This document shows positions 1-60,285 of a stretch of 60,285 nt of DNA, in pieces. The stretch lies in the IMG/VR virus record IMGVR_UViG_3300033049_000023, positions 1-60,285 of that record; one strand, written 5' to 3'. A program made the translations under genes and the position numbers. How positions within the stretch are numbered: position 1 is the stretch's first letter; each line of letters starts with the position of its first letter. Source of the stretch: a virus. Under the pieces are notes generated by a model. It saw only the letters and a list, made by a program, of their open reading frames with translations. It ran no database searches and was not told the DNA's origin.

Positions 1-231
1 CCTCACGGGATGCTAATGGCCGCACAAATGGCGGCTCATATGTTCTGCACTCTCTATAGATCAACACACTCATGCGGCGATATACAGGTTTACATTCTCG
101 GGAAGGGCTGGACAGTATTGGGATTGCAAAACACATACTGCCGGGCGTACCTACACTCGGGCGGTGACCATGACACCGAAATGAACACCCTCACAAAATT
201 GATCTTGACCGATCTGGAAAGTATGCTCTAA
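1..231 (+). CDS. C-terminal part of the junction-spanning gene
   Basis: The reading frame is open from the first base and ends at TAA 229-231. It repeats the C-terminal 76 codons of the gene at 59912-60277. It is the same gene seen twice because of the terminal repeat, not a second copy. No function is recognisable. Confidence 0.8.
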   Translation, partial: PHGMLMAAQMAAHMFCTLYRSTHSCGDIQVYILGKGWTVLGLQNTYCRAYLHSGGDHDTEMNTLTKLILTDLESML

Positions 232-239
232 ATGAAATG
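1..239. repeat. Direct terminal repeat, left copy
   Basis: Bases 1-239 are identical to 60047-60285. Such an exact end repeat is what an assembler leaves on a circular or circularly permuted phage genome. It could also be a true short direct terminal repeat of the virion DNA. It shows that the contig is complete and that the gene ending at base 231 is the tail end of the gene starting at 59912. Confidence 0.95.
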
Positions 240-573
240 CTTTGTATGCTTCAACGAGTTCCTAGACCTTGCATCGGCGGGCGGCGTGCCGCAAGCGTTT
301 ACCTGTTGCGATGAGTGCCGCCGGGTGATGAAAACATTCGTGGCGGTGATCCCGTGCGAGCCCGCCGACAAAGAACAAACCGCGATGACACTTGAAGAAA
401 TGTCCGAGCGTCGGATTGTTGATATGGGGTACGCGTGGGCAAGCGGTGCCGACATTGCAAAGGTGTTTGGTGGAGGTCCGATTGATGACCCGGTTTACGC
501 TGGCATCCTCAGGAACCGCGTGGCCCTTGTGGACAAATCGAGTTATATCAAACTTACCGGGGGTACAGACTAA
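232..573 (+). CDS. Hypothetical Cys-rich protein
   Basis: The ATG follows the TAA of the preceding gene directly. The 113-residue product begins MKCFVCF and has a second Cys cluster (TCCDEC) near residue 25, a spacing that could hold one zinc ion. The remainder has no recognisable domain. The stop overlaps the next start as TAATG, so it is probably translationally coupled to the next gene. A small zinc-binding regulator is possible but unproven. Confidence 0.7.
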   Translation: MKCFVCFNEFLDLASAGGVPQAFTCCDECRRVMKTFVAVIPCEPADKEQTAMTLEEMSERRIVDMGYAWASGADIAKVFGGGPIDDPVYAGILRNRVALVDKSSYIKLTGGTD

Positions 574-1169
574 TGTGGTTCGAGCAGCACAAACCAGAAC
601 GGTTCGAGGCGGCGAGGGATCGACTGACCGAGGACCGCGCCCGCGTTGATACGCTCATCGAGCAACTTCATATGGAACAGGGCGAGGCCCTTCGGCTTGC
701 GTATGAAGAAATCTTCGCGGTGACCCAGCAATGCGCCGGGCCCGCGCTGGTGTTTCGGATGCGGGACAACTCCGCGTTCATTATGGGTCCCGTACTCGAC
801 ACCCAGATTGCCATTGATACCTTCGAGGTGGCGTTGGACCAGTTCGCACCTCACGCGTTGGCGTTGGGGCAATACTCGGCAACGGTCGGTATTCGCACCA
901 GTGATGAGTATGAAGGAAACGACCCTGAGGATATGGATTTCTTGGCGGAAAAGATGGGGCTCCCCTCGGACTTCCCGTTGTTCACCTCTCGCGTGTGGGT
1001 AAACCTTCGCGGTCAGGTGTGGATTACCCACTTGATCCGCCCGCTTTACGATCCGGGTTGCAAGTTCAAGAGCGTTCGGGTATACACGGAACAAACCGGA
1101 ATCCCTCACGGGATGGAATCTCCCGTAGTTGGTTTTCCTAGCGTCTCGGGCTTGACAATCCTCAAATAA
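573..1169 (+). CDS. Hypothetical protein, 198 aa
   Basis: It starts in a TAATG overlap with the previous gene. The N-terminal 50 residues are highly charged and predicted helical. The rest is mixed alpha/beta with no motif I can name. It ends just before a candidate promoter, which closes the first small cluster. Confidence 0.7.
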   Translation: MWFEQHKPERFEAARDRLTEDRARVDTLIEQLHMEQGEALRLAYEEIFAVTQQCAGPALVFRMRDNSAFIMGPVLDTQIAIDTFEVALDQFAPHALALGQYSATVGIRTSDEYEGNDPEDMDFLAEKMGLPSDFPLFTSRVWVNLRGQVWITHLIRPLYDPGCKFKSVRVYTEQTGIPHGMESPVVGFPSVSGLTILK

Positions 1170-1180
1170 GATGGAATGAT
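1152..1180 (+). promoter_or_regulatory. Candidate sigma-70 promoter for the 1.2-7.7 kb block
   Basis: TTGACA at 1152-1157 and AATGAT at 1175-1180 are separated by 17 bp. The -35 box is perfect and the -10 box is weak. It lies at the end of the upstream gene, about 40 bp before the start at 1223. The next clear transcription boundary is the terminator at 7705. Confidence 0.45.
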
Positions 1181-1222
1181 GTATCAATCGTGTTTTCGGT
1201 TCGGAGAACAGGAGAAAAATAA

Positions 1223-1510
1223 ATGGCTAAGACAAACAAAAAAACCGATAGCATTACCGTTTCCGTAGTGGAGAAGGTTTACAAAGTCCACGGCAAAACT
1301 CTTGCTGCGGCGGTCAAAGAAACCGGGCTCACTCAGGCCGAGGTTGCAGAGCAAGCCGGGTACCGTGGTGCCTCGCGTATCTGCCACCTTTGCCGCGCCG
1401 AGTCCACCGAGGTTGCTGGTAAAAGTCTCGGACCAATCCTTACCGTTCTTCACAACAACGGCGTGACCATCAACGGTTTCGATTGGGTGCTTGCTGGATT
1501 GGCGGAATAA
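1223..1510 (+). CDS. Small HTH-like protein
   Basis: The 95-residue basic product starts with ATG preceded by GGAG at a good distance. Residues about 28-55 (start AAAVKETG, then LTQAEVAEQAGYRGAS) resemble an XRE-type helix-turn-helix with a disrupted turn, so DNA binding is likely. The stop overlaps the next start (TAATG). It is a candidate regulator of the operon it leads. Confidence 0.65.
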   Translation: MAKTNKKTDSITVSVVEKVYKVHGKTLAAAVKETGLTQAEVAEQAGYRGASRICHLCRAESTEVAGKSLGPILTVLHNNGVTINGFDWVLAGLAE

Positions 1511-1749
1511 TGTACCAAATCCTCCAGTGGCACCCAATCTCCGTCGCCGCCTTTTTGGTGGCGTGTCTTTCAACTGTGATGTTCCTCTCGGTCGTGTTTT
1601 ATTTCATGGTAATCGAGAGGACCATCAACGAACTTATCAAGTTGGAAAAGGCGAAGCGTATCAGTGGCTTCCCCTTCCCTCTCAACTCGATTGATTTGAC
1701 TGGACTCACCTGTAAAGGAAACTGCGACTCATGCCAGAACAAAGCGTAA
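1510..1749 (+). CDS. Small single-pass membrane protein
   Basis: The product has 79 residues. Residues about 10-33 form one strongly hydrophobic segment, followed by a charged helix. The C-terminal tail carries CKGNCDSC, a possible metal or disulfide site. The gene overlaps the following ParB-like gene by 19 bp. Its function is unknown. Confidence 0.65.
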   Translation: MYQILQWHPISVAAFLVACLSTVMFLSVVFYFMVIERTINELIKLEKAKRISGFPFPLNSIDLTGLTCKGNCDSCQNKA

Positions 1750-2471
1750 ATCCGTGGGAACTGACGGTTCGCATTGTCCCTATCTCCGACCTCAAAGAGA
1801 TGGAAAACAATGCCCGCACGCATAGCCCGAGATCGATTGAAGCGATCAAGGACTCACTGGAGCGGAACGAACTTCGCAAGCCCGTGGTGGTGGCTTCGGA
1901 TGGGGTGACTGTGATTGCGGGCAATGGCACACTTGTTGCCGCCCGCCAACTCGGGTGGACTCATCTTTCCGTTGCGGACTCGCCGTTTGAGGCCGGGTCG
2001 AAAGAGGCCCGCGCCTACGCGTTGCAGGATAACCGGACTCAGGAACTTTCGATGTTCGACCGGGACATCCTTGAGGATACTTTGCGGGATTTGGATGATG
2101 GGGCTCTCGGGCTCGGGTGGGACACGGACGAACTATCCGCGTTGCTCCCCCCGCCATCACCGAACGCGGGCGCGGCGGCTCACTTCGGGCAACTCTCAGA
2201 AACTACACACACCATCATTCCCGATGGGGGCTCGGAGGGCTCACCGAGTTCCCCCGGGGGTGTTGGTCTCACGACAAACCCGGTGGTGAATCCATCGGAG
2301 GGGTACGCGACTTTGATCTTGACCGGTACCCAAGAGGAGGTCGCCAAGATGCGTGCGAAACTCAACATCCTCAAATCTCAATGGGGACTCGCGCAACTGG
2401 GGGAGACCGCGTTGCGGTTGCTGAACGAATATGATGCAGGGCCCGGGGCTACCGGGTCGGCTAGTGCTTGA
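1731..2471 (+). CDS. ParB-like nuclease-fold domain protein
   Basis: The 246-residue protein has an N-terminal ParB/sulfiredoxin-like fold. Residues about 14-70 contain the IPISDLKEMENNARTHS strand-loop, followed by SLERNELRKPVVV and then VIAGNGTLVAARQLGW. That last stretch corresponds to the ParB GHxRxxAA box, with GNGT in place of the usual charged motif. ALQDNRTQEL follows, as in phage ParB-like proteins next to terminases or modification genes. The C-terminal half is low complexity and Pro/Gly/Ser-rich. Proteins of this type bind or cut nucleic acid, and some are CTP/ATP-dependent switches. A role in plasmid-style partition is unlikely here because no ParA is visible. Confidence 0.8.
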   Translation: MPEQSVNPWELTVRIVPISDLKEMENNARTHSPRSIEAIKDSLERNELRKPVVVASDGVTVIAGNGTLVAARQLGWTHLSVADSPFEAGSKEARAYALQDNRTQELSMFDRDILEDTLRDLDDGALGLGWDTDELSALLPPPSPNAGAAAHFGQLSETTHTIIPDGGSEGSPSSPGGVGLTTNPVVNPSEGYATLILTGTQEEVAKMRAKLNILKSQWGLAQLGETALRLLNEYDAGPGATGSASA

Positions 2472-2485
2472 TGATGGAGAATGCA

Positions 2486-3298
2486 ATGGAAAACTCAACC
2501 GATCTTCTTACTTGGCCCGACGCGTACCACGGCAAACTTTACAGTGACCCGGACCCCCGCTTCCCCTCGGACCTATACGGGTTTGAGAATGTGACCGAGG
2601 AGAGCAACAACAACGGGGAACCTTGCTCCATCCCAACCTTCGAGGCGGACGGCGTAGGCGGTGGCGTGTTCGGCTATGTGCATAGCGGGCGTGCCGTGGT
2701 GAATGGGCGGGTCGTTGTTGAGGGTCAATGGTTCACCACCGATGACGGGGCCTTCATTGCTCTCAAAGACCCGAACACTCGGATGTTCGCGGTACAACGC
2801 CGAGGATGGAAAGGGTGGAACACGGTTGGCGGTCCTATCGAAAACAAAGGTCGGCTCCGCTATATCGATGGATGCACCGACTCACTTCTTGCTTCACCGA
2901 TCCGGAAGGGCGATGCGTGCCTCAACCATCTCCACTTCCCGGGCGAGATTGACCAGACCCAGCACACCCACCCATCATTGCGATGCGGCATTGTCACCCG
3001 GGGCTCGGGTGAGTGCCGGATTCCAAGCGCGGACGGCAACGGGTACACACCCAAAGCCCTTTCGCCGGGGATGATCTTTGTGATTCCAACGGACGGCGTT
3101 CACGCGTTCTCCACCCTCGGCACCGAGGGTATGGATGTGATTCCGTATCACCCCGATTCAGACTTTGGGCCTGAGGATGAGCATCATCCGATGGTGAACC
3201 GCACGCTTGTGGAAGGTGCCAAACTCGACAACACACAAGGCCGTCACGCGGTCGCTGATCTGGAGAACTCAAGCCTTGGAACTCAAACCGGAAACTAA
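2486..3298 (+). CDS. Cupin-domain protein
   Basis: GGAGA at 2476-2480 fits a start at 2486. The alternative ATG at 2471 overlaps the previous stop and would add five residues. The protein is about 270 residues. Its C-terminal half holds a cupin: QTQHTHPS gives the metal-ligand HxH of motif 1, and GMIFVIPTDGVHAF gives the G-x5-P-x-G-x2-H of motif 2. The N-terminal half repeats a beta-rich pattern and may be a degenerate second cupin. Cupins bind metal and act as isomerases, dioxygenases, lyases or sugar-binding proteins. The gene lies in a block of enzyme-like genes, so a catalytic step in the same pathway is plausible. The substrate cannot be read from the sequence. Confidence 0.75.
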   Translation: MENSTDLLTWPDAYHGKLYSDPDPRFPSDLYGFENVTEESNNNGEPCSIPTFEADGVGGGVFGYVHSGRAVVNGRVVVEGQWFTTDDGAFIALKDPNTRMFAVQRRGWKGWNTVGGPIENKGRLRYIDGCTDSLLASPIRKGDACLNHLHFPGEIDQTQHTHPSLRCGIVTRGSGECRIPSADGNGYTPKALSPGMIFVIPTDGVHAFSTLGTEGMDVIPYHPDSDFGPEDEHHPMVNRTLVEGAKLDNTQGRHAVADLENSSLGTQTGN

Positions 3299-3698
3299 AT
3301 ACCTCGTTGAGATTACTTCCTCACTCGGCGCAAGCATCAATGTTTGTATGCCGGGGCGGGAAGTTACAGCCCTATTGGAAACAAGGTTGAACTCCCCCAA
3401 CTCGGGTGTCTACCAACTCAGCGGCGAAGCACTTGTAGCCGACCAAGAGGGCAACGCGGCGTTTGAGCCGAGGTACTTCTGTGTCACGGTAGACAAAATC
3501 TTTTCGGTTGCGGTCGCCGAACTTCCCGTTCAGGTGGCGACTACCCCGGCGATGGCTCAACCGGCGGCAACTGCGGACGCGACCGGGGCTCACTCGTTTG
3601 TGTGGAACGGGAAAGAGGATGTGTGCCGCAAGTGCGGCCTTACGCTCACGAAAGAGCAACGCACGGCGTGCGCTTTCAATACCGAATGCGAGGGATAA
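3276..3698 (+). CDS. Hypothetical protein with C-terminal zinc-ribbon-like Cys cluster
   Basis: No ATG fits the start of the conserved part. TTG at 3276, preceded by GGAGAA at 3262-3267, is the best start and gives about 140 residues overlapping the cupin gene end. The N-terminal 85 residues are beta-rich. A Pro/Ala linker follows, then CRKCG and two more Cys residues that could bind zinc. Its place between the cupin and the adenylation enzyme suggests an accessory or substrate-binding role. Confidence 0.6.
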   Translation: MELKPETKYLVEITSSLGASINVCMPGREVTALLETRLNSPNSGVYQLSGEALVADQEGNAAFEPRYFCVTVDKIFSVAVAELPVQVATTPAMAQPAATADATGAHSFVWNGKEDVCRKCGLTLTKEQRTACAFNTECEG

Positions 3699-3699
3699 A

Positions 3700-5562
3700 A
3701 TGCGGACTGAAATCTTTGCGGACTCAAAGCGGATGGTGGAAACCATCACCAAATCATTCTTGCAGCGCACCCAACTCTCATTGGTGGGTCCCTCGGCTAT
3801 CTCGATCTATGAGGACGCGATGCGGCTTGCCCCGCCTACGAACTGGGGAGTGGCGGCGTTCTCCTCGGGATCAACCGGTAGACCAAAGCCGATCTTCCAT
3901 ACTTGGGACTGTATCGAAATCAACTCGGCGTGGGTCGGTGTGCAAATCGGGTTTACCAATCACAAGCACATTCACGCGACGATGCTTTCACCGATCCATT
4001 GCAACGCGGCGTTCCTCTCGGTCGTCGGTACCACGATGTTTGGTATCAAACTTCGGTTGCGGGGTAGGACACAATCGATTCAAGATTTTATGTGCATGAT
4101 CGGGGATGCAACATCGTTGTCCCTCTCGCCGATGAATCTCCGAGAAATGATCCGGCACCGGGTGGAACTTCCCGAGTCATTGAAAACCATCGTGTGCGCC
4201 TCGGCCCCGCTCACGCAAGAACTTTGCAAACGGGCGGCACTTCTCTGGGGTCACCGAGCATCGATCATCCGGCAGGGGTACGGGCTTACCGAGTTGGTCA
4301 ACTTCTCATTCCTCATGCCGGACCTCTCTGAAAAGCACTCTGAATGGTTCCGGCTCTACTGTGAGAATGAAACCCCGCCGGTGGGTAAAGCCCTCGGGGA
4401 TACTGAAATCAAGTTTGACACCGATGGAAGTATCTCACTCAAATCCCTCGCGTGTGGTGTCCCTGAGTGGCACAAGACGGGCGATGTGGGATGGGTGGAC
4501 GATGACGGCTATTTGGTATTGACGGGCCGCAAACAGGACACCATCAACCGTGGTGGGGTGAGTGTGTTCCCGGGGGCTCTGGAGAAGCACTTCCCAGACG
4601 CGACCGCGTTCGCCGTGCATTCTGATGTACTGGGCGAGGATTTCGGTGTGTACACCTCAGGCAATACCCCTACTTGTGATTCGCAGTTCTGCGCGGCCAT
4701 CACCGAGCCCCTTCCCACTACGGTAACCGGTAAGCCGATGCGGTCGCGGATGCGGGATTTGCTCCCCGCCGTTCCTGAGATTGATTACGACCGGATGCTT
4801 GCTTCGCTCCAGCATGAATCCAGCCGTGCGGCGGGGTTCGATCAAAACTTGATCCGAAACAAAACCCCGCGTGTGGCGTATGCCCTTACTCAGTTGACCC
4901 GCGTTCCGGTGTTGGCACCCAAATATGGATTCTCAGGTTATCACGCGGTACGCCGTGCGGCGGAATGGATCATGGACAACATCCACGACCTCCCCGCCCA
5001 GTACCCGAAAGATATTTGGGAAGCGTTGATGTGCGAAGAACCGATGGGAATCTATGGCGAGTTCATGGCCCGGTTCATCGCCACCCGACCATCGAACCGA
5101 ATCTTGGAGTTCGGTGCGGGGATGGGCAACACCACCCGCAAGGTTCTGGAGAACTTCGGCGGTGAGCATTACAGCGCAACCGACCTCCTCTCACGAAGTA
5201 ATCCGTGGGATATTTCAGTGGGCCCGTTCGGCTCGGGCGACTTCGATGTTTGCTTCGGCACCAATGTACTCCATGCGGTGCCCGAAACGAAACGGCTTGA
5301 CGCGGTAAAGAATCTCATTGCATCGGTGCGCCCCGGCGGCGTGGTTGCGATCTCTGAGGGTTCGCCGACCATCGACGGGGAGCCGTGGCCGATGAACGGG
5401 CTGTTCCCTATCGATGGATGGTGGGATGTTGGCGGGTTTGAGTCCCGGGATTACTGGGTCGCGTTGTTTGAGACGGCGGGGCTGAAACAGATTTGCACCA
5501 TGCGGCTCGGCTCACAACGACACGACCACGGCGGTCTTGTGTGGGGGTCGCGTGATGGGTGA
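3700..5562 (+). CDS. Adenylate-forming (ANL) enzyme fused to a SAM methyltransferase
   Basis: The start ATG is one base after the previous stop, giving 620 residues. Residues about 54-63 (FSSGSTGRPK) are the phosphate-binding A3 motif of the ANL superfamily. GYGLTE at 193-198 is A5, KTGDVGW near 259-265 is A7, GRKQDTINRGG at 276-286 is A8, and TVTGKPMR at 341-348 carries the A10 lysine. The usual first 100 or more residues of the adenylation fold are missing. From about residue 400 a class I methyltransferase follows, with LEFGAGMGNT at 469-478 as motif I and DVCFGTNVLHAV near 515-526, the style seen in polyketide and peptide synthetase methyltransferases. The enzyme should activate a carboxylic acid as its AMP ester and methylate it or its product. 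No carrier-protein domain is visible. An adenylation-methyltransferase fusion is not a standard phage gene. Confidence 0.85.
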   Translation: MRTEIFADSKRMVETITKSFLQRTQLSLVGPSAISIYEDAMRLAPPTNWGVAAFSSGSTGRPKPIFHTWDCIEINSAWVGVQIGFTNHKHIHATMLSPIHCNAAFLSVVGTTMFGIKLRLRGRTQSIQDFMCMIGDATSLSLSPMNLREMIRHRVELPESLKTIVCASAPLTQELCKRAALLWGHRASIIRQGYGLTELVNFSFLMPDLSEKHSEWFRLYCENETPPVGKALGDTEIKFDTDGSISLKSLACGVPEWHKTGDVGWVDDDGYLVLTGRKQDTINRGGVSVFPGALEKHFPDATAFAVHSDVLGEDFGVYTSGNTPTCDSQFCAAITEPLPTTVTGKPMRSRMRDLLPAVPEIDYDRMLASLQHESSRAAGFDQNLIRNKTPRVAYALTQLTRVPVLAPKYGFSGYHAVRRAAEWIMDNIHDLPAQYPKDIWEALMCEEPMGIYGEFMARFIATRPSNRILEFGAGMGNTTRKVLENFGGEHYSATDLLSRSNPWDISVGPFGSGDFDVCFGTNVLHAVPETKRLDAVKNLIASVRPGGVVAISEGSPTIDGEPWPMNGLFPIDGWWDVGGFESRDYWVALFETAGLKQICTMRLGSQRHDHGGLVWGSRDG

Positions 5563-5908
5563 TCTATATCAAGCGAAGAAATCTTCCGAAATCCAAATCG
5601 ACGCGGATCAGGTTTATGATTTTCACTATGAGTATGACCCAAACCCGGAGCATACAACGGCGGCGAAGTTTCTCCCTTCTGATTCGGTCTCGGGCATTTA
5701 CCTTCTATCGCTCATCAACCGATGGCTTGTGGAGTCCGAGGAGTTCAAGTTCCGTTGCGGCACGAATCTAAATGTGAAGTTCCTCAGACCGATCTTGATC
5801 CACGAAAAGTTGTCCCTCACTGGATACCAACTCGGGGGTAAGATTGATGTAGTGGTGTACGGGCCCGATGGCGTGCAGCGGATGAAGTATCAACTGGAGA
5901 CGGTGTAA
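5555..5908 (+). CDS. Hotdog-fold (thioesterase/dehydratase-like) protein
   Basis: The 117-residue product starts inside the end of the adenylation gene (8-bp overlap). An N-terminal segment (FLPSDSVSGIYLLSLINRWL) is a likely central hot-dog helix. NVKFLRPILIHEKLSLTGY matches the strand-turn of MaoC/FabZ/thioesterase-like hotdog proteins, where RP(V/I) is followed by a turn and an alternating strand. Hotdog enzymes act on acyl thioesters, which fits next to an acyl-activating enzyme. A clear catalytic Asp/His pair is not obvious, so the reaction type is open. The stop overlaps the next gene's ancestral ATG (TAATG at 5906-5910). Confidence 0.6.
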   Translation: MGDLYQAKKSSEIQIDADQVYDFHYEYDPNPEHTTAAKFLPSDSVSGIYLLSLINRWLVESEEFKFRCGTNLNVKFLRPILIHEKLSLTGYQLGGKIDVVVYGPDGVQRMKYQLETV

Positions 5909-5991
5909 TGGCGAAACGATCAATCTAGGGCGAGCGACAAAACCTTGAAACCTCGGTTTACGAGGAGGCGAAGCGGCGGATTGGGTATTGC
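5908..5991 (+). other. Ancestral N-terminus of the IbrA-like gene interrupted by an amber codon
   Basis: ATG 5908 is in frame with the gene below and overlaps the previous stop as in the rest of the operon. Six codons (MAKRSI) are followed by TAG at 5926-5928. The frame then continues (GERQNLETSVYEEAKRRIGY) straight into the PP-loop domain. The VYEEAKRRI helix is where IbrA-type proteins normally have one, so this stretch looks coding. The amber is a recent mutation, a sequencing error, or a readthrough site. Confidence 0.6.
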
Positions 5992-7137
5992 ATGGATTCG
6001 TCCGATACCATCGTCGTCGGATTTTCCGGCGGCAAGGATTCGACGGCTCTTCTCAATGTGACTCTTGATGTTGCCGAGGAGCGGAACTACGGCCCGGTGA
6101 AGGCAATCTTTTTCGATGAAGAATGTATGCACCCGGAAACGATTGAATATGTTCAGCGGGTTCGGGAGGACCCGCGCGTGGACCTCACTTGGTCATGTAT
6201 CCCGATCAAGAGCCGCAACGCATCGTCCCGGCTCCATCCGTACTATCTGACCTTTGATCCAGACCCCGCCATCGTGCCGCTCTGGGCCCGTCAACCGCCC
6301 GAGGGGGCGTTCACCTCCGAAACCCACCCGACTGTCCCCCAACTCACCCCAATGGACCAGATGGGGCACCTGTTCCCCGTGAGCGAATGCGGCTCGGTGT
6401 GTCATATGCTCGGGCGCAGGTGTCAGGAATCGGTCACCCGGTGGCGGATGATCTCCAACCGGGGCGGCAAGGACGCGTTCATCAGTAAATCACATATGTC
6501 CCGGTGGAAGCACATTCGCGTTGCCGATCCGATTTACGATTGGCGGACTCAGGATGTTTGGGTTGCCCCGCACCTCTACGGGTGGGACTACAACCGGACC
6601 TATGACATTTACGCCCGGATGGGTGTGCCGCTTCATGCTCAACGGGTGGCCCCGGCGTATGCCGAGGAGTCGAAGTTGCTTTGGGCTTACGCGATTGGCT
6701 GGCCCGATCTCTGGGACAAAATCCAAATGCGGGTTCCCGGCGCGGCGTGCTTTGCCCGGTACAACAAAACCAAACTCTACCGGGGCGGGCTGGCGGGAAG
6801 TTGCGAGCCGTCCGAGGGTGAGTCGTGGCAAGATTATGTCCAACGGCTCCTCATGCTCTGGGGACCGGACACCCGGAAACAGGTGGCGGCAAACATCGTG
6901 CAACTCATCAACCGGCACGACCGGCGGTGTATGCAAGAGCAAGGGTTCGTCGATGGGATTCCAGAAATGGAACGGCACATTCTCTCGGGGGTGTCGTGGA
7001 AGATTCTTGCAAAGGTCGCGTTCCAAGGGATGCTCAAAGGGCGGACACTGAGCCAACTTATGCAGTACCGAGGGAAGATTGAAAAAGTAGAAATCACCAC
7101 CAACGAAAGTGAGGGCTCCGATGCCAACGGCGAGTAA
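5992..7137 (+). CDS. PAPS-reductase-family (IbrA-like) PP-loop protein
   Basis: The first ATG after the upstream amber gives 381 residues. SGGKDST at residues 12-18 is the PP-loop that binds ATP in the adenine nucleotide alpha-hydrolase fold. FFDEECMHP and later WRTQDVW are typical of the phosphoadenosine-phosphosulfate reductase family. Overall length and order fit IbrA (DUF3440-type) rather than true CysH, whose C-terminal Cys motif is absent. Family members activate substrates by adenylation, and some (DndC) work in sulfur modification of DNA. It overlaps a ParB/IbrB-like gene, which reproduces the known ibrA-ibrB arrangement. No strong ribosome-binding site precedes 5992, which supports an original start at 5908. 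Confidence 0.8.
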   Translation: MDSSDTIVVGFSGGKDSTALLNVTLDVAEERNYGPVKAIFFDEECMHPETIEYVQRVREDPRVDLTWSCIPIKSRNASSRLHPYYLTFDPDPAIVPLWARQPPEGAFTSETHPTVPQLTPMDQMGHLFPVSECGSVCHMLGRRCQESVTRWRMISNRGGKDAFISKSHMSRWKHIRVADPIYDWRTQDVWVAPHLYGWDYNRTYDIYARMGVPLHAQRVAPAYAEESKLLWAYAIGWPDLWDKIQMRVPGAACFARYNKTKLYRGGLAGSCEPSEGESWQDYVQRLLMLWGPDTRKQVAANIVQLINRHDRRCMQEQGFVDGIPEMERHILSGVSWKILAKVAFQGMLKGRTLSQLMQYRGKIEKVEITTNESEGSDANGE

Positions 7138-7678
7138 GTTTATGGGTACCGAGGCCCAACCAATCTCGATTGTAAAGTGGGTTGATCGCGGTGACCTCAT
7201 CGCAAACGATTACAACCCAAACCATATGGCACCGATGGAATCGAAACTCCTCAAAGTTTCGCTCCTCGAAAACGGTTGGACCCAACCGATTGTCGTGATG
7301 AATGATTGGCGGACGATCATCGACGGATTCCATCGGTGGAACTTGTCGGAGGATACTGAAATCTTTGCGATGACCGGCGGGCTTGTGCCCGTGGTGATGG
7401 CGGACATTTCCGAGGCGCAGCGAATCGCGGCAACGGTCCGGCACAACCGAGCGCGTGGGCAACACGCAATCGATCCGATGGGTGACATCACCCACAAACT
7501 TCGGGCGGTCGGCATGACCGACGACGAAATCAAAACGAATCTTGGGATGCAAGCGGAAGAAGTGATCCGCCTTGCCGAAGTTCGGGGCTCACCTCAGCGG
7601 GTCACCGACGACGAACAGCAGGAACTTGGGGCCGCTTGGAACCCCGGCGAGTACAATCCGCACGCGCCCGGCGAATAA
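7121..7678 (+). CDS. ParB/IbrB-like protein
   Basis: The chosen ATG has GAGGG six bases upstream and overlaps the previous gene by 17 bp. An alternative ATG lies at 7142. The 185-residue protein contains ANDYNPNHMAP, LLKVSLLENGWTQPIVV and TIIDGFHRW, the pattern of ParB-like domains of the IbrB type that accompany IbrA. The C-terminal half has a helical segment (MTDDEIKTNLGMQAEEVIRL) that may be a helix-turn-helix. IbrA/IbrB were described as a pair needed for expression of other genes in E. coli prophages. Their biochemical action is not settled. The operon ends at the terminator just downstream. Confidence 0.8.
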   Translation: MPTASKFMGTEAQPISIVKWVDRGDLIANDYNPNHMAPMESKLLKVSLLENGWTQPIVVMNDWRTIIDGFHRWNLSEDTEIFAMTGGLVPVVMADISEAQRIAATVRHNRARGQHAIDPMGDITHKLRAVGMTDDEIKTNLGMQAEEVIRLAEVRGSPQRVTDDEQQELGAAWNPGEYNPHAPGE

Positions 7679-7704
7679 ATCTCAATCTAAATACAGCCCT
7701 CACG

Positions 7705-7736
7705 ACCCGCAAGCATCGATCTTGCGGGTTTTTTTT
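7705..7736 (+). terminator. Rho-independent terminator
   Basis: ACCCGCAAG and CTTGCGGGT form a perfect 9-bp stem around a 7-base loop, followed by eight T. It closes the 1.2-7.7 kb block before the next promoter. Confidence 0.9.
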
Positions 7737-7758
7737 GTAAATAGGTCCTGTTTATTGA

Positions 7759-7815
7759 TTGACACATCAATAAACACCCGATACACTTACAGTGCCGAGG
7801 GATTGTCCTCGGCAC
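7759..7815 (+). promoter_or_regulatory. Promoter with palindromic operator and leader hairpin
   Basis: TTGACA (7759-7764) and TACACT (7782-7787) have a 17-bp spacer. The -35 box is the left half of TTGACACATCAA, a degenerate copy of the palindrome TTGACGCGTCAA seen at other promoters. The leader holds GTGCCGAGG and CCTCGGCAC (7792-7815) as a perfect 9-bp stem with loop GATTGT. Promoter and hairpin together are nearly duplicated at 12255-12312. Confidence 0.8.
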
Positions 7816-7831
7816 GCATGAGGATGCAGCC

Positions 7832-8746
7832 ATGACTATTACAGCAAACGATCTGACCTTCGGCATTGAAATCGAGACCCATGTTTCCCGTGAGAGCAAT
7901 CACCGGCCATCCGGTTACCGCCGCACGAACGACTACGCCACCCGCTTACCTAAGTTCGGGAACGGTTCATGGATGATGACCACCGATGTTACCATTGCGT
8001 GCCCATCGGGCCGGACCGATTGTGAGTTCGTATCACCGATCCTAAAGGGTGCCGATGGCTTGCGGAATGTGATGACCGCCGTGCAAAAGATGCGTGAGGA
8101 AACCCCGGACGGTTGCGGTGCCAAAGTAAACTACTCATGCGGCATCCATGTTCATGTTCAGTTCCCCACCAATGACCTCAAAGCCCTCCGCCGTCTGGTT
8201 CACCTAGTCGCCGCGTTTGAGGGTGGGTTGTACGCCGCGAGCGGAACCAAATCACGCGAGCAAAGTCGCTGGTGCCGGTCGATCAAAGAGACCCACAAAG
8301 GAATCAACGGGAATAAATCGAATCTCCGCGAGGTCATAAACGACAGCGGCGTAAGTCTCAATCATCGCTATGTTTCCTTGAACCTCGTCCCCTTCATCGC
8401 GGGCACTCGCCCCACGGTTGAGTTCCGGTGCTTCTCCGGTTCACTAAACGAAACCAAGATCGCCGGGTATGTCCAAATGTGCATCGGCATGGTTGAGATG
8501 GCGTTGTCGATGAAGTCGGTTGCCCATTGGGATTCCGGCCTTGCCGGTCCTACCTACGGGAAAGACGCTGGACCGGGTGAGCGTGAGTTCAACCGATTGA
8601 TGAAGCGTCTCGGGTGGTCCGGCCTGATGAATAAAAGATCAACAGCCGACCGGGGAATCTTGACCGACGAAACCGGGGACCTCCCCACCAAACGCCGGAT
8701 GCTAAACAAAATGCGTGCGATGGCTCGGAAGTACGATGCCGCATAA
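7832..8746 (+). CDS. Amidoligase (GS-like carboxylate-amine ligase family)
   Basis: The 304-residue protein opens with FGIEIETHV (residues 10-18), the Glu-bearing strand of the putative amidoligase family. CGIHVHVQF follows (His 106 and 108) and EFRCFSGSLN (about 197-206), giving the Glu, His and Arg residues expected of a glutamine-synthetase-like ATP-dependent active site. Family members are predicted to make amide bonds on small molecules or peptides. Two further genes downstream, a cyclotransferase-like and a glutamine amidotransferase protein, complete a known trio. A cell-wall, peptide or DNA-linked substrate is possible. Confidence 0.85.
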   Translation: MTITANDLTFGIEIETHVSRESNHRPSGYRRTNDYATRLPKFGNGSWMMTTDVTIACPSGRTDCEFVSPILKGADGLRNVMTAVQKMREETPDGCGAKVNYSCGIHVHVQFPTNDLKALRRLVHLVAAFEGGLYAASGTKSREQSRWCRSIKETHKGINGNKSNLREVINDSGVSLNHRYVSLNLVPFIAGTRPTVEFRCFSGSLNETKIAGYVQMCIGMVEMALSMKSVAHWDSGLAGPTYGKDAGPGEREFNRLMKRLGWSGLMNKRSTADRGILTDETGDLPTKRRMLNKMRAMARKYDAA

Positions 8747-8769
8747 ATGAAATCCTCATGCCGGGGGCT

Positions 8770-8783
8770 CGGCGGGAACGCCG
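8770..8783 (+). promoter_or_regulatory. Leader hairpin with GGAA loop
   Basis: CGGCG, GGAA and CGCCG form a perfect 5-bp stem with GGA in the tetraloop, about 43 nt before the start at 8827. The position and exposed GGA are what CsrA-family proteins bind. It could also be a simple RNA-stability structure. Confidence 0.45.
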
Positions 8784-8826
8784 GGTTGCCCGATTCTGTT
8801 TCACTCACCTCAGTTGGAGAATAAAA

Positions 8827-9390
8827 ATGTCATACTCACTTGTATTTGTTTATGGAACTTTGATGTCCGGTCACCAAAACGCCCGCCTACTTCACGGCGC
8901 AATGCTTGTCGGTTCGGGCCGGACTGAGAGCAAACTATTCGTTATGCGGGACTCGGGTTTCCCCATCGTTTCCCATGCGACCGCCGAGGACCCCGAGGAT
9001 GCCCGAGGAGCCGTAATAGGCGAGGTGTACCGCGTACCGGATCAAGCTATGCTGGCACGCTTAGACAGTCTGGAGGGGCACCCCACTTGGTACCGCCGTG
9101 AGAATATCACGGTGGCCCTCGATACCGCCGAGGGTGAACCGTCGATTCTCGTTGCTGAAATGTACATCATGCCGAGGGAAATGGCGGACGGTCGGGAGTT
9201 CATCAAAGATTTGGATTATGCGACGCACGAATCAAAGCGTCGGAAGTACCACGCCGCCTATCAACCCATGACCGATGATGAGATTGAGGACGCGGATGAA
9301 GGGTACGCATATTTTTCTGATGCGGCTACTCAGGATGCGGAGGACGATTTGCGGTGGCGGAATGAGGTCGGATTGCCCGATGATGATTGA
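8827..9390 (+). CDS. Gamma-glutamylcyclotransferase (AIG2/GGCT)-like protein
   Basis: GGAG lies seven bases before the ATG. The 187-residue protein begins with VFVYGTLMSG, the substrate-binding YGTL loop of the GGCT fold. LDSLEGHPTWYRR places the catalytic Glu at residue 83 in the usual LDxxEG context. The C-terminal 50 residues are very acidic and lie outside the domain. The fold cleaves gamma-glutamyl amides by cyclisation. Beside an amidoligase it probably trims or edits the gamma-linked product. Confidence 0.85.
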   Translation: MSYSLVFVYGTLMSGHQNARLLHGAMLVGSGRTESKLFVMRDSGFPIVSHATAEDPEDARGAVIGEVYRVPDQAMLARLDSLEGHPTWYRRENITVALDTAEGEPSILVAEMYIMPREMADGREFIKDLDYATHESKRRKYHAAYQPMTDDEIEDADEGYAYFSDAATQDAEDDLRWRNEVGLPDDD

Positions 9391-9396
9391 GCCGAC

Positions 9397-9425
9397 TTGA
9401 CATACCGATCAATATCTTGTATAAT
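9397..9425 (+). promoter_or_regulatory. Consensus sigma-70 promoter
   Basis: TTGACA, a 17-bp spacer and TATAAT match the consensus at every position. GTGTAAATAAAC at 9435-9446 in the initial transcribed region matches the phage's shared promoter element. AGGAG precedes the start at 9468. Confidence 0.9.
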
Positions 9426-9467
9426 GTGATAGATGTGTAAATAAACTACTCACTTAGGAGACTAAAA

Positions 9468-10394
9468 ATGTGCGGACTATTCGGAGCAATATGTAAAGGT
9501 CGTCGGTCGCTCACCGCTTCGACCATACGGAACTTAGCGGTGGCCCAAGAAAAAAGGGGCCCTCACGCGTTCGGGTTTGCGTGGATCGATTCATCAAACC
9601 GGATTCACTACTACAAACAACAGGGCCGCATTTCGCAGGCACTACACACCCTCGATATGATCGGGGACGCGTGGGCGGTGATCGGCCACACCCGTTGGCT
9701 TACCCACGGGAGCGCAGAGCGTATGGAAAACAATCACCCGCATTCGTGTGATGGCGGTTGGATTGCACACAACGGGCAAATACCGAACTACCTCGAACTT
9801 GCCGACGAACACGATTTGATTCTAAACTCAGAATGTGACTCGGAAGTTCTGGCGGCACTCATCGCCCAGACCGGCGGGGGCAAATCATTGATCCGCCGGA
9901 TTTCTACCTCGGTAAATCGATGCGACCGCAACCGACCCCTTGCGATGGCGGGCCTATGGAACCGACCCGGGCGGCTCGCCCTTGTGCGTAGGGGAAACCC
10001 GATCATGCTCGGGGAGGGCGCGGCGGGCAATGTGTACTTTGGTACCTCACGAATCAAATCGACCCGGATGGTTTGGACCGCGATGGATGACAATGAGGTT
10101 CGTGTATTCGATCTCACCTCGGGAGATGAATCGACCCGCTCGGTTTACCGGTCTCACCCGCCGAAGGTTGGCGAGAAGGTGTTGGGCTCGAACTTCTTTG
10201 GCGAAAGAAACTGCTTTGCGGACAATCCCGATCTTGATGGTGCCGACGATCGATCCTACAACTGGGACGCGTTGCCTCAGGCCAAGCGGGGCTCGAACGG
10301 TCACACCTCAGGCGGGCGCAGGAGCGTATTGGGATACAAGGGCCCGGGGATGGTCCAGCGGGCAACGCGTTTGATTACGGAGGGCTCACGATGA
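9468..10394 (+). CDS. Class II glutamine amidotransferase
   Basis: The 308-residue protein starts MCGLFGA, so removal of Met would expose the catalytic N-terminal Cys of the Ntn-hydrolase amidotransferases. KRGPHAFGFAW, HTRWLTHG and NNHPHSCDGGWIAHNGQI are the glutamine-binding and oxyanion motifs. ECDSEVLAALI closes the domain. No synthetase or isomerase domain is attached, so ammonia must be passed to a partner, most likely the amidoligase at 7832. It has its own consensus promoter, which implies high or separately timed expression. Confidence 0.9.
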   Translation: MCGLFGAICKGRRSLTASTIRNLAVAQEKRGPHAFGFAWIDSSNRIHYYKQQGRISQALHTLDMIGDAWAVIGHTRWLTHGSAERMENNHPHSCDGGWIAHNGQIPNYLELADEHDLILNSECDSEVLAALIAQTGGGKSLIRRISTSVNRCDRNRPLAMAGLWNRPGRLALVRRGNPIMLGEGAAGNVYFGTSRIKSTRMVWTAMDDNEVRVFDLTSGDESTRSVYRSHPPKVGEKVLGSNFFGERNCFADNPDLDGADDRSYNWDALPQAKRGSNGHTSGGRRSVLGYKGPGMVQRATRLITEGSR

Positions 10395-10636
10395 GTTGGA
10401 CACGAAGCGAAGTTGAGGCGGATAGTAAAGTTCCCGAGGGAATGATTGAGGTTTCAAGAGTTGAGTTCTTTGACTGGCTTATCCGGTACCAAAAGAGCGA
10501 TCCGATGCCGAACCATGTGGAGCCGTATTACACACTTTGGAAAACGAAACACCTCTCGGTGGTGGGATGGTCCTACCCCGGATGGATCAACCCCGGCGGA
10601 CAGAAACGGTACGCCGTCAAGGAGAACTTGCTATGA
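10391..10636 (+). CDS. Hypothetical protein, 81 aa
   Basis: It starts in an ATGA overlap with the amidotransferase gene, with GAGGG upstream. The product is rich in Trp and Tyr with no known domain. It overlaps the next gene by 4 bp. Confidence 0.6.
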   Translation: MSWTRSEVEADSKVPEGMIEVSRVEFFDWLIRYQKSDPMPNHVEPYYTLWKTKHLSVVGWSYPGWINPGGQKRYAVKENLL

Positions 10637-10887
10637 GAACTGGAGAAGCGCAATCATTGATTGGAGAATATGTGATAGCCCATCAAACCCGGGGGCGTGG
10701 TCACCGGGCGAGTCAGCCGTGCAAGTTGGTTTCGGTAAACGCACGCAAGGGGACCGTGGTGGTTCGACCTAAAAACAATCACGGTCAGGATGAGACCTTC
10801 CCGTTATCCCTCATCAAGCGATGGATCAAAGGGGACCACCAAGCCCGTGAACTCCGCCTTACGCGGAAGCGTGCGCAGAGTGGCTAG
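10633..10887 (+). CDS. Hypothetical basic protein, 84 aa
   Basis: The start overlaps the previous stop. The product is basic, with a short beta-barrel-like stretch (CKLVSVNARKGTVVVRPKN) of the KOW/SH3 type. That could bind nucleic acid, but the evidence is weak. Confidence 0.55.
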   Translation: MRTGEAQSLIGEYVIAHQTRGRGHRASQPCKLVSVNARKGTVVVRPKNNHGQDETFPLSLIKRWIKGDHQARELRLTRKRAQSG

Positions 10888-11242
10888 GGCTCGCCGGATC
10901 AATCTGGGCAAGGCGTGCCCCCGGCTACGCGACGACCTTGGACTCATCAAACGGTTGATGGCGAGGGTCGTTGTTGGCCCGGGCGGGTGTTGGATTTGGA
11001 CTGGGTACACCGACTCTCAGGGTTATGGGCAAATCAGCGTCCGGGGAAAACCAATGTGGGTCCATCGGGTGACCTATGCGATATTCAAACAGTCGCTTAG
11101 GGAGGGCGATGAGATCGACCACAAATGTTCCAACTCCTCATGTTGTAATCCGATGCACCTACGGCGCGTGCATCCTAAAGTAAACCGAGGCCAACGCTGG
11201 CCCACCAAAAAGAAATCAAGCGGCGAACTTCCGCCGTTCTAG
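10880..11242 (+). CDS. HNH endonuclease (HNH_3 type)
   Basis: No well-placed ATG fits. GTG 10880 (or GTG 10871) gives about 120 residues overlapping the previous gene. CWIWTGYTDSQGYGQI, VHRVTYAIF and EIDHKCSNSSCCNPMHL are the GIW/DHxC/NPxHL signature of phage and homing HNH_3 nucleases. The HNH is largely complete. It may be a free-standing homing endonuclease or a packaging-linked nuclease. Its distance from the terminase favours the former. Confidence 0.8.
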   Translation: MARARRINLGKACPRLRDDLGLIKRLMARVVVGPGGCWIWTGYTDSQGYGQISVRGKPMWVHRVTYAIFKQSLREGDEIDHKCSNSSCCNPMHLRRVHPKVNRGQRWPTKKKSSGELPPF

Positions 11243-11250
11243 GAGTCACC

Positions 11251-11505
11251 ATGAAAGACAAACAAACCGCCGATCTCGATACGCTCACCCTGCAAACCAT
11301 CGCCGAGGATATTGCGGAGTTGGCGAAGCGGCTCGGCGTTCCGGTGTGGGCGGTGTACGCATCGGAGCCGTTGCCGACCTTCAAGGATCAGGCGGCGGAC
11401 GCGGAACGGAAGTTCACCTTGTCGATGACTAGGAGCCGGGGCAAAACGCCGGGCTCATTGAAACTTGTGCGGACCATCGAAGTAGATGATCCAGAGACGG
11501 ACTAA
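11251..11505 (+). CDS. Hypothetical protein, 84 aa
   Basis: AGGAG sits five bases before the ATG. An N-terminal acidic helix (LTLQTIAEDIAELAKRLG) is followed by a short beta segment. No family is recognised. The end lies just before the Nmad5-like gene. Confidence 0.6.
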   Translation: MKDKQTADLDTLTLQTIAEDIAELAKRLGVPVWAVYASEPLPTFKDQAADAERKFTLSMTRSRGKTPGSLKLVRTIEVDDPETD

Positions 11506-11521
11506 AAACGAAAGGGCTCAA

Positions 11522-12181
11522 ATGTCGAACAGACTTACAAATGAAGTAAAGCAGAATATCACCCACGCACTCATCGAGCATAAGTTCGCACCGATCAGGA
11601 AAGAGATCGGCGAGGAGAGTTCCGTTATTGCGGACCTTGCGTACTCACTGATTGTTTCGGATGCGACCGCGAAACTCCTCACCAAACTTGCGCCGGGTTG
11701 GGTCCCGAAGTACGCCGGTCTCTATCTTTCATACGAAGGGAAAACGAACTTCTACAAGTTCTCAGTGGACCCGACGACCGCCCGAGAAGAACGGCGTAGG
11801 TTTATCCCGCATGACATTGAGGCGAATCAAAGTAGCCGTTGCTGTTCACACTTCCAAGACCATTTGAGATTCTCCGCAAGTAGCATCACCACCCGAGCAA
11901 CCGATCCTGTGTATGTCAAACGAAAGACGATTGCCAAAAAGATGAAATCGATGCTGGCGAAGTCTACGAAAATGGCGGACGATACCACCAACGCAAAGTC
12001 ATATATCAAAGCGGTCCTCGACTCGGTGACCACCCGAGCAAAGTTGATTGAGGTGTGGCCAGAGATTGAGAGCGTGGTGGATTCGGTGTGGCCGGTGGTG
12101 ACCGATGAGCCGGGAAACGCGCTGGCGGTCAGGATCGACGACCTCAACGCATCCCTTGACCTCCCACCGAAGAAAAAATAA
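11522..12181 (+). CDS. Nmad5-like protein
   Basis: GGGCTC upstream and the conserved start MSNRLTNEVKQNITHAL favour 11522, giving 219 residues. LIEHKFAPIRKEI, a Leu/Ala-rich helix, and LAPGWVPKYAGLYLSYEG follow the pattern of phage proteins grouped as putative nucleotide-modification-associated domain 5. The assignment is from memory of the family pattern and needs a profile search. The C-terminal half is helical. If correct, it adds to the case that this phage modifies its DNA or nucleotides. Confidence 0.55.
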   Translation: MSNRLTNEVKQNITHALIEHKFAPIRKEIGEESSVIADLAYSLIVSDATAKLLTKLAPGWVPKYAGLYLSYEGKTNFYKFSVDPTTAREERRRFIPHDIEANQSSRCCSHFQDHLRFSASSITTRATDPVYVKRKTIAKKMKSMLAKSTKMADDTTNAKSYIKAVLDSVTTRAKLIEVWPEIESVVDSVWPVVTDEPGNALAVRIDDLNASLDLPPKKK

Positions 12182-12187
12182 CCCCAC

Positions 12188-12220
12188 GGATCGGCCCTTG
12201 CTTGCCGTAAGGGCCGATCC
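12188..12220 (+). other. Perfect 12-bp hairpin without U-tract
   Basis: GGATCGGCCCTT and AAGGGCCGATCC are perfect inverted repeats around a 9-base loop, seven bases after the previous stop. No T-run follows, so it is not a standard intrinsic terminator. It may protect the 3' end of the mRNA or be a protein-binding palindrome. Confidence 0.7.
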
Positions 12221-12254
12221 CGAAAGAATCTTGCAAAGGGACCGGGATAGTTGA

Positions 12255-12312
12255 TTGACGCGTGAATAAATATCCGATACACTTAGGGTGCCGGGGGATT
12301 GTCCTCGGCACC
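12255..12312 (+). promoter_or_regulatory. Promoter with operator and leader hairpin
   Basis: TTGACG (12255-12260), 17 bp, TACACT (12278-12283). TTGACGCGTGAATAAAT covers the -35 box. The leader stem GGTGCCGGGG/CCTCGGCACC (12287-12312) has loop GATTGT, as at 7792-7815. The two cassettes share most bases over about 60 nt. Confidence 0.8.
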
Positions 12313-12327
12313 CATGAGGTATTTACG

Positions 12328-12735
12328 ATGACACTCTTAGCCAAATCCGCTTACCCGTTCCTGTTTGACATCATCCGCGATTGGATGAACGATGAGTTCC
12401 ACACTTCTGATTTCGAGTTCAACAGAAATATGGGCGTTGCCCCCCGCCACTTCATAGAGTGGAGTCAGTACCGGAATGGCTTTGCCCGTTTCGGTTCCGA
12501 GGAGTTTGCCGATACCGCTCTCAGTGATATGGGCCCCGATGCGGTCAAGTTGTGGATGCCGGACGAAATGGGCGGGGACGATTGCGTTCATGCCCGGGCG
12601 TACCTCGGGACGCAACTGATTTCGGCGTTGGCTGAGATTGGCGGCGAGGGAATCACTGAGAACCAGTGCGCCCAGCACCTCGAAGAACTGGCCGCCATCC
12701 TCCCGATTATCACCTACTGGATTACTCACGGGTGA
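12328..12735 (+). CDS. Hypothetical protein, 135 aa
   Basis: The ATG at 12328 lies after the leader hairpin. An upstream ATG at 12262 would place coding sequence on the promoter and is rejected. The product is an acidic, helical protein with no recognised motif. Its regulatory region copies that of the amidoligase gene, so the two are probably expressed together. Confidence 0.65.
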   Translation: MTLLAKSAYPFLFDIIRDWMNDEFHTSDFEFNRNMGVAPRHFIEWSQYRNGFARFGSEEFADTALSDMGPDAVKLWMPDEMGGDDCVHARAYLGTQLISALAEIGGEGITENQCAQHLEELAAILPIITYWITHG

Positions 12736-12823
12736 GCCCACCCACCCGCACCTTCCCCGGGGTCGAAAGATCACGGCGGCGGATTGCATCGGGATTGTCC
12801 GGTGCCGAATCGAGGACCATGAA

Positions 12824-13162
12824 ATGTTCGAGTCACTTCGTAATCTTTTCCGAAAAACTGAGGCCCCCTTGCTATATGAAAATCTGATTGATGAGGGGGG
12901 CAAGTTCTCAGAGTGGGCATCAAATAAAAGTGGAAATGTTTACACTTTACTGGAGGACTATTTGCGTGATAGGATTGGGGTTTTTGTTACGGTCGGGCCC
13001 GACTGGTTAGCCATTGAGGGAGTTCACCTACGGAGAAATAACGGGGTTTGGGCATCTTACGAGAAGCACCCGGTATGGTATAAAAAGTGGGTAAGGATTC
13101 ACGGGTCGGGGAAGTATGGGACCTCAAAGACTGGTGGAGAATCGAGGATTACGAAATGCTAA
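12824..13162 (+). CDS. Hypothetical protein, 112 aa, A+T-richer than its neighbours
   Basis: Start ATG 12824 has no clear ribosome-binding site. The DNA is visibly A+T-richer than the genes around it and uses codons such as AAA, TTT and ATA that are rare here, suggesting recent acquisition. Trp/Tyr-rich C-terminus, no known domain. It overlaps the next gene by 7 bp. Confidence 0.55.
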   Translation: MFESLRNLFRKTEAPLLYENLIDEGGKFSEWASNKSGNVYTLLEDYLRDRIGVFVTVGPDWLAIEGVHLRRNNGVWASYEKHPVWYKKWVRIHGSGKYGTSKTGGESRITKC

Positions 13163-13920
13163 CAGAACTATCACTGGTAAGAGACGACGATGATAAACTC
13201 ACCTCCCAACTACGCATGTTCTCGCGTGAGGGAAACGCATTCTGTAAATCACTTTTACAGCGCATCGACCGAGGCGGTCGGCTTACGATGGGACAAACCG
13301 TTGCGGCTGAATACCTCGTTGAGCATTATGGCGAAGATATGATCCGAGCAAGCGGCCTGAAATGTTGTGCGGGCGCAGGCGGCGGGTTCGTGTTGTCGAT
13401 GATCCAACTTGTGGAGATCGGGAAGCGGGCGTACACACCCAAGCAACGCGCAGCGGTGGACCGCATCTTGTCGGCGGCACCCCCCGAGACCGAGCAATCC
13501 ACGATGACACTCCGCGAACTGTTCCCCACGATCCGCAAGGCCGTGGACGCGTCGTTGGAGTATCGCCAGCATGTTCGCATCGACCTTACCTCACTGACCC
13601 AACCGCTCTACTTCTCATGTTCACGCGAGGGGCGGAACGCCAAGCGCATCGCCGTGTCAACCGGGGCATACGCCGGGGAGAATACCGTGTTCCTCGGATG
13701 GATCGCCGAGGATGGCGGGTTCGATCAAGGGCGGAGTTGCACCCCGGCGCATCGGCTCTCGATTGCTCAGGTGGATCAGGACTTTGCCGGTCACGCTGGA
13801 GAGCATGGGCGGGCAACGGGCTCATGCTCATTCTGTGCCCGGAACCTCACCACAACCGCGTCCCTCGCCGTGGGCTATGGCCCCGTGTGTGCCGGGAGGC
13901 ACGGTTTGCCGTGGGGCTGA
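13156..13920 (+). CDS. DUF6011-type Cys-rich C-terminal domain protein
   Basis: The protein has 254 residues. The C-terminus reads CSFCARNL, then SLAVGYGPVCAGRHGLPWG, the pattern of DUF6011, a small zinc-binding module often found at the end of phage proteins. The central region is beta-rich and the N-terminal third helical. Nucleic-acid binding is the usual suggestion for this module, and the activity is unknown. Two hairpins follow the stop. Confidence 0.7.
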   Translation: MLTELSLVRDDDDKLTSQLRMFSREGNAFCKSLLQRIDRGGRLTMGQTVAAEYLVEHYGEDMIRASGLKCCAGAGGGFVLSMIQLVEIGKRAYTPKQRAAVDRILSAAPPETEQSTMTLRELFPTIRKAVDASLEYRQHVRIDLTSLTQPLYFSCSREGRNAKRIAVSTGAYAGENTVFLGWIAEDGGFDQGRSCTPAHRLSIAQVDQDFAGHAGEHGRATGSCSFCARNLTTTASLAVGYGPVCAGRHGLPWG

Positions 13921-13968
13921 GAGTCCAGTAGACTATCGGGGTGGGCATCCAGACCTCCCACACCCATT

Positions 13969-14036
13969 CCGCCTTAGGGCGGTTTCCCTTACCTCCTCAT
14001 GGCCCCCCGTCCGATTGACCCCGGCGGGGGGTTTTT
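13969..14036 (+). terminator. Double hairpin terminator region
   Basis: CCGCC/GGCGG with a short loop near 13970-13983 is followed by CCCCCCG...CGGGGGG (14003-14031) and TTTTTCTTTT. The second hairpin is a credible intrinsic terminator directly before the 14051 promoter. Confidence 0.75.
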
Positions 14037-14050
14037 CTTTTGACCAGTTA

Positions 14051-14101
14051 TTGACGCGTGCATAAATCCGTGCTAAACTCAGTTCCCGGGAATGATCCCG
14101 G
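14051..14101 (+). promoter_or_regulatory. Promoter with operator and short leader hairpin
   Basis: TTGACG (14051-14056), 17 bp, TAAACT (14074-14079). TTGACGCGTGCATAAAT is the shared element over the -35. CCGGG-AATGAT-CCCGG just downstream forms a small hairpin comparable to those at 7792 and 12287. Confidence 0.75.
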
Positions 14102-14115
14102 TGCGAGGGCTCACG

Positions 14116-14772
14116 ATGACCGACCAACCGAAACCCGGGACATTGACCGCCGTATCAAAGTACGGTGTTCGGAACTTCATGTATTACGAGTGTGCCGATT
14201 GCGCCACGATGTACCCCCGGATCAACGGGGCGATTCGCTGCAACGGGTTTCAGATTTATTCGTGCCCGTACTGCCGACCGGAGGTTGCCCCGCACGGGTG
14301 CGCCGTCCCGGTCACCATCGCATCAACCGCAACGGACCCCGTGGAGATCAAACCCGGTCAGGCGTGGAACACCCGGTTCGTAGCGTTCGCACGGGCGATG
14401 GGCCGCACCCCCGAGGAGCAACACACCCATTGCAAATCGACCCCCGGTGTGATGACCGAGTTTGTGTTGTGGAACACCCAGCGGATTCGTGAGTTCGGGA
14501 AAGATCACCCAGAGGCAATGTGCTTCGGGTCGCTCATCGATCACCCGGTTTACGATGAGTGGTTGGGCCGGTGGGTGGATAACTATCTGTTCTTTGTGGA
14601 GGCGAACCGGAAAGCAAACCGGCCTCAGTATCAAGACGCGGCTCAGGCCGCGAACCAAGATTGGAGATCAAGCGATGAAGAAGATCAAGCATCAACGGCG
14701 GTTCCAGAAGTCGACACCGAGCCAAGTGGCCCAGATCAAACGGCGGCTTGCGGTGGGGAAGCAAACGCGTAA
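14116..14772 (+). CDS. Hypothetical protein with two CxxC pairs
   Basis: GAGGG precedes ATG 14116. In the first 60 residues YECADC and SCPYC form a plausible zinc ribbon. The middle part is alpha/beta and Trp-rich (VMTEFVLWNTQRIREFG) and the C-terminus is acidic and disordered. No family is recognised. Confidence 0.6.
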   Translation: MTDQPKPGTLTAVSKYGVRNFMYYECADCATMYPRINGAIRCNGFQIYSCPYCRPEVAPHGCAVPVTIASTATDPVEIKPGQAWNTRFVAFARAMGRTPEEQHTHCKSTPGVMTEFVLWNTQRIREFGKDHPEAMCFGSLIDHPVYDEWLGRWVDNYLFFVEANRKANRPQYQDAAQAANQDWRSSDEEDQASTAVPEVDTEPSGPDQTAACGGEANA

Positions 14773-14938
14773 AGAGATCGCGGAACTGTACGGATGTTCG
14801 GCATCAAACATCGACCATATCAAGGCGGGCCGGGTATGGCCTGAGGTGGTTGCGGCCACCAAGCCCGAGGATTGGGACGATGTTCAGCAGCCGAGGGTGG
14901 CCCCGGTTACAATGGGATGCACAAAGGCGGACTACTAA
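14675..14938 (+). CDS. Small helix-turn-helix protein
   Basis: It starts inside the end of the previous gene with GGAG eight bases upstream. The 87-residue product is very basic at the N-terminus. QTRKEIAELYGCSASNIDHIKAG is a resolvase/HNH-accessory-type helix-turn-helix common in phage small proteins. Probably DNA-binding. Confidence 0.65.
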   Translation: MKKIKHQRRFQKSTPSQVAQIKRRLAVGKQTRKEIAELYGCSASNIDHIKAGRVWPEVVAATKPEDWDDVQQPRVAPVTMGCTKADY

Positions 14939-15220
14939 ATGGCAAACGGAGATTCAGTCATGGCGATGAGTAAAGCGGAACAAGTGCTTTGGGAAAAGAT
15001 CAGTCTTTCGACACGGCTCACGATTACAAAGTTTGCGGTCGGGATGCCGACCGCACGGCTCAGGGAAATCCTGAAAGACTTCGGGTTTGAGATGTTGGTG
15101 TGCATGGAGAACGGCGCACCGATGGTTGAAACCGAAGCGACGATGCAACCCGACGCGGAACGGCTCCGCGTTCGATCTTCACCAGACGGTCAAATCCTTG
15201 CCATCATTGGTTGGGGTTGA
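14939..15220 (+). CDS. Hypothetical protein, 93 aa
   Basis: The ATG follows the previous TAA directly. A second ATG at 14960 (MAMSKAEQ) is possible. Helical N-terminus (LTITKFAVGMPTARLREILK) and a short beta C-terminus. No known domain. Confidence 0.55.
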   Translation: MANGDSVMAMSKAEQVLWEKISLSTRLTITKFAVGMPTARLREILKDFGFEMLVCMENGAPMVETEATMQPDAERLRVRSSPDGQILAIIGWG

Positions 15221-15242
15221 TCGCATTATTCGAGGTTTTATT

Positions 15243-15527
15243 ATGATCGATATGTTCAAGGTAGGTGACAAAGTTATTGAGCGTTTGGCCCCGGGTGAAT
15301 CGGCGACAATTCGCATCACCCGAATCCGTGGGAAGGTCCTCAACAAAGACACCGGGGCGTTCCTCGCGTTCATCACCGAACACGACACCCGATACACCGA
15401 GTGCGGGATGCGGTACCCGGCCAACGAACCGGGGTACCGCTCGATTCGTTCGATGAGCGGCGGCAAGTCCACCGCCACCGCACGGCGAAGGGCCAAGAAA
15501 CTGTTCCCCGAGGTGGCAAACCGATGA
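15243..15527 (+). CDS. Hypothetical basic protein, 94 aa
   Basis: The start is chosen at ATG 15243 because the beta-rich core (FKVGDKVIERLAPGESATI) begins there. The C-terminus is Arg/Lys-rich (TATARRRAKKLF). Possibly nucleic-acid binding. It overlaps the next start by 4 bp. Confidence 0.55.
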   Translation: MIDMFKVGDKVIERLAPGESATIRITRIRGKVLNKDTGAFLAFITEHDTRYTECGMRYPANEPGYRSIRSMSGGKSTATARRRAKKLFPEVANR

Positions 15528-15814
15528 GTTGCAGTATTTGCAAAGAGAACGAAGGCATGGTCTTGGTTATCCGAAACGCTCCGGTGCCCGAGGACTCGGA
15601 ACCGGTACAACTCTGGTACCCGTGCCCCGAGTGCCTTGCCGATGACATCACTCGGCACAAGGACACGATCAAGGTTCTCCGCTTGGGGCTCAAGTATTAC
15701 CGCGATGCCCTTGTGGAGATCAGGGACACCGAGGTGGAGAAGCGGGCCCAGCCGTGGCGAATCCGCAATCAGGTCAAGCAAATGCGGACTATTGCCCGGC
15801 GGGTGCTGAGTTGA
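15524..15814 (+). CDS. Small Cys-rich protein
   Basis: CSIC near the N-terminus and CPEC near residue 35 give a four-Cys zinc site. The rest is a long basic helix. The next promoter overlaps its stop codon. Confidence 0.6.
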   Translation: MSCSICKENEGMVLVIRNAPVPEDSEPVQLWYPCPECLADDITRHKDTIKVLRLGLKYYRDALVEIRDTEVEKRAQPWRIRNQVKQMRTIARRVLS

Positions 15815-15839
15815 CATCGCCCGGCGGACGGTGTATGAT
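15811..15839 (+). promoter_or_regulatory. Strong sigma-70 promoter
   Basis: TTGACA, 17 bp, TATGAT. GCGTATACATAAAC at 15842-15855 matches the shared phage promoter element and lies in the start region of the transcript. GGAG precedes the ATG at 15867. Confidence 0.85.
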
Positions 15840-15866
15840 ACGCGTATACATAAACTGGAGGCAACC

Positions 15867-16106
15867 ATGACCCACGACATCAAACCAATCTCACCGCCAG
15901 AATCCATTGCGATGCGTTCGCTTTGCGATTCGCTCAACGCGACCGGAATCGCGGCTGGGAAGTTGTCGATGGCCCTGTCCTTCACCTCCCGTTACACCGA
16001 GGAGATGGCGGCGGCGTTGATGGGCCCCATAGAGCCCGGGGGCAAACAGGTATCCCGGGCGGCGAAGAAACCCCCCTACAAAGTCAGGCGCAGGAGATCA
16101 CGATGA
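15867..16106 (+). CDS. Hypothetical protein, 79 aa
   Basis: First gene after a strong promoter. The N-terminal two thirds are helical and the C-terminus is a stretch of Arg residues (KVRRRRSR). No family is recognised. Confidence 0.6.
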   Translation: MTHDIKPISPPESIAMRSLCDSLNATGIAAGKLSMALSFTSRYTEEMAAALMGPIEPGGKQVSRAAKKPPYKVRRRRSR

Positions 16107-16372
16107 GACAAACAAACGCGATGAAGGCATGGGATGAGATCGAAGCGGAGGCGGCGAAATATCCGCACCGGCCCGGGATGCTCAACGGAAAACGGAAAGT
16201 TCGGTCCACGATGGAATCGATGGGCGTTTACCACGGGGTGAAGTGCCGAGAGTATTACCAGAACAAGGGCATCCCCACACCAAACGGCACGCCCACATTT
16301 GAGGCGATGAAAAAAGAGGACAAGTACCGAACCGACTTCGCCCGGCGCAAGCAAGTGGTGAGGGTGCGATGA
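16103..16372 (+). CDS. Hypothetical basic protein, 89 aa
   Basis: ATGA overlap with the previous gene, GGAG upstream. The product is highly basic with no recognisable fold and overlaps the HNH gene by 4 bp. Confidence 0.55.
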   Translation: MRQTNAMKAWDEIEAEAAKYPHRPGMLNGKRKVRSTMESMGVYHGVKCREYYQNKGIPTPNGTPTFEAMKKEDKYRTDFARRKQVVRVR

Positions 16373-16698
16373 GCAAGAAGAAGCGGGTCAAGGTTTCCCG
16401 GGGTGCGATGCGTGCGGCGTGGCTGGCGTTCGAGTGGGCGGAGAACCCAAAGTGCGATTACTGCGGCGAGACGACCACGGTTCGTGAACAGACTCTTGGT
16501 TGCGGTTGTGCAAACCGATCGATCCCGCTCACTCAGGCGACCGTTGACCATATCAAACCAAAGTCGAAGGGTGGCCGGGACCACCCGAAAAACTTTGCGT
16601 TGGCGTGCTTCCGATGCAATCTCAAAAAAGCATACCACACAAAGTTCCCCCCGAAACGGCGGTCGAAGAATTGGCCGAAGGGAGCGAAGTTCAAATGA
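16369..16698 (+). CDS. HNH endonuclease
   Basis: The protein has 109 residues. CDYCG and CFRC frame TVDHIKPKSKGG and HPKNFALACFRCN, the DHI...GG...N signature of zinc-stabilised HNH nucleases (McrA-like). It overlaps its neighbours by 4 bp on each side. Unlike packaging-associated HNH proteins it lies 4 kb from the terminase, so a host-DNA-degrading or homing role is as likely. Confidence 0.85.
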   Translation: MSKKKRVKVSRGAMRAAWLAFEWAENPKCDYCGETTTVREQTLGCGCANRSIPLTQATVDHIKPKSKGGRDHPKNFALACFRCNLKKAYHTKFPPKRRSKNWPKGAKFK

Positions 16699-16889
16699 GC
16701 AATGAAAAGCAAACAGACAACCCGCGTAAGTGGGACATCCGCATTGGCGAGAACAACGGCGAAACCTCATGGATGAACGGGTGGTTCTTCTTGTGCGTGC
16801 TTGGGCTTTTGATCTGGAGCCATGACCACCTCGACCCACTTATTGCGGCGGCGATTACGATTGCAACGATCTTGAAAGGTGGTTCGTGA
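16695..16889 (+). CDS. Small membrane protein, 64 aa
   Basis: Soluble polar N-terminus, then one or two hydrophobic segments (WFFLCVLGLLIW and LIAAAITIATIL). It overlaps the HNH gene end and the next start. Function unknown. Confidence 0.6.
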   Translation: MSNEKQTDNPRKWDIRIGENNGETSWMNGWFFLCVLGLLIWSHDHLDPLIAAAITIATILKGGS

Positions 16890-17173
16890 TGCCTACTTGC
16901 CTGAGTCAAACCCAAGTGGTCGGCAGGAAACCCCACAAATGTTTTCTCTGCGGTGAGATGATTCCAAAGGGCGAACTTCACCGCGTGTTTGTCGGGGTGT
17001 TCGATGGCGAACTCCAGCGGAGTAGGTATCACGCGGAGTGCGACCGGGTGACCGTCATTGATGAGTGGCACCCCAACGACTGGGAAGATTGTGCGGACCA
17101 TATGGAGTTTGCTATGCGGCGGAACGAACTGAGGTCCGAAGGAAAACTACACGATTACGCGGGAGGTCACTAG
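16889..17173 (+). CDS. Zinc-binding hypothetical protein
   Basis: HKCFLCGEMIPKGELH and YHAEC form a LIM/PARP-like Cys/His cluster, a treble-clef pattern seen in many small phage proteins. The product has 94 residues. GTGATG at 16886 makes the exact start uncertain by one codon. Confidence 0.6.
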   Translation: MPTCLSQTQVVGRKPHKCFLCGEMIPKGELHRVFVGVFDGELQRSRYHAECDRVTVIDEWHPNDWEDCADHMEFAMRRNELRSEGKLHDYAGGH

Positions 17174-17175
17174 CA

Positions 17176-17391
17176 ATGCGATGGATTGACTGGGCAATGA
17201 TTATCCTCATCATCGTTGGCGTTCCGATGGTGTACGCATCACTCAAACGATTATGGACTTGCCCTAAAGACGAGAACCCCGGGGCCGTATGTTTGTTTGG
17301 GATGCTCATCGGCGGCGGGTACTTGCTCGGTCCGCCGTTGACGGTCATCCTCTTTCACTACACCCCTTTACTCGAATGGATGGCGGCATGA
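17176..17391 (+). CDS. Small two-pass membrane protein
   Basis: The product has 71 residues, with hydrophobic segments at about 5-22 and 42-62. Holin-like in size and topology, but it sits among early-type small genes rather than lysis genes, so superinfection exclusion is equally possible. Confidence 0.55.
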   Translation: MRWIDWAMIILIIVGVPMVYASLKRLWTCPKDENPGAVCLFGMLIGGGYLLGPPLTVILFHYTPLLEWMAA

Positions 17392-17792
17392 AACCAACCC
17401 CCGGCTATCTGACTCGGAGCAGCGGTGGCGCGTTCGGCTATGGGCGTGCGGCACCTCGGGAGAAGTCACCCCTGGATCTTCGGCGGAACTCCTCTCGGTA
17501 CATGGCGTTCCTAAACCCCCGAGGACCAAAGGCGAACTTTCGTATGTGGCAGGCGCAGGCCGCGTTTATCCAAGACCCAAACCGATTCGTGTCGCTGACC
17601 GTGACCCAACGCGACGGCACCAAGCGCAGCGGGTTTGCTGAGGTTCAGGACGATGGGATGGTGTTGGTGTGTGACGATTTGTTTGGGGATCGACCGTCGA
17701 TCATTGATGCGGCGTACCGGGCCGGGCCGTTCCTCTCTCACGATGGCCCAAACATTTACGAAGAACTGGGGCTCACCCAGTGGAAGGATTGA
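17388..17792 (+). CDS. Hypothetical protein, 134 aa
   Basis: ATGA overlap with the previous gene. Basic N-terminus, central region with no recognised motif, acidic C-terminus. Confidence 0.55.
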   Translation: MKPTPGYLTRSSGGAFGYGRAAPREKSPLDLRRNSSRYMAFLNPRGPKANFRMWQAQAAFIQDPNRFVSLTVTQRDGTKRSGFAEVQDDGMVLVCDDLFGDRPSIIDAAYRAGPFLSHDGPNIYEELGLTQWKD

Positions 17793-17799
17793 TAGGGAA

Positions 17800-18093
17800 A
17801 TGAATCTGTACAAAGTTGAAGATGGCGGAACGCATTGGGTATCGGCGGAGAGTATGGCCGATGCAATCGAGGTGGTGGCCGAACCGTTCGGCGGGCTCAC
17901 CGAGTATATGGATGAGTGCGACCATGAAGCCCCAAAGGTGGAGTTGTACTTGGAGCCCCAGTTGTACATTATGACTCAGGACGCGCCCGACCTCCTCAAA
18001 GATTTCCCGAGCGGGTGCGACATTGTGATTAGAGTCCCCCGAAGTGCTTACAAAAACCTCCCCCGTGGGTGTGTTTCAACTACGGAGTATTGA
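17800..18093 (+). CDS. Hypothetical acidic protein, 97 aa
   Basis: AGGGAAA precedes the ATG. MNLYKVEDGGTHWVSAES is a short beta hairpin seen in several small phage proteins of unknown function. The remainder is acidic. Confidence 0.55.
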   Translation: MNLYKVEDGGTHWVSAESMADAIEVVAEPFGGLTEYMDECDHEAPKVELYLEPQLYIMTQDAPDLLKDFPSGCDIVIRVPRSAYKNLPRGCVSTTEY

Positions 18094-18099
18094 TACGCG

Positions 18100-18471
18100 A
18101 TGAGATACCAGTACAAAGACATCGAATACAAAGACGCTCATGGGTATCACGGTTGGAAGCGGTGCGCCGATAGCAACTTTGTGTTCTGGGTCCTTGACGA
18201 CTTCCCACATACATTCGAGTTCCGAGACATCACCAGTGGGAAAGACATTGACAGAAACTTCTTCATGCGGCTCGTTGTAGATGCCGCACACGAAGCGAAC
18301 CAGATTAGGAGAACCAGGATGGCAAATACTGAATACCCAAATGGCAAAGAGTGCCCGGCGTGCGGCGTTCGGAACGATGACGGGGAGCAGGTGGTAAAGG
18401 AACTGTTCGACACGGACGGCGAGGGCGGTGAGTTTACTTGCCATGCGTGCGATCATATTTGGGAGGAGTAG
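18100..18471 (+). CDS. Hypothetical protein with C-terminal zinc ribbon
   Basis: The protein has 123 residues. CPACG and CHACDHIWEE at the C-terminus make a TFIIS-like zinc ribbon. An internal ATG (MANTEYPNG, residue 74) with AGGA upstream could also produce the ribbon alone. Confidence 0.6.
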   Translation: MRYQYKDIEYKDAHGYHGWKRCADSNFVFWVLDDFPHTFEFRDITSGKDIDRNFFMRLVVDAAHEANQIRRTRMANTEYPNGKECPACGVRNDDGEQVVKELFDTDGEGGEFTCHACDHIWEE

Positions 18472-18473
18472 AG

Positions 18474-18764
18474 ATGCCTAAGACCTTCAATCTCGAATAC
18501 AAATGCAGGCGATGCGGTGCGGTGGTTGTGGATAGTAGTGGGCCGTGCGGCGCACCCGCGTTCAACACAATCTTGGGGACGGTGGTGTGGGGCGGACAGA
18601 AACCCGCAACGCCGGGCCTTGATTTTCATATGACCGATATGCACACTTGCAACGATGGCGGGTGGGGCGTGACTGATTTTATTGGGACAGACCGAAACCC
18701 ATTGAACGGCGATAAAAACGAAAGGACTAAGCGATGGACTACGAAAGCAATGAGGAAAGAGTAA
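18474..18764 (+). CDS. Small Cys-rich protein
   Basis: YKCRRCG at residue 9 and further Cys and His residues (CGAP, HTC) suggest a zinc-binding module. It overlaps the next gene by 31 bp. Confidence 0.55.
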   Translation: MPKTFNLEYKCRRCGAVVVDSSGPCGAPAFNTILGTVVWGGQKPATPGLDFHMTDMHTCNDGGWGVTDFIGTDRNPLNGDKNERTKRWTTKAMRKE

Positions 18765-19945
18765 AGCGTGTGTGCGTACTCATCAAGTCAACCGGATTCA
18801 CAGTAGAGGAGTTCGCGGCGGGGTTGAGACAGATTCAGGGACGCACAACGGCGAACCAAGACGCAAAGCACGCCGTAGGTGATGAGCGGGCCCGGCAGTT
18901 CGACCGGGCGTTGACTCCCTCGGCGGAAACAAAGATGACCCACAGCGGGGAGTATAAGTTCGACGGGCCCGAGGGTGACCAAGGGGAATCGGAGTACGAG
19001 ATTACCGTGCCGTGGACCACCATCAAAGAAATCATGGCGGCGATCCGTGCCGATGCGCTGAGTGAAAAACCCGGCGGACAAAAAGCATTGGTGGACCGCT
19101 TTGCGTTGGCCCGCTTGCTTGACGCGGCTCGGGATATGCTCAGTGGGTGGCGGTATATTCGCAGCGTTCACGGGGAACTCTCGGGCGTGGGTTGGGCCCG
19201 GGCTGAGGATGGGGTGGTGACCGCACTCAACGAGTTTCAGGTAGACATCGCACCCGGGCCGGGGTTCACTCCTCGCACTGAGATTAGCATCGTGGGGGAG
19301 TTGGGGTCGGTCACTGTTCATGGCAAGGTTGGCGAGATGGTGACCCTGAACCCGGGAACGCACAACTGGCGTGCGGGGAAGTTTGAGATTACCGGGGTGG
19401 ACTCGGTGGGGGTCTATGTTCAGTTCTCTATTGGGTTGGGCGGCGTTACCGGTCGATCAAACCACGGTGATTACACGGTGATTCGGGAGACAAAGTTGTC
19501 GGTGCCAAATGATCCCGAGCCGACGACCGAGTTTGGGCGTGAAGCCCGGCACATTATCCAGACCATCGATCAGTACACCGCCGATCAACTCCAAGGGCTC
19601 TTTGACGATGCTCGGGAGATTCCGGGGCTCGATGGGGTGAGCGTGGTTCGGGTTACTAGAAGTGTGCGGGATAGAGGTGCGCCGGTGTTCACCTTCTCCA
19701 ACGGCATGACTCGGGACTTCTCAGGCGGTCGGCTTACCAGCCCGATCAATCCCAACCCCAGCGCGGGGGAGTTGGCGGCGTATGTCCGAGACATCCCACG
19801 GGATGCGCTTGCCGTGCTTATCAAGACCGGTGAGCCCATCGCCGGGTTGCCGATGAGGATCACGGTTTTGCGGTTGGAGAACGGCGGCAAGAACAACACC
19901 ATTGCCATCCTCTCGAACGGGGATCGGGTCGATCTGGATTACTAG
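18734..19945 (+). CDS. Unknown protein, 403 aa
   Basis: It starts within the end of the previous gene. It is the largest unassigned protein in the left arm. The N-terminal 110 residues are helical and charged. The middle (about 170-260) is beta-rich, with a run of short strands and a Gly-rich loop. The C-terminal part again contains alpha/beta. No catalytic motif is visible. It is the last gene before the terminase promoter. Confidence 0.65.
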   Translation: MDYESNEERVKRVCVLIKSTGFTVEEFAAGLRQIQGRTTANQDAKHAVGDERARQFDRALTPSAETKMTHSGEYKFDGPEGDQGESEYEITVPWTTIKEIMAAIRADALSEKPGGQKALVDRFALARLLDAARDMLSGWRYIRSVHGELSGVGWARAEDGVVTALNEFQVDIAPGPGFTPRTEISIVGELGSVTVHGKVGEMVTLNPGTHNWRAGKFEITGVDSVGVYVQFSIGLGGVTGRSNHGDYTVIRETKLSVPNDPEPTTEFGREARHIIQTIDQYTADQLQGLFDDAREIPGLDGVSVVRVTRSVRDRGAPVFTFSNGMTRDFSGGRLTSPINPNPSAGELAAYVRDIPRDALAVLIKTGEPIAGLPMRITVLRLENGGKNNTIAILSNGDRVDLDY

Positions 19946-19980
19946 ATGAGGGGGCCGTGAACGCCGTCTAAGGGGTGGGG

Positions 19981-20010
19981 TTGCTCAACCGGTCAATCAT
20001 CCGCTACACT
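19981..20010 (+). promoter_or_regulatory. Promoter for the terminase region
   Basis: TTGCTC and TACACT have an 18-bp spacer. GGTCAATCATCCGCTACACT resembles the TCAATAAATANCCGATACACT stretch of the class A promoters. The leader is about 75 nt and has a CCGGG/CCCGG hairpin. Confidence 0.55.
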
Positions 20011-20087
20011 ATGGGCGGCTCATTGTCGGCGATTCTCCGGGGCTTACCCGGGGGATAGGTGGCGTTCACACTCCAGAGATTTAGCGT

Positions 20088-20927
20088 ATGACCGATGACA
20101 CTGGGATCAGCAACACGAACAGCGATCAAGGCGACGACGAAGCCGAGGGGGATTTGGTGGGCTCAGGTGGTGATTCTTCTGGGGGAGGGCAAGGGAACAA
20201 ACCCCAAACACCCGAAAATGATGATTTCCCCGAGCCCGGTGCGATTGTTCGGCGGGTGGCGGGTGATGAAGCCGAGGAGAGTGAGCCGATGCCCACCCCG
20301 GGCACCGATGCCGATACAGGGAGACCCGACCCATACGCCCACCTCCGAAAGCACCAGTTCAGGCCGGGCCAGTCCGGCAACCCAGCGGGGAGACCGCCGA
20401 AAGATCGATCGATGCGCGAGCGGTTGCGCCAACTCATCCGAGCCGACGCGGGGAAGTTCGACTTTGCCCGGGACCTCATGGAGCGGTTGGTAAAGGGACA
20501 GGGCGAGGTGGACGATCAGGCAATCAGCAATATGGATATTGGCGATGTGCTTCTACTCGTTTCGGTGTTCAAGGCATCGCGTGGTGATGCGAAACATATG
20601 AGCATGATTCTGGAGCGCACCGATGGAAAGATCGTGGGCGCGTTCAACGATCAGAAACCCGAAGCGGTGGACACGACCGCCAAACTCGACATCGACATTG
20701 AACGCCGCACCTCGATCAACTTCTATCGGGCGATCCTTGATGACCCTGAGGTGACGACCCGGGAGAAGATGGATGCACGCCGGGAACTCAATATCCTCCT
20801 CGGGCTCACCAAGGACACCGATGTTCGTGAAGCGTCCGACCTCGCAGAAAAGACGATGGCCGCAATCTCTGCAATGATGCAATCGAGCAGCGATCCCGAA
20901 GCGGTCACCGCAGAGAGTGCAACCTAA
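20088..20927 (+). CDS. DUF5681-like protein, probable small terminase
   Basis: The protein has 279 residues. The first 90 are acidic and low complexity. Then FRPGQSGNPAGRPPKDRS matches the DUF5681 signature, found in proteins encoded next to terminases. The helical remainder may oligomerise. It directly precedes the large terminase, so a DNA-recognition role in packaging is the best guess. Confidence 0.7.
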   Translation: MTDDTGISNTNSDQGDDEAEGDLVGSGGDSSGGGQGNKPQTPENDDFPEPGAIVRRVAGDEAEESEPMPTPGTDADTGRPDPYAHLRKHQFRPGQSGNPAGRPPKDRSMRERLRQLIRADAGKFDFARDLMERLVKGQGEVDDQAISNMDIGDVLLLVSVFKASRGDAKHMSMILERTDGKIVGAFNDQKPEAVDTTAKLDIDIERRTSINFYRAILDDPEVTTREKMDARRELNILLGLTKDTDVREASDLAEKTMAAISAMMQSSSDPEAVTAESAT

Positions 20928-20930
20928 AGC

Positions 20931-22256
20931 ATGGTCCAGATCGTTTCCACCACCGATAGCCCGCTACCCCGTTTCTGGAAACCGTTGCGGTACCATGAGG
21001 AGCAACAGAAGTTCCTCCACTCCAATTCTCGGTTCAATGTGGTACCGGCGGGGCGGCGTTCGGGAAAGACCGACATCGCTATTCGGCGGGTGGCAAAGAA
21101 GGCACTCATTGAAACCATCCCCTCGGCGTGGTACATTCTCGCGGCACCAACCGAAGGACAGGCCCGGCGTATCTTCTGGGAACCACTCATCAATCTATTC
21201 CCAAAGGAACTGGTGCAAAAGGTATCGCTTGGCAGCATGACCGTTCGGCTCGTCAACTCGGTTGAGATCAGTGTGGTGGGGCTCGATAAACCAGAGCGAG
21301 TTGAGGGCCGTCCGATCCGCCATATCACGCTCGATGAATACGGCAACATCAAGGCGAGCGCGTGGACCTCAAACATCCGCCCCGCGTTGTCGGACCAACT
21401 CGGCACGGCTGACTTCATCGGCGTGCCCGAAGGCCGCAATCACTATTACGAGTTGTGGATGAAAGCCCTCGCCGATACCTCGGGCGCATGGTCCGGGTTT
21501 ACTTGGACATCGGGTGAAATCCTCCCCGCTTCTGAGATTGAGCAGGCCCGAACCGATATGGATCAAATGACATTCGACCAAGAGTACAACGCGAAGTTCG
21601 TCAACTTCGCTGGCCGCGTCTACTACTCGTTTGCCCCCGCGTTCAACGGCAAGTCGAATCTCATTGAGCATTACAACCCAGACGCGGACCTCATCCTATG
21701 TTTCGACTTCAACCACACACCCGGGGTGGCCGTGATTTGCCAAGAGGTGAACGGATGCACGCTGGTACTCGGTGAGGTTTACATTGAGCAGGGATCGAAC
21801 ACCGAGGTAGTGGCGACCGAGGTATGGGAGAAGTGGAAGGGGCACCGGGGGCGGGTTCTGGTGTATGGCGACTCGGCGGGCGGGCAACGCACCTCCTCAA
21901 ACATCCGAGGCACCGACTGGGATTTGGTTCGCGGCGTACTCAAACCTCACTTCGGTTCACGGCTCATCTTCCGTGTGCCAAAGGCCAACCCCCGGGTGCG
22001 GTTGCGGGTCAACTCCCTCAACTCCAGACTGAGGGCGATTGATGGAACGGTCCGGCTTTACATTGATCCGATTGCGTGCCCGATGCTGACCCGAGACCTC
22101 GAAGGCGTGCGGTATAAGGGCAATCAGATTTACAAACCCACCAACCCAAACGACCCAGAATCCAAACTCACGCACATTTCAGACGCGTTCGGGTATTACA
22201 TTACCAGAGCGTTCCCAATGACCGGAGGGGCGAAACTGGTCAATATGGCGGCGTGA
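20931..22256 (+). CDS. terL: Terminase large subunit
   Basis: The protein has 441 residues. AGRRSGKT (40-47) is the ATPase Walker A and HITLDEYG (131-138) the Walker B with catalytic Glu. A RuvC-like nuclease domain follows, with acidic residues in CFDFNHTPG, VYGDSAG and HISDAFGY. It translocates DNA into the prohead and cuts concatemers. The terminal repeat alone does not tell headful from cos packaging. Confidence 0.93.
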   Translation: MVQIVSTTDSPLPRFWKPLRYHEEQQKFLHSNSRFNVVPAGRRSGKTDIAIRRVAKKALIETIPSAWYILAAPTEGQARRIFWEPLINLFPKELVQKVSLGSMTVRLVNSVEISVVGLDKPERVEGRPIRHITLDEYGNIKASAWTSNIRPALSDQLGTADFIGVPEGRNHYYELWMKALADTSGAWSGFTWTSGEILPASEIEQARTDMDQMTFDQEYNAKFVNFAGRVYYSFAPAFNGKSNLIEHYNPDADLILCFDFNHTPGVAVICQEVNGCTLVLGEVYIEQGSNTEVVATEVWEKWKGHRGRVLVYGDSAGGQRTSSNIRGTDWDLVRGVLKPHFGSRLIFRVPKANPRVRLRVNSLNSRLRAIDGTVRLYIDPIACPMLTRDLEGVRYKGNQIYKPTNPNDPESKLTHISDAFGYYITRAFPMTGGAKLVNMAA

Positions 22257-22286
22257 TTGGCAAAGGTGCCCGGTCTCGGGTATCAT
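22257..22286 (+). promoter_or_regulatory. Candidate promoter directly before the fibre gene
   Basis: TTGGCA and TATCAT with an 18-bp spacer. The expected start point falls on or next to ATG 22293, so the transcript would be leaderless or nearly so. Confidence 0.4.
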
Positions 22287-22292
22287 TTTCGT

Positions 22293-24476
22293 ATGCCACT
22301 CCAGCCATACGATGGGAAACAAAGCACCGGGACCGCCGATGATATTGCGGCGGGTATCGCCGAGCGTCAAGCGCAGTTGTTTCCAGACCACCTTGGGGTG
22401 AGTGCGATCAAGGGGATTGCCCCGGGCGCACTCAGCGTTCAATCAATGGATTTGAGCGGTCGGGTTTACCTGTCCGCGCCGGACGCATTGACAAACGGCG
22501 GGTACACCATCATCATGCCGCCGGATGCGGGCACGGCAAATCAGCGTATGAGCATCGTTTCGATTGCCAACCGTGAGTTGACGATGGAGTGGAGTCTTGT
22601 AGACCACACCGACCTCGATACAGATTTGCATGACACGATGGAGTTTTTCGTGGGTGCTACGCTTGACGACCCCGATGTAAATGTTTCGAGTGATGGGGCA
22701 ACGATCACGCTTTCATATCAGAAGGACGGCGGCGGTGATATGCGGGTGGTGTTCACCGACCATATCCATGTTCACGATTGCACGCCGCCCGCCACCCTCA
22801 CCCTTACGGCTGGCACAGACACGGCACCGGTACGAAACTATATTTACATTTTGCAGAGCGACAAACTTCTGACCGTCTCGACTTCGGGATGGCCTTCTAC
22901 GGAATACGCACCGGTTGCTGAGGTTCTTTGCCAGAGTGCAACGGCGGTGCAATCGCATGGGCCGCTCAAGTTCCAAATCTGGACAGACCACACCATCAAC
23001 GGGGCGCAAGGTCACCTCGCACATATCAATTCATGGATTCGGTCGCAGGCAACAACTTGGATGACAGGTCTCGAAGTAAATGTCTCAGTGGGCGTTGGTA
23101 CTTTTGATATTTCATTCGGTGCGGGCTCGGCGTTGCAGCTTCACCCGCACGATGTGGAGGCGTTCGATACCGCAGCGGGTGACGATGTGTTTATCGTCAA
23201 CGACAGCGTGACCGCGTTCAAGAAGGTTGGCGACCTCACGGGTGAACTCACCGATGCGGATGGCAACACTCTCAGCAACAAGTTTTACAACCTCGTCGTA
23301 TGGGAATCGGTGTGCGAGATTGCGGCGAACAGCAAGACCTATATCAATCTCCCAAGTGGTTCGTACAACACCGAGGCCGCAGCCGTTCTCGATGCAGACA
23401 AAACCGCCGTGTACACGATCCCCGAAGCGTTCCGAGGCGTTGGGTTTACCCTCGCCCGGTTGACGGTCAAGCACGGCACCGGCGGCGGCGGCACCTTCAC
23501 CCTCGCACAGAATGAGGACTTGCGTGTGACCATCGGCGGCGGGGGCGGTGCGGGCGGCGCAGGCGTTACCATGCTGCCCCAGTTGAGCGATGTGGATACG
23601 GCGGCACTGACTGGAAGTTTCATTATGATGACCCCGGTGGGTGGCGGCAACTATGCCGGTCGTTTGCTGGTGGAAGCGGACTTGCCGGACACCTATTACA
23701 AACAGGACGATGTAATCCTCGCCAACTCGGGCTCGGTGTCGTTCCCCGGATTGTCGTTTAGCGGCGATACGAATACAGGCATCCACAATCCCGAGGCGGA
23801 CAAACTCGGTTTCGTAGCCAACGGCACCGAGATGATGTATTTGATGCGGCTCAGTGGGTTCTTTGATGTGGCCGCGATCATCGTTGACATCTTTGAGATT
23901 GATGCTTCATCCTCATGGGTGTGCCAAACTCCCGAAACGACATTCGGCAACTCGATTGCAAACCCCACACTCCCCGCCGTAGTGGCATGGCGAGAGGCGG
24001 CGAACAACGGCACGAACAAAGTTCTGTTCACGATCCCCGCAAGCATCGCGTCCAATGTGACTTGGACTTGGCCGGTCGCCATCGTGTCTAGCGGCGTGTG
24101 GTTCTCCGATGGCAGCGGCGTACTGACTTGCGAGAAAATCTTGCGATCAAAGGGCGGGTTCATTAGGAGACCCGGAACCTCACTCGACCAAACGCTTTTC
24201 TTCACCACAAAGGCAATCACGGTCACGCAAATCACCGGTGTACTTCGGGGCGGAACTTCCGGCACGATCACAATCCGGCACAGCCCGGATCGGAGTGCAA
24301 CCGGAATCGAAGTGGTGACCGGCGGTAGTGCAATCACAAGTCTCACCACCGGCACGGTCATTACTTCATTCAACGATGCGACCATCCCCGCGAACTCATG
24401 GGTGTGGATGGAAATGCCAGCCAAAACCGGGATCCTTTTAGAACTCGGTTGGGGCATTGATTATACAGACGACTAA
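22293..24476 (+). CDS. Tail fibre / adhesin-like structural protein
   Basis: The chosen start is ATG 22293, giving 727 residues. A TTG at 22257 would add 12 residues but overlaps the promoter. The sequence is beta-rich and repetitive, with a Gly-rich hinge (GGGGGAGGAG) near residue 425. GDTNTGIHNPEADKLGF is a motif common in phage fibre trimers. The C-terminal domain is beta-sandwich-like (TVTQITGVLRGGTSGTIT). Its place by the terminase rather than the tail tip is unusual but known. Receptor binding is likely. Confidence 0.7.
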   Translation: MPLQPYDGKQSTGTADDIAAGIAERQAQLFPDHLGVSAIKGIAPGALSVQSMDLSGRVYLSAPDALTNGGYTIIMPPDAGTANQRMSIVSIANRELTMEWSLVDHTDLDTDLHDTMEFFVGATLDDPDVNVSSDGATITLSYQKDGGGDMRVVFTDHIHVHDCTPPATLTLTAGTDTAPVRNYIYILQSDKLLTVSTSGWPSTEYAPVAEVLCQSATAVQSHGPLKFQIWTDHTINGAQGHLAHINSWIRSQATTWMTGLEVNVSVGVGTFDISFGAGSALQLHPHDVEAFDTAAGDDVFIVNDSVTAFKKVGDLTGELTDADGNTLSNKFYNLVVWESVCEIAANSKTYINLPSGSYNTEAAAVLDADKTAVYTIPEAFRGVGFTLARLTVKHGTGGGGTFTLAQNEDLRVTIGGGGGAGGAGVTMLPQLSDVDTAALTGSFIMMTPVGGGNYAGRLLVEADLPDTYYKQDDVILANSGSVSFPGLSFSGDTNTGIHNPEADKLGFVANGTEMMYLMRLSGFFDVAAIIVDIFEIDASSSWVCQTPETTFGNSIANPTLPAVVAWREAANNGTNKVLFTIPASIASNVTWTWPVAIVSSGVWFSDGSGVLTCEKILRSKGGFIRRPGTSLDQTLFFTTKAITVTQITGVLRGGTSGTITIRHSPDRSATGIEVVTGGSAITSLTTGTVITSFNDATIPANSWVWMEMPAKTGILLELGWGIDYTDD

Positions 24477-24489
24477 AAGGAGAATCGAA

Positions 24490-24756
24490 ATGTCAGCAAA
24501 ACTATGGTATCAAAGTTGGGAAGATAGAACCTTGACGGTGGACCCCGGACCACCGACCGCCGAGGTTGTGGTGCCGAATCCGAAGCACCAACTTCCGGGG
24601 CAACCGCTCACCTTCAACCGTGTTCCGCAGGTACACGAAATCAAACTCGCCGAGGGCGTTGGTGGTGGCGTGATTGCGAAGGCAATCTCGGATGCCGTGG
24701 CGAATGTCAATGCAAATCTACACCGACCGATGCAAATCGAAATCACGATTGGATAA
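24490..24756 (+). CDS. Hypothetical protein, 88 aa
   Basis: GGAG lies eight bases before the ATG. Short beta-rich protein in the fibre cluster, possibly a fibre-associated protein. No family is recognised. Confidence 0.55.
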   Translation: MSAKLWYQSWEDRTLTVDPGPPTAEVVVPNPKHQLPGQPLTFNRVPQVHEIKLAEGVGGGVIAKAISDAVANVNANLHRPMQIEITIG

Positions 24757-24760
24757 CCCC

Positions 24761-25780
24761 ATGAAACTCATCATCGCAATCGCAATGATCTTCTCCGCGC
24801 CCGCACTCGGTCAGTATGTCATTGAATCGACCGACCTCGACGAAGTAACGCTTATGCTCAATGAGGCATACGAAAGCGGTGAGCGTGAGTTTGCCATCGA
24901 TATGACCGAGCCGGTAATCCCGCCCAAGCCCGAGCGGCGCATCTTTATTTGTATGCCCGGCACCGAGGAGTGGAACCGCGATTATCTCGCCCGCATTGAG
25001 GCGGCGGGGTTCCCGATGGAGCGGGTCGAATATATGCTCCAGATCACGGCGCGGATCAACAGCGTGTTTCCCGATGAGGACATCAAGGCCAGTTTGCCCG
25101 ATGGGATGACCGTTAGACAGTACACCGCGGAGACTACCCGGATGCGGCTCGAACGGGCGTGGTCTCCGAAGCCGTTTACCGCGTGGTATTACGATTATGA
25201 GCCGAGGCACCGCGATGAGGACGGGAATGTAATCGGATCGTGGCTCTGGCCTCGGATCTCTGGTGAGGGTTTCAGCAAGGCCGATGTTCTGTTCCTCCGC
25301 GATGCCTATGCGGGGTGCGCCGATGTACTCCCCGATATTCCGGGTTCAATCTATGGGGTGCCACGGGTCATTGGGTACGGTGCGCCCAACCCGCTCCATG
25401 TACGAAATATGAAAAAGTTTCGCCGCATCACTCGGCACTATGGTTATGCCCAACTCAATCTCTACCCGATGGGCGGGCCAGCATCCAATCGGGAAATCAC
25501 CAAAGAGACCGCGGGGGATCATGTTGATCGGATTCTCCTCGGCTACAAGGCAATGGATGAGGATTTGACTGTTCCCGGTACACCAATCTGGGCGATGATG
25601 TGGCCGAGGTGGATTACCGATAATGAGGCGTGGTTCGCCCTTTACCTCAAAGTTTTCCGGTACACTGAGATCGATACCCTCATTATTTGGGTCAATCCCC
25701 ATTCCGAGTTGATGTCTAGGATCTATGCAAATGAGACAATCGAGGCGATCCCGCATATTGTAAAATGGCTCAACGAATAA
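24761..25780 (+). CDS. Secreted protein, possible glycosidase-like TIM barrel
   Basis: The 339-residue protein starts with a signal peptide (MKLIIAIAMIFSAPALGQ, cleavage after ALG). FTAWYYDYEPRHRDEDG, YGYAQLNLYP and TPIWAMMWPRW alternate strands with acidic and aromatic residues as in TIM-barrel glycoside hydrolases, but I cannot place it in a family. No standard lysozyme, amidase or transglycosylase is visible in the genome outside the tail tip, and membrane proteins follow, so an exported endolysin is a fair hypothesis. Its signal peptide would make it a periplasmic enzyme. Confidence 0.55.
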   Translation: MKLIIAIAMIFSAPALGQYVIESTDLDEVTLMLNEAYESGEREFAIDMTEPVIPPKPERRIFICMPGTEEWNRDYLARIEAAGFPMERVEYMLQITARINSVFPDEDIKASLPDGMTVRQYTAETTRMRLERAWSPKPFTAWYYDYEPRHRDEDGNVIGSWLWPRISGEGFSKADVLFLRDAYAGCADVLPDIPGSIYGVPRVIGYGAPNPLHVRNMKKFRRITRHYGYAQLNLYPMGGPASNREITKETAGDHVDRILLGYKAMDEDLTVPGTPIWAMMWPRWITDNEAWFALYLKVFRYTEIDTLIIWVNPHSELMSRIYANETIEAIPHIVKWLNE

Positions 25781-25810
25781 CTCTGTACCCCATTATTTGG
25801 AGCCGATGCT

Positions 25811-26455
25811 ATGCCGAACGAAGTAGACACCCGCCATGAAGATCACGAATCACGCCTCAGTAAGATTGAGGCGTTGCTGGAATCCGTGGTGCTTGGGTTC
25901 CGAGATTTCCAATCCGAGACCAAAGCCGATATTTCTGCGATCCGAAGCGCGGTCAGTGGTATTGGTAAAACATCGTGGCCGCTCATCGTGACAATCATCA
26001 TCGGCGGGCTCACCGCGTTCCTCGGTTCGGTCACCCTCATCATCACCATCGGCGTGCTTGCCCTCTCTCCGATTGCCTCCAATCAAGTGGCCCTTTCGGC
26101 GGCACAAGAGTCGCACGAATCATCCTCGGGCCACTCTGATACTTTGCAGAAACAAGCGTCCATGACTCAGCGGATGGATCGGGCGTTCGACGCAATCGAG
26201 GCCGTAGAAAATGCGGTAATGAAACTCGACACCGATTTGCAACGGGAGATGAGAGACCTCGACGCTAAATCTGTGAATGAGTTTAACCGGTGGGCGACGA
26301 TGTTGGAGAATCGTATCGAGACCGGCGAGGAGTGGCGGGTGGATCACGATCAGCATGTTGCGCCACTCAACGCGGCTCAGTGGGCAGAGATCCGAGACAA
26401 CAAGGCGGAGATTGATCGGTTGAGAGAATCACCACCCCGTAGGGTACACCCGTAA
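25811..26455 (+). CDS. Membrane-anchored coiled-coil protein
   Basis: The protein has 214 residues. An N-terminal charged helix is followed by a long hydrophobic region (about 57-95, enough for one or two passes), then a long heptad-like helix to the C-terminus. It may be a spanin-like or holin-like protein of the lysis cluster, or a tail-associated membrane protein. Confidence 0.6.
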   Translation: MPNEVDTRHEDHESRLSKIEALLESVVLGFRDFQSETKADISAIRSAVSGIGKTSWPLIVTIIIGGLTAFLGSVTLIITIGVLALSPIASNQVALSAAQESHESSSGHSDTLQKQASMTQRMDRAFDAIEAVENAVMKLDTDLQREMRDLDAKSVNEFNRWATMLENRIETGEEWRVDHDQHVAPLNAAQWAEIRDNKAEIDRLRESPPRRVHP

Positions 26456-26465
26456 GGATTTGGCT

Positions 26466-26888
26466 ATGGCGAATATCGTAAACGGAACTCCGATAAACGG
26501 TGCAACTGAGGTCGATGCCACCTCTGGCACGATGGCCTATATTGCAATCTTCAATGTCTCTATGGAACCGGGCACCGGCTCATGGTTTTTGCACGATGCA
26601 GACACCGGGGCACAAGTGGCCGAGGGGGTCATTGGTGTGGATATTACGGTGGGGTCTTTCCCCAATCAGGACACCATCACTTGGTCTGGGGTTTCCCCGG
26701 TGGCTAACGGGAAACGGTATTATTTACTCTGCGATGTAGGTTCAGTAAAAACATTTTTGGACAGCAATGATTGGGAGGGAATCCAAAATCCAGCGGAGCG
26801 GCGGTTCTCTACCATCGGATATGTGTATAATGTGAAAGAGTCCCCGATCTCCTTGAACGGGATCGGGCTTGGTGTCGGGCACGATTGA
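26466..26888 (+). CDS. Hypothetical structural-type protein, 140 aa
   Basis: AAGGA precedes ATG 26466. The product is beta-rich with Ig-like alternation and has no charged helices, as in virion decoration or fibre proteins. No family is recognised. Confidence 0.55.
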   Translation: MANIVNGTPINGATEVDATSGTMAYIAIFNVSMEPGTGSWFLHDADTGAQVAEGVIGVDITVGSFPNQDTITWSGVSPVANGKRYYLLCDVGSVKTFLDSNDWEGIQNPAERRFSTIGYVYNVKESPISLNGIGLGVGHD

Positions 26889-26906
26889 ACAAACTAGGAG
26901 CATAAA

Positions 26907-27206
26907 ATGACAATCACACAAGGCGCAACGGGCGCGGCTCAGGTCGCAATCGCAGGCGAGTCCGTTGCTTTCGCCGCGGGCGAGGGTATCGACAAACTCA
27001 CAACTATCACGGTACGGAACCGGATCGCCGCAACGGGAAACCTCGTTGTGCGAATCCCCGAACTTCATGGTGCCTCAGGTGGCGCAACGCTCTTGCCGGG
27101 GGACAAAGAGCCGTTTCGGGTGAAGGATGGGGAGATTAGTCAGGTGCTTGTGAGCGGGATCAATACCATCGTGGATTGGTGGGGTACCGCGGTCACTCGG
27201 GGATGA
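26907..27206 (+). CDS. Hypothetical structural-type protein, 99 aa
   Basis: AGGAG precedes the ATG. Beta-rich throughout with repeated short strands. It may be a paralogue-like partner of the previous gene and a virion decoration protein. Confidence 0.5.
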   Translation: MTITQGATGAAQVAIAGESVAFAAGEGIDKLTTITVRNRIAATGNLVVRIPELHGASGGATLLPGDKEPFRVKDGEISQVLVSGINTIVDWWGTAVTRG

Positions 27207-27247
27207 TTCCCCTTTGGCCTATACTCTAAAAAGGAAAGGTGGTTGCT

Positions 27248-27547
27248 ATGAGATTCGATAGATGGATTCAAGTCATTTCCCGTTATATCGGGATGGTACT
27301 TTCAGGCGGTTCGCTCTGGGTGTTCGAGCGACTAGGCCGGGACCTCCCACCGGAGGCCGAACTACTCATCGACAACACTTCCGTTGCCGTGGCCGGTCTC
27401 TTGGTCGGCCTTGCCGGGATTCTTGCCGACCCGATTATCCACTGGTTCAACAACGGCGGCTTTATGGCCGCTCCCGAATCAGGTGGACATATCTCGCCGC
27501 TCCGCTCGAAAGAGTTGAGGATTCAGAAGGGCGACAAACAGTCCTGA
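27248..27547 (+). CDS. Holin candidate
   Basis: AGGAAAGG lies eight bases before ATG 27248. The 99-residue protein has hydrophobic segments at about 9-28 and 46-68 and a charged C-terminal tail, the size and topology of class II or III holins. It sits between a secreted enzyme candidate and a lipoprotein, which supports a lysis role. Confidence 0.5.
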   Translation: MRFDRWIQVISRYIGMVLSGGSLWVFERLGRDLPPEAELLIDNTSVAVAGLLVGLAGILADPIIHWFNNGGFMAAPESGGHISPLRSKELRIQKGDKQS

Positions 27548-27589
27548 GGCCGAAGCCCCGGGAGTCACCGCAGCAAAAGGAGAACATCG

Positions 27590-27943
27590 ATGCGGTTTAT
27601 TACTTTGCTCATTGGTGCCGTACTCATCTTGTCCAGCGTGGGCGGATGCGGCACCGCTTCACAGAAATATCAGAAGGGTATCCATTCGTATGCAGCGGCG
27701 GGGGCCCTTGTCATCATTGCAATCGATAACGATTTCGTATCACTGGAAACCGCCGAGGTCATTGGGACCATCGACAACGCGGCTCACGCCGAACTTGTCC
27801 ATATGCGTGCGGCCCTCGATAGCGGAAACGATGAGGTTGCGCTTTCGCATTACGCCCGGTTCCGCCGGGTGATTGCATCACTCCAGCAAATTGCAGCGGA
27901 CCCGGGGGTTCCCCCGCCCGCCGAACTTGAACCCAGCCCGTGA
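27590..27943 (+). CDS. Small lipoprotein, spanin-like candidate
   Basis: The 117-residue protein has a signal sequence ending in LSSVGGCG, a clear lipobox with Cys 20 as the lipidated residue. A helical body and a Pro-rich C-terminus follow. Outer-membrane lipoproteins next to holins are often o-spanins. The partner i-spanin would be the coiled-coil protein at 25811. Confidence 0.6.
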   Translation: MRFITLLIGAVLILSSVGGCGTASQKYQKGIHSYAAAGALVIIAIDNDFVSLETAEVIGTIDNAAHAELVHMRAALDSGNDEVALSHYARFRRVIASLQQIAADPGVPPPAELEPSP

Positions 27944-28017
27944 TGTACGGGCACCAACCGAACCTCAGACCGCCGGGAAACCAGCGGACCGAGGATTTAC
28001 CACTTTAGGAGAAACCC

Positions 28018-28230
28018 ATGTTCTTGCCAGCCACCGTAATGACTTTGCTCAACGCTCTCGATGCCGGTCTCATTGTTTCCGAGAAGTTCGCCGAACTCCT
28101 CGCAGTAATGGGCGGAGAAAACAGAGACCTCACGGATGAGGAACTCACCGACCTTGATCTTGTACGCGATGCGACCCACGACGATGTTCAAGCCGCCATC
28201 GCCCGCAAGCGCGCCCGCGATCAGGGCTAA
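28018..28230 (+). CDS. Hypothetical acidic helical protein, 70 aa
   Basis: AGGAG seven bases upstream. Predicted helical throughout, with the acidic segment NRDLTDEELTDLDLVRD. It lies before the portal gene. No known family. Confidence 0.55.
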   Translation: MFLPATVMTLLNALDAGLIVSEKFAELLAVMGGENRDLTDEELTDLDLVRDATHDDVQAAIARKRARDQG

Positions 28231-28249
28231 ACCCACACCAGAGTAAACC

Positions 28250-29830
28250 ATGCCATCACCAACCGGACTTCAAACCAACTCGGGCACCGCCGCATCCGTT
28301 GATTCCAAAGTGGATGAGCCGGTTGCCGCATACAAATCTATGAGAGAGCATTGGGACCTCCCCGATGATCTCCTCGGGGGCACCCCCGATATGCGCCGGG
28401 CGGGTGTCAAATGGTTGCCTAAGCACGAAGCGGAAGCGTCGAAGTCGTGGCTTATCCGCCGCGATATGTCGGTCCTGTTCCCGGCGTACAAAGACACGAT
28501 CAAGCGCATCGTGGACAAGCCGACCTCCCAGCCGGTGACCGTGGAGGGCTTGCCCGAGTCGATGGAATACCTCGTCGATGATGTGGACGGGTTCGGCACT
28601 TCGCTCCATGACTTTGTGCATCAACTCCTCAAGTTCGGAATCCACTACGGGCACTCCGGGGTGTTCACTGACTTCCCCACCGCGCCCGAGAACCGCACCA
28701 AACAGGATGAGAAGGAACTGAACCTCCGCCCGGTGTTCATCCTCTACCCCGCCTCCCAAATCATCGGGTGGCGGTTCCTACCCGGCACCGACGAACTGGA
28801 GCAAGTCCGGTTTATCGAACGCAAAGATGAGCCCAAGGGCGATTGGGGTACTGAGGTTGTTGAGTATGTCCGCGTGATTACGCCGGACGGGTTCAAGTTG
28901 TACCGGAAGGCCCCGAGTGAGTCCGAGTATTCTTTGCATGATGAGGGGTTCCACACATTCGGTTCCATCCCCCTAGAAATCTTCTACACTGAATCCGATT
29001 CGCCGATGATCTCCGAGCCCCCGTTGGAGGACCTTGCTTGGCTCAACCTCTCTCACTGGCAATCCCAGTCAGACCACCGGAACATTCTGCGATACGCCCG
29101 GGTCGGCATCCTGTTTGGTAGTGGGCTCACGGACGATCAGGTGGAGAATGGTTTGGTCATTGGCCCAACCCAGTTCATCGGTACCACCGACACGGACGCG
29201 GACTTGAAGTTTGTCGAACACTCCGGCGCGTCAATCGGTGCCGGTCGTCAAGACCTCAGGGACCTAGAAGAAAAAATGGAAGTCCTCGGGATGAAGCCGT
29301 TCGCCCAGCGTCGGAACGGAAAGACTCTTGGGGACCGGGTGATTGATGAGGACAGTGGGGACACGGCAATCCACTCATGGGTTCGCAATGCCGAGCGGAC
29401 AATCGAGCAAGCGTTCCACAATGCGGCGGCATGGATGGAAGTAGGACTTCCCGAGGACTTCGCCGTAAATATCTTCTCAGAGTTTTCCATCGGCTCCAAC
29501 GCCGAGAGCGATAGCAAGACGCTTCGAGAGTTGCAGCAAGACGGCATCATTACCAAGACCACGCGGCTCAAAGAGATTCAGCGTCGTGGTATCTTGCCGG
29601 ACGATATGGATGCCGAGGCAGAAGTGGAGGAGGCATCCGAGGAGTTTGACGCGTCGATGCCTACGCCGTTCGATGACATCACCGACCGCACCGAGGAACC
29701 ACCCAAGAAGCCCGAGGAAAAGCCCAAGGCAAAGGACGGTCCCAAAGACCCACCCGAGAAACCAAAGGTGGTTGACAAGAAAACCGTGCGGAAGGCCGAG
29801 CGGAAGGCCGCGAAAGACGGCGATGAATAA
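28250..29830 (+). CDS. Portal protein (DUF4055 type)
   Basis: The protein has 526 residues. DDLLGGTPDMRRAGVKWLPKH and LFPAYKDTIKRIVDKP match the start of DUF4055, which forms the dodecameric ring for DNA passage. The C-terminal 70 residues are rich in Pro, Lys and Glu and probably disordered. The stop overlaps the head-morphogenesis start. Confidence 0.85.
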   Translation: MPSPTGLQTNSGTAASVDSKVDEPVAAYKSMREHWDLPDDLLGGTPDMRRAGVKWLPKHEAEASKSWLIRRDMSVLFPAYKDTIKRIVDKPTSQPVTVEGLPESMEYLVDDVDGFGTSLHDFVHQLLKFGIHYGHSGVFTDFPTAPENRTKQDEKELNLRPVFILYPASQIIGWRFLPGTDELEQVRFIERKDEPKGDWGTEVVEYVRVITPDGFKLYRKAPSESEYSLHDEGFHTFGSIPLEIFYTESDSPMISEPPLEDLAWLNLSHWQSQSDHRNILRYARVGILFGSGLTDDQVENGLVIGPTQFIGTTDTDADLKFVEHSGASIGAGRQDLRDLEEKMEVLGMKPFAQRRNGKTLGDRVIDEDSGDTAIHSWVRNAERTIEQAFHNAAAWMEVGLPEDFAVNIFSEFSIGSNAESDSKTLRELQQDGIITKTTRLKEIQRRGILPDDMDAEAEVEEASEEFDASMPTPFDDITDRTEEPPKKPEEKPKAKDGPKDPPEKPKVVDKKTVRKAERKAAKDGDE

Positions 29831-30885
29831 TGCCTCTCACGGTCAACGAACAAATCTTGAGTGACACGATCCGCCGTGCGATTATGGTGGAGCGTTTCAA
29901 GGTCTCCGAGATTCATCGGTTGCTATCGATGTTGGACGACGATGTGTACTCAAACCTCATGGCCCAACTGGCAAAGGACCTCCCCCGCATCCACACGGCT
30001 AACCGGATGGTTTCCCCCCGCTCGGCGCAGCGTTACCGTGATATGGTCCGAGACCTCAGGGCCATTTCACGCGACGGCTTTCGTACAACCCGGACCGCAT
30101 CGAAAGCCCAACTCCTCGACTTCGGTAGGATGGAGGGGATTTGGCAGGGCGCATCAGTCACCGCAGCAATGCCCGTGTCCATTTCATTCGGGTTGCCTAC
30201 GGCGGGGATGCTCCAACAGATTGTCAATCGGGAGGTGATTCAGGGTGCGCCCTTGACTCAGTGGTGGGCTGGGCTCGCCCGGGACACCTCTCGGCAAGTT
30301 GAGCAGGCAATCAACTCGGGGATTGCGAACGGCGAATCGGTCGATCAGATCGTGCGACGAATCCGAGGAACCAGATCGTTCCCCGGCGCGTTCGGTTCGT
30401 CTCGCCGCAATGTGCAATCCGTTGTCCGTACTTCGATCACTCATGTATCGGCACGGGCTCGGGAGGAATCGTTTGCGGCGAACTCCGACATCATCAAGGG
30501 GTACCAGTATGTTGCCACGCTTGACGCGAGGACAACCGATATTTGTGCATCGATCGATGGGCAAGTTTTCCCGGTCGGACAGGGCCCGCGCCCGCCGCTT
30601 CATATCAATTGCCGTTCGACCGTGATTCCCATTATGAAATCGTGGAAAGAAATGGGCTTGCCGTTCAAGGATATGACCGACACTACTCGCGCATCAATGA
30701 ACGGTCAGGTCCCGGCGCGGCTGTTCTATCCAGAGTGGTTGCGGGGTCAGTCCGTTGCGATCCAAAACGAGGCACTCGGCGTAGGCCGGGCGAAGTTGTT
30801 TCGGCAGGGGATGCCGATCTCCCGATTCGTCACACCTCAGGGACGGCCTCTCACGCTGGCACAATTGGAAGCGATCTGGAACTAA
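29830..30885 (+). CDS. Head morphogenesis protein (SPP1 gp7 / Mu F-like)
   Basis: The 351-residue protein overlaps the portal gene by 1 bp. The conserved core TARTTDICASIDGQVF has its usual partner GPRPPLHINCRSTVIP about 20 residues later, with Cys and His in place. Proteins of this family act in early prohead assembly and DNA ejection. The 446-bp non-coding region follows it. Confidence 0.88.
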   Translation: MPLTVNEQILSDTIRRAIMVERFKVSEIHRLLSMLDDDVYSNLMAQLAKDLPRIHTANRMVSPRSAQRYRDMVRDLRAISRDGFRTTRTASKAQLLDFGRMEGIWQGASVTAAMPVSISFGLPTAGMLQQIVNREVIQGAPLTQWWAGLARDTSRQVEQAINSGIANGESVDQIVRRIRGTRSFPGAFGSSRRNVQSVVRTSITHVSARAREESFAANSDIIKGYQYVATLDARTTDICASIDGQVFPVGQGPRPPLHINCRSTVIPIMKSWKEMGLPFKDMTDTTRASMNGQVPARLFYPEWLRGQSVAIQNEALGVGRAKLFRQGMPISRFVTPQGRPLTLAQLEAIWN

Positions 30886-30933
30886 TCTCCCCACTCGGCG
30901 AAACGCATCTCCCCACTTCGCACCCGGCGGCAC

Positions 30934-30994
30934 CGTACTAGCACCGTAAGACAACCGTAAGACAACCGTAAGGCCAGCGTAAGTCCCGCGTAAG
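30934..30994 (+). repeat. 11-bp phased CGTAAG iterons
   Basis: CGTAAG begins at 30945, 30956, 30967, 30978 and 30989, always exactly 11 bp apart. A degenerate CGTACT at 30934 keeps the period. The flanks AC/CAAC also repeat. Such one-turn phasing puts every copy on the same face of the helix, as in protein-binding iterons. Confidence 0.85.
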
Positions 30995-31121
30995 CGTTTG
31001 TTCGTTCACAGACCTCCCATCTACGGATGCCAATCTAGACCGGCTTAGATAGGCCCTGAGGGGGTCGGTTTCTAGGGGTCGCGACGATGTTTGGTGTTTG
31101 TTGGCCTCACCGGGCCCAGCC

Positions 31122-31161
31122 CGATCCTTCACGATCCTTTCACGACCCTTTCACCCACCTT
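31122..31161 (+). repeat. 10-11 bp CGAYCCTT repeats
   Basis: CGATCCTT (31122), CGATCCTT (31132), CGACCCTT (31143) and CCCACCTT (31154) recur at 10 or 11 bp, with TTTCA between the later copies. The sequence differs from the iterons upstream, so a second protein may bind here. Confidence 0.7.
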
Positions 31162-31269
31162 TCGCTCGGGTGCCGAAAGTTTCTCCCGATGGGAAACCGG
31201 CCTTGCTTCACCCAACCGAGGATCGGGCGCACTATCTGACATTTTTTGCTAAATATCTCCCATAGTTGA

Positions 31270-31320
31270 TTGACGCGTCAATAAATAACCGATACACTTA
31301 GGTACCGGGATAGTCCGGTT
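31270..31320 (+). promoter_or_regulatory. Promoter with perfect palindromic operator
   Basis: TTGACG (31270-31275), 17 bp, TACACT (31293-31298). The -35 lies in TTGACGCGTCAA (31270-31281), a perfect 12-bp palindrome and the best copy of the phage-wide element. A small ACCGG-GATAGT-CCGGT hairpin follows in the leader. Confidence 0.85.
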
Positions 31321-31331
31321 CGGAGATTACT

Positions 31332-31589
31332 ATGTCACTCACCGCCACGAAACTCATCGCCGTCCTCTCCGCCTACCGCTCGAACACCATGCCCGCCATA
31401 CTGAGCGGGTACGCTGATTCCACGCTGGACGATATGACCACATACCTAAAGGGGTGGGCGAGCGTAGGAGAGCAGGGCCGCAAACTGGTTCTCCGATCCA
31501 ACGGAGTCCGCACCATATTTGAGCCCGCAGAACTGACCACCATAGTAAAAGCCATTCAGGACGAAGAAACCGCCCGGTGCTGGGCGTAA
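31332..31589 (+). CDS. Hypothetical protein, 85 aa
   Basis: GGAG lies before the ATG. It is the first gene after the iteron region and operator-bearing promoter. Helical, near-neutral protein of unknown function. Its promoter type groups it with the amidoligase and the 12.3-kb gene. Confidence 0.6.
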   Translation: MSLTATKLIAVLSAYRSNTMPAILSGYADSTLDDMTTYLKGWASVGEQGRKLVLRSNGVRTIFEPAELTTIVKAIQDEETARCWA

Positions 31590-31631
31590 ACCATATATCC
31601 ATCAATACCTAAACCACGAAAGACCAACACC

Positions 31632-32066
31632 ATGACACTCACAAAAACATTCCACGCCTCAGACCTCGCACATTGCTCATGCTCGGACCACTACACAAAG
31701 ATGCCATTCTTACGGGATGCCGTGTACACCTCGGGAGTTCTCGCATTGGCTGAGGGTGCCGGGGCGTTCTGGCTCATCGATCTCATTGCCTCACACCTAC
31801 CACACGGAAAGAGGTTGGGCCAGTACCTACCGGTTGGCGACACGAGGACCATCAAGCTCATCAAGTGCGGACCCCGGGCCAAGAATCAGGCGAAGGTGGT
31901 TTACACGATCACGAACAAACTCACCGGCGAGGAACGCCCGGCCAAAGTTATTCAGCGGCTCGGCTATTGCGACTTCCCGTTCGATGCGGGCTTTGACGGC
32001 GAAGTGACTTTGTGGTTGCATCGTGACTCCGAGCGTTTCACCCTCCTACTTCCATCGGAGCATTGA
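31632..32066 (+). CDS. DUF6876-like protein
   Basis: The protein has 144 residues. RDAVYTSGVLALAEGAGAFWLIDLIAS follows the DUF6876 pattern, with the Trp-Leu-Ile-Asp segment. Members occur in phages and mobile elements and have no established function. Confidence 0.65.
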   Translation: MTLTKTFHASDLAHCSCSDHYTKMPFLRDAVYTSGVLALAEGAGAFWLIDLIASHLPHGKRLGQYLPVGDTRTIKLIKCGPRAKNQAKVVYTITNKLTGEERPAKVIQRLGYCDFPFDAGFDGEVTLWLHRDSERFTLLLPSEH

Positions 32067-32208
32067 TAGACCTCATGCAAGTTGGCGATTGGGAAACCAT
32101 CGCCAGCATACGGGCGGGCGAGCGGGAAACACTCGCCAGTCCTTTCACCCTCGGATGATTCCGAGGTTCACCCAGATCGGCGGAGCCGAGAACTTTTTAG
32201 GAGTTGTT

Positions 32209-32385
32209 ATGAAGTTTTCTAAATCCGTTTCCCTGTCCTCCGCCCCTACCCGATTCGCCCTTTATGGGTTGATGATGGGGGGCTCCATTGCTCTCTTGCT
32301 CTCCCTCGGTGGGTGCAGGGCAATGGAGGGCTTGGGTAAAGACATCTCGGGGGCATCCCGGGGAATGCGTCAATCGGACGATTGA
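32209..32385 (+). CDS. Entericidin-like small lipoprotein
   Basis: The product has 58 residues, with AGGAG upstream. A signal segment ends at LLLSLGGC (lipobox) and is followed by RAMEGLGKDISGAS, close to the mature part of entericidins (C-x-TxxGxGKDI). Entericidins are small membrane lipoproteins of a toxin/antidote type. In a phage it could help lysis or alter the envelope. Confidence 0.6.
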   Translation: MKFSKSVSLSSAPTRFALYGLMMGGSIALLLSLGGCRAMEGLGKDISGASRGMRQSDD

Positions 32386-32413
32386 TGTAAACTAGACGCT
32401 CTCTCTCAAGTTG

Positions 32414-32448
32414 CCGCCCCTCGGGTTTCTCTCCCCGGGGGGCGGTTT
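32414..32448 (+). terminator. Probable intrinsic terminator
   Basis: CCGCCCC (32414-32420) pairs with GGGGCGG (32439-32445), extended inside by further G/C pairs, followed by a short T-run. It precedes the scaffold promoter. Confidence 0.6.
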
Positions 32449-32502
32449 GCGTTTTGGCCCCGGCGGGGTATACTATGGAGGCATCCTTTACGCGTAAATA
32501 AC
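32447..32502 (+). promoter_or_regulatory. Promoter for the scaffold gene
   Basis: TTGCGT and TATACT with a 16-bp spacer. CGCGTAAATAAC at 32491-32502 is the shared element downstream of the -10 box. GGAG precedes the ATG at 32525. Confidence 0.65.
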
Positions 32503-32524
32503 TAAACAAGACGGAGAACGGCTC

Positions 32525-33337
32525 ATGGCACTGAAACCAAAGATCACCACCGCAGAACTCGAAGCACTCCCCGAGGGAGTCCGAGAACATTACACACCCG
32601 TTACCGGGGCGGAAGATTCCCATATGCTCGATGTGACCCCGCAAGGTGGGTACGCGTTGGAGAATGTGGCACCGATCAAATCCGCACTGGAGGCCGAACG
32701 CCGCCGGGGCAACGCCGCAGAATCTCGCTTGAAGATTTACGAGATTCCGGGCGAGGATGGCGCAGACCCAAGCTATATTGACGCGGACGATGCCCGCAAC
32801 GCAATGGAGACCGTAGCAAAAGGGACCGGCGATGTGGATGAACGGATTCGCACCAGCGTAGAGGCCGAGCGCAGCCGACTTGGCAAGGCGCACAAGTTGG
32901 AGTTGGAGACCGCTACCGGGTCACTTACCGCAGCCGAAGCGGACATTTCACGCATGATGCTCCAGACCGCAGGGCTTTCCAACAACAACCGAGTGAAGGG
33001 TAATGCGAAGTTCGTCATTCCACTCTGGGAACAGGTGTCCCGAGTGGTCAAGGACGCGGACGGGAAACGCGTTATCGAAATCCTCGACGAGAACGGGGAA
33101 GTTCGACCGGGCTCGGGCGCGGGTGGGCGGCTCACCTCAGAAGAATACTTCGACGAACTCAGCAACGACCCAGACCTTGCCGTAGCGTTTGCCGGGGGTA
33201 GTTCCTCGGGGACCGGCGGCGGTCGGAACGACAAGCCGAGGGGCGGCGGAAGGACCGGGTTTGTCTCCGCCGGTGACTCCGATGGTCTGTCCGGCAGTCT
33301 TGAAGATATTGCCTCGGGCAAGGTCACCGTCAACTAA
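32525..33337 (+). CDS. Probable scaffolding protein
   Basis: The 270-residue protein is predicted mainly helical, rich in Glu, Ala and Arg, with a Gly/Ser-rich C-terminal tail. It lies directly before the capsid gene with its own promoter and terminator, as scaffold genes do. No protease motif is visible. Confidence 0.65.
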   Translation: MALKPKITTAELEALPEGVREHYTPVTGAEDSHMLDVTPQGGYALENVAPIKSALEAERRRGNAAESRLKIYEIPGEDGADPSYIDADDARNAMETVAKGTGDVDERIRTSVEAERSRLGKAHKLELETATGSLTAAEADISRMMLQTAGLSNNNRVKGNAKFVIPLWEQVSRVVKDADGKRVIEILDENGEVRPGSGAGGRLTSEEYFDELSNDPDLAVAFAGGSSSGTGGGRNDKPRGGGRTGFVSAGDSDGLSGSLEDIASGKVTVN

Positions 33338-33358
33338 ACGGCGGCGAAAGCACACACA

Positions 33359-33403
33359 AACCGGCCTGTTCCCACCTTGTCCCCGGGAATAGGTCGGTTT
33401 TTT
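33359..33403 (+). terminator. Intrinsic terminator before the capsid gene
   Basis: AACCGGCCTGTTCCC and GGGAATAGGTCGGTT form a long stem with a few G-T pairs, followed by TTTTTT. Confidence 0.8.
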
Positions 33404-33412
33404 GCTACCGAC

Positions 33413-42909: not shown

Positions 42910-43328
42910 CACTCTCCCGTGCAAACTTTTACGGCGGTGCTATTGCAGCGTCTATCAGTGCGGACTACCGGATCAACCCCGGCGTTGCCCGGATGTACAC
43001 CATCTCCAGCACGGCGGGTCCGGCGGTTGTGCTGCCGAACGCTTTGCGTATGCGTGGCACGGGCGGTCCGTACTTCTGGATTTACAACAACGGGGCAAAC
43101 GATTTCGATGTGGAGACGATGAACGGAATCTTTGTCCGAACTATCCCGGCGGGATTCGCCTCGGTGGTGCTTCTCTCCGATGACAGTACCGAGGACGGTA
43201 TTTGGCACATTGATCCGAGGTTGCCAAACATCTCAGTATCTTCGTCGCCGGGATCGCCGTGGGCTTCTGGTACCGATCTCCAATCGTCGGCGGGGTGGAG
43301 CGGTACCCTTTCCGGGCCACCAGCGTAA
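42906..43328 (+). CDS. Hypothetical tail-associated protein, 140 aa
   Basis: ATGA overlap. Beta-rich protein with repeated short strands and a Ser/Pro/Gly-rich tail. Perhaps a tip decoration or carbohydrate-binding module. No family is recognised. Confidence 0.55.
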   Translation: MTLSRANFYGGAIAASISADYRINPGVARMYTISSTAGPAVVLPNALRMRGTGGPYFWIYNNGANDFDVETMNGIFVRTIPAGFASVVLLSDDSTEDGIWHIDPRLPNISVSSSPGSPWASGTDLQSSAGWSGTLSGPPA

Positions 43329-43337
43329 AGGTATCCA

Positions 43338-44213
43338 ATGACTGAGACCGATAAAATCTTCAACTCCCCATACGCGAACCGATTTGTGTTGTACACCTCG
43401 GCGGGCGAGTCTATGGATTTGCAGAATCACTATTTCGGTGAAGCGTTGTTCATCACACTCGGCGGGCCGTCACTCGTAAAAGAGGACCTTGCCGCCCTCC
43501 GCGCCTCGGGTGTAATGACAATGGGTGTGAACAATACTTGGTCGATCTATCGCCCGGACCTTTGGGTGAGCATCGACCCAGCAAGTACCTTCTTGCCTAA
43601 TGGGTGGGCGGACCCCCGCATCCTCAAACTTGTACCGTGTAGCCAGCGGCGCACGCATCTCCGAAGGCGTGAGCCCAACGGGGAGTTCGTCAAGCTCGGG
43701 CGCACACCGGGCAAGAGTCCAAACACATTCTTTTTCAACCCGCACGCCGGGTTCGAGCCCGCGAACTTCTTGGACCACCCCCGCATTGAGATCGGTTCGC
43801 CGGGGACTTCCCGGGATGGGCTCGGCTTCAAGGGGCAACGCTCGGTATTCCTTGCAGCGATCCGGTTCGCCGTCTACTTCGGGTTCAAGCGGGTGTATTT
43901 GCTGGGCGCGGACTTCCATATGGCTGACCCCGGGGAACCGCAGTACGCGACCGGCGAGGAGAAGGGCGTGGGGGGTGTGGTCCACAATAATCGAACCTAC
44001 CGGGCACTCAACGCCAGAATGGAGGCATTGGGCCCGTACCTGACCGCTCAGGGTGTTTCAGTGGTAAACCTGACTACCGACTCGGGGTTGACTTGCCTCC
44101 CCGTAGAGGGGCTTCACGGGGCTCTGGAGAGAGAGGCCCTTTCGGGCCCTGAGGGTGTAGACTCAGTGGGGTACTACGCAAAGCATGAGCCCGAGAAGGA
44201 CCCCGAACCATGA
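43338..44213 (+). CDS. Rossmann-like MptE/DUF115-type protein in the tail operon
   Basis: The 291-residue protein has ALFITLGGPSLVKEDLAAL, MTMGVNNTW, PDLWVSIDP, then FGFKRVYLLGADFHM. This GGPSL/N/D/LxGxD series occurs in MptE-like DUF115 proteins and in related sialyl- or Maf-type glycosyltransferases. It lies between DUF2460 and DUF2163 genes. It may transfer a sugar or nucleotide to a virion protein or host surface. Substrate is unknown. It overlaps the next start. Confidence 0.7.
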   Translation: MTETDKIFNSPYANRFVLYTSAGESMDLQNHYFGEALFITLGGPSLVKEDLAALRASGVMTMGVNNTWSIYRPDLWVSIDPASTFLPNGWADPRILKLVPCSQRRTHLRRREPNGEFVKLGRTPGKSPNTFFFNPHAGFEPANFLDHPRIEIGSPGTSRDGLGFKGQRSVFLAAIRFAVYFGFKRVYLLGADFHMADPGEPQYATGEEKGVGGVVHNNRTYRALNARMEALGPYLTAQGVSVVNLTTDSGLTCLPVEGLHGALEREALSGPEGVDSVGYYAKHEPEKDPEP

Positions 44214-45094
44214 CCCTCCCCGCATCCCTCCAATCTTTGATCGATTCCAACGCGTTTCGATTCTGCCGACTCTGGCAGGTCACCCGGGTTGATGATGTAT
44301 CGTTCTACTTCACCGACCACAATATGCCGGTGGAGTTTTTTGGGACCACATATATTCCGGCGCACTTCGACGCGTCCTCTCGGGAGGAGAAGGCGGGATT
44401 CTCATCGGACTCGGTGGAGTTGAAAGGTTTCCTTGCTGCCGATGCGATCACGAAAGAGGAGTTGCGGGCCCGGATGTTTGCCGATGCGGATGTGACTGTC
44501 CGCGTAGTGGATTGGCGGTACCCGTTCGCGGGCGCATACCGGACCGATGTGATGAAGATTGAGTCGGTGAAGTACACCGGCGAGATTTGGGAAGCGTCGG
44601 TCCTCGGGCTCTCCGGTATTCTCAAACGAAAAGTGGGCAAGGTCCTCAATCGGGATTGCAATGTACTCCGAGTTGGCGACCTTCGTTGCTTGGTTGACAT
44701 CGAAGCGCACCGAGTCACCGGGGAGATCACCGCGATTGATGAAACGAACCGGGTGTTCCAAACCGACCTCACCGATGCCGATGGTCTTTACCATATGGGG
44801 ATGCTTCTCTGGACCACAACGGGCGGCGGGCTCGGACTCAACGACACATTCGAGACCGAGGTAAAGCAATACCTCAACGCCAACGGGCAAATCACGCTCC
44901 AGATCAGAACGCCGTACTTGGCTCAGGTTGGCGACACCTTCTCGATCATCCCCGGGTGTAGCCGCTCGCGTGAAGATTGCCGTGGGGTGGCGGGCACCGG
45001 CGGCAAACCGTGGGTCGATAATATCCTCAACTTCCGTGGCTCACCAAATATGCCGGGCGCACGGCTTCTCCTCAAATCCCCGGACTCACGATGA
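44210..45094 (+). CDS. Tail tip/hub protein (DUF2163)
   Basis: The protein has 294 residues. FCRLWQVTRVDDVSFYFTDH and the C-terminal C-x-R-S-x-x-C...NILNFRGSPNMPG match DUF2163 with its BR0599-type C-terminal end. The Cys residues (GCSRSREDC) are placed as usual. It overlaps the next gene. Confidence 0.85.
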   Translation: MTLPASLQSLIDSNAFRFCRLWQVTRVDDVSFYFTDHNMPVEFFGTTYIPAHFDASSREEKAGFSSDSVELKGFLAADAITKEELRARMFADADVTVRVVDWRYPFAGAYRTDVMKIESVKYTGEIWEASVLGLSGILKRKVGKVLNRDCNVLRVGDLRCLVDIEAHRVTGEITAIDETNRVFQTDLTDADGLYHMGMLLWTTTGGGLGLNDTFETEVKQYLNANGQITLQIRTPYLAQVGDTFSIIPGCSRSREDCRGVAGTGGKPWVDNILNFRGSPNMPGARLLLKSPDSR

Positions 45095-45546
45095 AACGAA
45101 CCGAACTCATCTCGGCGGCTCGCGTTCACCTCGGGGTGGGGTGGTCGCATATGGGACGCGACAAAATCAACGGTCTCGATTGCGGGGGGTTCCTGTTTGA
45201 GATTGCAAAGACCTTTGATATTCCGTATGTGGATCACAAGGGTTGGTACTCAATGCTCCCAGACGGCAAGACCCTTGTTGAAATGCTCAGAACAAATCTG
45301 GTTGAGGTCGAACGCGATTCTTACCAAGTGGGCTCAATCATTGTGTGCGGCATGGTTCGCGGGGCCCCAACGGGTCACGCGCAGGACTTCCCGCAGCATG
45401 TTATGATGGTGACTCAGTTGGACCCGGTAAAGATCATCCATTCATGCAACAAGCCAAGCATGATGGCAGTTGTGGAGCATATCATTCCCCCGAAGTGGTT
45501 GCGGGACACCTCGAACACTTTCGAGTTCCCCGGCGTTGAGGATTAG
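45091..45546 (+). CDS. NlpC/P60-family tail peptidase
   Basis: The protein has 151 residues. LDCGGFL carries the catalytic Cys, PQHVMMV the His and a second His follows in IIHSC. Virion-linked cell-wall hydrolase of the tail tip. It belongs to the conserved DUF2460-DUF2163-NlpC/P60-J order. Confidence 0.85.
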   Translation: MKRTELISAARVHLGVGWSHMGRDKINGLDCGGFLFEIAKTFDIPYVDHKGWYSMLPDGKTLVEMLRTNLVEVERDSYQVGSIIVCGMVRGAPTGHAQDFPQHVMMVTQLDPVKIIHSCNKPSMMAVVEHIIPPKWLRDTSNTFEFPGVED

Positions 45547-45548
45547 TT

Positions 45549-48104
45549 ATGGCAGTAATCGCAGTAGCAGCAATCGGGCCCTCCATCGGCATCGCCGCAG
45601 GGACCGCCGGTGCGCTTGCTCTTGGGGCGGTTGCCGCACTCGCCGATTCACAGTTCATCTTCCCATTACTCCAGCGTGGCGCACCAGACATTGAGGGCCC
45701 GCGCCTTGACGATCTTTCGGTACAGGGTGCGGCGGAGGGTTCCCCCCAGCGGTGGGCCATCGGTCCCGAGATTCGTTCGGCGGGCTCTATCATTTGGTCA
45801 ACCGATCTCCAAGAGACTAGAACGACAAGCGGCGGCGGAGGGGGCAAGGGCGGTGGCGGTGGCGGCGGTACCACAAACTATTCCTACGCTCTTTCGTTTG
45901 CTGTCCATGTATGTGACACCGAGGGATTGCCGGGCGGGGCGATTGAGCGTATTGATAAGATTTGGCTGAACACCAAACCCGTTTACGATTTCAACGCGGG
46001 CTCCCCCACAACTGATTCCCGCATTGGGGAAGAAATCCGAGTCTATAACGGCGATCAAACGGCGGTTGATTTCCTCCTCGAACTCTCGGACCCCGGGAAA
46101 ACCCCGGCGTACAAAGACGGGGCTTACTATGTCATCGAGGAACTTCAACTAGCCGACTTTAGCAACCGTCTCCCAAACGCCGAGATGCTTTATCACGCAA
46201 CGGCGGACGGGCAAACCATCGCCGATGCCATCGACCGCATTTGTACCCGTGGCGGGTTGGCGGCGGCACGCTATGACACCTCGGCGGTGACCGGAACCTT
46301 GCGGGGAATCTTGACCGTAGGCGAGCAAGAAATGGGCCGGGTACTCGAATATCTTTTGCTTGCCTTCAACATCGCGGTAGTGGAATCCAACGGCAAACTT
46401 GTATTCTCAGACCGGGATCAAACTTCGCCGATTATCATTGATAACTCATTCTTCGGTGCGACCGAGTACGGGTCCTCACCGGACTCTATCGCCGTCCCGT
46501 TCTCCCGTTCTATGGTGTACGATGATCGTCTCCCCCGGAAAGCATCGGTTCGATTCATCGACCCGGATTGCGATTACGAACAGTCATCAAGAATCGCGAC
46601 AAAGACCAACGCGACCACCAACGAGTTCAAGCGTGTTGATTTGCCCCTCACGCTTGACCCAGACGATGCCAGTGAGATTGCGTTCCGCACGCTCTGGACC
46701 GAGTGGGGTATCCGTGAGGAGGTGGAGGGGACCTTGCCCCCTTCATTCATCGACCTCAACGCGGGCCAACTCATCTCAGTAGTTGACGACGGGGTGACCG
46801 AACTTATCCGGCTCGCGTCGGTAAACCGTGGCGAGAACTTCCAAATCAAGTTCGTAGGAATGATTGAGGAGCCGGGAATCTTCGATCAGTTTGGTGTCAC
46901 CGAGGACCGTGCGTGCGTACCCGCAAACGATCCGGTGCTTGCTTCTGCGGCGGCGTACTTGTTCATCACTGACCATATGGTTACGGATCGGGTGTCCCAA
47001 TGGAATACGCCGGTGAGTGGTTTCTACTTCGCGGCATCCAACAACGGTACACCGGACATTCAAACGGGAACCTTTGTGCCGTGGGTGACTAAAACTTCTG
47101 GGTCCGGGTACAAAAGGGTCAGAACCTTTGGCTCAGAAGGTCCTCACAACACGGTAAACAAAATGAATATGGGGTTCCTCCTCACGGCGATCCCCGCAGC
47201 CGGTGCCGAGAACGGCGGTCTTTACTGGGACAATGAAACCACATTCGACTTCGAGAGTTTGAGTAGTGCTTGGGTGCCCACCACACTCTCGGATGAGGAT
47301 GTGTTGGAGGGTCGGAATCACATTTGTCTCAACGCGGCACCCGGCGGTGGGTGTGAAGTTATTGGGTTCGCTACCGTGGAATCAATCGGTGTGAATCAAT
47401 ACCGATGCAGCCGACTTTTGCGAGGGCGTAGGGCAACCGACATTTACGCAAACTCATGGTCCACCAGCACAATCCTTGTTGATATGTCAGAGTTGGATAG
47501 GGTCACTTCACCGACAGAAGAAAACGCGTTCTTCGATTGGTCACAAACAGACTTTGCCCCGTACCGAAACGATCCGCTCGCCCTCTATTGGAAGGGCGTT
47601 CCGACGACCACGAATGAAGGCAACATCCCAGAGACCGAGTTTGGCACTTCATTCGGCGTGGAGAAACCATTCCCGGCGGCGACTCCCCGTGCGTATTACC
47701 TCAGCAACGGGGACACCGAGTTTGGCTTCCATCGCCGTACCCGAGCGTACCACAATCTGTTCACCACAAGCAACGGGTTCGGCGGTGTTGCAAGACCCCA
47801 CCATCCATTGCTTGCCTTCAACGAAATCTCGACTTTCGAGGTGGATGTTTACGAGCAAACGAACACCACCGTCGCAAGGACATTCACGATTACAAAAACT
47901 GGATTTTGGGGGGATGATGCGATCCTCCAAACGGTCATCGATCAGGATGTGCTTGATGCCGTGGGGATGTACCACTTCACCTACACCGAATCTATGCGCT
48001 CGGATGATGGCTATGCTACGGGTGAAGCTGTTCATATGAGGATTTACCAGCGCAGCCAAACCCCACATATTTACCGAGGTCACCCCCTCGTAGTATCGAT
48101 CTAA
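45549..48104 (+). CDS. Tail tip / host-specificity protein (J/GTA-like)
   Basis: The 851-residue protein starts with a hydrophobic segment (about 1-35). LDDLSVQGAAEGSPQRWAIG and a Gly-rich loop (GGGGKGGGGGGGTTNYSYA) follow, as in phage tail protein J and gene-transfer-agent tip proteins. Fibronectin-like beta regions occupy the rest. It probably forms the central tip and contacts the receptor. Confidence 0.8.
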   Translation: MAVIAVAAIGPSIGIAAGTAGALALGAVAALADSQFIFPLLQRGAPDIEGPRLDDLSVQGAAEGSPQRWAIGPEIRSAGSIIWSTDLQETRTTSGGGGGKGGGGGGGTTNYSYALSFAVHVCDTEGLPGGAIERIDKIWLNTKPVYDFNAGSPTTDSRIGEEIRVYNGDQTAVDFLLELSDPGKTPAYKDGAYYVIEELQLADFSNRLPNAEMLYHATADGQTIADAIDRICTRGGLAAARYDTSAVTGTLRGILTVGEQEMGRVLEYLLLAFNIAVVESNGKLVFSDRDQTSPIIIDNSFFGATEYGSSPDSIAVPFSRSMVYDDRLPRKASVRFIDPDCDYEQSSRIATKTNATTNEFKRVDLPLTLDPDDASEIAFRTLWTEWGIREEVEGTLPPSFIDLNAGQLISVVDDGVTELIRLASVNRGENFQIKFVGMIEEPGIFDQFGVTEDRACVPANDPVLASAAAYLFITDHMVTDRVSQWNTPVSGFYFAASNNGTPDIQTGTFVPWVTKTSGSGYKRVRTFGSEGPHNTVNKMNMGFLLTAIPAAGAENGGLYWDNETTFDFESLSSAWVPTTLSDEDVLEGRNHICLNAAPGGGCEVIGFATVESIGVNQYRCSRLLRGRRATDIYANSWSTSTILVDMSELDRVTSPTEENAFFDWSQTDFAPYRNDPLALYWKGVPTTTNEGNIPETEFGTSFGVEKPFPAATPRAYYLSNGDTEFGFHRRTRAYHNLFTTSNGFGGVARPHHPLLAFNEISTFEVDVYEQTNTTVARTFTITKTGFWGDDAILQTVIDQDVLDAVGMYHFTYTESMRSDDGYATGEAVHMRIYQRSQTPHIYRGHPLVVSI

Positions 48105-48115
48105 GGAGAACACAA

Positions 48116-48601
48116 ATGGCAAGCTCAACTCGACTCACTATCCCGTTTGTCACTACCGGCCAGAACGGCGGGGAGACCACACACAATGAGGCGATGAACT
48201 ACTTTGATGCACTTCTTGGATTGAACATCGTTGAGTTCGGGTTGAACGCCACCCCCGCCGGTGTCGATGGCAATGCGTATATCGTGGGGGCGAGCCCAAC
48301 GGGTACTTGGAATACCGCAGGCGCGGCGAACAAACTCGCGTTCTTCTACTCCGGTTGGCACTATGTCGTGGTGCCGGACGGCGTGATGCTTTACGACGAC
48401 GACACCGACAAGGTAATGGTGAAGCACTCTGGCGGGTGGAGAACTTACGGCCAGCAAACGACCACGATTGCGGCGATTGGTTCCCTTACTGCGGTCTCGG
48501 GTACCGGGGACGATGCCCAAGTGAACTCAAACATCAACGCACTCCAAGCGAAAGTTGATGCAGTGATTGCGGCGATGAAAGTCGCAAACCAAATGGCCTA
48601 G
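48116..48601 (+). CDS. DUF2793-like tail protein
   Basis: AAGGAG upstream. The protein has 161 residues. PAGVDGNAYIVGASPTGTWN, FFYSGWHYVVVPDG and GGWR follow the DUF2793 pattern, a tip-associated module of phages and gene-transfer agents. A C-terminal helix may trimerise. It is the last gene of the tail operon and overlaps the minus-strand gene by 4 bp. Confidence 0.75.
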   Translation: MASSTRLTIPFVTTGQNGGETTHNEAMNYFDALLGLNIVEFGLNATPAGVDGNAYIVGASPTGTWNTAGAANKLAFFYSGWHYVVVPDGVMLYDDDTDKVMVKHSGGWRTYGQQTTTIAAIGSLTAVSGTGDDAQVNSNINALQAKVDAVIAAMKVANQMA

Positions 48602-49014
48602 CGTTTGATAATCATCTCAGGGATTGCATCCCTGAGTGTGGTCACTTCATCCCACTCAATCGTGTTGCCTTCAAGCCGGTATCGAAACACCCGAGGGCGG
48701 CGGACGCGTTTACCGTCCACCTTCAAGTATCGCCACGCGAGCATCACAAGAATCCCCCCGGCCTCCATCCATTCACGCGCCCGCTTCTCGGATGCAATCT
48801 TGCGGTTGTGTTCGGCAACTGTGGTGGTGGTGGATTGGACCCCCACGATGAGCCCGGGCCGGATGGCGATCAAATCGAGGACCCCAAAGAGGTCCCGGCG
48901 GATGCCCCCGGCGGGATGGTCCGGCACCTTCACCCATTTCTCGCAGGACTCGATACGGAAGTGTGCGGCCTCGAATGCCTCTATCGTGCGTGCCGTAGCG
49001 GATTTACCACCCAT
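48598..49014 (-). CDS. Nuclease-like protein, the only minus-strand gene
   Basis: The start chosen at 49014 has GGGAG eight bases upstream on the minus strand and gives 138 residues. FGVLDLIAI, GLIVGVQST, and WMEAGGILVMLAWR follow the pattern of phage resolvase-like nucleases with a PD-(D/E)xK fold. The second acidic position is Gln (Q-S-T) and the usual Lys is missing, so it may be inactive or use a variant site. Its convergent orientation closes the tail operon. Confidence 0.7.
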   Translation of the reverse strand: MGGKSATARTIEAFEAAHFRIESCEKWVKVPDHPAGGIRRDLFGVLDLIAIRPGLIVGVQSTTTTVAEHNRKIASEKRAREWMEAGGILVMLAWRYLKVDGKRVRRPRVFRYRLEGNTIEWDEVTTLRDAIPEMIIKR

Positions 49015-49036
49015 TGAAGAAATCTCCCATATGTTA

Positions 49037-49082
49037 TTGACTCGTGAATAAATCGGGTCTATGATGTTTATTGACGCGATAA
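49037..49082 (+). promoter_or_regulatory. Promoter with two operator copies
   Basis: TTGACT (49037-49042), 17 bp, TATGAT (49060-49065). TTGACTCGTGAATAAAT spans the -35, and a second element, TTGACGCGATAA, lies at 49071-49082 just after the start point. This is the only promoter with two copies. It also lies upstream of the minus-strand nuclease. Confidence 0.8.
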
Positions 49083-49109
49083 CCATAGGCACCCACTTAG
49101 GAGATTACT

Positions 49110-49868
49110 ATGACCGATGAGAGCAATGGCACAGCACCCGCACCGATAACCCAACCATGCGACCGGGAGAAAACTTGCGAGCCCTTCCATCCATCCCCCG
49201 AGTTCTCTAAAGCGGGCGAGGATAACCCCGGTGACATCCCGCAGAATGTAATCGATGCGACCTTTGCCGCCCACAACGGATCGGCGGACATCCAAACAGA
49301 CTTCAACCCCGTCCCCGCGCCCGATACCAAAGACGACATCGAGCGAATCCATCGGGACGATAACGCCCATGTTCCGGTTCGGGACATCCTCGCCACTTGC
49401 TCGATTCCGTGGGCCGCGAAAGCCGCCAAGTGTGCGCTTCTCGCATCGAGCCCCTACGGGTCGAACTTCAATATGGGATCGGTGCCCTCCGAACTCTCCG
49501 CCGGTGAAATGGCCGAACACCTCCGCGTGACCATCGACGCTATTCGAGATTCCGAGCAGGGTATCAAAGCCCTCAAAAAAGTAAAGTCCGCACTGGAGGG
49601 TGAGATTGTTATTCATCTCAACTCGCAAGGGCTCACCAAACTCAACGGCACCCGGCTCAACATCACCTTGAAGGTCAAGACCTTTGCGAAGTATGTCCCC
49701 GAGAAGTTTGCGGACATCGTGACCGGGCTCGTAAATAGCGGAAACGCTCACACCCTTTACCGGTGTTTCTCAGCGAAGAAACTCCAAGAAATGTTCGACG
49801 CTGGCGGGCGGTTCCCCGAGGGGCTTTCGCTGGCAGAAAAAGAGGAACTTGGCACCCGCCGGATTTGA
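49110..49868 (+). CDS. Hypothetical protein, 252 aa
   Basis: AGGAG before the ATG. The N-terminal 100 residues are Pro-rich and probably disordered. From about residue 125 an ordered region follows (MAEHLRVTIDAIRDSEQGIKAL, LKVKTFAKYVPEKFADIV). First gene of the replication region, so likely a replication accessory protein. Confidence 0.6.
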   Translation: MTDESNGTAPAPITQPCDREKTCEPFHPSPEFSKAGEDNPGDIPQNVIDATFAAHNGSADIQTDFNPVPAPDTKDDIERIHRDDNAHVPVRDILATCSIPWAAKAAKCALLASSPYGSNFNMGSVPSELSAGEMAEHLRVTIDAIRDSEQGIKALKKVKSALEGEIVIHLNSQGLTKLNGTRLNITLKVKTFAKYVPEKFADIVTGLVNSGNAHTLYRCFSAKKLQEMFDAGGRFPEGLSLAEKEELGTRRI

Positions 49869-49906
49869 CCGCCGGACCTCGCCTTGATATACTGACCCGT
49901 CAATAA
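49865..49906 (+). promoter_or_regulatory. Promoter with downstream element
   Basis: TTGACC, 17 bp, TATACT (49888-49893), overlapping the previous stop. GACCCGTCAATAA directly follows and matches the shared element. AGGAG precedes the start at 49921. Confidence 0.8.
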
Positions 49907-49920
49907 TAGGAGAAACGAAA

Positions 49921-50223
49921 ATGACGACTGAAACATCGACCGAACCGAAAACCCGCGCACCCCGTAAAGAACTGGACCCGATCATCATCGAGAAGTGGGT
50001 GGACCCGGCTATCGAAACCGTCCCTGAATACTGGGAGAAACTTGGCGACTCTGACTCCCTCGAATGCGACAACACCGCTACCGCGATGCGGAAGGTACTC
50101 GCCGAGAAGTTGGAGAACGCGGAATGGTCCTCGGGCACCTACCGAATCCTCCGCGTAGTCCGTGAGTTTGTCGTGGAAGCGACTGAGGAAACCCAGACCG
50201 TTCGCACGGTCACCATTGCATAA
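49921..50223 (+). CDS. Hypothetical acidic protein, 100 aa
   Basis: Driven by its own promoter and closed by its own terminator, so probably abundant. Charged N-terminus, helical core, beta C-terminus (EETQTVRTVTIA). No family is recognised. Confidence 0.65.
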   Translation: MTTETSTEPKTRAPRKELDPIIIEKWVDPAIETVPEYWEKLGDSDSLECDNTATAMRKVLAEKLENAEWSSGTYRILRVVREFVVEATEETQTVRTVTIA

Positions 50224-50230
50224 CAGATAG

Positions 50231-50256
50231 AAGCGGGTGAGACCCCCGCTTTTTTC
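50231..50256 (+). terminator. Intrinsic terminator
   Basis: AAGCGGG pairs with CCCGCTT around a short loop and is followed by a T-run. Confidence 0.85.
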
Positions 50257-50314
50257 ATTGCCCCGCCGGATGTTCCGGGGAGGCGAATATAGAAAAAGTT
50301 TTAGGAGAATATCA

Positions 50315-51172
50315 ATGGCGAAGAAACCAGAAAATGACATCGCGGCAATCCCAGAAGAAACGAATCTGAGCATGACCGTGGGGGCCGAAAGTCTCCCCGC
50401 GTTCATGGTGGAAAAAGAGGTTATCGGTCGGGATGAAGTCGGCCAGTATCAGAACATTACCCGGCTCTCGATTGCTCAACCTCAGAGTGGCCCCGCCCTC
50501 CAAGACATCGGCGGCATCGGTGCGGTCATCATTCAGCCGGACGGAATCTTGGTGGTCCCCGCCGGTACCGAGTTTGTCATCAACCCCGTTGCGTTCTACC
50601 CATCATGGGAGATTCATTCGGACATCAAGGACTCAGCATCCAACTTCGTTCTTAGCTCTACCCTTGATCCCACCGACCCAATCGCGGTCCGCTCACGAAA
50701 CCCGGAATCCCGCTCCGAGTTGTACGGCGACAACGGCGAGGGCGGTCAGTTCAAAAAGAAGTTTGTCGAGTGCTTGAACTTCTTTGTTCGTATCGACTCG
50801 GGCGATGCGAAGGGTGAAATGGCGTTGCTCACCTTCTCCGGTGGTGAGCATTATGTAGGTAAAAAGTTGTGCGGCATCATCAAACGCCGCCCATGCTCGA
50901 TCTTCGCTAATCGTTTCGCTCTCACCACCGCACGCCGTACCAAGGACGCGTTCAACTGGTTCGGCTATGACATCAATAATCCAGCCGATGAGGGCGGGTC
51001 CGTTGTTCAGACTCAGGAGGAGTACGACGAATTGGAAGCGGCGCACCACTCAGTGATGGCCGCGATCAAGGTCGGTGCGATTTCTGTAAACCCTGATGCC
51101 GAGGGCGGCGCAGGTTCCGCACCGGAAGAGGGCTCCGAGGGATTTGTAAACCCAGACCTCCCCGGAATGTAA
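50315..51172 (+). CDS. Hypothetical replication-region protein, possible ssDNA-binding
   Basis: AGGAG seven bases before ATG 50315. The 285-residue protein has a mixed beta core, several Arg/Lys-rich segments (FALTTARRTKDAFNWFGYD) and a long acidic Gly-rich tail. That layout resembles phage single-strand-binding proteins, but no diagnostic motif is seen. Confidence 0.6.
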   Translation: MAKKPENDIAAIPEETNLSMTVGAESLPAFMVEKEVIGRDEVGQYQNITRLSIAQPQSGPALQDIGGIGAVIIQPDGILVVPAGTEFVINPVAFYPSWEIHSDIKDSASNFVLSSTLDPTDPIAVRSRNPESRSELYGDNGEGGQFKKKFVECLNFFVRIDSGDAKGEMALLTFSGGEHYVGKKLCGIIKRRPCSIFANRFALTTARRTKDAFNWFGYDINNPADEGGSVVQTQEEYDELEAAHHSVMAAIKVGAISVNPDAEGGAGSAPEEGSEGFVNPDLPGM

Positions 51173-51212
51173 ACCGAACCGAGAATCCCCGCTCGTTTAA
51201 TACGGGGAACTT

Positions 51213-51244
51213 CCAGCCGGGGGAAACCTCCCGGCTGGGTTTTT
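51213..51244 (+). terminator. Intrinsic terminator before csrA
   Basis: CCAGCCGGG and CCCGGCTGG form a perfect 9-bp stem, followed by GTTTTT. A smaller CCCCG/CGGGG hairpin precedes it. Confidence 0.9.
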
Positions 51245-51269
51245 CATTGCTCAAACATAGGAGGCATGG

Positions 51270-51470
51270 ATGCTTGTACTCACTCGAAGAATCGGCGAGC
51301 GTATTTTGATCAAAGGGCCGGATGGATCAAGTGGTTCTATTGAACTCACTCAGATCAAAGGCGACCGCGTAAAACTGGCGTTCAACTTTCCTCCCGAGGT
51401 CCACATTTATCGTGAGGAGATTTTGTTTGGTAAACTCCCCATTCTTGTTGGACCCGAGGAGGAATCGTGA
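51270..51470 (+). CDS. csrA: CsrA/RsmA-family RNA-binding regulator
   Basis: The protein has 66 residues. MLVLTRRIGERILI and VHIYREEI align with CsrA throughout, including Leu4, Arg6, Arg7 and Arg48, the position of the RNA-contacting Arg44 of E. coli CsrA. It should form the domain-swapped dimer that binds GGA in mRNA hairpins. AGGAGG lies five bases before the ATG, and the start codon overlaps CATGGATG, giving a second GGA for autoregulation. The stop overlaps the next start. Phage CsrA homologues are uncommon and may redirect host or phage translation. Confidence 0.92.
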   Translation: MLVLTRRIGERILIKGPDGSSGSIELTQIKGDRVKLAFNFPPEVHIYREEILFGKLPILVGPEEES

Positions 51471-52888
51471 TGCCGGAAACAATCTCACTCTACCCGCACC
51501 AGATCAAGGCCGTTGAGATTGCACGCACGCGGCCACGGTTCGGATTCTTTTGGGACCCGGGCACCTGTAAGACCATCGGCATCCTTGCGATCCAAGCGGA
51601 CCGCCCACGGCGCACGCTAGTCCTCGCCCAGAAATCTATTCTCAACTCGGCGTGGAAAGAGGATGGCGAAGCGATGGGCGCGGATGTGGTCATTGGTCAC
51701 CATAAGAATCGAGCGAAGCGGCTCGCACTCATTCAGACCCCGGGTGAGATTATCATCGCCACCAACTACGAAACTTTCCGAAACCACGAACTCGATTTCA
51801 TGGAGGGCGGGTTCACTCGGTTGGTGGTGGATGAGTCCAGTAAATGTAAAAACCGGGATGCCAAGACCACCCGAGCAATCACCCGGTTTGCCGACTCGAT
51901 GCAAGAGGTCTATATCCTATCGGGCGGTCCCGCGCCGAACTGTCATACCGAATACTGGTCACAACTCCGCATCCTCTCGCCCACGGCGGCGGGCCGGGAC
52001 TTCTACCGGTGGGCGTATCACTGGTTGATCCCAGAAATCCAAATGGTGTGGAAGGGCGGGCGACAGAAACGCACAATCTCGGGCTGGACATTGAAGGCCG
52101 GGAAAGAACAGGCGTTCGCTAAATCTATTGCCGATTGGGCGTGGTCACTGACCGAAGCGGAATGCCTCGAACTCCCGCCGATGATTAACAAGCGGTACGA
52201 TTTGGAACTCTCACCATCGGAACGCAAGGCATACAAATCCATTGAGGAGGATTTCTGTTTGGAGGTCAACGCCTCGGCTATCGACATCGACGGCACCGAG
52301 ATTGATTCGGTTCCTATGGAGGTCTCGGTGGCAGCGGGCGCAACCTTTATCAAACTCCGACAGGTCACCGGCGGAACGGTCCGCATTGCGGGTCAGGTGG
52401 TGGGCGTAGGAAATACGAAACTCAACGCCGCCAAAGAAATCCTCGAAGAAATCGGTAAGGAACCGTTGCTTATCTGGGCCGAGTTTACGGCTGAAATCGA
52501 TTCGCTCACCGGCGTACTCAGGGGCGAGGGGCACCGCGTTGGTATTTTGGACGGGCGAACAAACGACGCGATGGCAGTTATCCGGGCATTTCTTTCCGGC
52601 GAAATCAATGTCATCATTGCCCACCCTAAATCGGCGGGGCACGGGACCGATGGGCTCCAGCGGGTTTGCCGCCATTCCCTGTTCTTTTCCTACTCATTTT
52701 CAGCGGATGAGCATTGGCAGGCAAAAAAGCGGCTCCATCGGAATCGCCAAACCCGGTCCCCGGTTTACCACTATCTGTGCATGATGAACACCGTTGATGA
52801 GACGGCACTTAAAGTTCTCAATGGAAAGGTAAAGCAGCAGTACGCTATGCTTGCAGAGATTCGACGGATTCACGGTAAACTGGCCTAG
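51470..52888 (+). CDS. SNF2/DEAD-like ATPase with altered Walker A
   Basis: The protein has 472 residues. YPHQIKAVEIA begins the helicase core, DPGTCKT (about 29-35) stands where GxGKT is expected, and RLVVDESSKCKN is the Walker B/DEAD-like box. C-terminal motifs NVIIAHPKSAGHGTDGLQ and QAKKRLHRNRQT correspond to SNF2 motifs V and VI. The Gly-to-Cys change in Walker A is unusual. It may act in replication or recombination-linked remodelling. Confidence 0.85.
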   Translation: MPETISLYPHQIKAVEIARTRPRFGFFWDPGTCKTIGILAIQADRPRRTLVLAQKSILNSAWKEDGEAMGADVVIGHHKNRAKRLALIQTPGEIIIATNYETFRNHELDFMEGGFTRLVVDESSKCKNRDAKTTRAITRFADSMQEVYILSGGPAPNCHTEYWSQLRILSPTAAGRDFYRWAYHWLIPEIQMVWKGGRQKRTISGWTLKAGKEQAFAKSIADWAWSLTEAECLELPPMINKRYDLELSPSERKAYKSIEEDFCLEVNASAIDIDGTEIDSVPMEVSVAAGATFIKLRQVTGGTVRIAGQVVGVGNTKLNAAKEILEEIGKEPLLIWAEFTAEIDSLTGVLRGEGHRVGILDGRTNDAMAVIRAFLSGEINVIIAHPKSAGHGTDGLQRVCRHSLFFSYSFSADEHWQAKKRLHRNRQTRSPVYHYLCMMNTVDETALKVLNGKVKQQYAMLAEIRRIHGKLA

Positions 52889-52909
52889 CGCACGGATGCG
52901 GAAACATTG

Positions 52910-52915
52910 TATGAT
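52910..52915 (+). promoter_or_regulatory. Weak promoter candidate for the primase gene
   Basis: TATGAT preceded by TTG, 25 bp before the start at 52940, but no -35 box at the proper distance. Gene expression may instead rely on readthrough from the operon. Confidence 0.25.
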
Positions 52916-52939
52916 TGAGCATTATCGAAAGGACTTGGT

Positions 52940-55576
52940 ATGACGAATGAGAGTTTGCAGCGGTATGAGGTTGACGAAACAGAAATCAGAAAAGCGATTG
53001 CGACACTGTTTGAGCCCGAGGACTGGGTGGAACTTCGGAGTCTAAGGACGGACCGGCACTCGGGCTCCCGAGCGAAGTTCATTACCGCAGAGTCCGCGAT
53101 TGACGACGCGGTTCTTGGGTGGCTCACCAATCGGAACGCCCCGGGCTTTGCTCTCTACTTTGGGCCCAACCCCCGGCATGGGAACTTCGGTCAGGGCAAG
53201 GGCGGGATGGGCACCGATGCCGACACGAAACTAGCACGCTGTTTGTTTGTGGACTTCGATGATGCGGACCCCAAAGAGGCGTTGCGCCGGATCGATGCCG
53301 CCGGTATCCCCGAGCCGACATTGCTCATTGCCTCGGGCCGGGACACCGGGGCGCACGCGTATTGGCGATTGAAAGAACCGATCACCGACCTCGCCTTCTG
53401 GAAGCGGTTGCAGATTGGTTTGATCCGTGCGGTTCAGTCCGATCCCACTATCAAAAACCCCGCCCGCATTATGCGGCTCCCCGGGTCGCAACACCACAAG
53501 CACGGGCGGATGTGTTTCATCGTCAAGCGTGAGAACTCCCCGAGGTATGATTCGTGGGATGTACTCGGCATCGAGCCCGCCGAGGAGTTTCAGACTTACG
53601 AGAATGGCGACGACTCCGCGATGAAGCGGCGGTCCTACTCGATGCTCAACCCCACTACGCGGAACTTCCTAGAAAACCCGTGCGAGCAGGGCACAAGGAA
53701 TCAAACACTGTTTGCCTCGGCGTGTGAGTTCAAGGCAAACGGCTTCACCTATGAGGAGGCCATTGTCCAACTCGCCGATGAGCGTGCGATTGCCCGCGAT
53801 GGGCTTGGTCGGAGTGAGGCGTACAAAGCCGTTGGTAGTGCCTACTCCAGAAATGTTGACGCGAGTATCCAGACTCAGTATGTGGATAATCCTGAGGAAC
53901 TTCTTTCGTCGGTGAATCGGGTGTTGCCCTTTCAATCCCACGGGAAAGATTCTCCCGTAGTCGATCCCCGCGAAGTTGGTCCCGAGGATGCGGAGCCCGC
54001 CCCGTTTGATGTTCACCGCTTGGTGGAACCCGCCGAGGGCGAACCCGCAGACCTCGAACCTCAACCGCGTGCGCCGATCCAAAATGATCGACCCACCTTT
54101 GGCAATGTGGCGATCCGCATTGCGATGAACGGGAACAAGCAAAGCGTGGTCACCATCCAAAAGCCGATTGATGTTATCCATGAAGAAATCAAGGACATCG
54201 GTTGGCCGTGTGCGGCTCAGTCTATCGGATTGTTCTACACCACATACGATGCAAAGGGGAATGAAAAAGTTCACCCGATCAATAAGGTGTCGGAAGTGTT
54301 TGCCATGCTCCATGAGCGGACCCAACTCGCGTGGGTGCGTGGGCTCATCGAGTCCGAAGCGGGTCGGCAACTTACCGCCGTCACCAAAGAGGAGTTCGTG
54401 GATTACCTCAAAGTCAATCCCGTTCATCAATACGAATCCGTTGCCGAGTACCCGCATTACCCATCCCTCTCCGATCACTACTATCTCAAACGGAACTTGC
54501 CAAAGTCGAACGGTGATGCCCTGCGGAAGTTCGTCGATGCGTTCAACCCAGAGACCGAGGAGGATCGTGCGCTGATGCTTGCCGCGTTGATGACCCCGGG
54601 TTGGGGCGGTCCCCCCGGCACCCGACCGCTCTTTGTATTCTCATCGGACTACGGACAGGGCTCGGGTAAAACCGAGACGGCGAAAGCCATCGCAAATGTG
54701 TGGGGTGGTGCGCCGATGTTCCCGGTCAATCAGCCGTGGGAGCAAACGATGAAAGCGTTGTTCTCCTCGCCGGACTGGAACACCCGGGTTGGTATCTTCG
54801 ATAATGTCAAGGGCCGCTTCGGCGGTTCCGATATTGAAGGGGCGATCACGGCGCAGAAAATCAGCGGTTGGAAAACCTATGTGGGGCAAGTCTCGCGTAG
54901 GAATGACATCACCTTTTTCTTGACCTACAACCTCCCCGAAATGAGCCGGGACCTTTCCGAGCGGTCGGTAATCATCCGGGTTGGAAAGCCCAAGCCCGGT
55001 CGGTTTGTGTCGTGGGCGGCGGAGTATGTGGCCGAACATCGGTGGGCGATTATCTCGGACATCCTTGCGTTGCTCAGTTCGCCCCCCTCCGAACGGATGC
55101 CCACGGGTGGCGACCGGTGGGGCGCGTGGCGGGATGGGGTGTTGAGCCGGGTCTATGGGGTCTCCCCGGTGAAGCTCGCCGAGACCATCGTGGATCGTCG
55201 CCAAGCGGCTGACGGGGACGATGAGGAGGCGTTGGACATCATCGGGGCACTGAGGACCTATCTCAGAGAGAAACGCCCTGAGGGGATTCAGGGAGACACC
55301 GGGACCATCACCGCCAAAGAGATTGAACTGACCATGCACGCCGGGGGGCTGTTCGAGGTGGATTCCCAGAAATCCGCTTCGGTCAACCGGCAGAAATGTA
55401 TGCGGTTGGTCCGGGGGAAACTCCTCGGGCGTGGGGTGCTGACCCCCATTACCACGCCGGGCTCCTCGAAGCAAATGAAGGTGCGCATCAACGACCTCGG
55501 GAGGCCCCTTGGCACCCGGTCCCCGGGTGGGGTGGAGGCCAAGATTTCGGCCCTGTTTGCTCTCACGATGACCTAA
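52940..55576 (+). CDS. Primase-helicase (AEP primase plus SF3-type helicase)
   Basis: The protein has 878 residues. In the N-terminal third, ARCLFVDFDDAD provides the acidic pair of an archaeo-eukaryotic primase-polymerase domain. GRDTGAHAYWRL and NPARIMRLPGSQHHK are its later motifs. After a linker, FSSDYGQGSGKTETAK (about residues 567-580) is the Walker A of a virulence-associated-E/D5-like helicase, followed by TFFLTYNLPEMSRDLSERS as the sensor region. It should unwind and prime at the origin. The iteron region immediately follows. Confidence 0.85.
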   Translation: MTNESLQRYEVDETEIRKAIATLFEPEDWVELRSLRTDRHSGSRAKFITAESAIDDAVLGWLTNRNAPGFALYFGPNPRHGNFGQGKGGMGTDADTKLARCLFVDFDDADPKEALRRIDAAGIPEPTLLIASGRDTGAHAYWRLKEPITDLAFWKRLQIGLIRAVQSDPTIKNPARIMRLPGSQHHKHGRMCFIVKRENSPRYDSWDVLGIEPAEEFQTYENGDDSAMKRRSYSMLNPTTRNFLENPCEQGTRNQTLFASACEFKANGFTYEEAIVQLADERAIARDGLGRSEAYKAVGSAYSRNVDASIQTQYVDNPEELLSSVNRVLPFQSHGKDSPVVDPREVGPEDAEPAPFDVHRLVEPAEGEPADLEPQPRAPIQNDRPTFGNVAIRIAMNGNKQSVVTIQKPIDVIHEEIKDIGWPCAAQSIGLFYTTYDAKGNEKVHPINKVSEVFAMLHERTQLAWVRGLIESEAGRQLTAVTKEEFVDYLKVNPVHQYESVAEYPHYPSLSDHYYLKRNLPKSNGDALRKFVDAFNPETEEDRALMLAALMTPGWGGPPGTRPLFVFSSDYGQGSGKTETAKAIANVWGGAPMFPVNQPWEQTMKALFSSPDWNTRVGIFDNVKGRFGGSDIEGAITAQKISGWKTYVGQVSRRNDITFFLTYNLPEMSRDLSERSVIIRVGKPKPGRFVSWAAEYVAEHRWAIISDILALLSSPPSERMPTGGDRWGAWRDGVLSRVYGVSPVKLAETIVDRRQAADGDDEEALDIIGALRTYLREKRPEGIQGDTGTITAKEIELTMHAGGLFEVDSQKSASVNRQKCMRLVRGKLLGRGVLTPITTPGSSKQMKVRINDLGRPLGTRSPGGVEAKISALFALTMT

Positions 55577-55611
55577 CAATAACCTATTGATAGACTGGCA
55601 GTATAAATCGA

Positions 55612-55632
55612 GCCCCCGCAAGGGGGTTTTTT
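55612..55632 (+). terminator. Intrinsic terminator
   Basis: CCCCC-GCAA-GGGGG followed by TTTTTT, a short, GC-only hairpin just before the iteron array. Confidence 0.85.
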
Positions 55633-55966
55633 GTGCGACCCACTGTGCGACCCGCGTGCGACCCGCGTGCGACCCACTTGGGCAAGCCCCCGAAACCGAT
55701 GTAAGTTCTTTCGCGGCCACGACCTGAGAGGCGTTGGTGTATAGTTGTGCGACCCGTGCGACCCACTTTTAGTAAACACTGAGAGTTAGAAGTAGAATAT
55801 ACGGTGGCCGTAAGGGCCCCCCAGCCACACCCCGAACAAACATAGGTGAGACCTGAGGGTTTGCGAGATGAGCGAAGTGGGTCGCACGGATTTGGGAAAA
55901 CGGTCGTAAGTTGGGCCGAAGGGTGGGGTTTACGGCGATTCCAAGTGGGTCGCACAAGGGTCGCAC
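55633..55966. repeat. GTGCGACCC iterons, direct and inverted: probable replication origin
   Basis: GTGCGACCC occurs at 55633, 55645, 55656, 55667, 55747 and 55756. The inverted form GGGTCGCAC lies at 55879, 55947 and 55958. Several neighbours are 11 or 12 bp apart. Two CGTAAG sites (55809 and 55905) match the 30.9-kb iterons. The middle is A+T-richer (55765-55800). The segment 55577-56000 has no convincing gene. Position between primase-helicase and helicase/polymerase genes supports an origin. Confidence 0.75.
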
Positions 55967-56000
55967 GGGTCTACGGATTCTGTTTGGTCTACTATTTGGC

Positions 56001-56402
56001 ATGACCGATGATGAAATCTATGCGATCAATGCCGCCCTCCTCTCCGCGCTGGACCCGGACAACGAAGGGTGGGCGGACTCCGCCGTGGAGGCGTTCGGGG
56101 CGATGCGGACCCTCGGGCTCGGGCTCCGCGCCCTTCACCCGTTGGAGCGTGGTGAGGGCCCTTCTACGGACGGGAACCCGCCGGGGTATCGTGACGCTCA
56201 CCAAGGCCCGGACCGTCCCGGGGATGCCGATACCACACCGCAGGGGGTGGTAATGACATTCGGCAAGCACTCGGGCCGGACCCTCGGTGAGATTCAGGAT
56301 TTGGACCCGCAATATCTGGTGTGGCTCCTCCACAAGCATCGAGAGGGGGGCACCCGCCCCGCCGAGATCGGTCAGGCGGTCCAAGAAATCTTGGGCAGTT
56401 GA
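56001..56402 (+). CDS. Small protein with DUF3820-like C-terminus
   Basis: ATG 56001 starts after the iterons. The protein has 133 residues. The C-terminal TFGKHSGRTLGEIQDLDPQYLVWLL is the DUF3820 / exonuclease-X-C-terminal-like motif (FGKxxGxxLxxIxxxDPxYLxWL) seen in small phage and bacterial proteins. Function is unknown but often near replication genes. Confidence 0.7.
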   Translation: MTDDEIYAINAALLSALDPDNEGWADSAVEAFGAMRTLGLGLRALHPLERGEGPSTDGNPPGYRDAHQGPDRPGDADTTPQGVVMTFGKHSGRTLGEIQDLDPQYLVWLLHKHREGGTRPAEIGQAVQEILGS

Positions 56403-56412
56403 CCATTATGCC

Positions 56413-56458
56413 TTGACTCAGGTTGAGGGAATGGTATACTTATGCGTGTATAAATAAC
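56413..56458 (+). promoter_or_regulatory. Promoter for the helicase-polymerase genes
   Basis: TTGACT, 16 bp, TATACT (56435-56440). GCGTGTATAAATAAC at 56444-56458 is the shared element after the -10. AGGGAG precedes the ATG at 56474. Confidence 0.8.
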
Positions 56459-56473
56459 CTAAGGGAGTACCGC

Positions 56474-57652
56474 ATGAGCATCGAAACGAATCAGCATCCA
56501 ACCCCGTCCCTCGGGGGAATCACACCATCCGAGGACCAAGCCGATGCGATAGCCCAAATCGTTGAACGCTACTTGGCAGGCCGAGCCCAAACCACCCTCG
56601 GTGGATTGGCGGGCACCGGTAAGACTACGATTCTGGAACTCCTCAAAGCCGCACTCGGATTTGAGCCGCAATATCTGGCACCGACCGGGAAGGCAGCGGA
56701 GGTGATGCGACAAAAGGGATTGGCCAACGCGGAAACGATCCACTCATTCATCTACAACTTCCAAGGTCTCTCGCGTGATGAGAACGACGAAAACCCCAAG
56801 CCGATCTTTGAGGACAAAGGCGATCTTGAACTGGACACCTCATTGATCGTCGTCGATGAAGCGTCGATGGTGAACACCAGTCTTTACACCGATCTCATGG
56901 AGAAGGGGTACCCGGTTCTGTTCGTCGGTGACCACGGCCAACTTGCGCCCGTAGGTGGTGACCCGGGACTTATGGCGAACCCAGATATTTGCCTCGAACG
57001 CATCCACCGCCAAGCCGAGGGGAACCCGATCATCCAACTTGCTCACTCCATCCGAAACGGCGGGCACCCCGCAAACTTCAAGTGCGAGGGGGATGAGGTT
57101 CAGATTATTCGGCGGGGCGGCACGAACAAGATTGTTTCTTACGCGATGAATAACAACATCGATCAAATCATCGTCGGCTTCAACAAACTCCGGTGCAATA
57201 TCAATGCCGCCTACCGGGCCTCACTCGGTCGGTCCGATGAGCAAATCGTGGTGGGTGAAAAACTGATTTGCCTGAAAAATAATCGGGACCGTGGAATCTT
57301 CAACGGGATGATGTTCGAGGTCATGGAGATCGACGGCGGAACAGCGACCACCCTTGACTTGAAGTTGAAAAATCTCAGCACCGGATATATCGCGGACGAA
57401 CCGCACACCATCGCACGCGGTGCGCTTCTCCAAGAGAAATCCTACGATCTCGATCTTGCCAAGCAACGCGGACAGGTCTCAAAGAAAACCAGTAGTTTCG
57501 ATTACTCCTATGCGATCACCGGGCACAAGTCTCAGGGCTCGCAATGGGATTCGGTTCTTGTGATGTGGGATGTGTGCAAGTTTTGGTCGATGGAACTGTG
57601 GGGCTATACGGCGGTCACGCGAGCGGCGGAAAGAGTGGTGGTGGCGGTATGA
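56474..57652 (+). CDS. RecD2/Pif1-like DNA helicase
   Basis: The protein has 392 residues. LAGTGKTT is the Walker A, LIVVDEASMVNTSLYTDL the Walker B, GDHGQLAPVG motif III, and YAITGHKSQGSQWDSVLV with TAVTRAAERV motifs V and VI of superfamily 1B helicases (RecD/Pif1, Dda-like). 5'-3' unwinding in replication or recombination. It overlaps the next gene by 4 bp. Confidence 0.9.
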   Translation: MSIETNQHPTPSLGGITPSEDQADAIAQIVERYLAGRAQTTLGGLAGTGKTTILELLKAALGFEPQYLAPTGKAAEVMRQKGLANAETIHSFIYNFQGLSRDENDENPKPIFEDKGDLELDTSLIVVDEASMVNTSLYTDLMEKGYPVLFVGDHGQLAPVGGDPGLMANPDICLERIHRQAEGNPIIQLAHSIRNGGHPANFKCEGDEVQIIRRGGTNKIVSYAMNNNIDQIIVGFNKLRCNINAAYRASLGRSDEQIVVGEKLICLKNNRDRGIFNGMMFEVMEIDGGTATTLDLKLKNLSTGYIADEPHTIARGALLQEKSYDLDLAKQRGQVSKKTSSFDYSYAITGHKSQGSQWDSVLVMWDVCKFWSMELWGYTAVTRAAERVVVAV

Positions 57653-57972
57653 TCCTCGCAAGAATCAAATCCAAAATCTCGGGCAAATCCATTGTCCGAT
57701 TCTACACACCCACAAAGCACCCGCCGCCCAATGTGCGGACGGTGGTGATGTACTGCGCATGGACCTCGTATTGTCTTGACGACGATAAACATATCATGGC
57801 TCCCCGCATCGGGTTTAGCGGTGTATCGGAAAAGCAAACCCGGATGATTGCCCGGTCATTCTGCCGAGCAAACGGATTCATCTTTGTACAGACCAAACAG
57901 ACAAAGCCGGGTGAGCCAAACATTGGGCGTATCGTCCCGTTCCGAGGCGCAAGAACAATGGGGCAAAGATGA
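57649..57972 (+). CDS. Hypothetical basic protein, 107 aa
   Basis: ATGA overlaps on both ends. Basic, mixed beta/alpha protein with no recognised motif. Its coupling to helicase and polymerase suggests a replication role. Confidence 0.6.
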   Translation: MILARIKSKISGKSIVRFYTPTKHPPPNVRTVVMYCAWTSYCLDDDKHIMAPRIGFSGVSEKQTRMIARSFCRANGFIFVQTKQTKPGEPNIGRIVPFRGARTMGQR

Positions 57973-59873
57973 TTCACGGCAACTATGTAATCTGCGATAC
58001 ACCCGATAAACTTCCAAATCTTTCGGGAGCAATCAAGATTTATTCCGATGTTGAGACTACCGCATTTCGTAGAGATATTTTTGGTAATAAAGCGTACTCA
58101 GGCCATAGGGCTTGCGGGGTAGGTATTACCGTGGATGATTCAACTATCGGTTGGTACCTTCCATTGAGGCATGTAGTTCCTCTGGGTAAGCAAATGGGAA
58201 TGTATAACCCGGTTCCCAAAAATATTGATCTTGAAGTGGCGCGGCGATTCTTCCAAGATTTATTCGGCGATCCGAATCGGAGGTGGATAAATCATAACCT
58301 AAAGTTCGATGCCAGAATGATCGGCGTTGAGGGCGTTGATATTCGGTGCAAGTTCCGGTGTACCCTATCGCTGGCAAAGGTGGTGGATCTCCAAAAGAAA
58401 CTCTCCGGCTATGGGCAAAAGCAACTGATTCGAGAGTGGTGTGGGTGGGACACCGATAAACAGGATGAGGTAAAGGCGGAGTTGAGGCGGCTTGAAACCA
58501 AAGACTACGCGGAGTTGCCGGTTGACCTCTGCGGGGAGTATTGCGTGGAGGACACCTTCCAAGCCCGGGAACTTCATTGTGAGATTCACCGCCGCAAATA
58601 TGAGGGTGCGGATCGGATCTTCCGAATGGAGGATGATCTAGCCGAGGAACTTTACCACTCGGAGAAGGTGGGCGTACTGGTTGATAGGGACGCTATGGAC
58701 GCGGCGGATGAGGCAAAGTCCGAGGAGGCCGAACGGCTGGGGGATGAGATTCGGGCGGCGGGTGTGACCATTGACATCGGCTCACCAAAAGAGGTGGCGA
58801 AGTTGCTTTACGACGACTGGAATCTTCCCGTTGTCAAGCGGACCGATAGCAAAGCACCATCGACCGATGCGGACGCGTTGAAAATGCTCTCGGAACTCCC
58901 AGCGGTTCAGGGCACCGAGCGTGAGCCGTTGTTCAAGAAAATCAGAGCGTGCCGCGAGGCGCACCAGTTTATGTCCTTCTACACAAAGGGGTGGCTGGAA
59001 CATATCGGGCACGATGGGAGATTGCACCCAGAGTTCAATCAGGTGGTGCGCACCGGGCGGATGAGTTGCCGTAATCCAAACGCCCAGCAGTTGAACAAAG
59101 AGGCCAAGCGGCTCATCGTCCCCGAACCCGGCTACGCATTTCTCAGCCGGGACTATTCCCAGATTGAGTATCGTCTGATTGTTTCGCGTGCGAACATCAC
59201 CTCGGCAATCGACCAATACAACTCAGACCCCCGCACCGACTTCCACCAGTTCGTTGCCGACCTTTGCCAAATCAATCGATCACCCGAGGCAAAGGGTGTG
59301 AACTTCGGAATCTCATTCGGCATGGGCGAGGAGGGTTTGCTGAAACAACTCGCCCGCTCGATGCGTGGCGAGGATGCCGCCGAGCGTGCGAAGATGGTTT
59401 ACGACACCTACCAAAGAATGTTCCCCGAGATCAAAAAATGCTCAGACTACGCCAAGAAACTCGCCCGCACCCGGGCGGGGTATGTTGATGGTGAGTATGG
59501 GTATATTGATACCATGTTCGGGCGGCGGCGTGCGCTCCGCTACTGGAAATATCGGGAAGGTCACCAAGGAGATGCCTTCCACGACGAAACCCGCAAGGCG
59601 TTCAACTCCACCATTCAGGGCACGGCGGCGGACATCATCAAGGACCGCTTCATTGCGTGCTGCCGTGATCCGTTCTTGCGGTCGGTGAGTGTGCGCCCGT
59701 TGCTGTTGGTCCACGATGAACTCCTCTTTACGGGCCCTCGGGAAGCGATCCTCTCTCTGGAGGTGGAACGGGCCATTGATAGCATTATGTGCCGTATCGA
59801 GGACTTCACTCTCCCAGTGCCCCTTCTGGTCTCAGGCGGTGCATCGGATGTAAACTGGGCCCTCGCCGGATAG
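57969..59873 (+). CDS. polA: Family A DNA polymerase
   Basis: The protein has 634 residues. SDVETTAF (DxE), NHNLKFDARM (NxxxFD) and YCVEDTF complete a 3'-5' exonuclease domain. FLSRDYSQIEYRLIV is polymerase motif A, KGVNFGISFGMG motif B and LLVHDELLF motif C. Motif B has Phe at the E. coli 762 position and Phe where Tyr766 is usual. No 5' nuclease domain. The first 300 bp are A+T-richer than the rest. Confidence 0.93.
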   Translation: MIHGNYVICDTPDKLPNLSGAIKIYSDVETTAFRRDIFGNKAYSGHRACGVGITVDDSTIGWYLPLRHVVPLGKQMGMYNPVPKNIDLEVARRFFQDLFGDPNRRWINHNLKFDARMIGVEGVDIRCKFRCTLSLAKVVDLQKKLSGYGQKQLIREWCGWDTDKQDEVKAELRRLETKDYAELPVDLCGEYCVEDTFQARELHCEIHRRKYEGADRIFRMEDDLAEELYHSEKVGVLVDRDAMDAADEAKSEEAERLGDEIRAAGVTIDIGSPKEVAKLLYDDWNLPVVKRTDSKAPSTDADALKMLSELPAVQGTEREPLFKKIRACREAHQFMSFYTKGWLEHIGHDGRLHPEFNQVVRTGRMSCRNPNAQQLNKEAKRLIVPEPGYAFLSRDYSQIEYRLIVSRANITSAIDQYNSDPRTDFHQFVADLCQINRSPEAKGVNFGISFGMGEEGLLKQLARSMRGEDAAERAKMVYDTYQRMFPEIKKCSDYAKKLARTRAGYVDGEYGYIDTMFGRRRALRYWKYREGHQGDAFHDETRKAFNSTIQGTAADIIKDRFIACCRDPFLRSVSVRPLLLVHDELLFTGPREAILSLEVERAIDSIMCRIEDFTLPVPLLVSGGASDVNWALAG

Positions 59874-59876
59874 GGG

Positions 59877-59905
59877 TTGACACGGGGCGGTCTATGGGGT
59901 ATGAT
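59877..59905 (+). promoter_or_regulatory. Strong promoter giving a leaderless transcript
   Basis: TTGACA, 17 bp, TATGAT. The predicted start point falls on ATG 59912 or within a base or two. The only ATG upstream (59908) stops after three codons. Promoter and start are thus nearly fused. Confidence 0.75.
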
Positions 59906-59911
59906 ATATGT

Positions 59912-60277
59912 ATGAGTAAATATACACACAACCTAGCCAATCTCCGCTTCGTGTTCCCTCAGAGTGTCATGGAGGGATACGAGGATGTTTCGGCTGACTT
60001 GCCAAGCGATCCGTACCCGTCCGTAGAATGGACTTACCCAACCACACCTCACGGGATGCTAATGGCCGCACAAATGGCGGCTCATATGTTCTGCACTCTC
60101 TATAGATCAACACACTCATGCGGCGATATACAGGTTTACATTCTCGGGAAGGGCTGGACAGTATTGGGATTGCAAAACACATACTGCCGGGCGTACCTAC
60201 ACTCGGGCGGTGACCATGACACCGAAATGAACACCCTCACAAAATTGATCTTGACCGATCTGGAAAGTATGCTCTAA
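59912..60277 (+). CDS. Hypothetical protein, 121 aa, spanning the contig junction
   Basis: Chosen start MSKYTHNLANL directly after the promoter. Upstream starts would lie inside the polymerase gene. The C-terminal part is repeated at 1-231. The sequence has no known domain, with a Met/His/Ala-rich middle (MLMAAQMAAHMF). It leads a short series of genes at 232-1169. Confidence 0.7.
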   Translation: MSKYTHNLANLRFVFPQSVMEGYEDVSADLPSDPYPSVEWTYPTTPHGMLMAAQMAAHMFCTLYRSTHSCGDIQVYILGKGWTVLGLQNTYCRAYLHSGGDHDTEMNTLTKLILTDLESML

Positions 60278-60285
60278 ATGAAATG
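60047..60285. repeat. Direct terminal repeat, right copy
   Basis: Identical to 1-239. See the left copy. Confidence 0.95.

Follow-up and report, generated by a model that had tools for sequence, protein, structure and literature searches.

What would a virus do with an enzyme that resembles part of a natural-product assembly line? The question is raised by the IMG/VR virus record IMGVR_UViG_3300033049_000023, whose 60,285 nucleotides (positions 1 to 60,285, hereafter the window) encode an adenylation domain of the ANL superfamily fused to a methyltransferase (ANL-MT) and, overlapping the end of this gene, a hotdog protein. The window is a complete phage genome with a circular or terminally redundant map, because its first and last 239 bases (1-239 and 60047-60285) are identical and the joint of its ends is spanned by a viral contig of 100% identity. 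As judged by homology, the gene pair is real, rare, conserved in phages and related to bacterial natural-product cassettes. The reading that we prefer, to which we give an even chance, is that the phage carries a copy of a cassette from bacterial specialised metabolism. The relevant features are the following.

2486..3298, plus strand: cupin protein, likely partner of ANL-type ligases (Cupin_2, 4.3e-6; match to a Myxococcota cupin)
3276..3698, plus strand: small Cys-rich protein between the cupin and ANL-MT, a putative module member (no family match)
3700..5562, plus strand: ANL adenylation domain (~residues 45-357) and PKS-type C-methyltransferase (~residues 435-620) (Pfam, full-length homologues)
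4717..4752, plus strand: A10 motif TTVTGKPMRSRM with the catalytic Lys345 (alignment of 30 ANL proteins)
5104..5136, plus strand: SAM-binding motif I, LEFGAGMGNTT (residues 469-479), intact in the window
5260..5367, plus strand: region of His525 (TNVLHAV, residues 521-527) and Glu553 (ISEGSP) (phmmer alignments)
5555..5908, plus strand: putative MaoC-like hotdog protein, 117 aa (homologue in a second phage, motif alignment)
5992..7137, plus strand: IbrA-like PAPS reductase-fold protein (phrog_2302, 4e-64)
7121..7678, plus strand: ParB-like protein, IbrB-type partner of the IbrA-like gene (phrog_2159, 2.9e-59)
7832..10394, plus strand: Amidoligase_2, gamma-glutamyl cyclotransferase and class II glutamine amidotransferase (Pfam, 7.1e-23, 6.8e-21 and 2.2e-10)

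The ANL-MT gene (ATG 3700, stop 5562) has an intact frame of 620 aa, and the hotdog gene begins inside it (ATG 5555), with an overlap of 8 bp. A preliminary description of this DNA had proposed a 620-residue protein with ANL motifs A3, A5, A7, A8 and A10 and a polyketide-style methyltransferase, and the coordinates, Pfam matches and motifs agree with it. The cupin, Cys-rich, IbrA-like and two ParB-like genes that it listed are all present nearby. It was also right that the hotdog gene follows directly, but for this protein we prefer the label MaoC-like.

The adenylation domain matches the Pfam AMP-binding family at E = 3.5e-15 (residues 52-239, numbering from 3697), with the motifs at residues 55-63 (A3), 193-198 (A5), 259-264 (A7), 276-286 (A8) and 340-351 (A10). 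All 30 ANL proteins that were aligned share Lys345, Glu198, Asp262 and Arg277. The AlphaFold model derived from this alignment has a mean pLDDT of 71, with most of the core (residues 60-320) at 80-94. Residues 3-358 of the model align with residues 85-483 of Bacillus subtilis MenE (VIA-align, Z = 25.0, 310 residues), and the large-domain fold, hinge and C-terminal lid of the ANL superfamily are all recovered. MatB and other acyl ligases also match the model at Z of 22-25, and the close matches include the amide synthetase McbA. At motif A4, the FDxS of the NRPS domains at locus L010 aligns with HCNA, and the Asp that binds the substrate amino group in amino-acid adenylation domains is thus replaced by His-Cys-Asn, as in acyl ligases. 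This replacement, which occurs throughout the ANL subfamily and not only in the window, suggests that the substrate is probably no alpha-amino acid.

The N-terminal part of the fold had been described as missing, and MenE residues 1-84 do lack a counterpart in the window protein (VIA-align). Part of this is normal for short ANL enzymes: the 362-residue model of the MenE protein PRK07824 aligns nearly in register with the window ANL, and in the short MenE-type acyl ligases PRK07824 and PRK08308 the core likewise begins near A3, although these enzymes have no methyltransferase fusion and belong to a different subfamily. Because natural short ANL enzymes exist, shortness alone is no proof of inactivity. 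Part of it is a real shortening relative to the protein's own relatives. Window residue 54 corresponds to residue 93 of the Streptomyces protein, 110 of the Pseudonocardia protein and 109 of the Myxococcota protein, so that the segment before A3 is ~40-55 residues shorter than in the closest bacterial homologues, and the GYW loop of A6, kept in the ANL of the second phage described below, is deleted in comparison with homologues. Both features count against a phage copy of a bacterial cassette, and loss of activity is conceivable because the phage ANL is without the N-terminal segment and the A6 loop.

The C-terminal domain matches Methyltransf_12 (E = 1.9e-6, residues 470-550, numbering from 3697) and carries, in order, motif I, a His-Glu dyad and a GWW segment, as PKS-type C-methyltransferases do. 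In phmmer alignments His525 and Glu553, which are 28 residues apart, coincide with the corresponding residues of the C-methyltransferases of CurJ, AmxMT1, PsoF and DisA. PKS C-methyltransferases and the anammox protein AmxMT1 were the best matches in sequence searches of a structural database, and the annotated plasmid matches by tblastn are PKS or fatty-acid-type genes. The fold of this domain was judged by sequence only, because the VIA structural list was filled by the ANL domain. Such a dyad has been described in C-methyltransferases (PMC9821293); the part of that source available to us numbers the residues for AmxMT1 only, and the His number does not fit the phmmer alignment. That the His of NVLHA in CurJ and the Glu that follows form the dyad is thus our reading of the alignment. 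Motif I, this His, the Glu after the PGG strand and GWW are shared with the domains of CurJ, DisA, PsoF and citrinin synthase and with the stand-alone AmxMT1, whereas in the window this domain is fused to the end of an adenylation domain, and the chain contains neither a ketosynthase nor a carrier protein. Interrupted NRPS adenylation domains (A-M-A, PDB 5wmm) also combine the two activities in one chain; there, however, the methyltransferase lies inside the adenylation domain, while in the window A10 (340-351) precedes motif I (469) and the amino-binding Asp is absent. Poor alignment of the A10 lysine or of the methyltransferase site, which had been named as grounds for abandoning the assignment, was not seen, and both align well with active families.

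The hotdog protein is harder to place. The window copy itself has no relevant Pfam or family match, which counts against the cassette interpretation; PDB sequence searches gave no reliable match, the AlphaFold model (pLDDT 41) was too poor for use, and a two-sequence profile comparison with MaoC proteins was uninformative. Its homologue in the second phage (blastp 2.4e-9) matches MaoC_dehydratas (PF01575) at E = 1.7e-5, just below the gathering cut-off. The active-site motif D-x-N-P-x-H is found in both phage proteins (YDPNPEH in the window, 5633-5653; YDRNPVH in the second phage) and, by alignment, in MaoC proteins from other loci. On the grounds of this profile match and the shared motif we call the protein MaoC-like, with moderate confidence. 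Classical MaoC-like hydratases and dehydratases are longer and have His in the HG motif, where the window protein has Ser; it also lacks a relevant direct match to the family.

The pair has a single other phage carrier in the collections searched: 50,697 phage records yielded no ANL-MT gene, and 2.9 million viral contigs yielded one besides that of the window, on IMGVR_UViG_3300032053_000032 (phage 2), which was found by profile scan. Phage 2 (85 kb) encodes a 694-aa ANL-MT (1896-3980), its ANL with a longer N-terminus than that of the window, and an overlapping 133-aa hotdog protein (3962-4363) in the same gene order. The layout around the pair differs, with an HNH-like gene on one side and a MuF-like head gene on the other, and the genome has a tail-sheath-like gene (roles judged from sequence). 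No homologue of the window cupin was found in phage 2 by blastp, which counts against the cassette reading. Seven of the 75 window genes match phage 2 at E < 0.01, namely those for ANL-MT, the hotdog protein, IbrA, a ParB, the amidoligase, the cyclotransferase and DNA polymerase. Since ANL-MT and hotdog stay together in a different gene context, they form a conserved unit. The remaining shared genes at most co-occur with it, given their distance in phage 2 (~44 kb for the amidoligase pair, ~67-70 kb for IbrA/ParB). Searches for close relatives by nucleotide sequence or single proteins returned only identical contigs of the same phage. Matches by tblastn to Listeria and faecal "phage" sequences were set aside as unannotated fragments of 22-26% identity that cover the ANL part only.

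The ANL-MT fusion is not an invention of the window phage, as far as homology can tell. Intact full-length homologues were found in Streptomyces G125 (locus L078; 32% identity over residues 54-618 by BLAST, E = 8.6e-61 in the genome search) and in Myxococcota G1379 (locus L119; E = 1.7e-77). The Streptomyces gene is accompanied by cupin, ATP-grasp, MFS and ThrRS-like genes, and the Myxococcota gene by a cupin of the window type, an ATP-grasp ligase and MFS and tRNA-synthetase-like genes. The tRNA-synthetase-like paralogues that adjoin the two intact ANL-MT genes (L119:7304-8758 and L078:9223-10623) are 33% identical, and that of Streptomyces matches threonyl-tRNA ligase models; they possibly reflect tRNA-dependent chemistry or self-resistance. 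The closest plasmid ANL comes from a Pseudonocardia cluster that also encodes a cupin, a type I PKS, an acyl-CoA reductase and a P450. Further relatives occur in Streptomyces and Pseudonocardiaceae genomes, where the majority have NRPS genes and a cupin as neighbors. At the thresholds used, no ANL-MT was detected in 299 genomes from the phylum of an alphaproteobacterial MAG or in 201 genomes from the phylum of an Anaerolineales MAG, although this does not prove that none exists there.

These actinobacterial and myxobacterial loci (L006, L010, L078, L105-L112 and L119, in NRPS/PKS or ATP-grasp clusters) encode the same ANL subfamily, with a QGYGLTE-VNFS signature and a conserved tail, and as in the window a cupin is nearby; L078 and L119 are colinear with the phage protein over its full length. 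They differ in that most have lost the SAM-binding core. Motif I is intact in the window, phage 2, Streptomyces G125 and Myxococcota G1379 and lost in most of the bacterial relatives examined: the core is kept in both phages, deleted in most of the Streptomyces and Pseudonocardiaceae relatives and partial in two of them, and the relatives with a decayed methyltransferase adjoin NRPS/PKS genes. The bacterial loci also carry exporters and ligases that the phage module does not have. The exporter, ATP-grasp ligase and tRNA-synthetase-like proteins of L119 have no blastp match among window proteins, and the amidoligase downstream in the window belongs to a different ligase family from ATP-grasp (Pfam). 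No homologue of the window hotdog was found beside the bacterial ANL copies tested, a further point against a cassette of bacterial origin.

The cupin provides a more specific connection. The window protein is 59% identical (167 aa) to a cupin encoded ~1.5 kb upstream of the intact ANL-MT of G1379, so that full-length homology of ANL-MT and a homologous cupin nearby come together at this locus. Cupins of this type are present in 3 of the 195 Myxococcota genomes searched and all three are near an ANL gene; the other two (L126:7885-8430 and L127:8719-9513) directly adjoin a different ANL ligase and NRPS genes. The G1379 locus and these rare copies are, in our view, the strongest evidence that the cupin and ANL-type enzymes may belong together. 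The Streptomyces cupin was considered as an equivalent and rejected: only Myxococcota and Paraburkholderia cupins match that of the window by BLAST, while the Streptomyces/Pseudonocardiaceae cupin, which has a Cys-rich tail, belongs to a different type. The recurrence of ANL-MT with a cupin in bacterial natural-product clusters favors the small biosynthetic module proposed in the preliminary description, and the recurrence of ANL-MT with hotdog in one unrelated phage only fits its remark that no standard phage system has this layout.

The pair could instead be acquired, decaying cargo, taken from a bacterial cluster with its ANL domain already inactive and with the methyltransferase or the hotdog protein used alone, or neither. 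The short N-terminus and missing A6 loop are what such decay would leave, and ANL-MT is very rare in phages. In a rough tree of ANL domains the window, phage 2 and G1379 proteins fall close to the base of their subfamily. The branch that leads to the window protein, the longest in the family, suits decaying cargo and counts against a functional cassette; its placement is uncertain, with moderate support at nearby nodes. From this tree, which may be compatible with a single phage origin of ANL-MT, we neither claim nor exclude one. We nevertheless judge decay to be unlikely, if worth keeping in mind: the 620-codon frame is intact, the residues of A3, A5, A7, A8 and A10 and the methyltransferase dyad are present, short ANL enzymes exist, and phage 2 has kept the overlapping pair with an ANL that retains the longer N-terminus and the A6 loop.

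The genes downstream invite a second alternative, in which the module makes an acyl group and, jointly with the amidoligase, cyclotransferase and amidotransferase, attaches it to the stem peptides of peptidoglycan or to a different wall polymer, superinfection exclusion being one conceivable use. These three genes, at least 1.9 kb downstream, resemble a predicted peptidoglycan cassette of phages, and similar phage gene sets have been named a peptidoglycan modification cassette (PMC5498523). The amidoligase/cyclotransferase pair is found in phage 2 as well, and amide-forming ligases of the ATP-grasp type are encoded in the bacterial loci with an intact ANL-MT. In phage 2, however, the amidoligase pair is ~44 kb from ANL-MT, and amidoligases occur in many phages in which no ANL-MT was found, which makes modification of the wall or surface a doubtful explanation with a fairly small chance of being correct.

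DNA had also been suggested as a target. Under this hypothesis a base in the phage DNA would receive the acyl group, and the ParB-like, IbrA-like and Nmad5 proteins would serve in recognition or as accessory factors. An Nmad5 family gene is indeed present at 11522-12181 (Pfam 2.9e-16); in Dhillonvirus, a single nmad5 mutation prevents sensing by the Tmn defence and allows phages to escape (PMC11846954). IbrA and a ParB recur in phage 2, and PADLOC gave partial DndC/BrxP-like matches for IbrA and MTase_II-like matches for the ParB-like genes; for ANL-MT, hotdog and cupin it identified no known defence protein. However, no thymidylate-hydroxymethylase-type or other core base-hypermodification enzyme was detected among the Pfam-scanned genes, which do not include every late gene, and this lowers the case for a DNA target, which gained no direct support. 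The bacterial relatives are in natural-product loci and not in DNA-modification loci, and IbrA/ParB pairs occur in other phages that do not have the ANL-MT module. We regard DNA hypermodification as very improbable.

The preliminary description had moreover placed IbrA and ParB in the same pathway, and this did not hold up: the pairs exist without the module and in phage 2 are ~70 kb away from it. The IbrA-like gene is therefore probably a separate system, and the link of the ANL-MT module to IbrA/ParB is weak. A single operon-wide pathway of cupin, IbrA and ParB was rejected for want of synteny in phage 2. Among the 50,697 phage records, 137 match the IbrA-like protein and 76 the amidoligase at E < 1e-5, and the host lists suggest that the two genes overlap in some phages; their co-occurrence is thus weak evidence. 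In phage 2, two adjacent PAPS reductase-like genes (L092:2565-4801) have ParB-like genes on either side.

For the preferred reading, a phage copy of a bacterial specialised-metabolism cassette, the sequences themselves establish the families, the intact ANL and methyltransferase motifs, the full-length homologues and the recurring gene pair; from these we infer the following reactions, together with their order, substrate, acceptor and benefit to the phage. The ANL domain would use ATP to form the adenylate of a carboxylic acid without an alpha-amino group and then transfer it to a thiol, probably that of coenzyme A or a host carrier protein, since no carrier protein was found in the phage by motif search. 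The fused methyltransferase would then methylate the alpha carbon with SAM, as PKS C-methyltransferases do; such an enzyme needs an acidic alpha carbon, and an activated 3-oxo or similar acid would suit. The MaoC-like hotdog could add or remove water at the neighboring bond of the thioester, and a possible role of the cupin is to oxidise or isomerise the product, or to bind it. This product would be a short alpha-methylated acyl unit or an acyl-derived small molecule. An ANL acting directly as an amide or ester synthase, with the methyltransferase making an N- or O-methyl product such as a methyl ester, would agree with McbA among the close structural matches and with the lack of a carrier protein in the motif search, but it is the least probable of the alternatives, given that the methyltransferase aligns with C-methyltransferases down to its His-Glu dyad and GWW segment and that its D-x-N-P-x-H partner suggests thioester chemistry.

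More broadly, and somewhat short of even odds, we suggest that some phages encode a miniature polyketide-like tailoring line (acid activation, alpha-carbon methylation and hydration) whose product, a new acyl compound formed in infected cells, would act as a signal or inhibitor or would tag a macromolecule. Viruses may carry a bit of natural-product chemistry, since the relatives of this protein lie in antibiotic-type clusters of soil bacteria and in one other phage; an active ANL-MT would show that phages do so. It would also offer a compact and genetically simple entry to an ANL-MT family that recurs in clusters of Streptomyces, Pseudonocardiaceae and Myxococcota. We found no description of this family or cassette in the open-licence literature, most subscription journals being outside our scope, and thus no earlier account of the operon, which, with a known product, the preliminary description would have taken as refuting its proposal. 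How accessory enzymes of assembly lines lose domains could be tested on the series from intact to decayed methyltransferases.

Elsewhere in the window, a gene within the tail region (43338-44213) has a weak MptE-like match (0.0011), and a CsrA-like global regulator is encoded at 51270-51470 (Pfam 3.4e-13).
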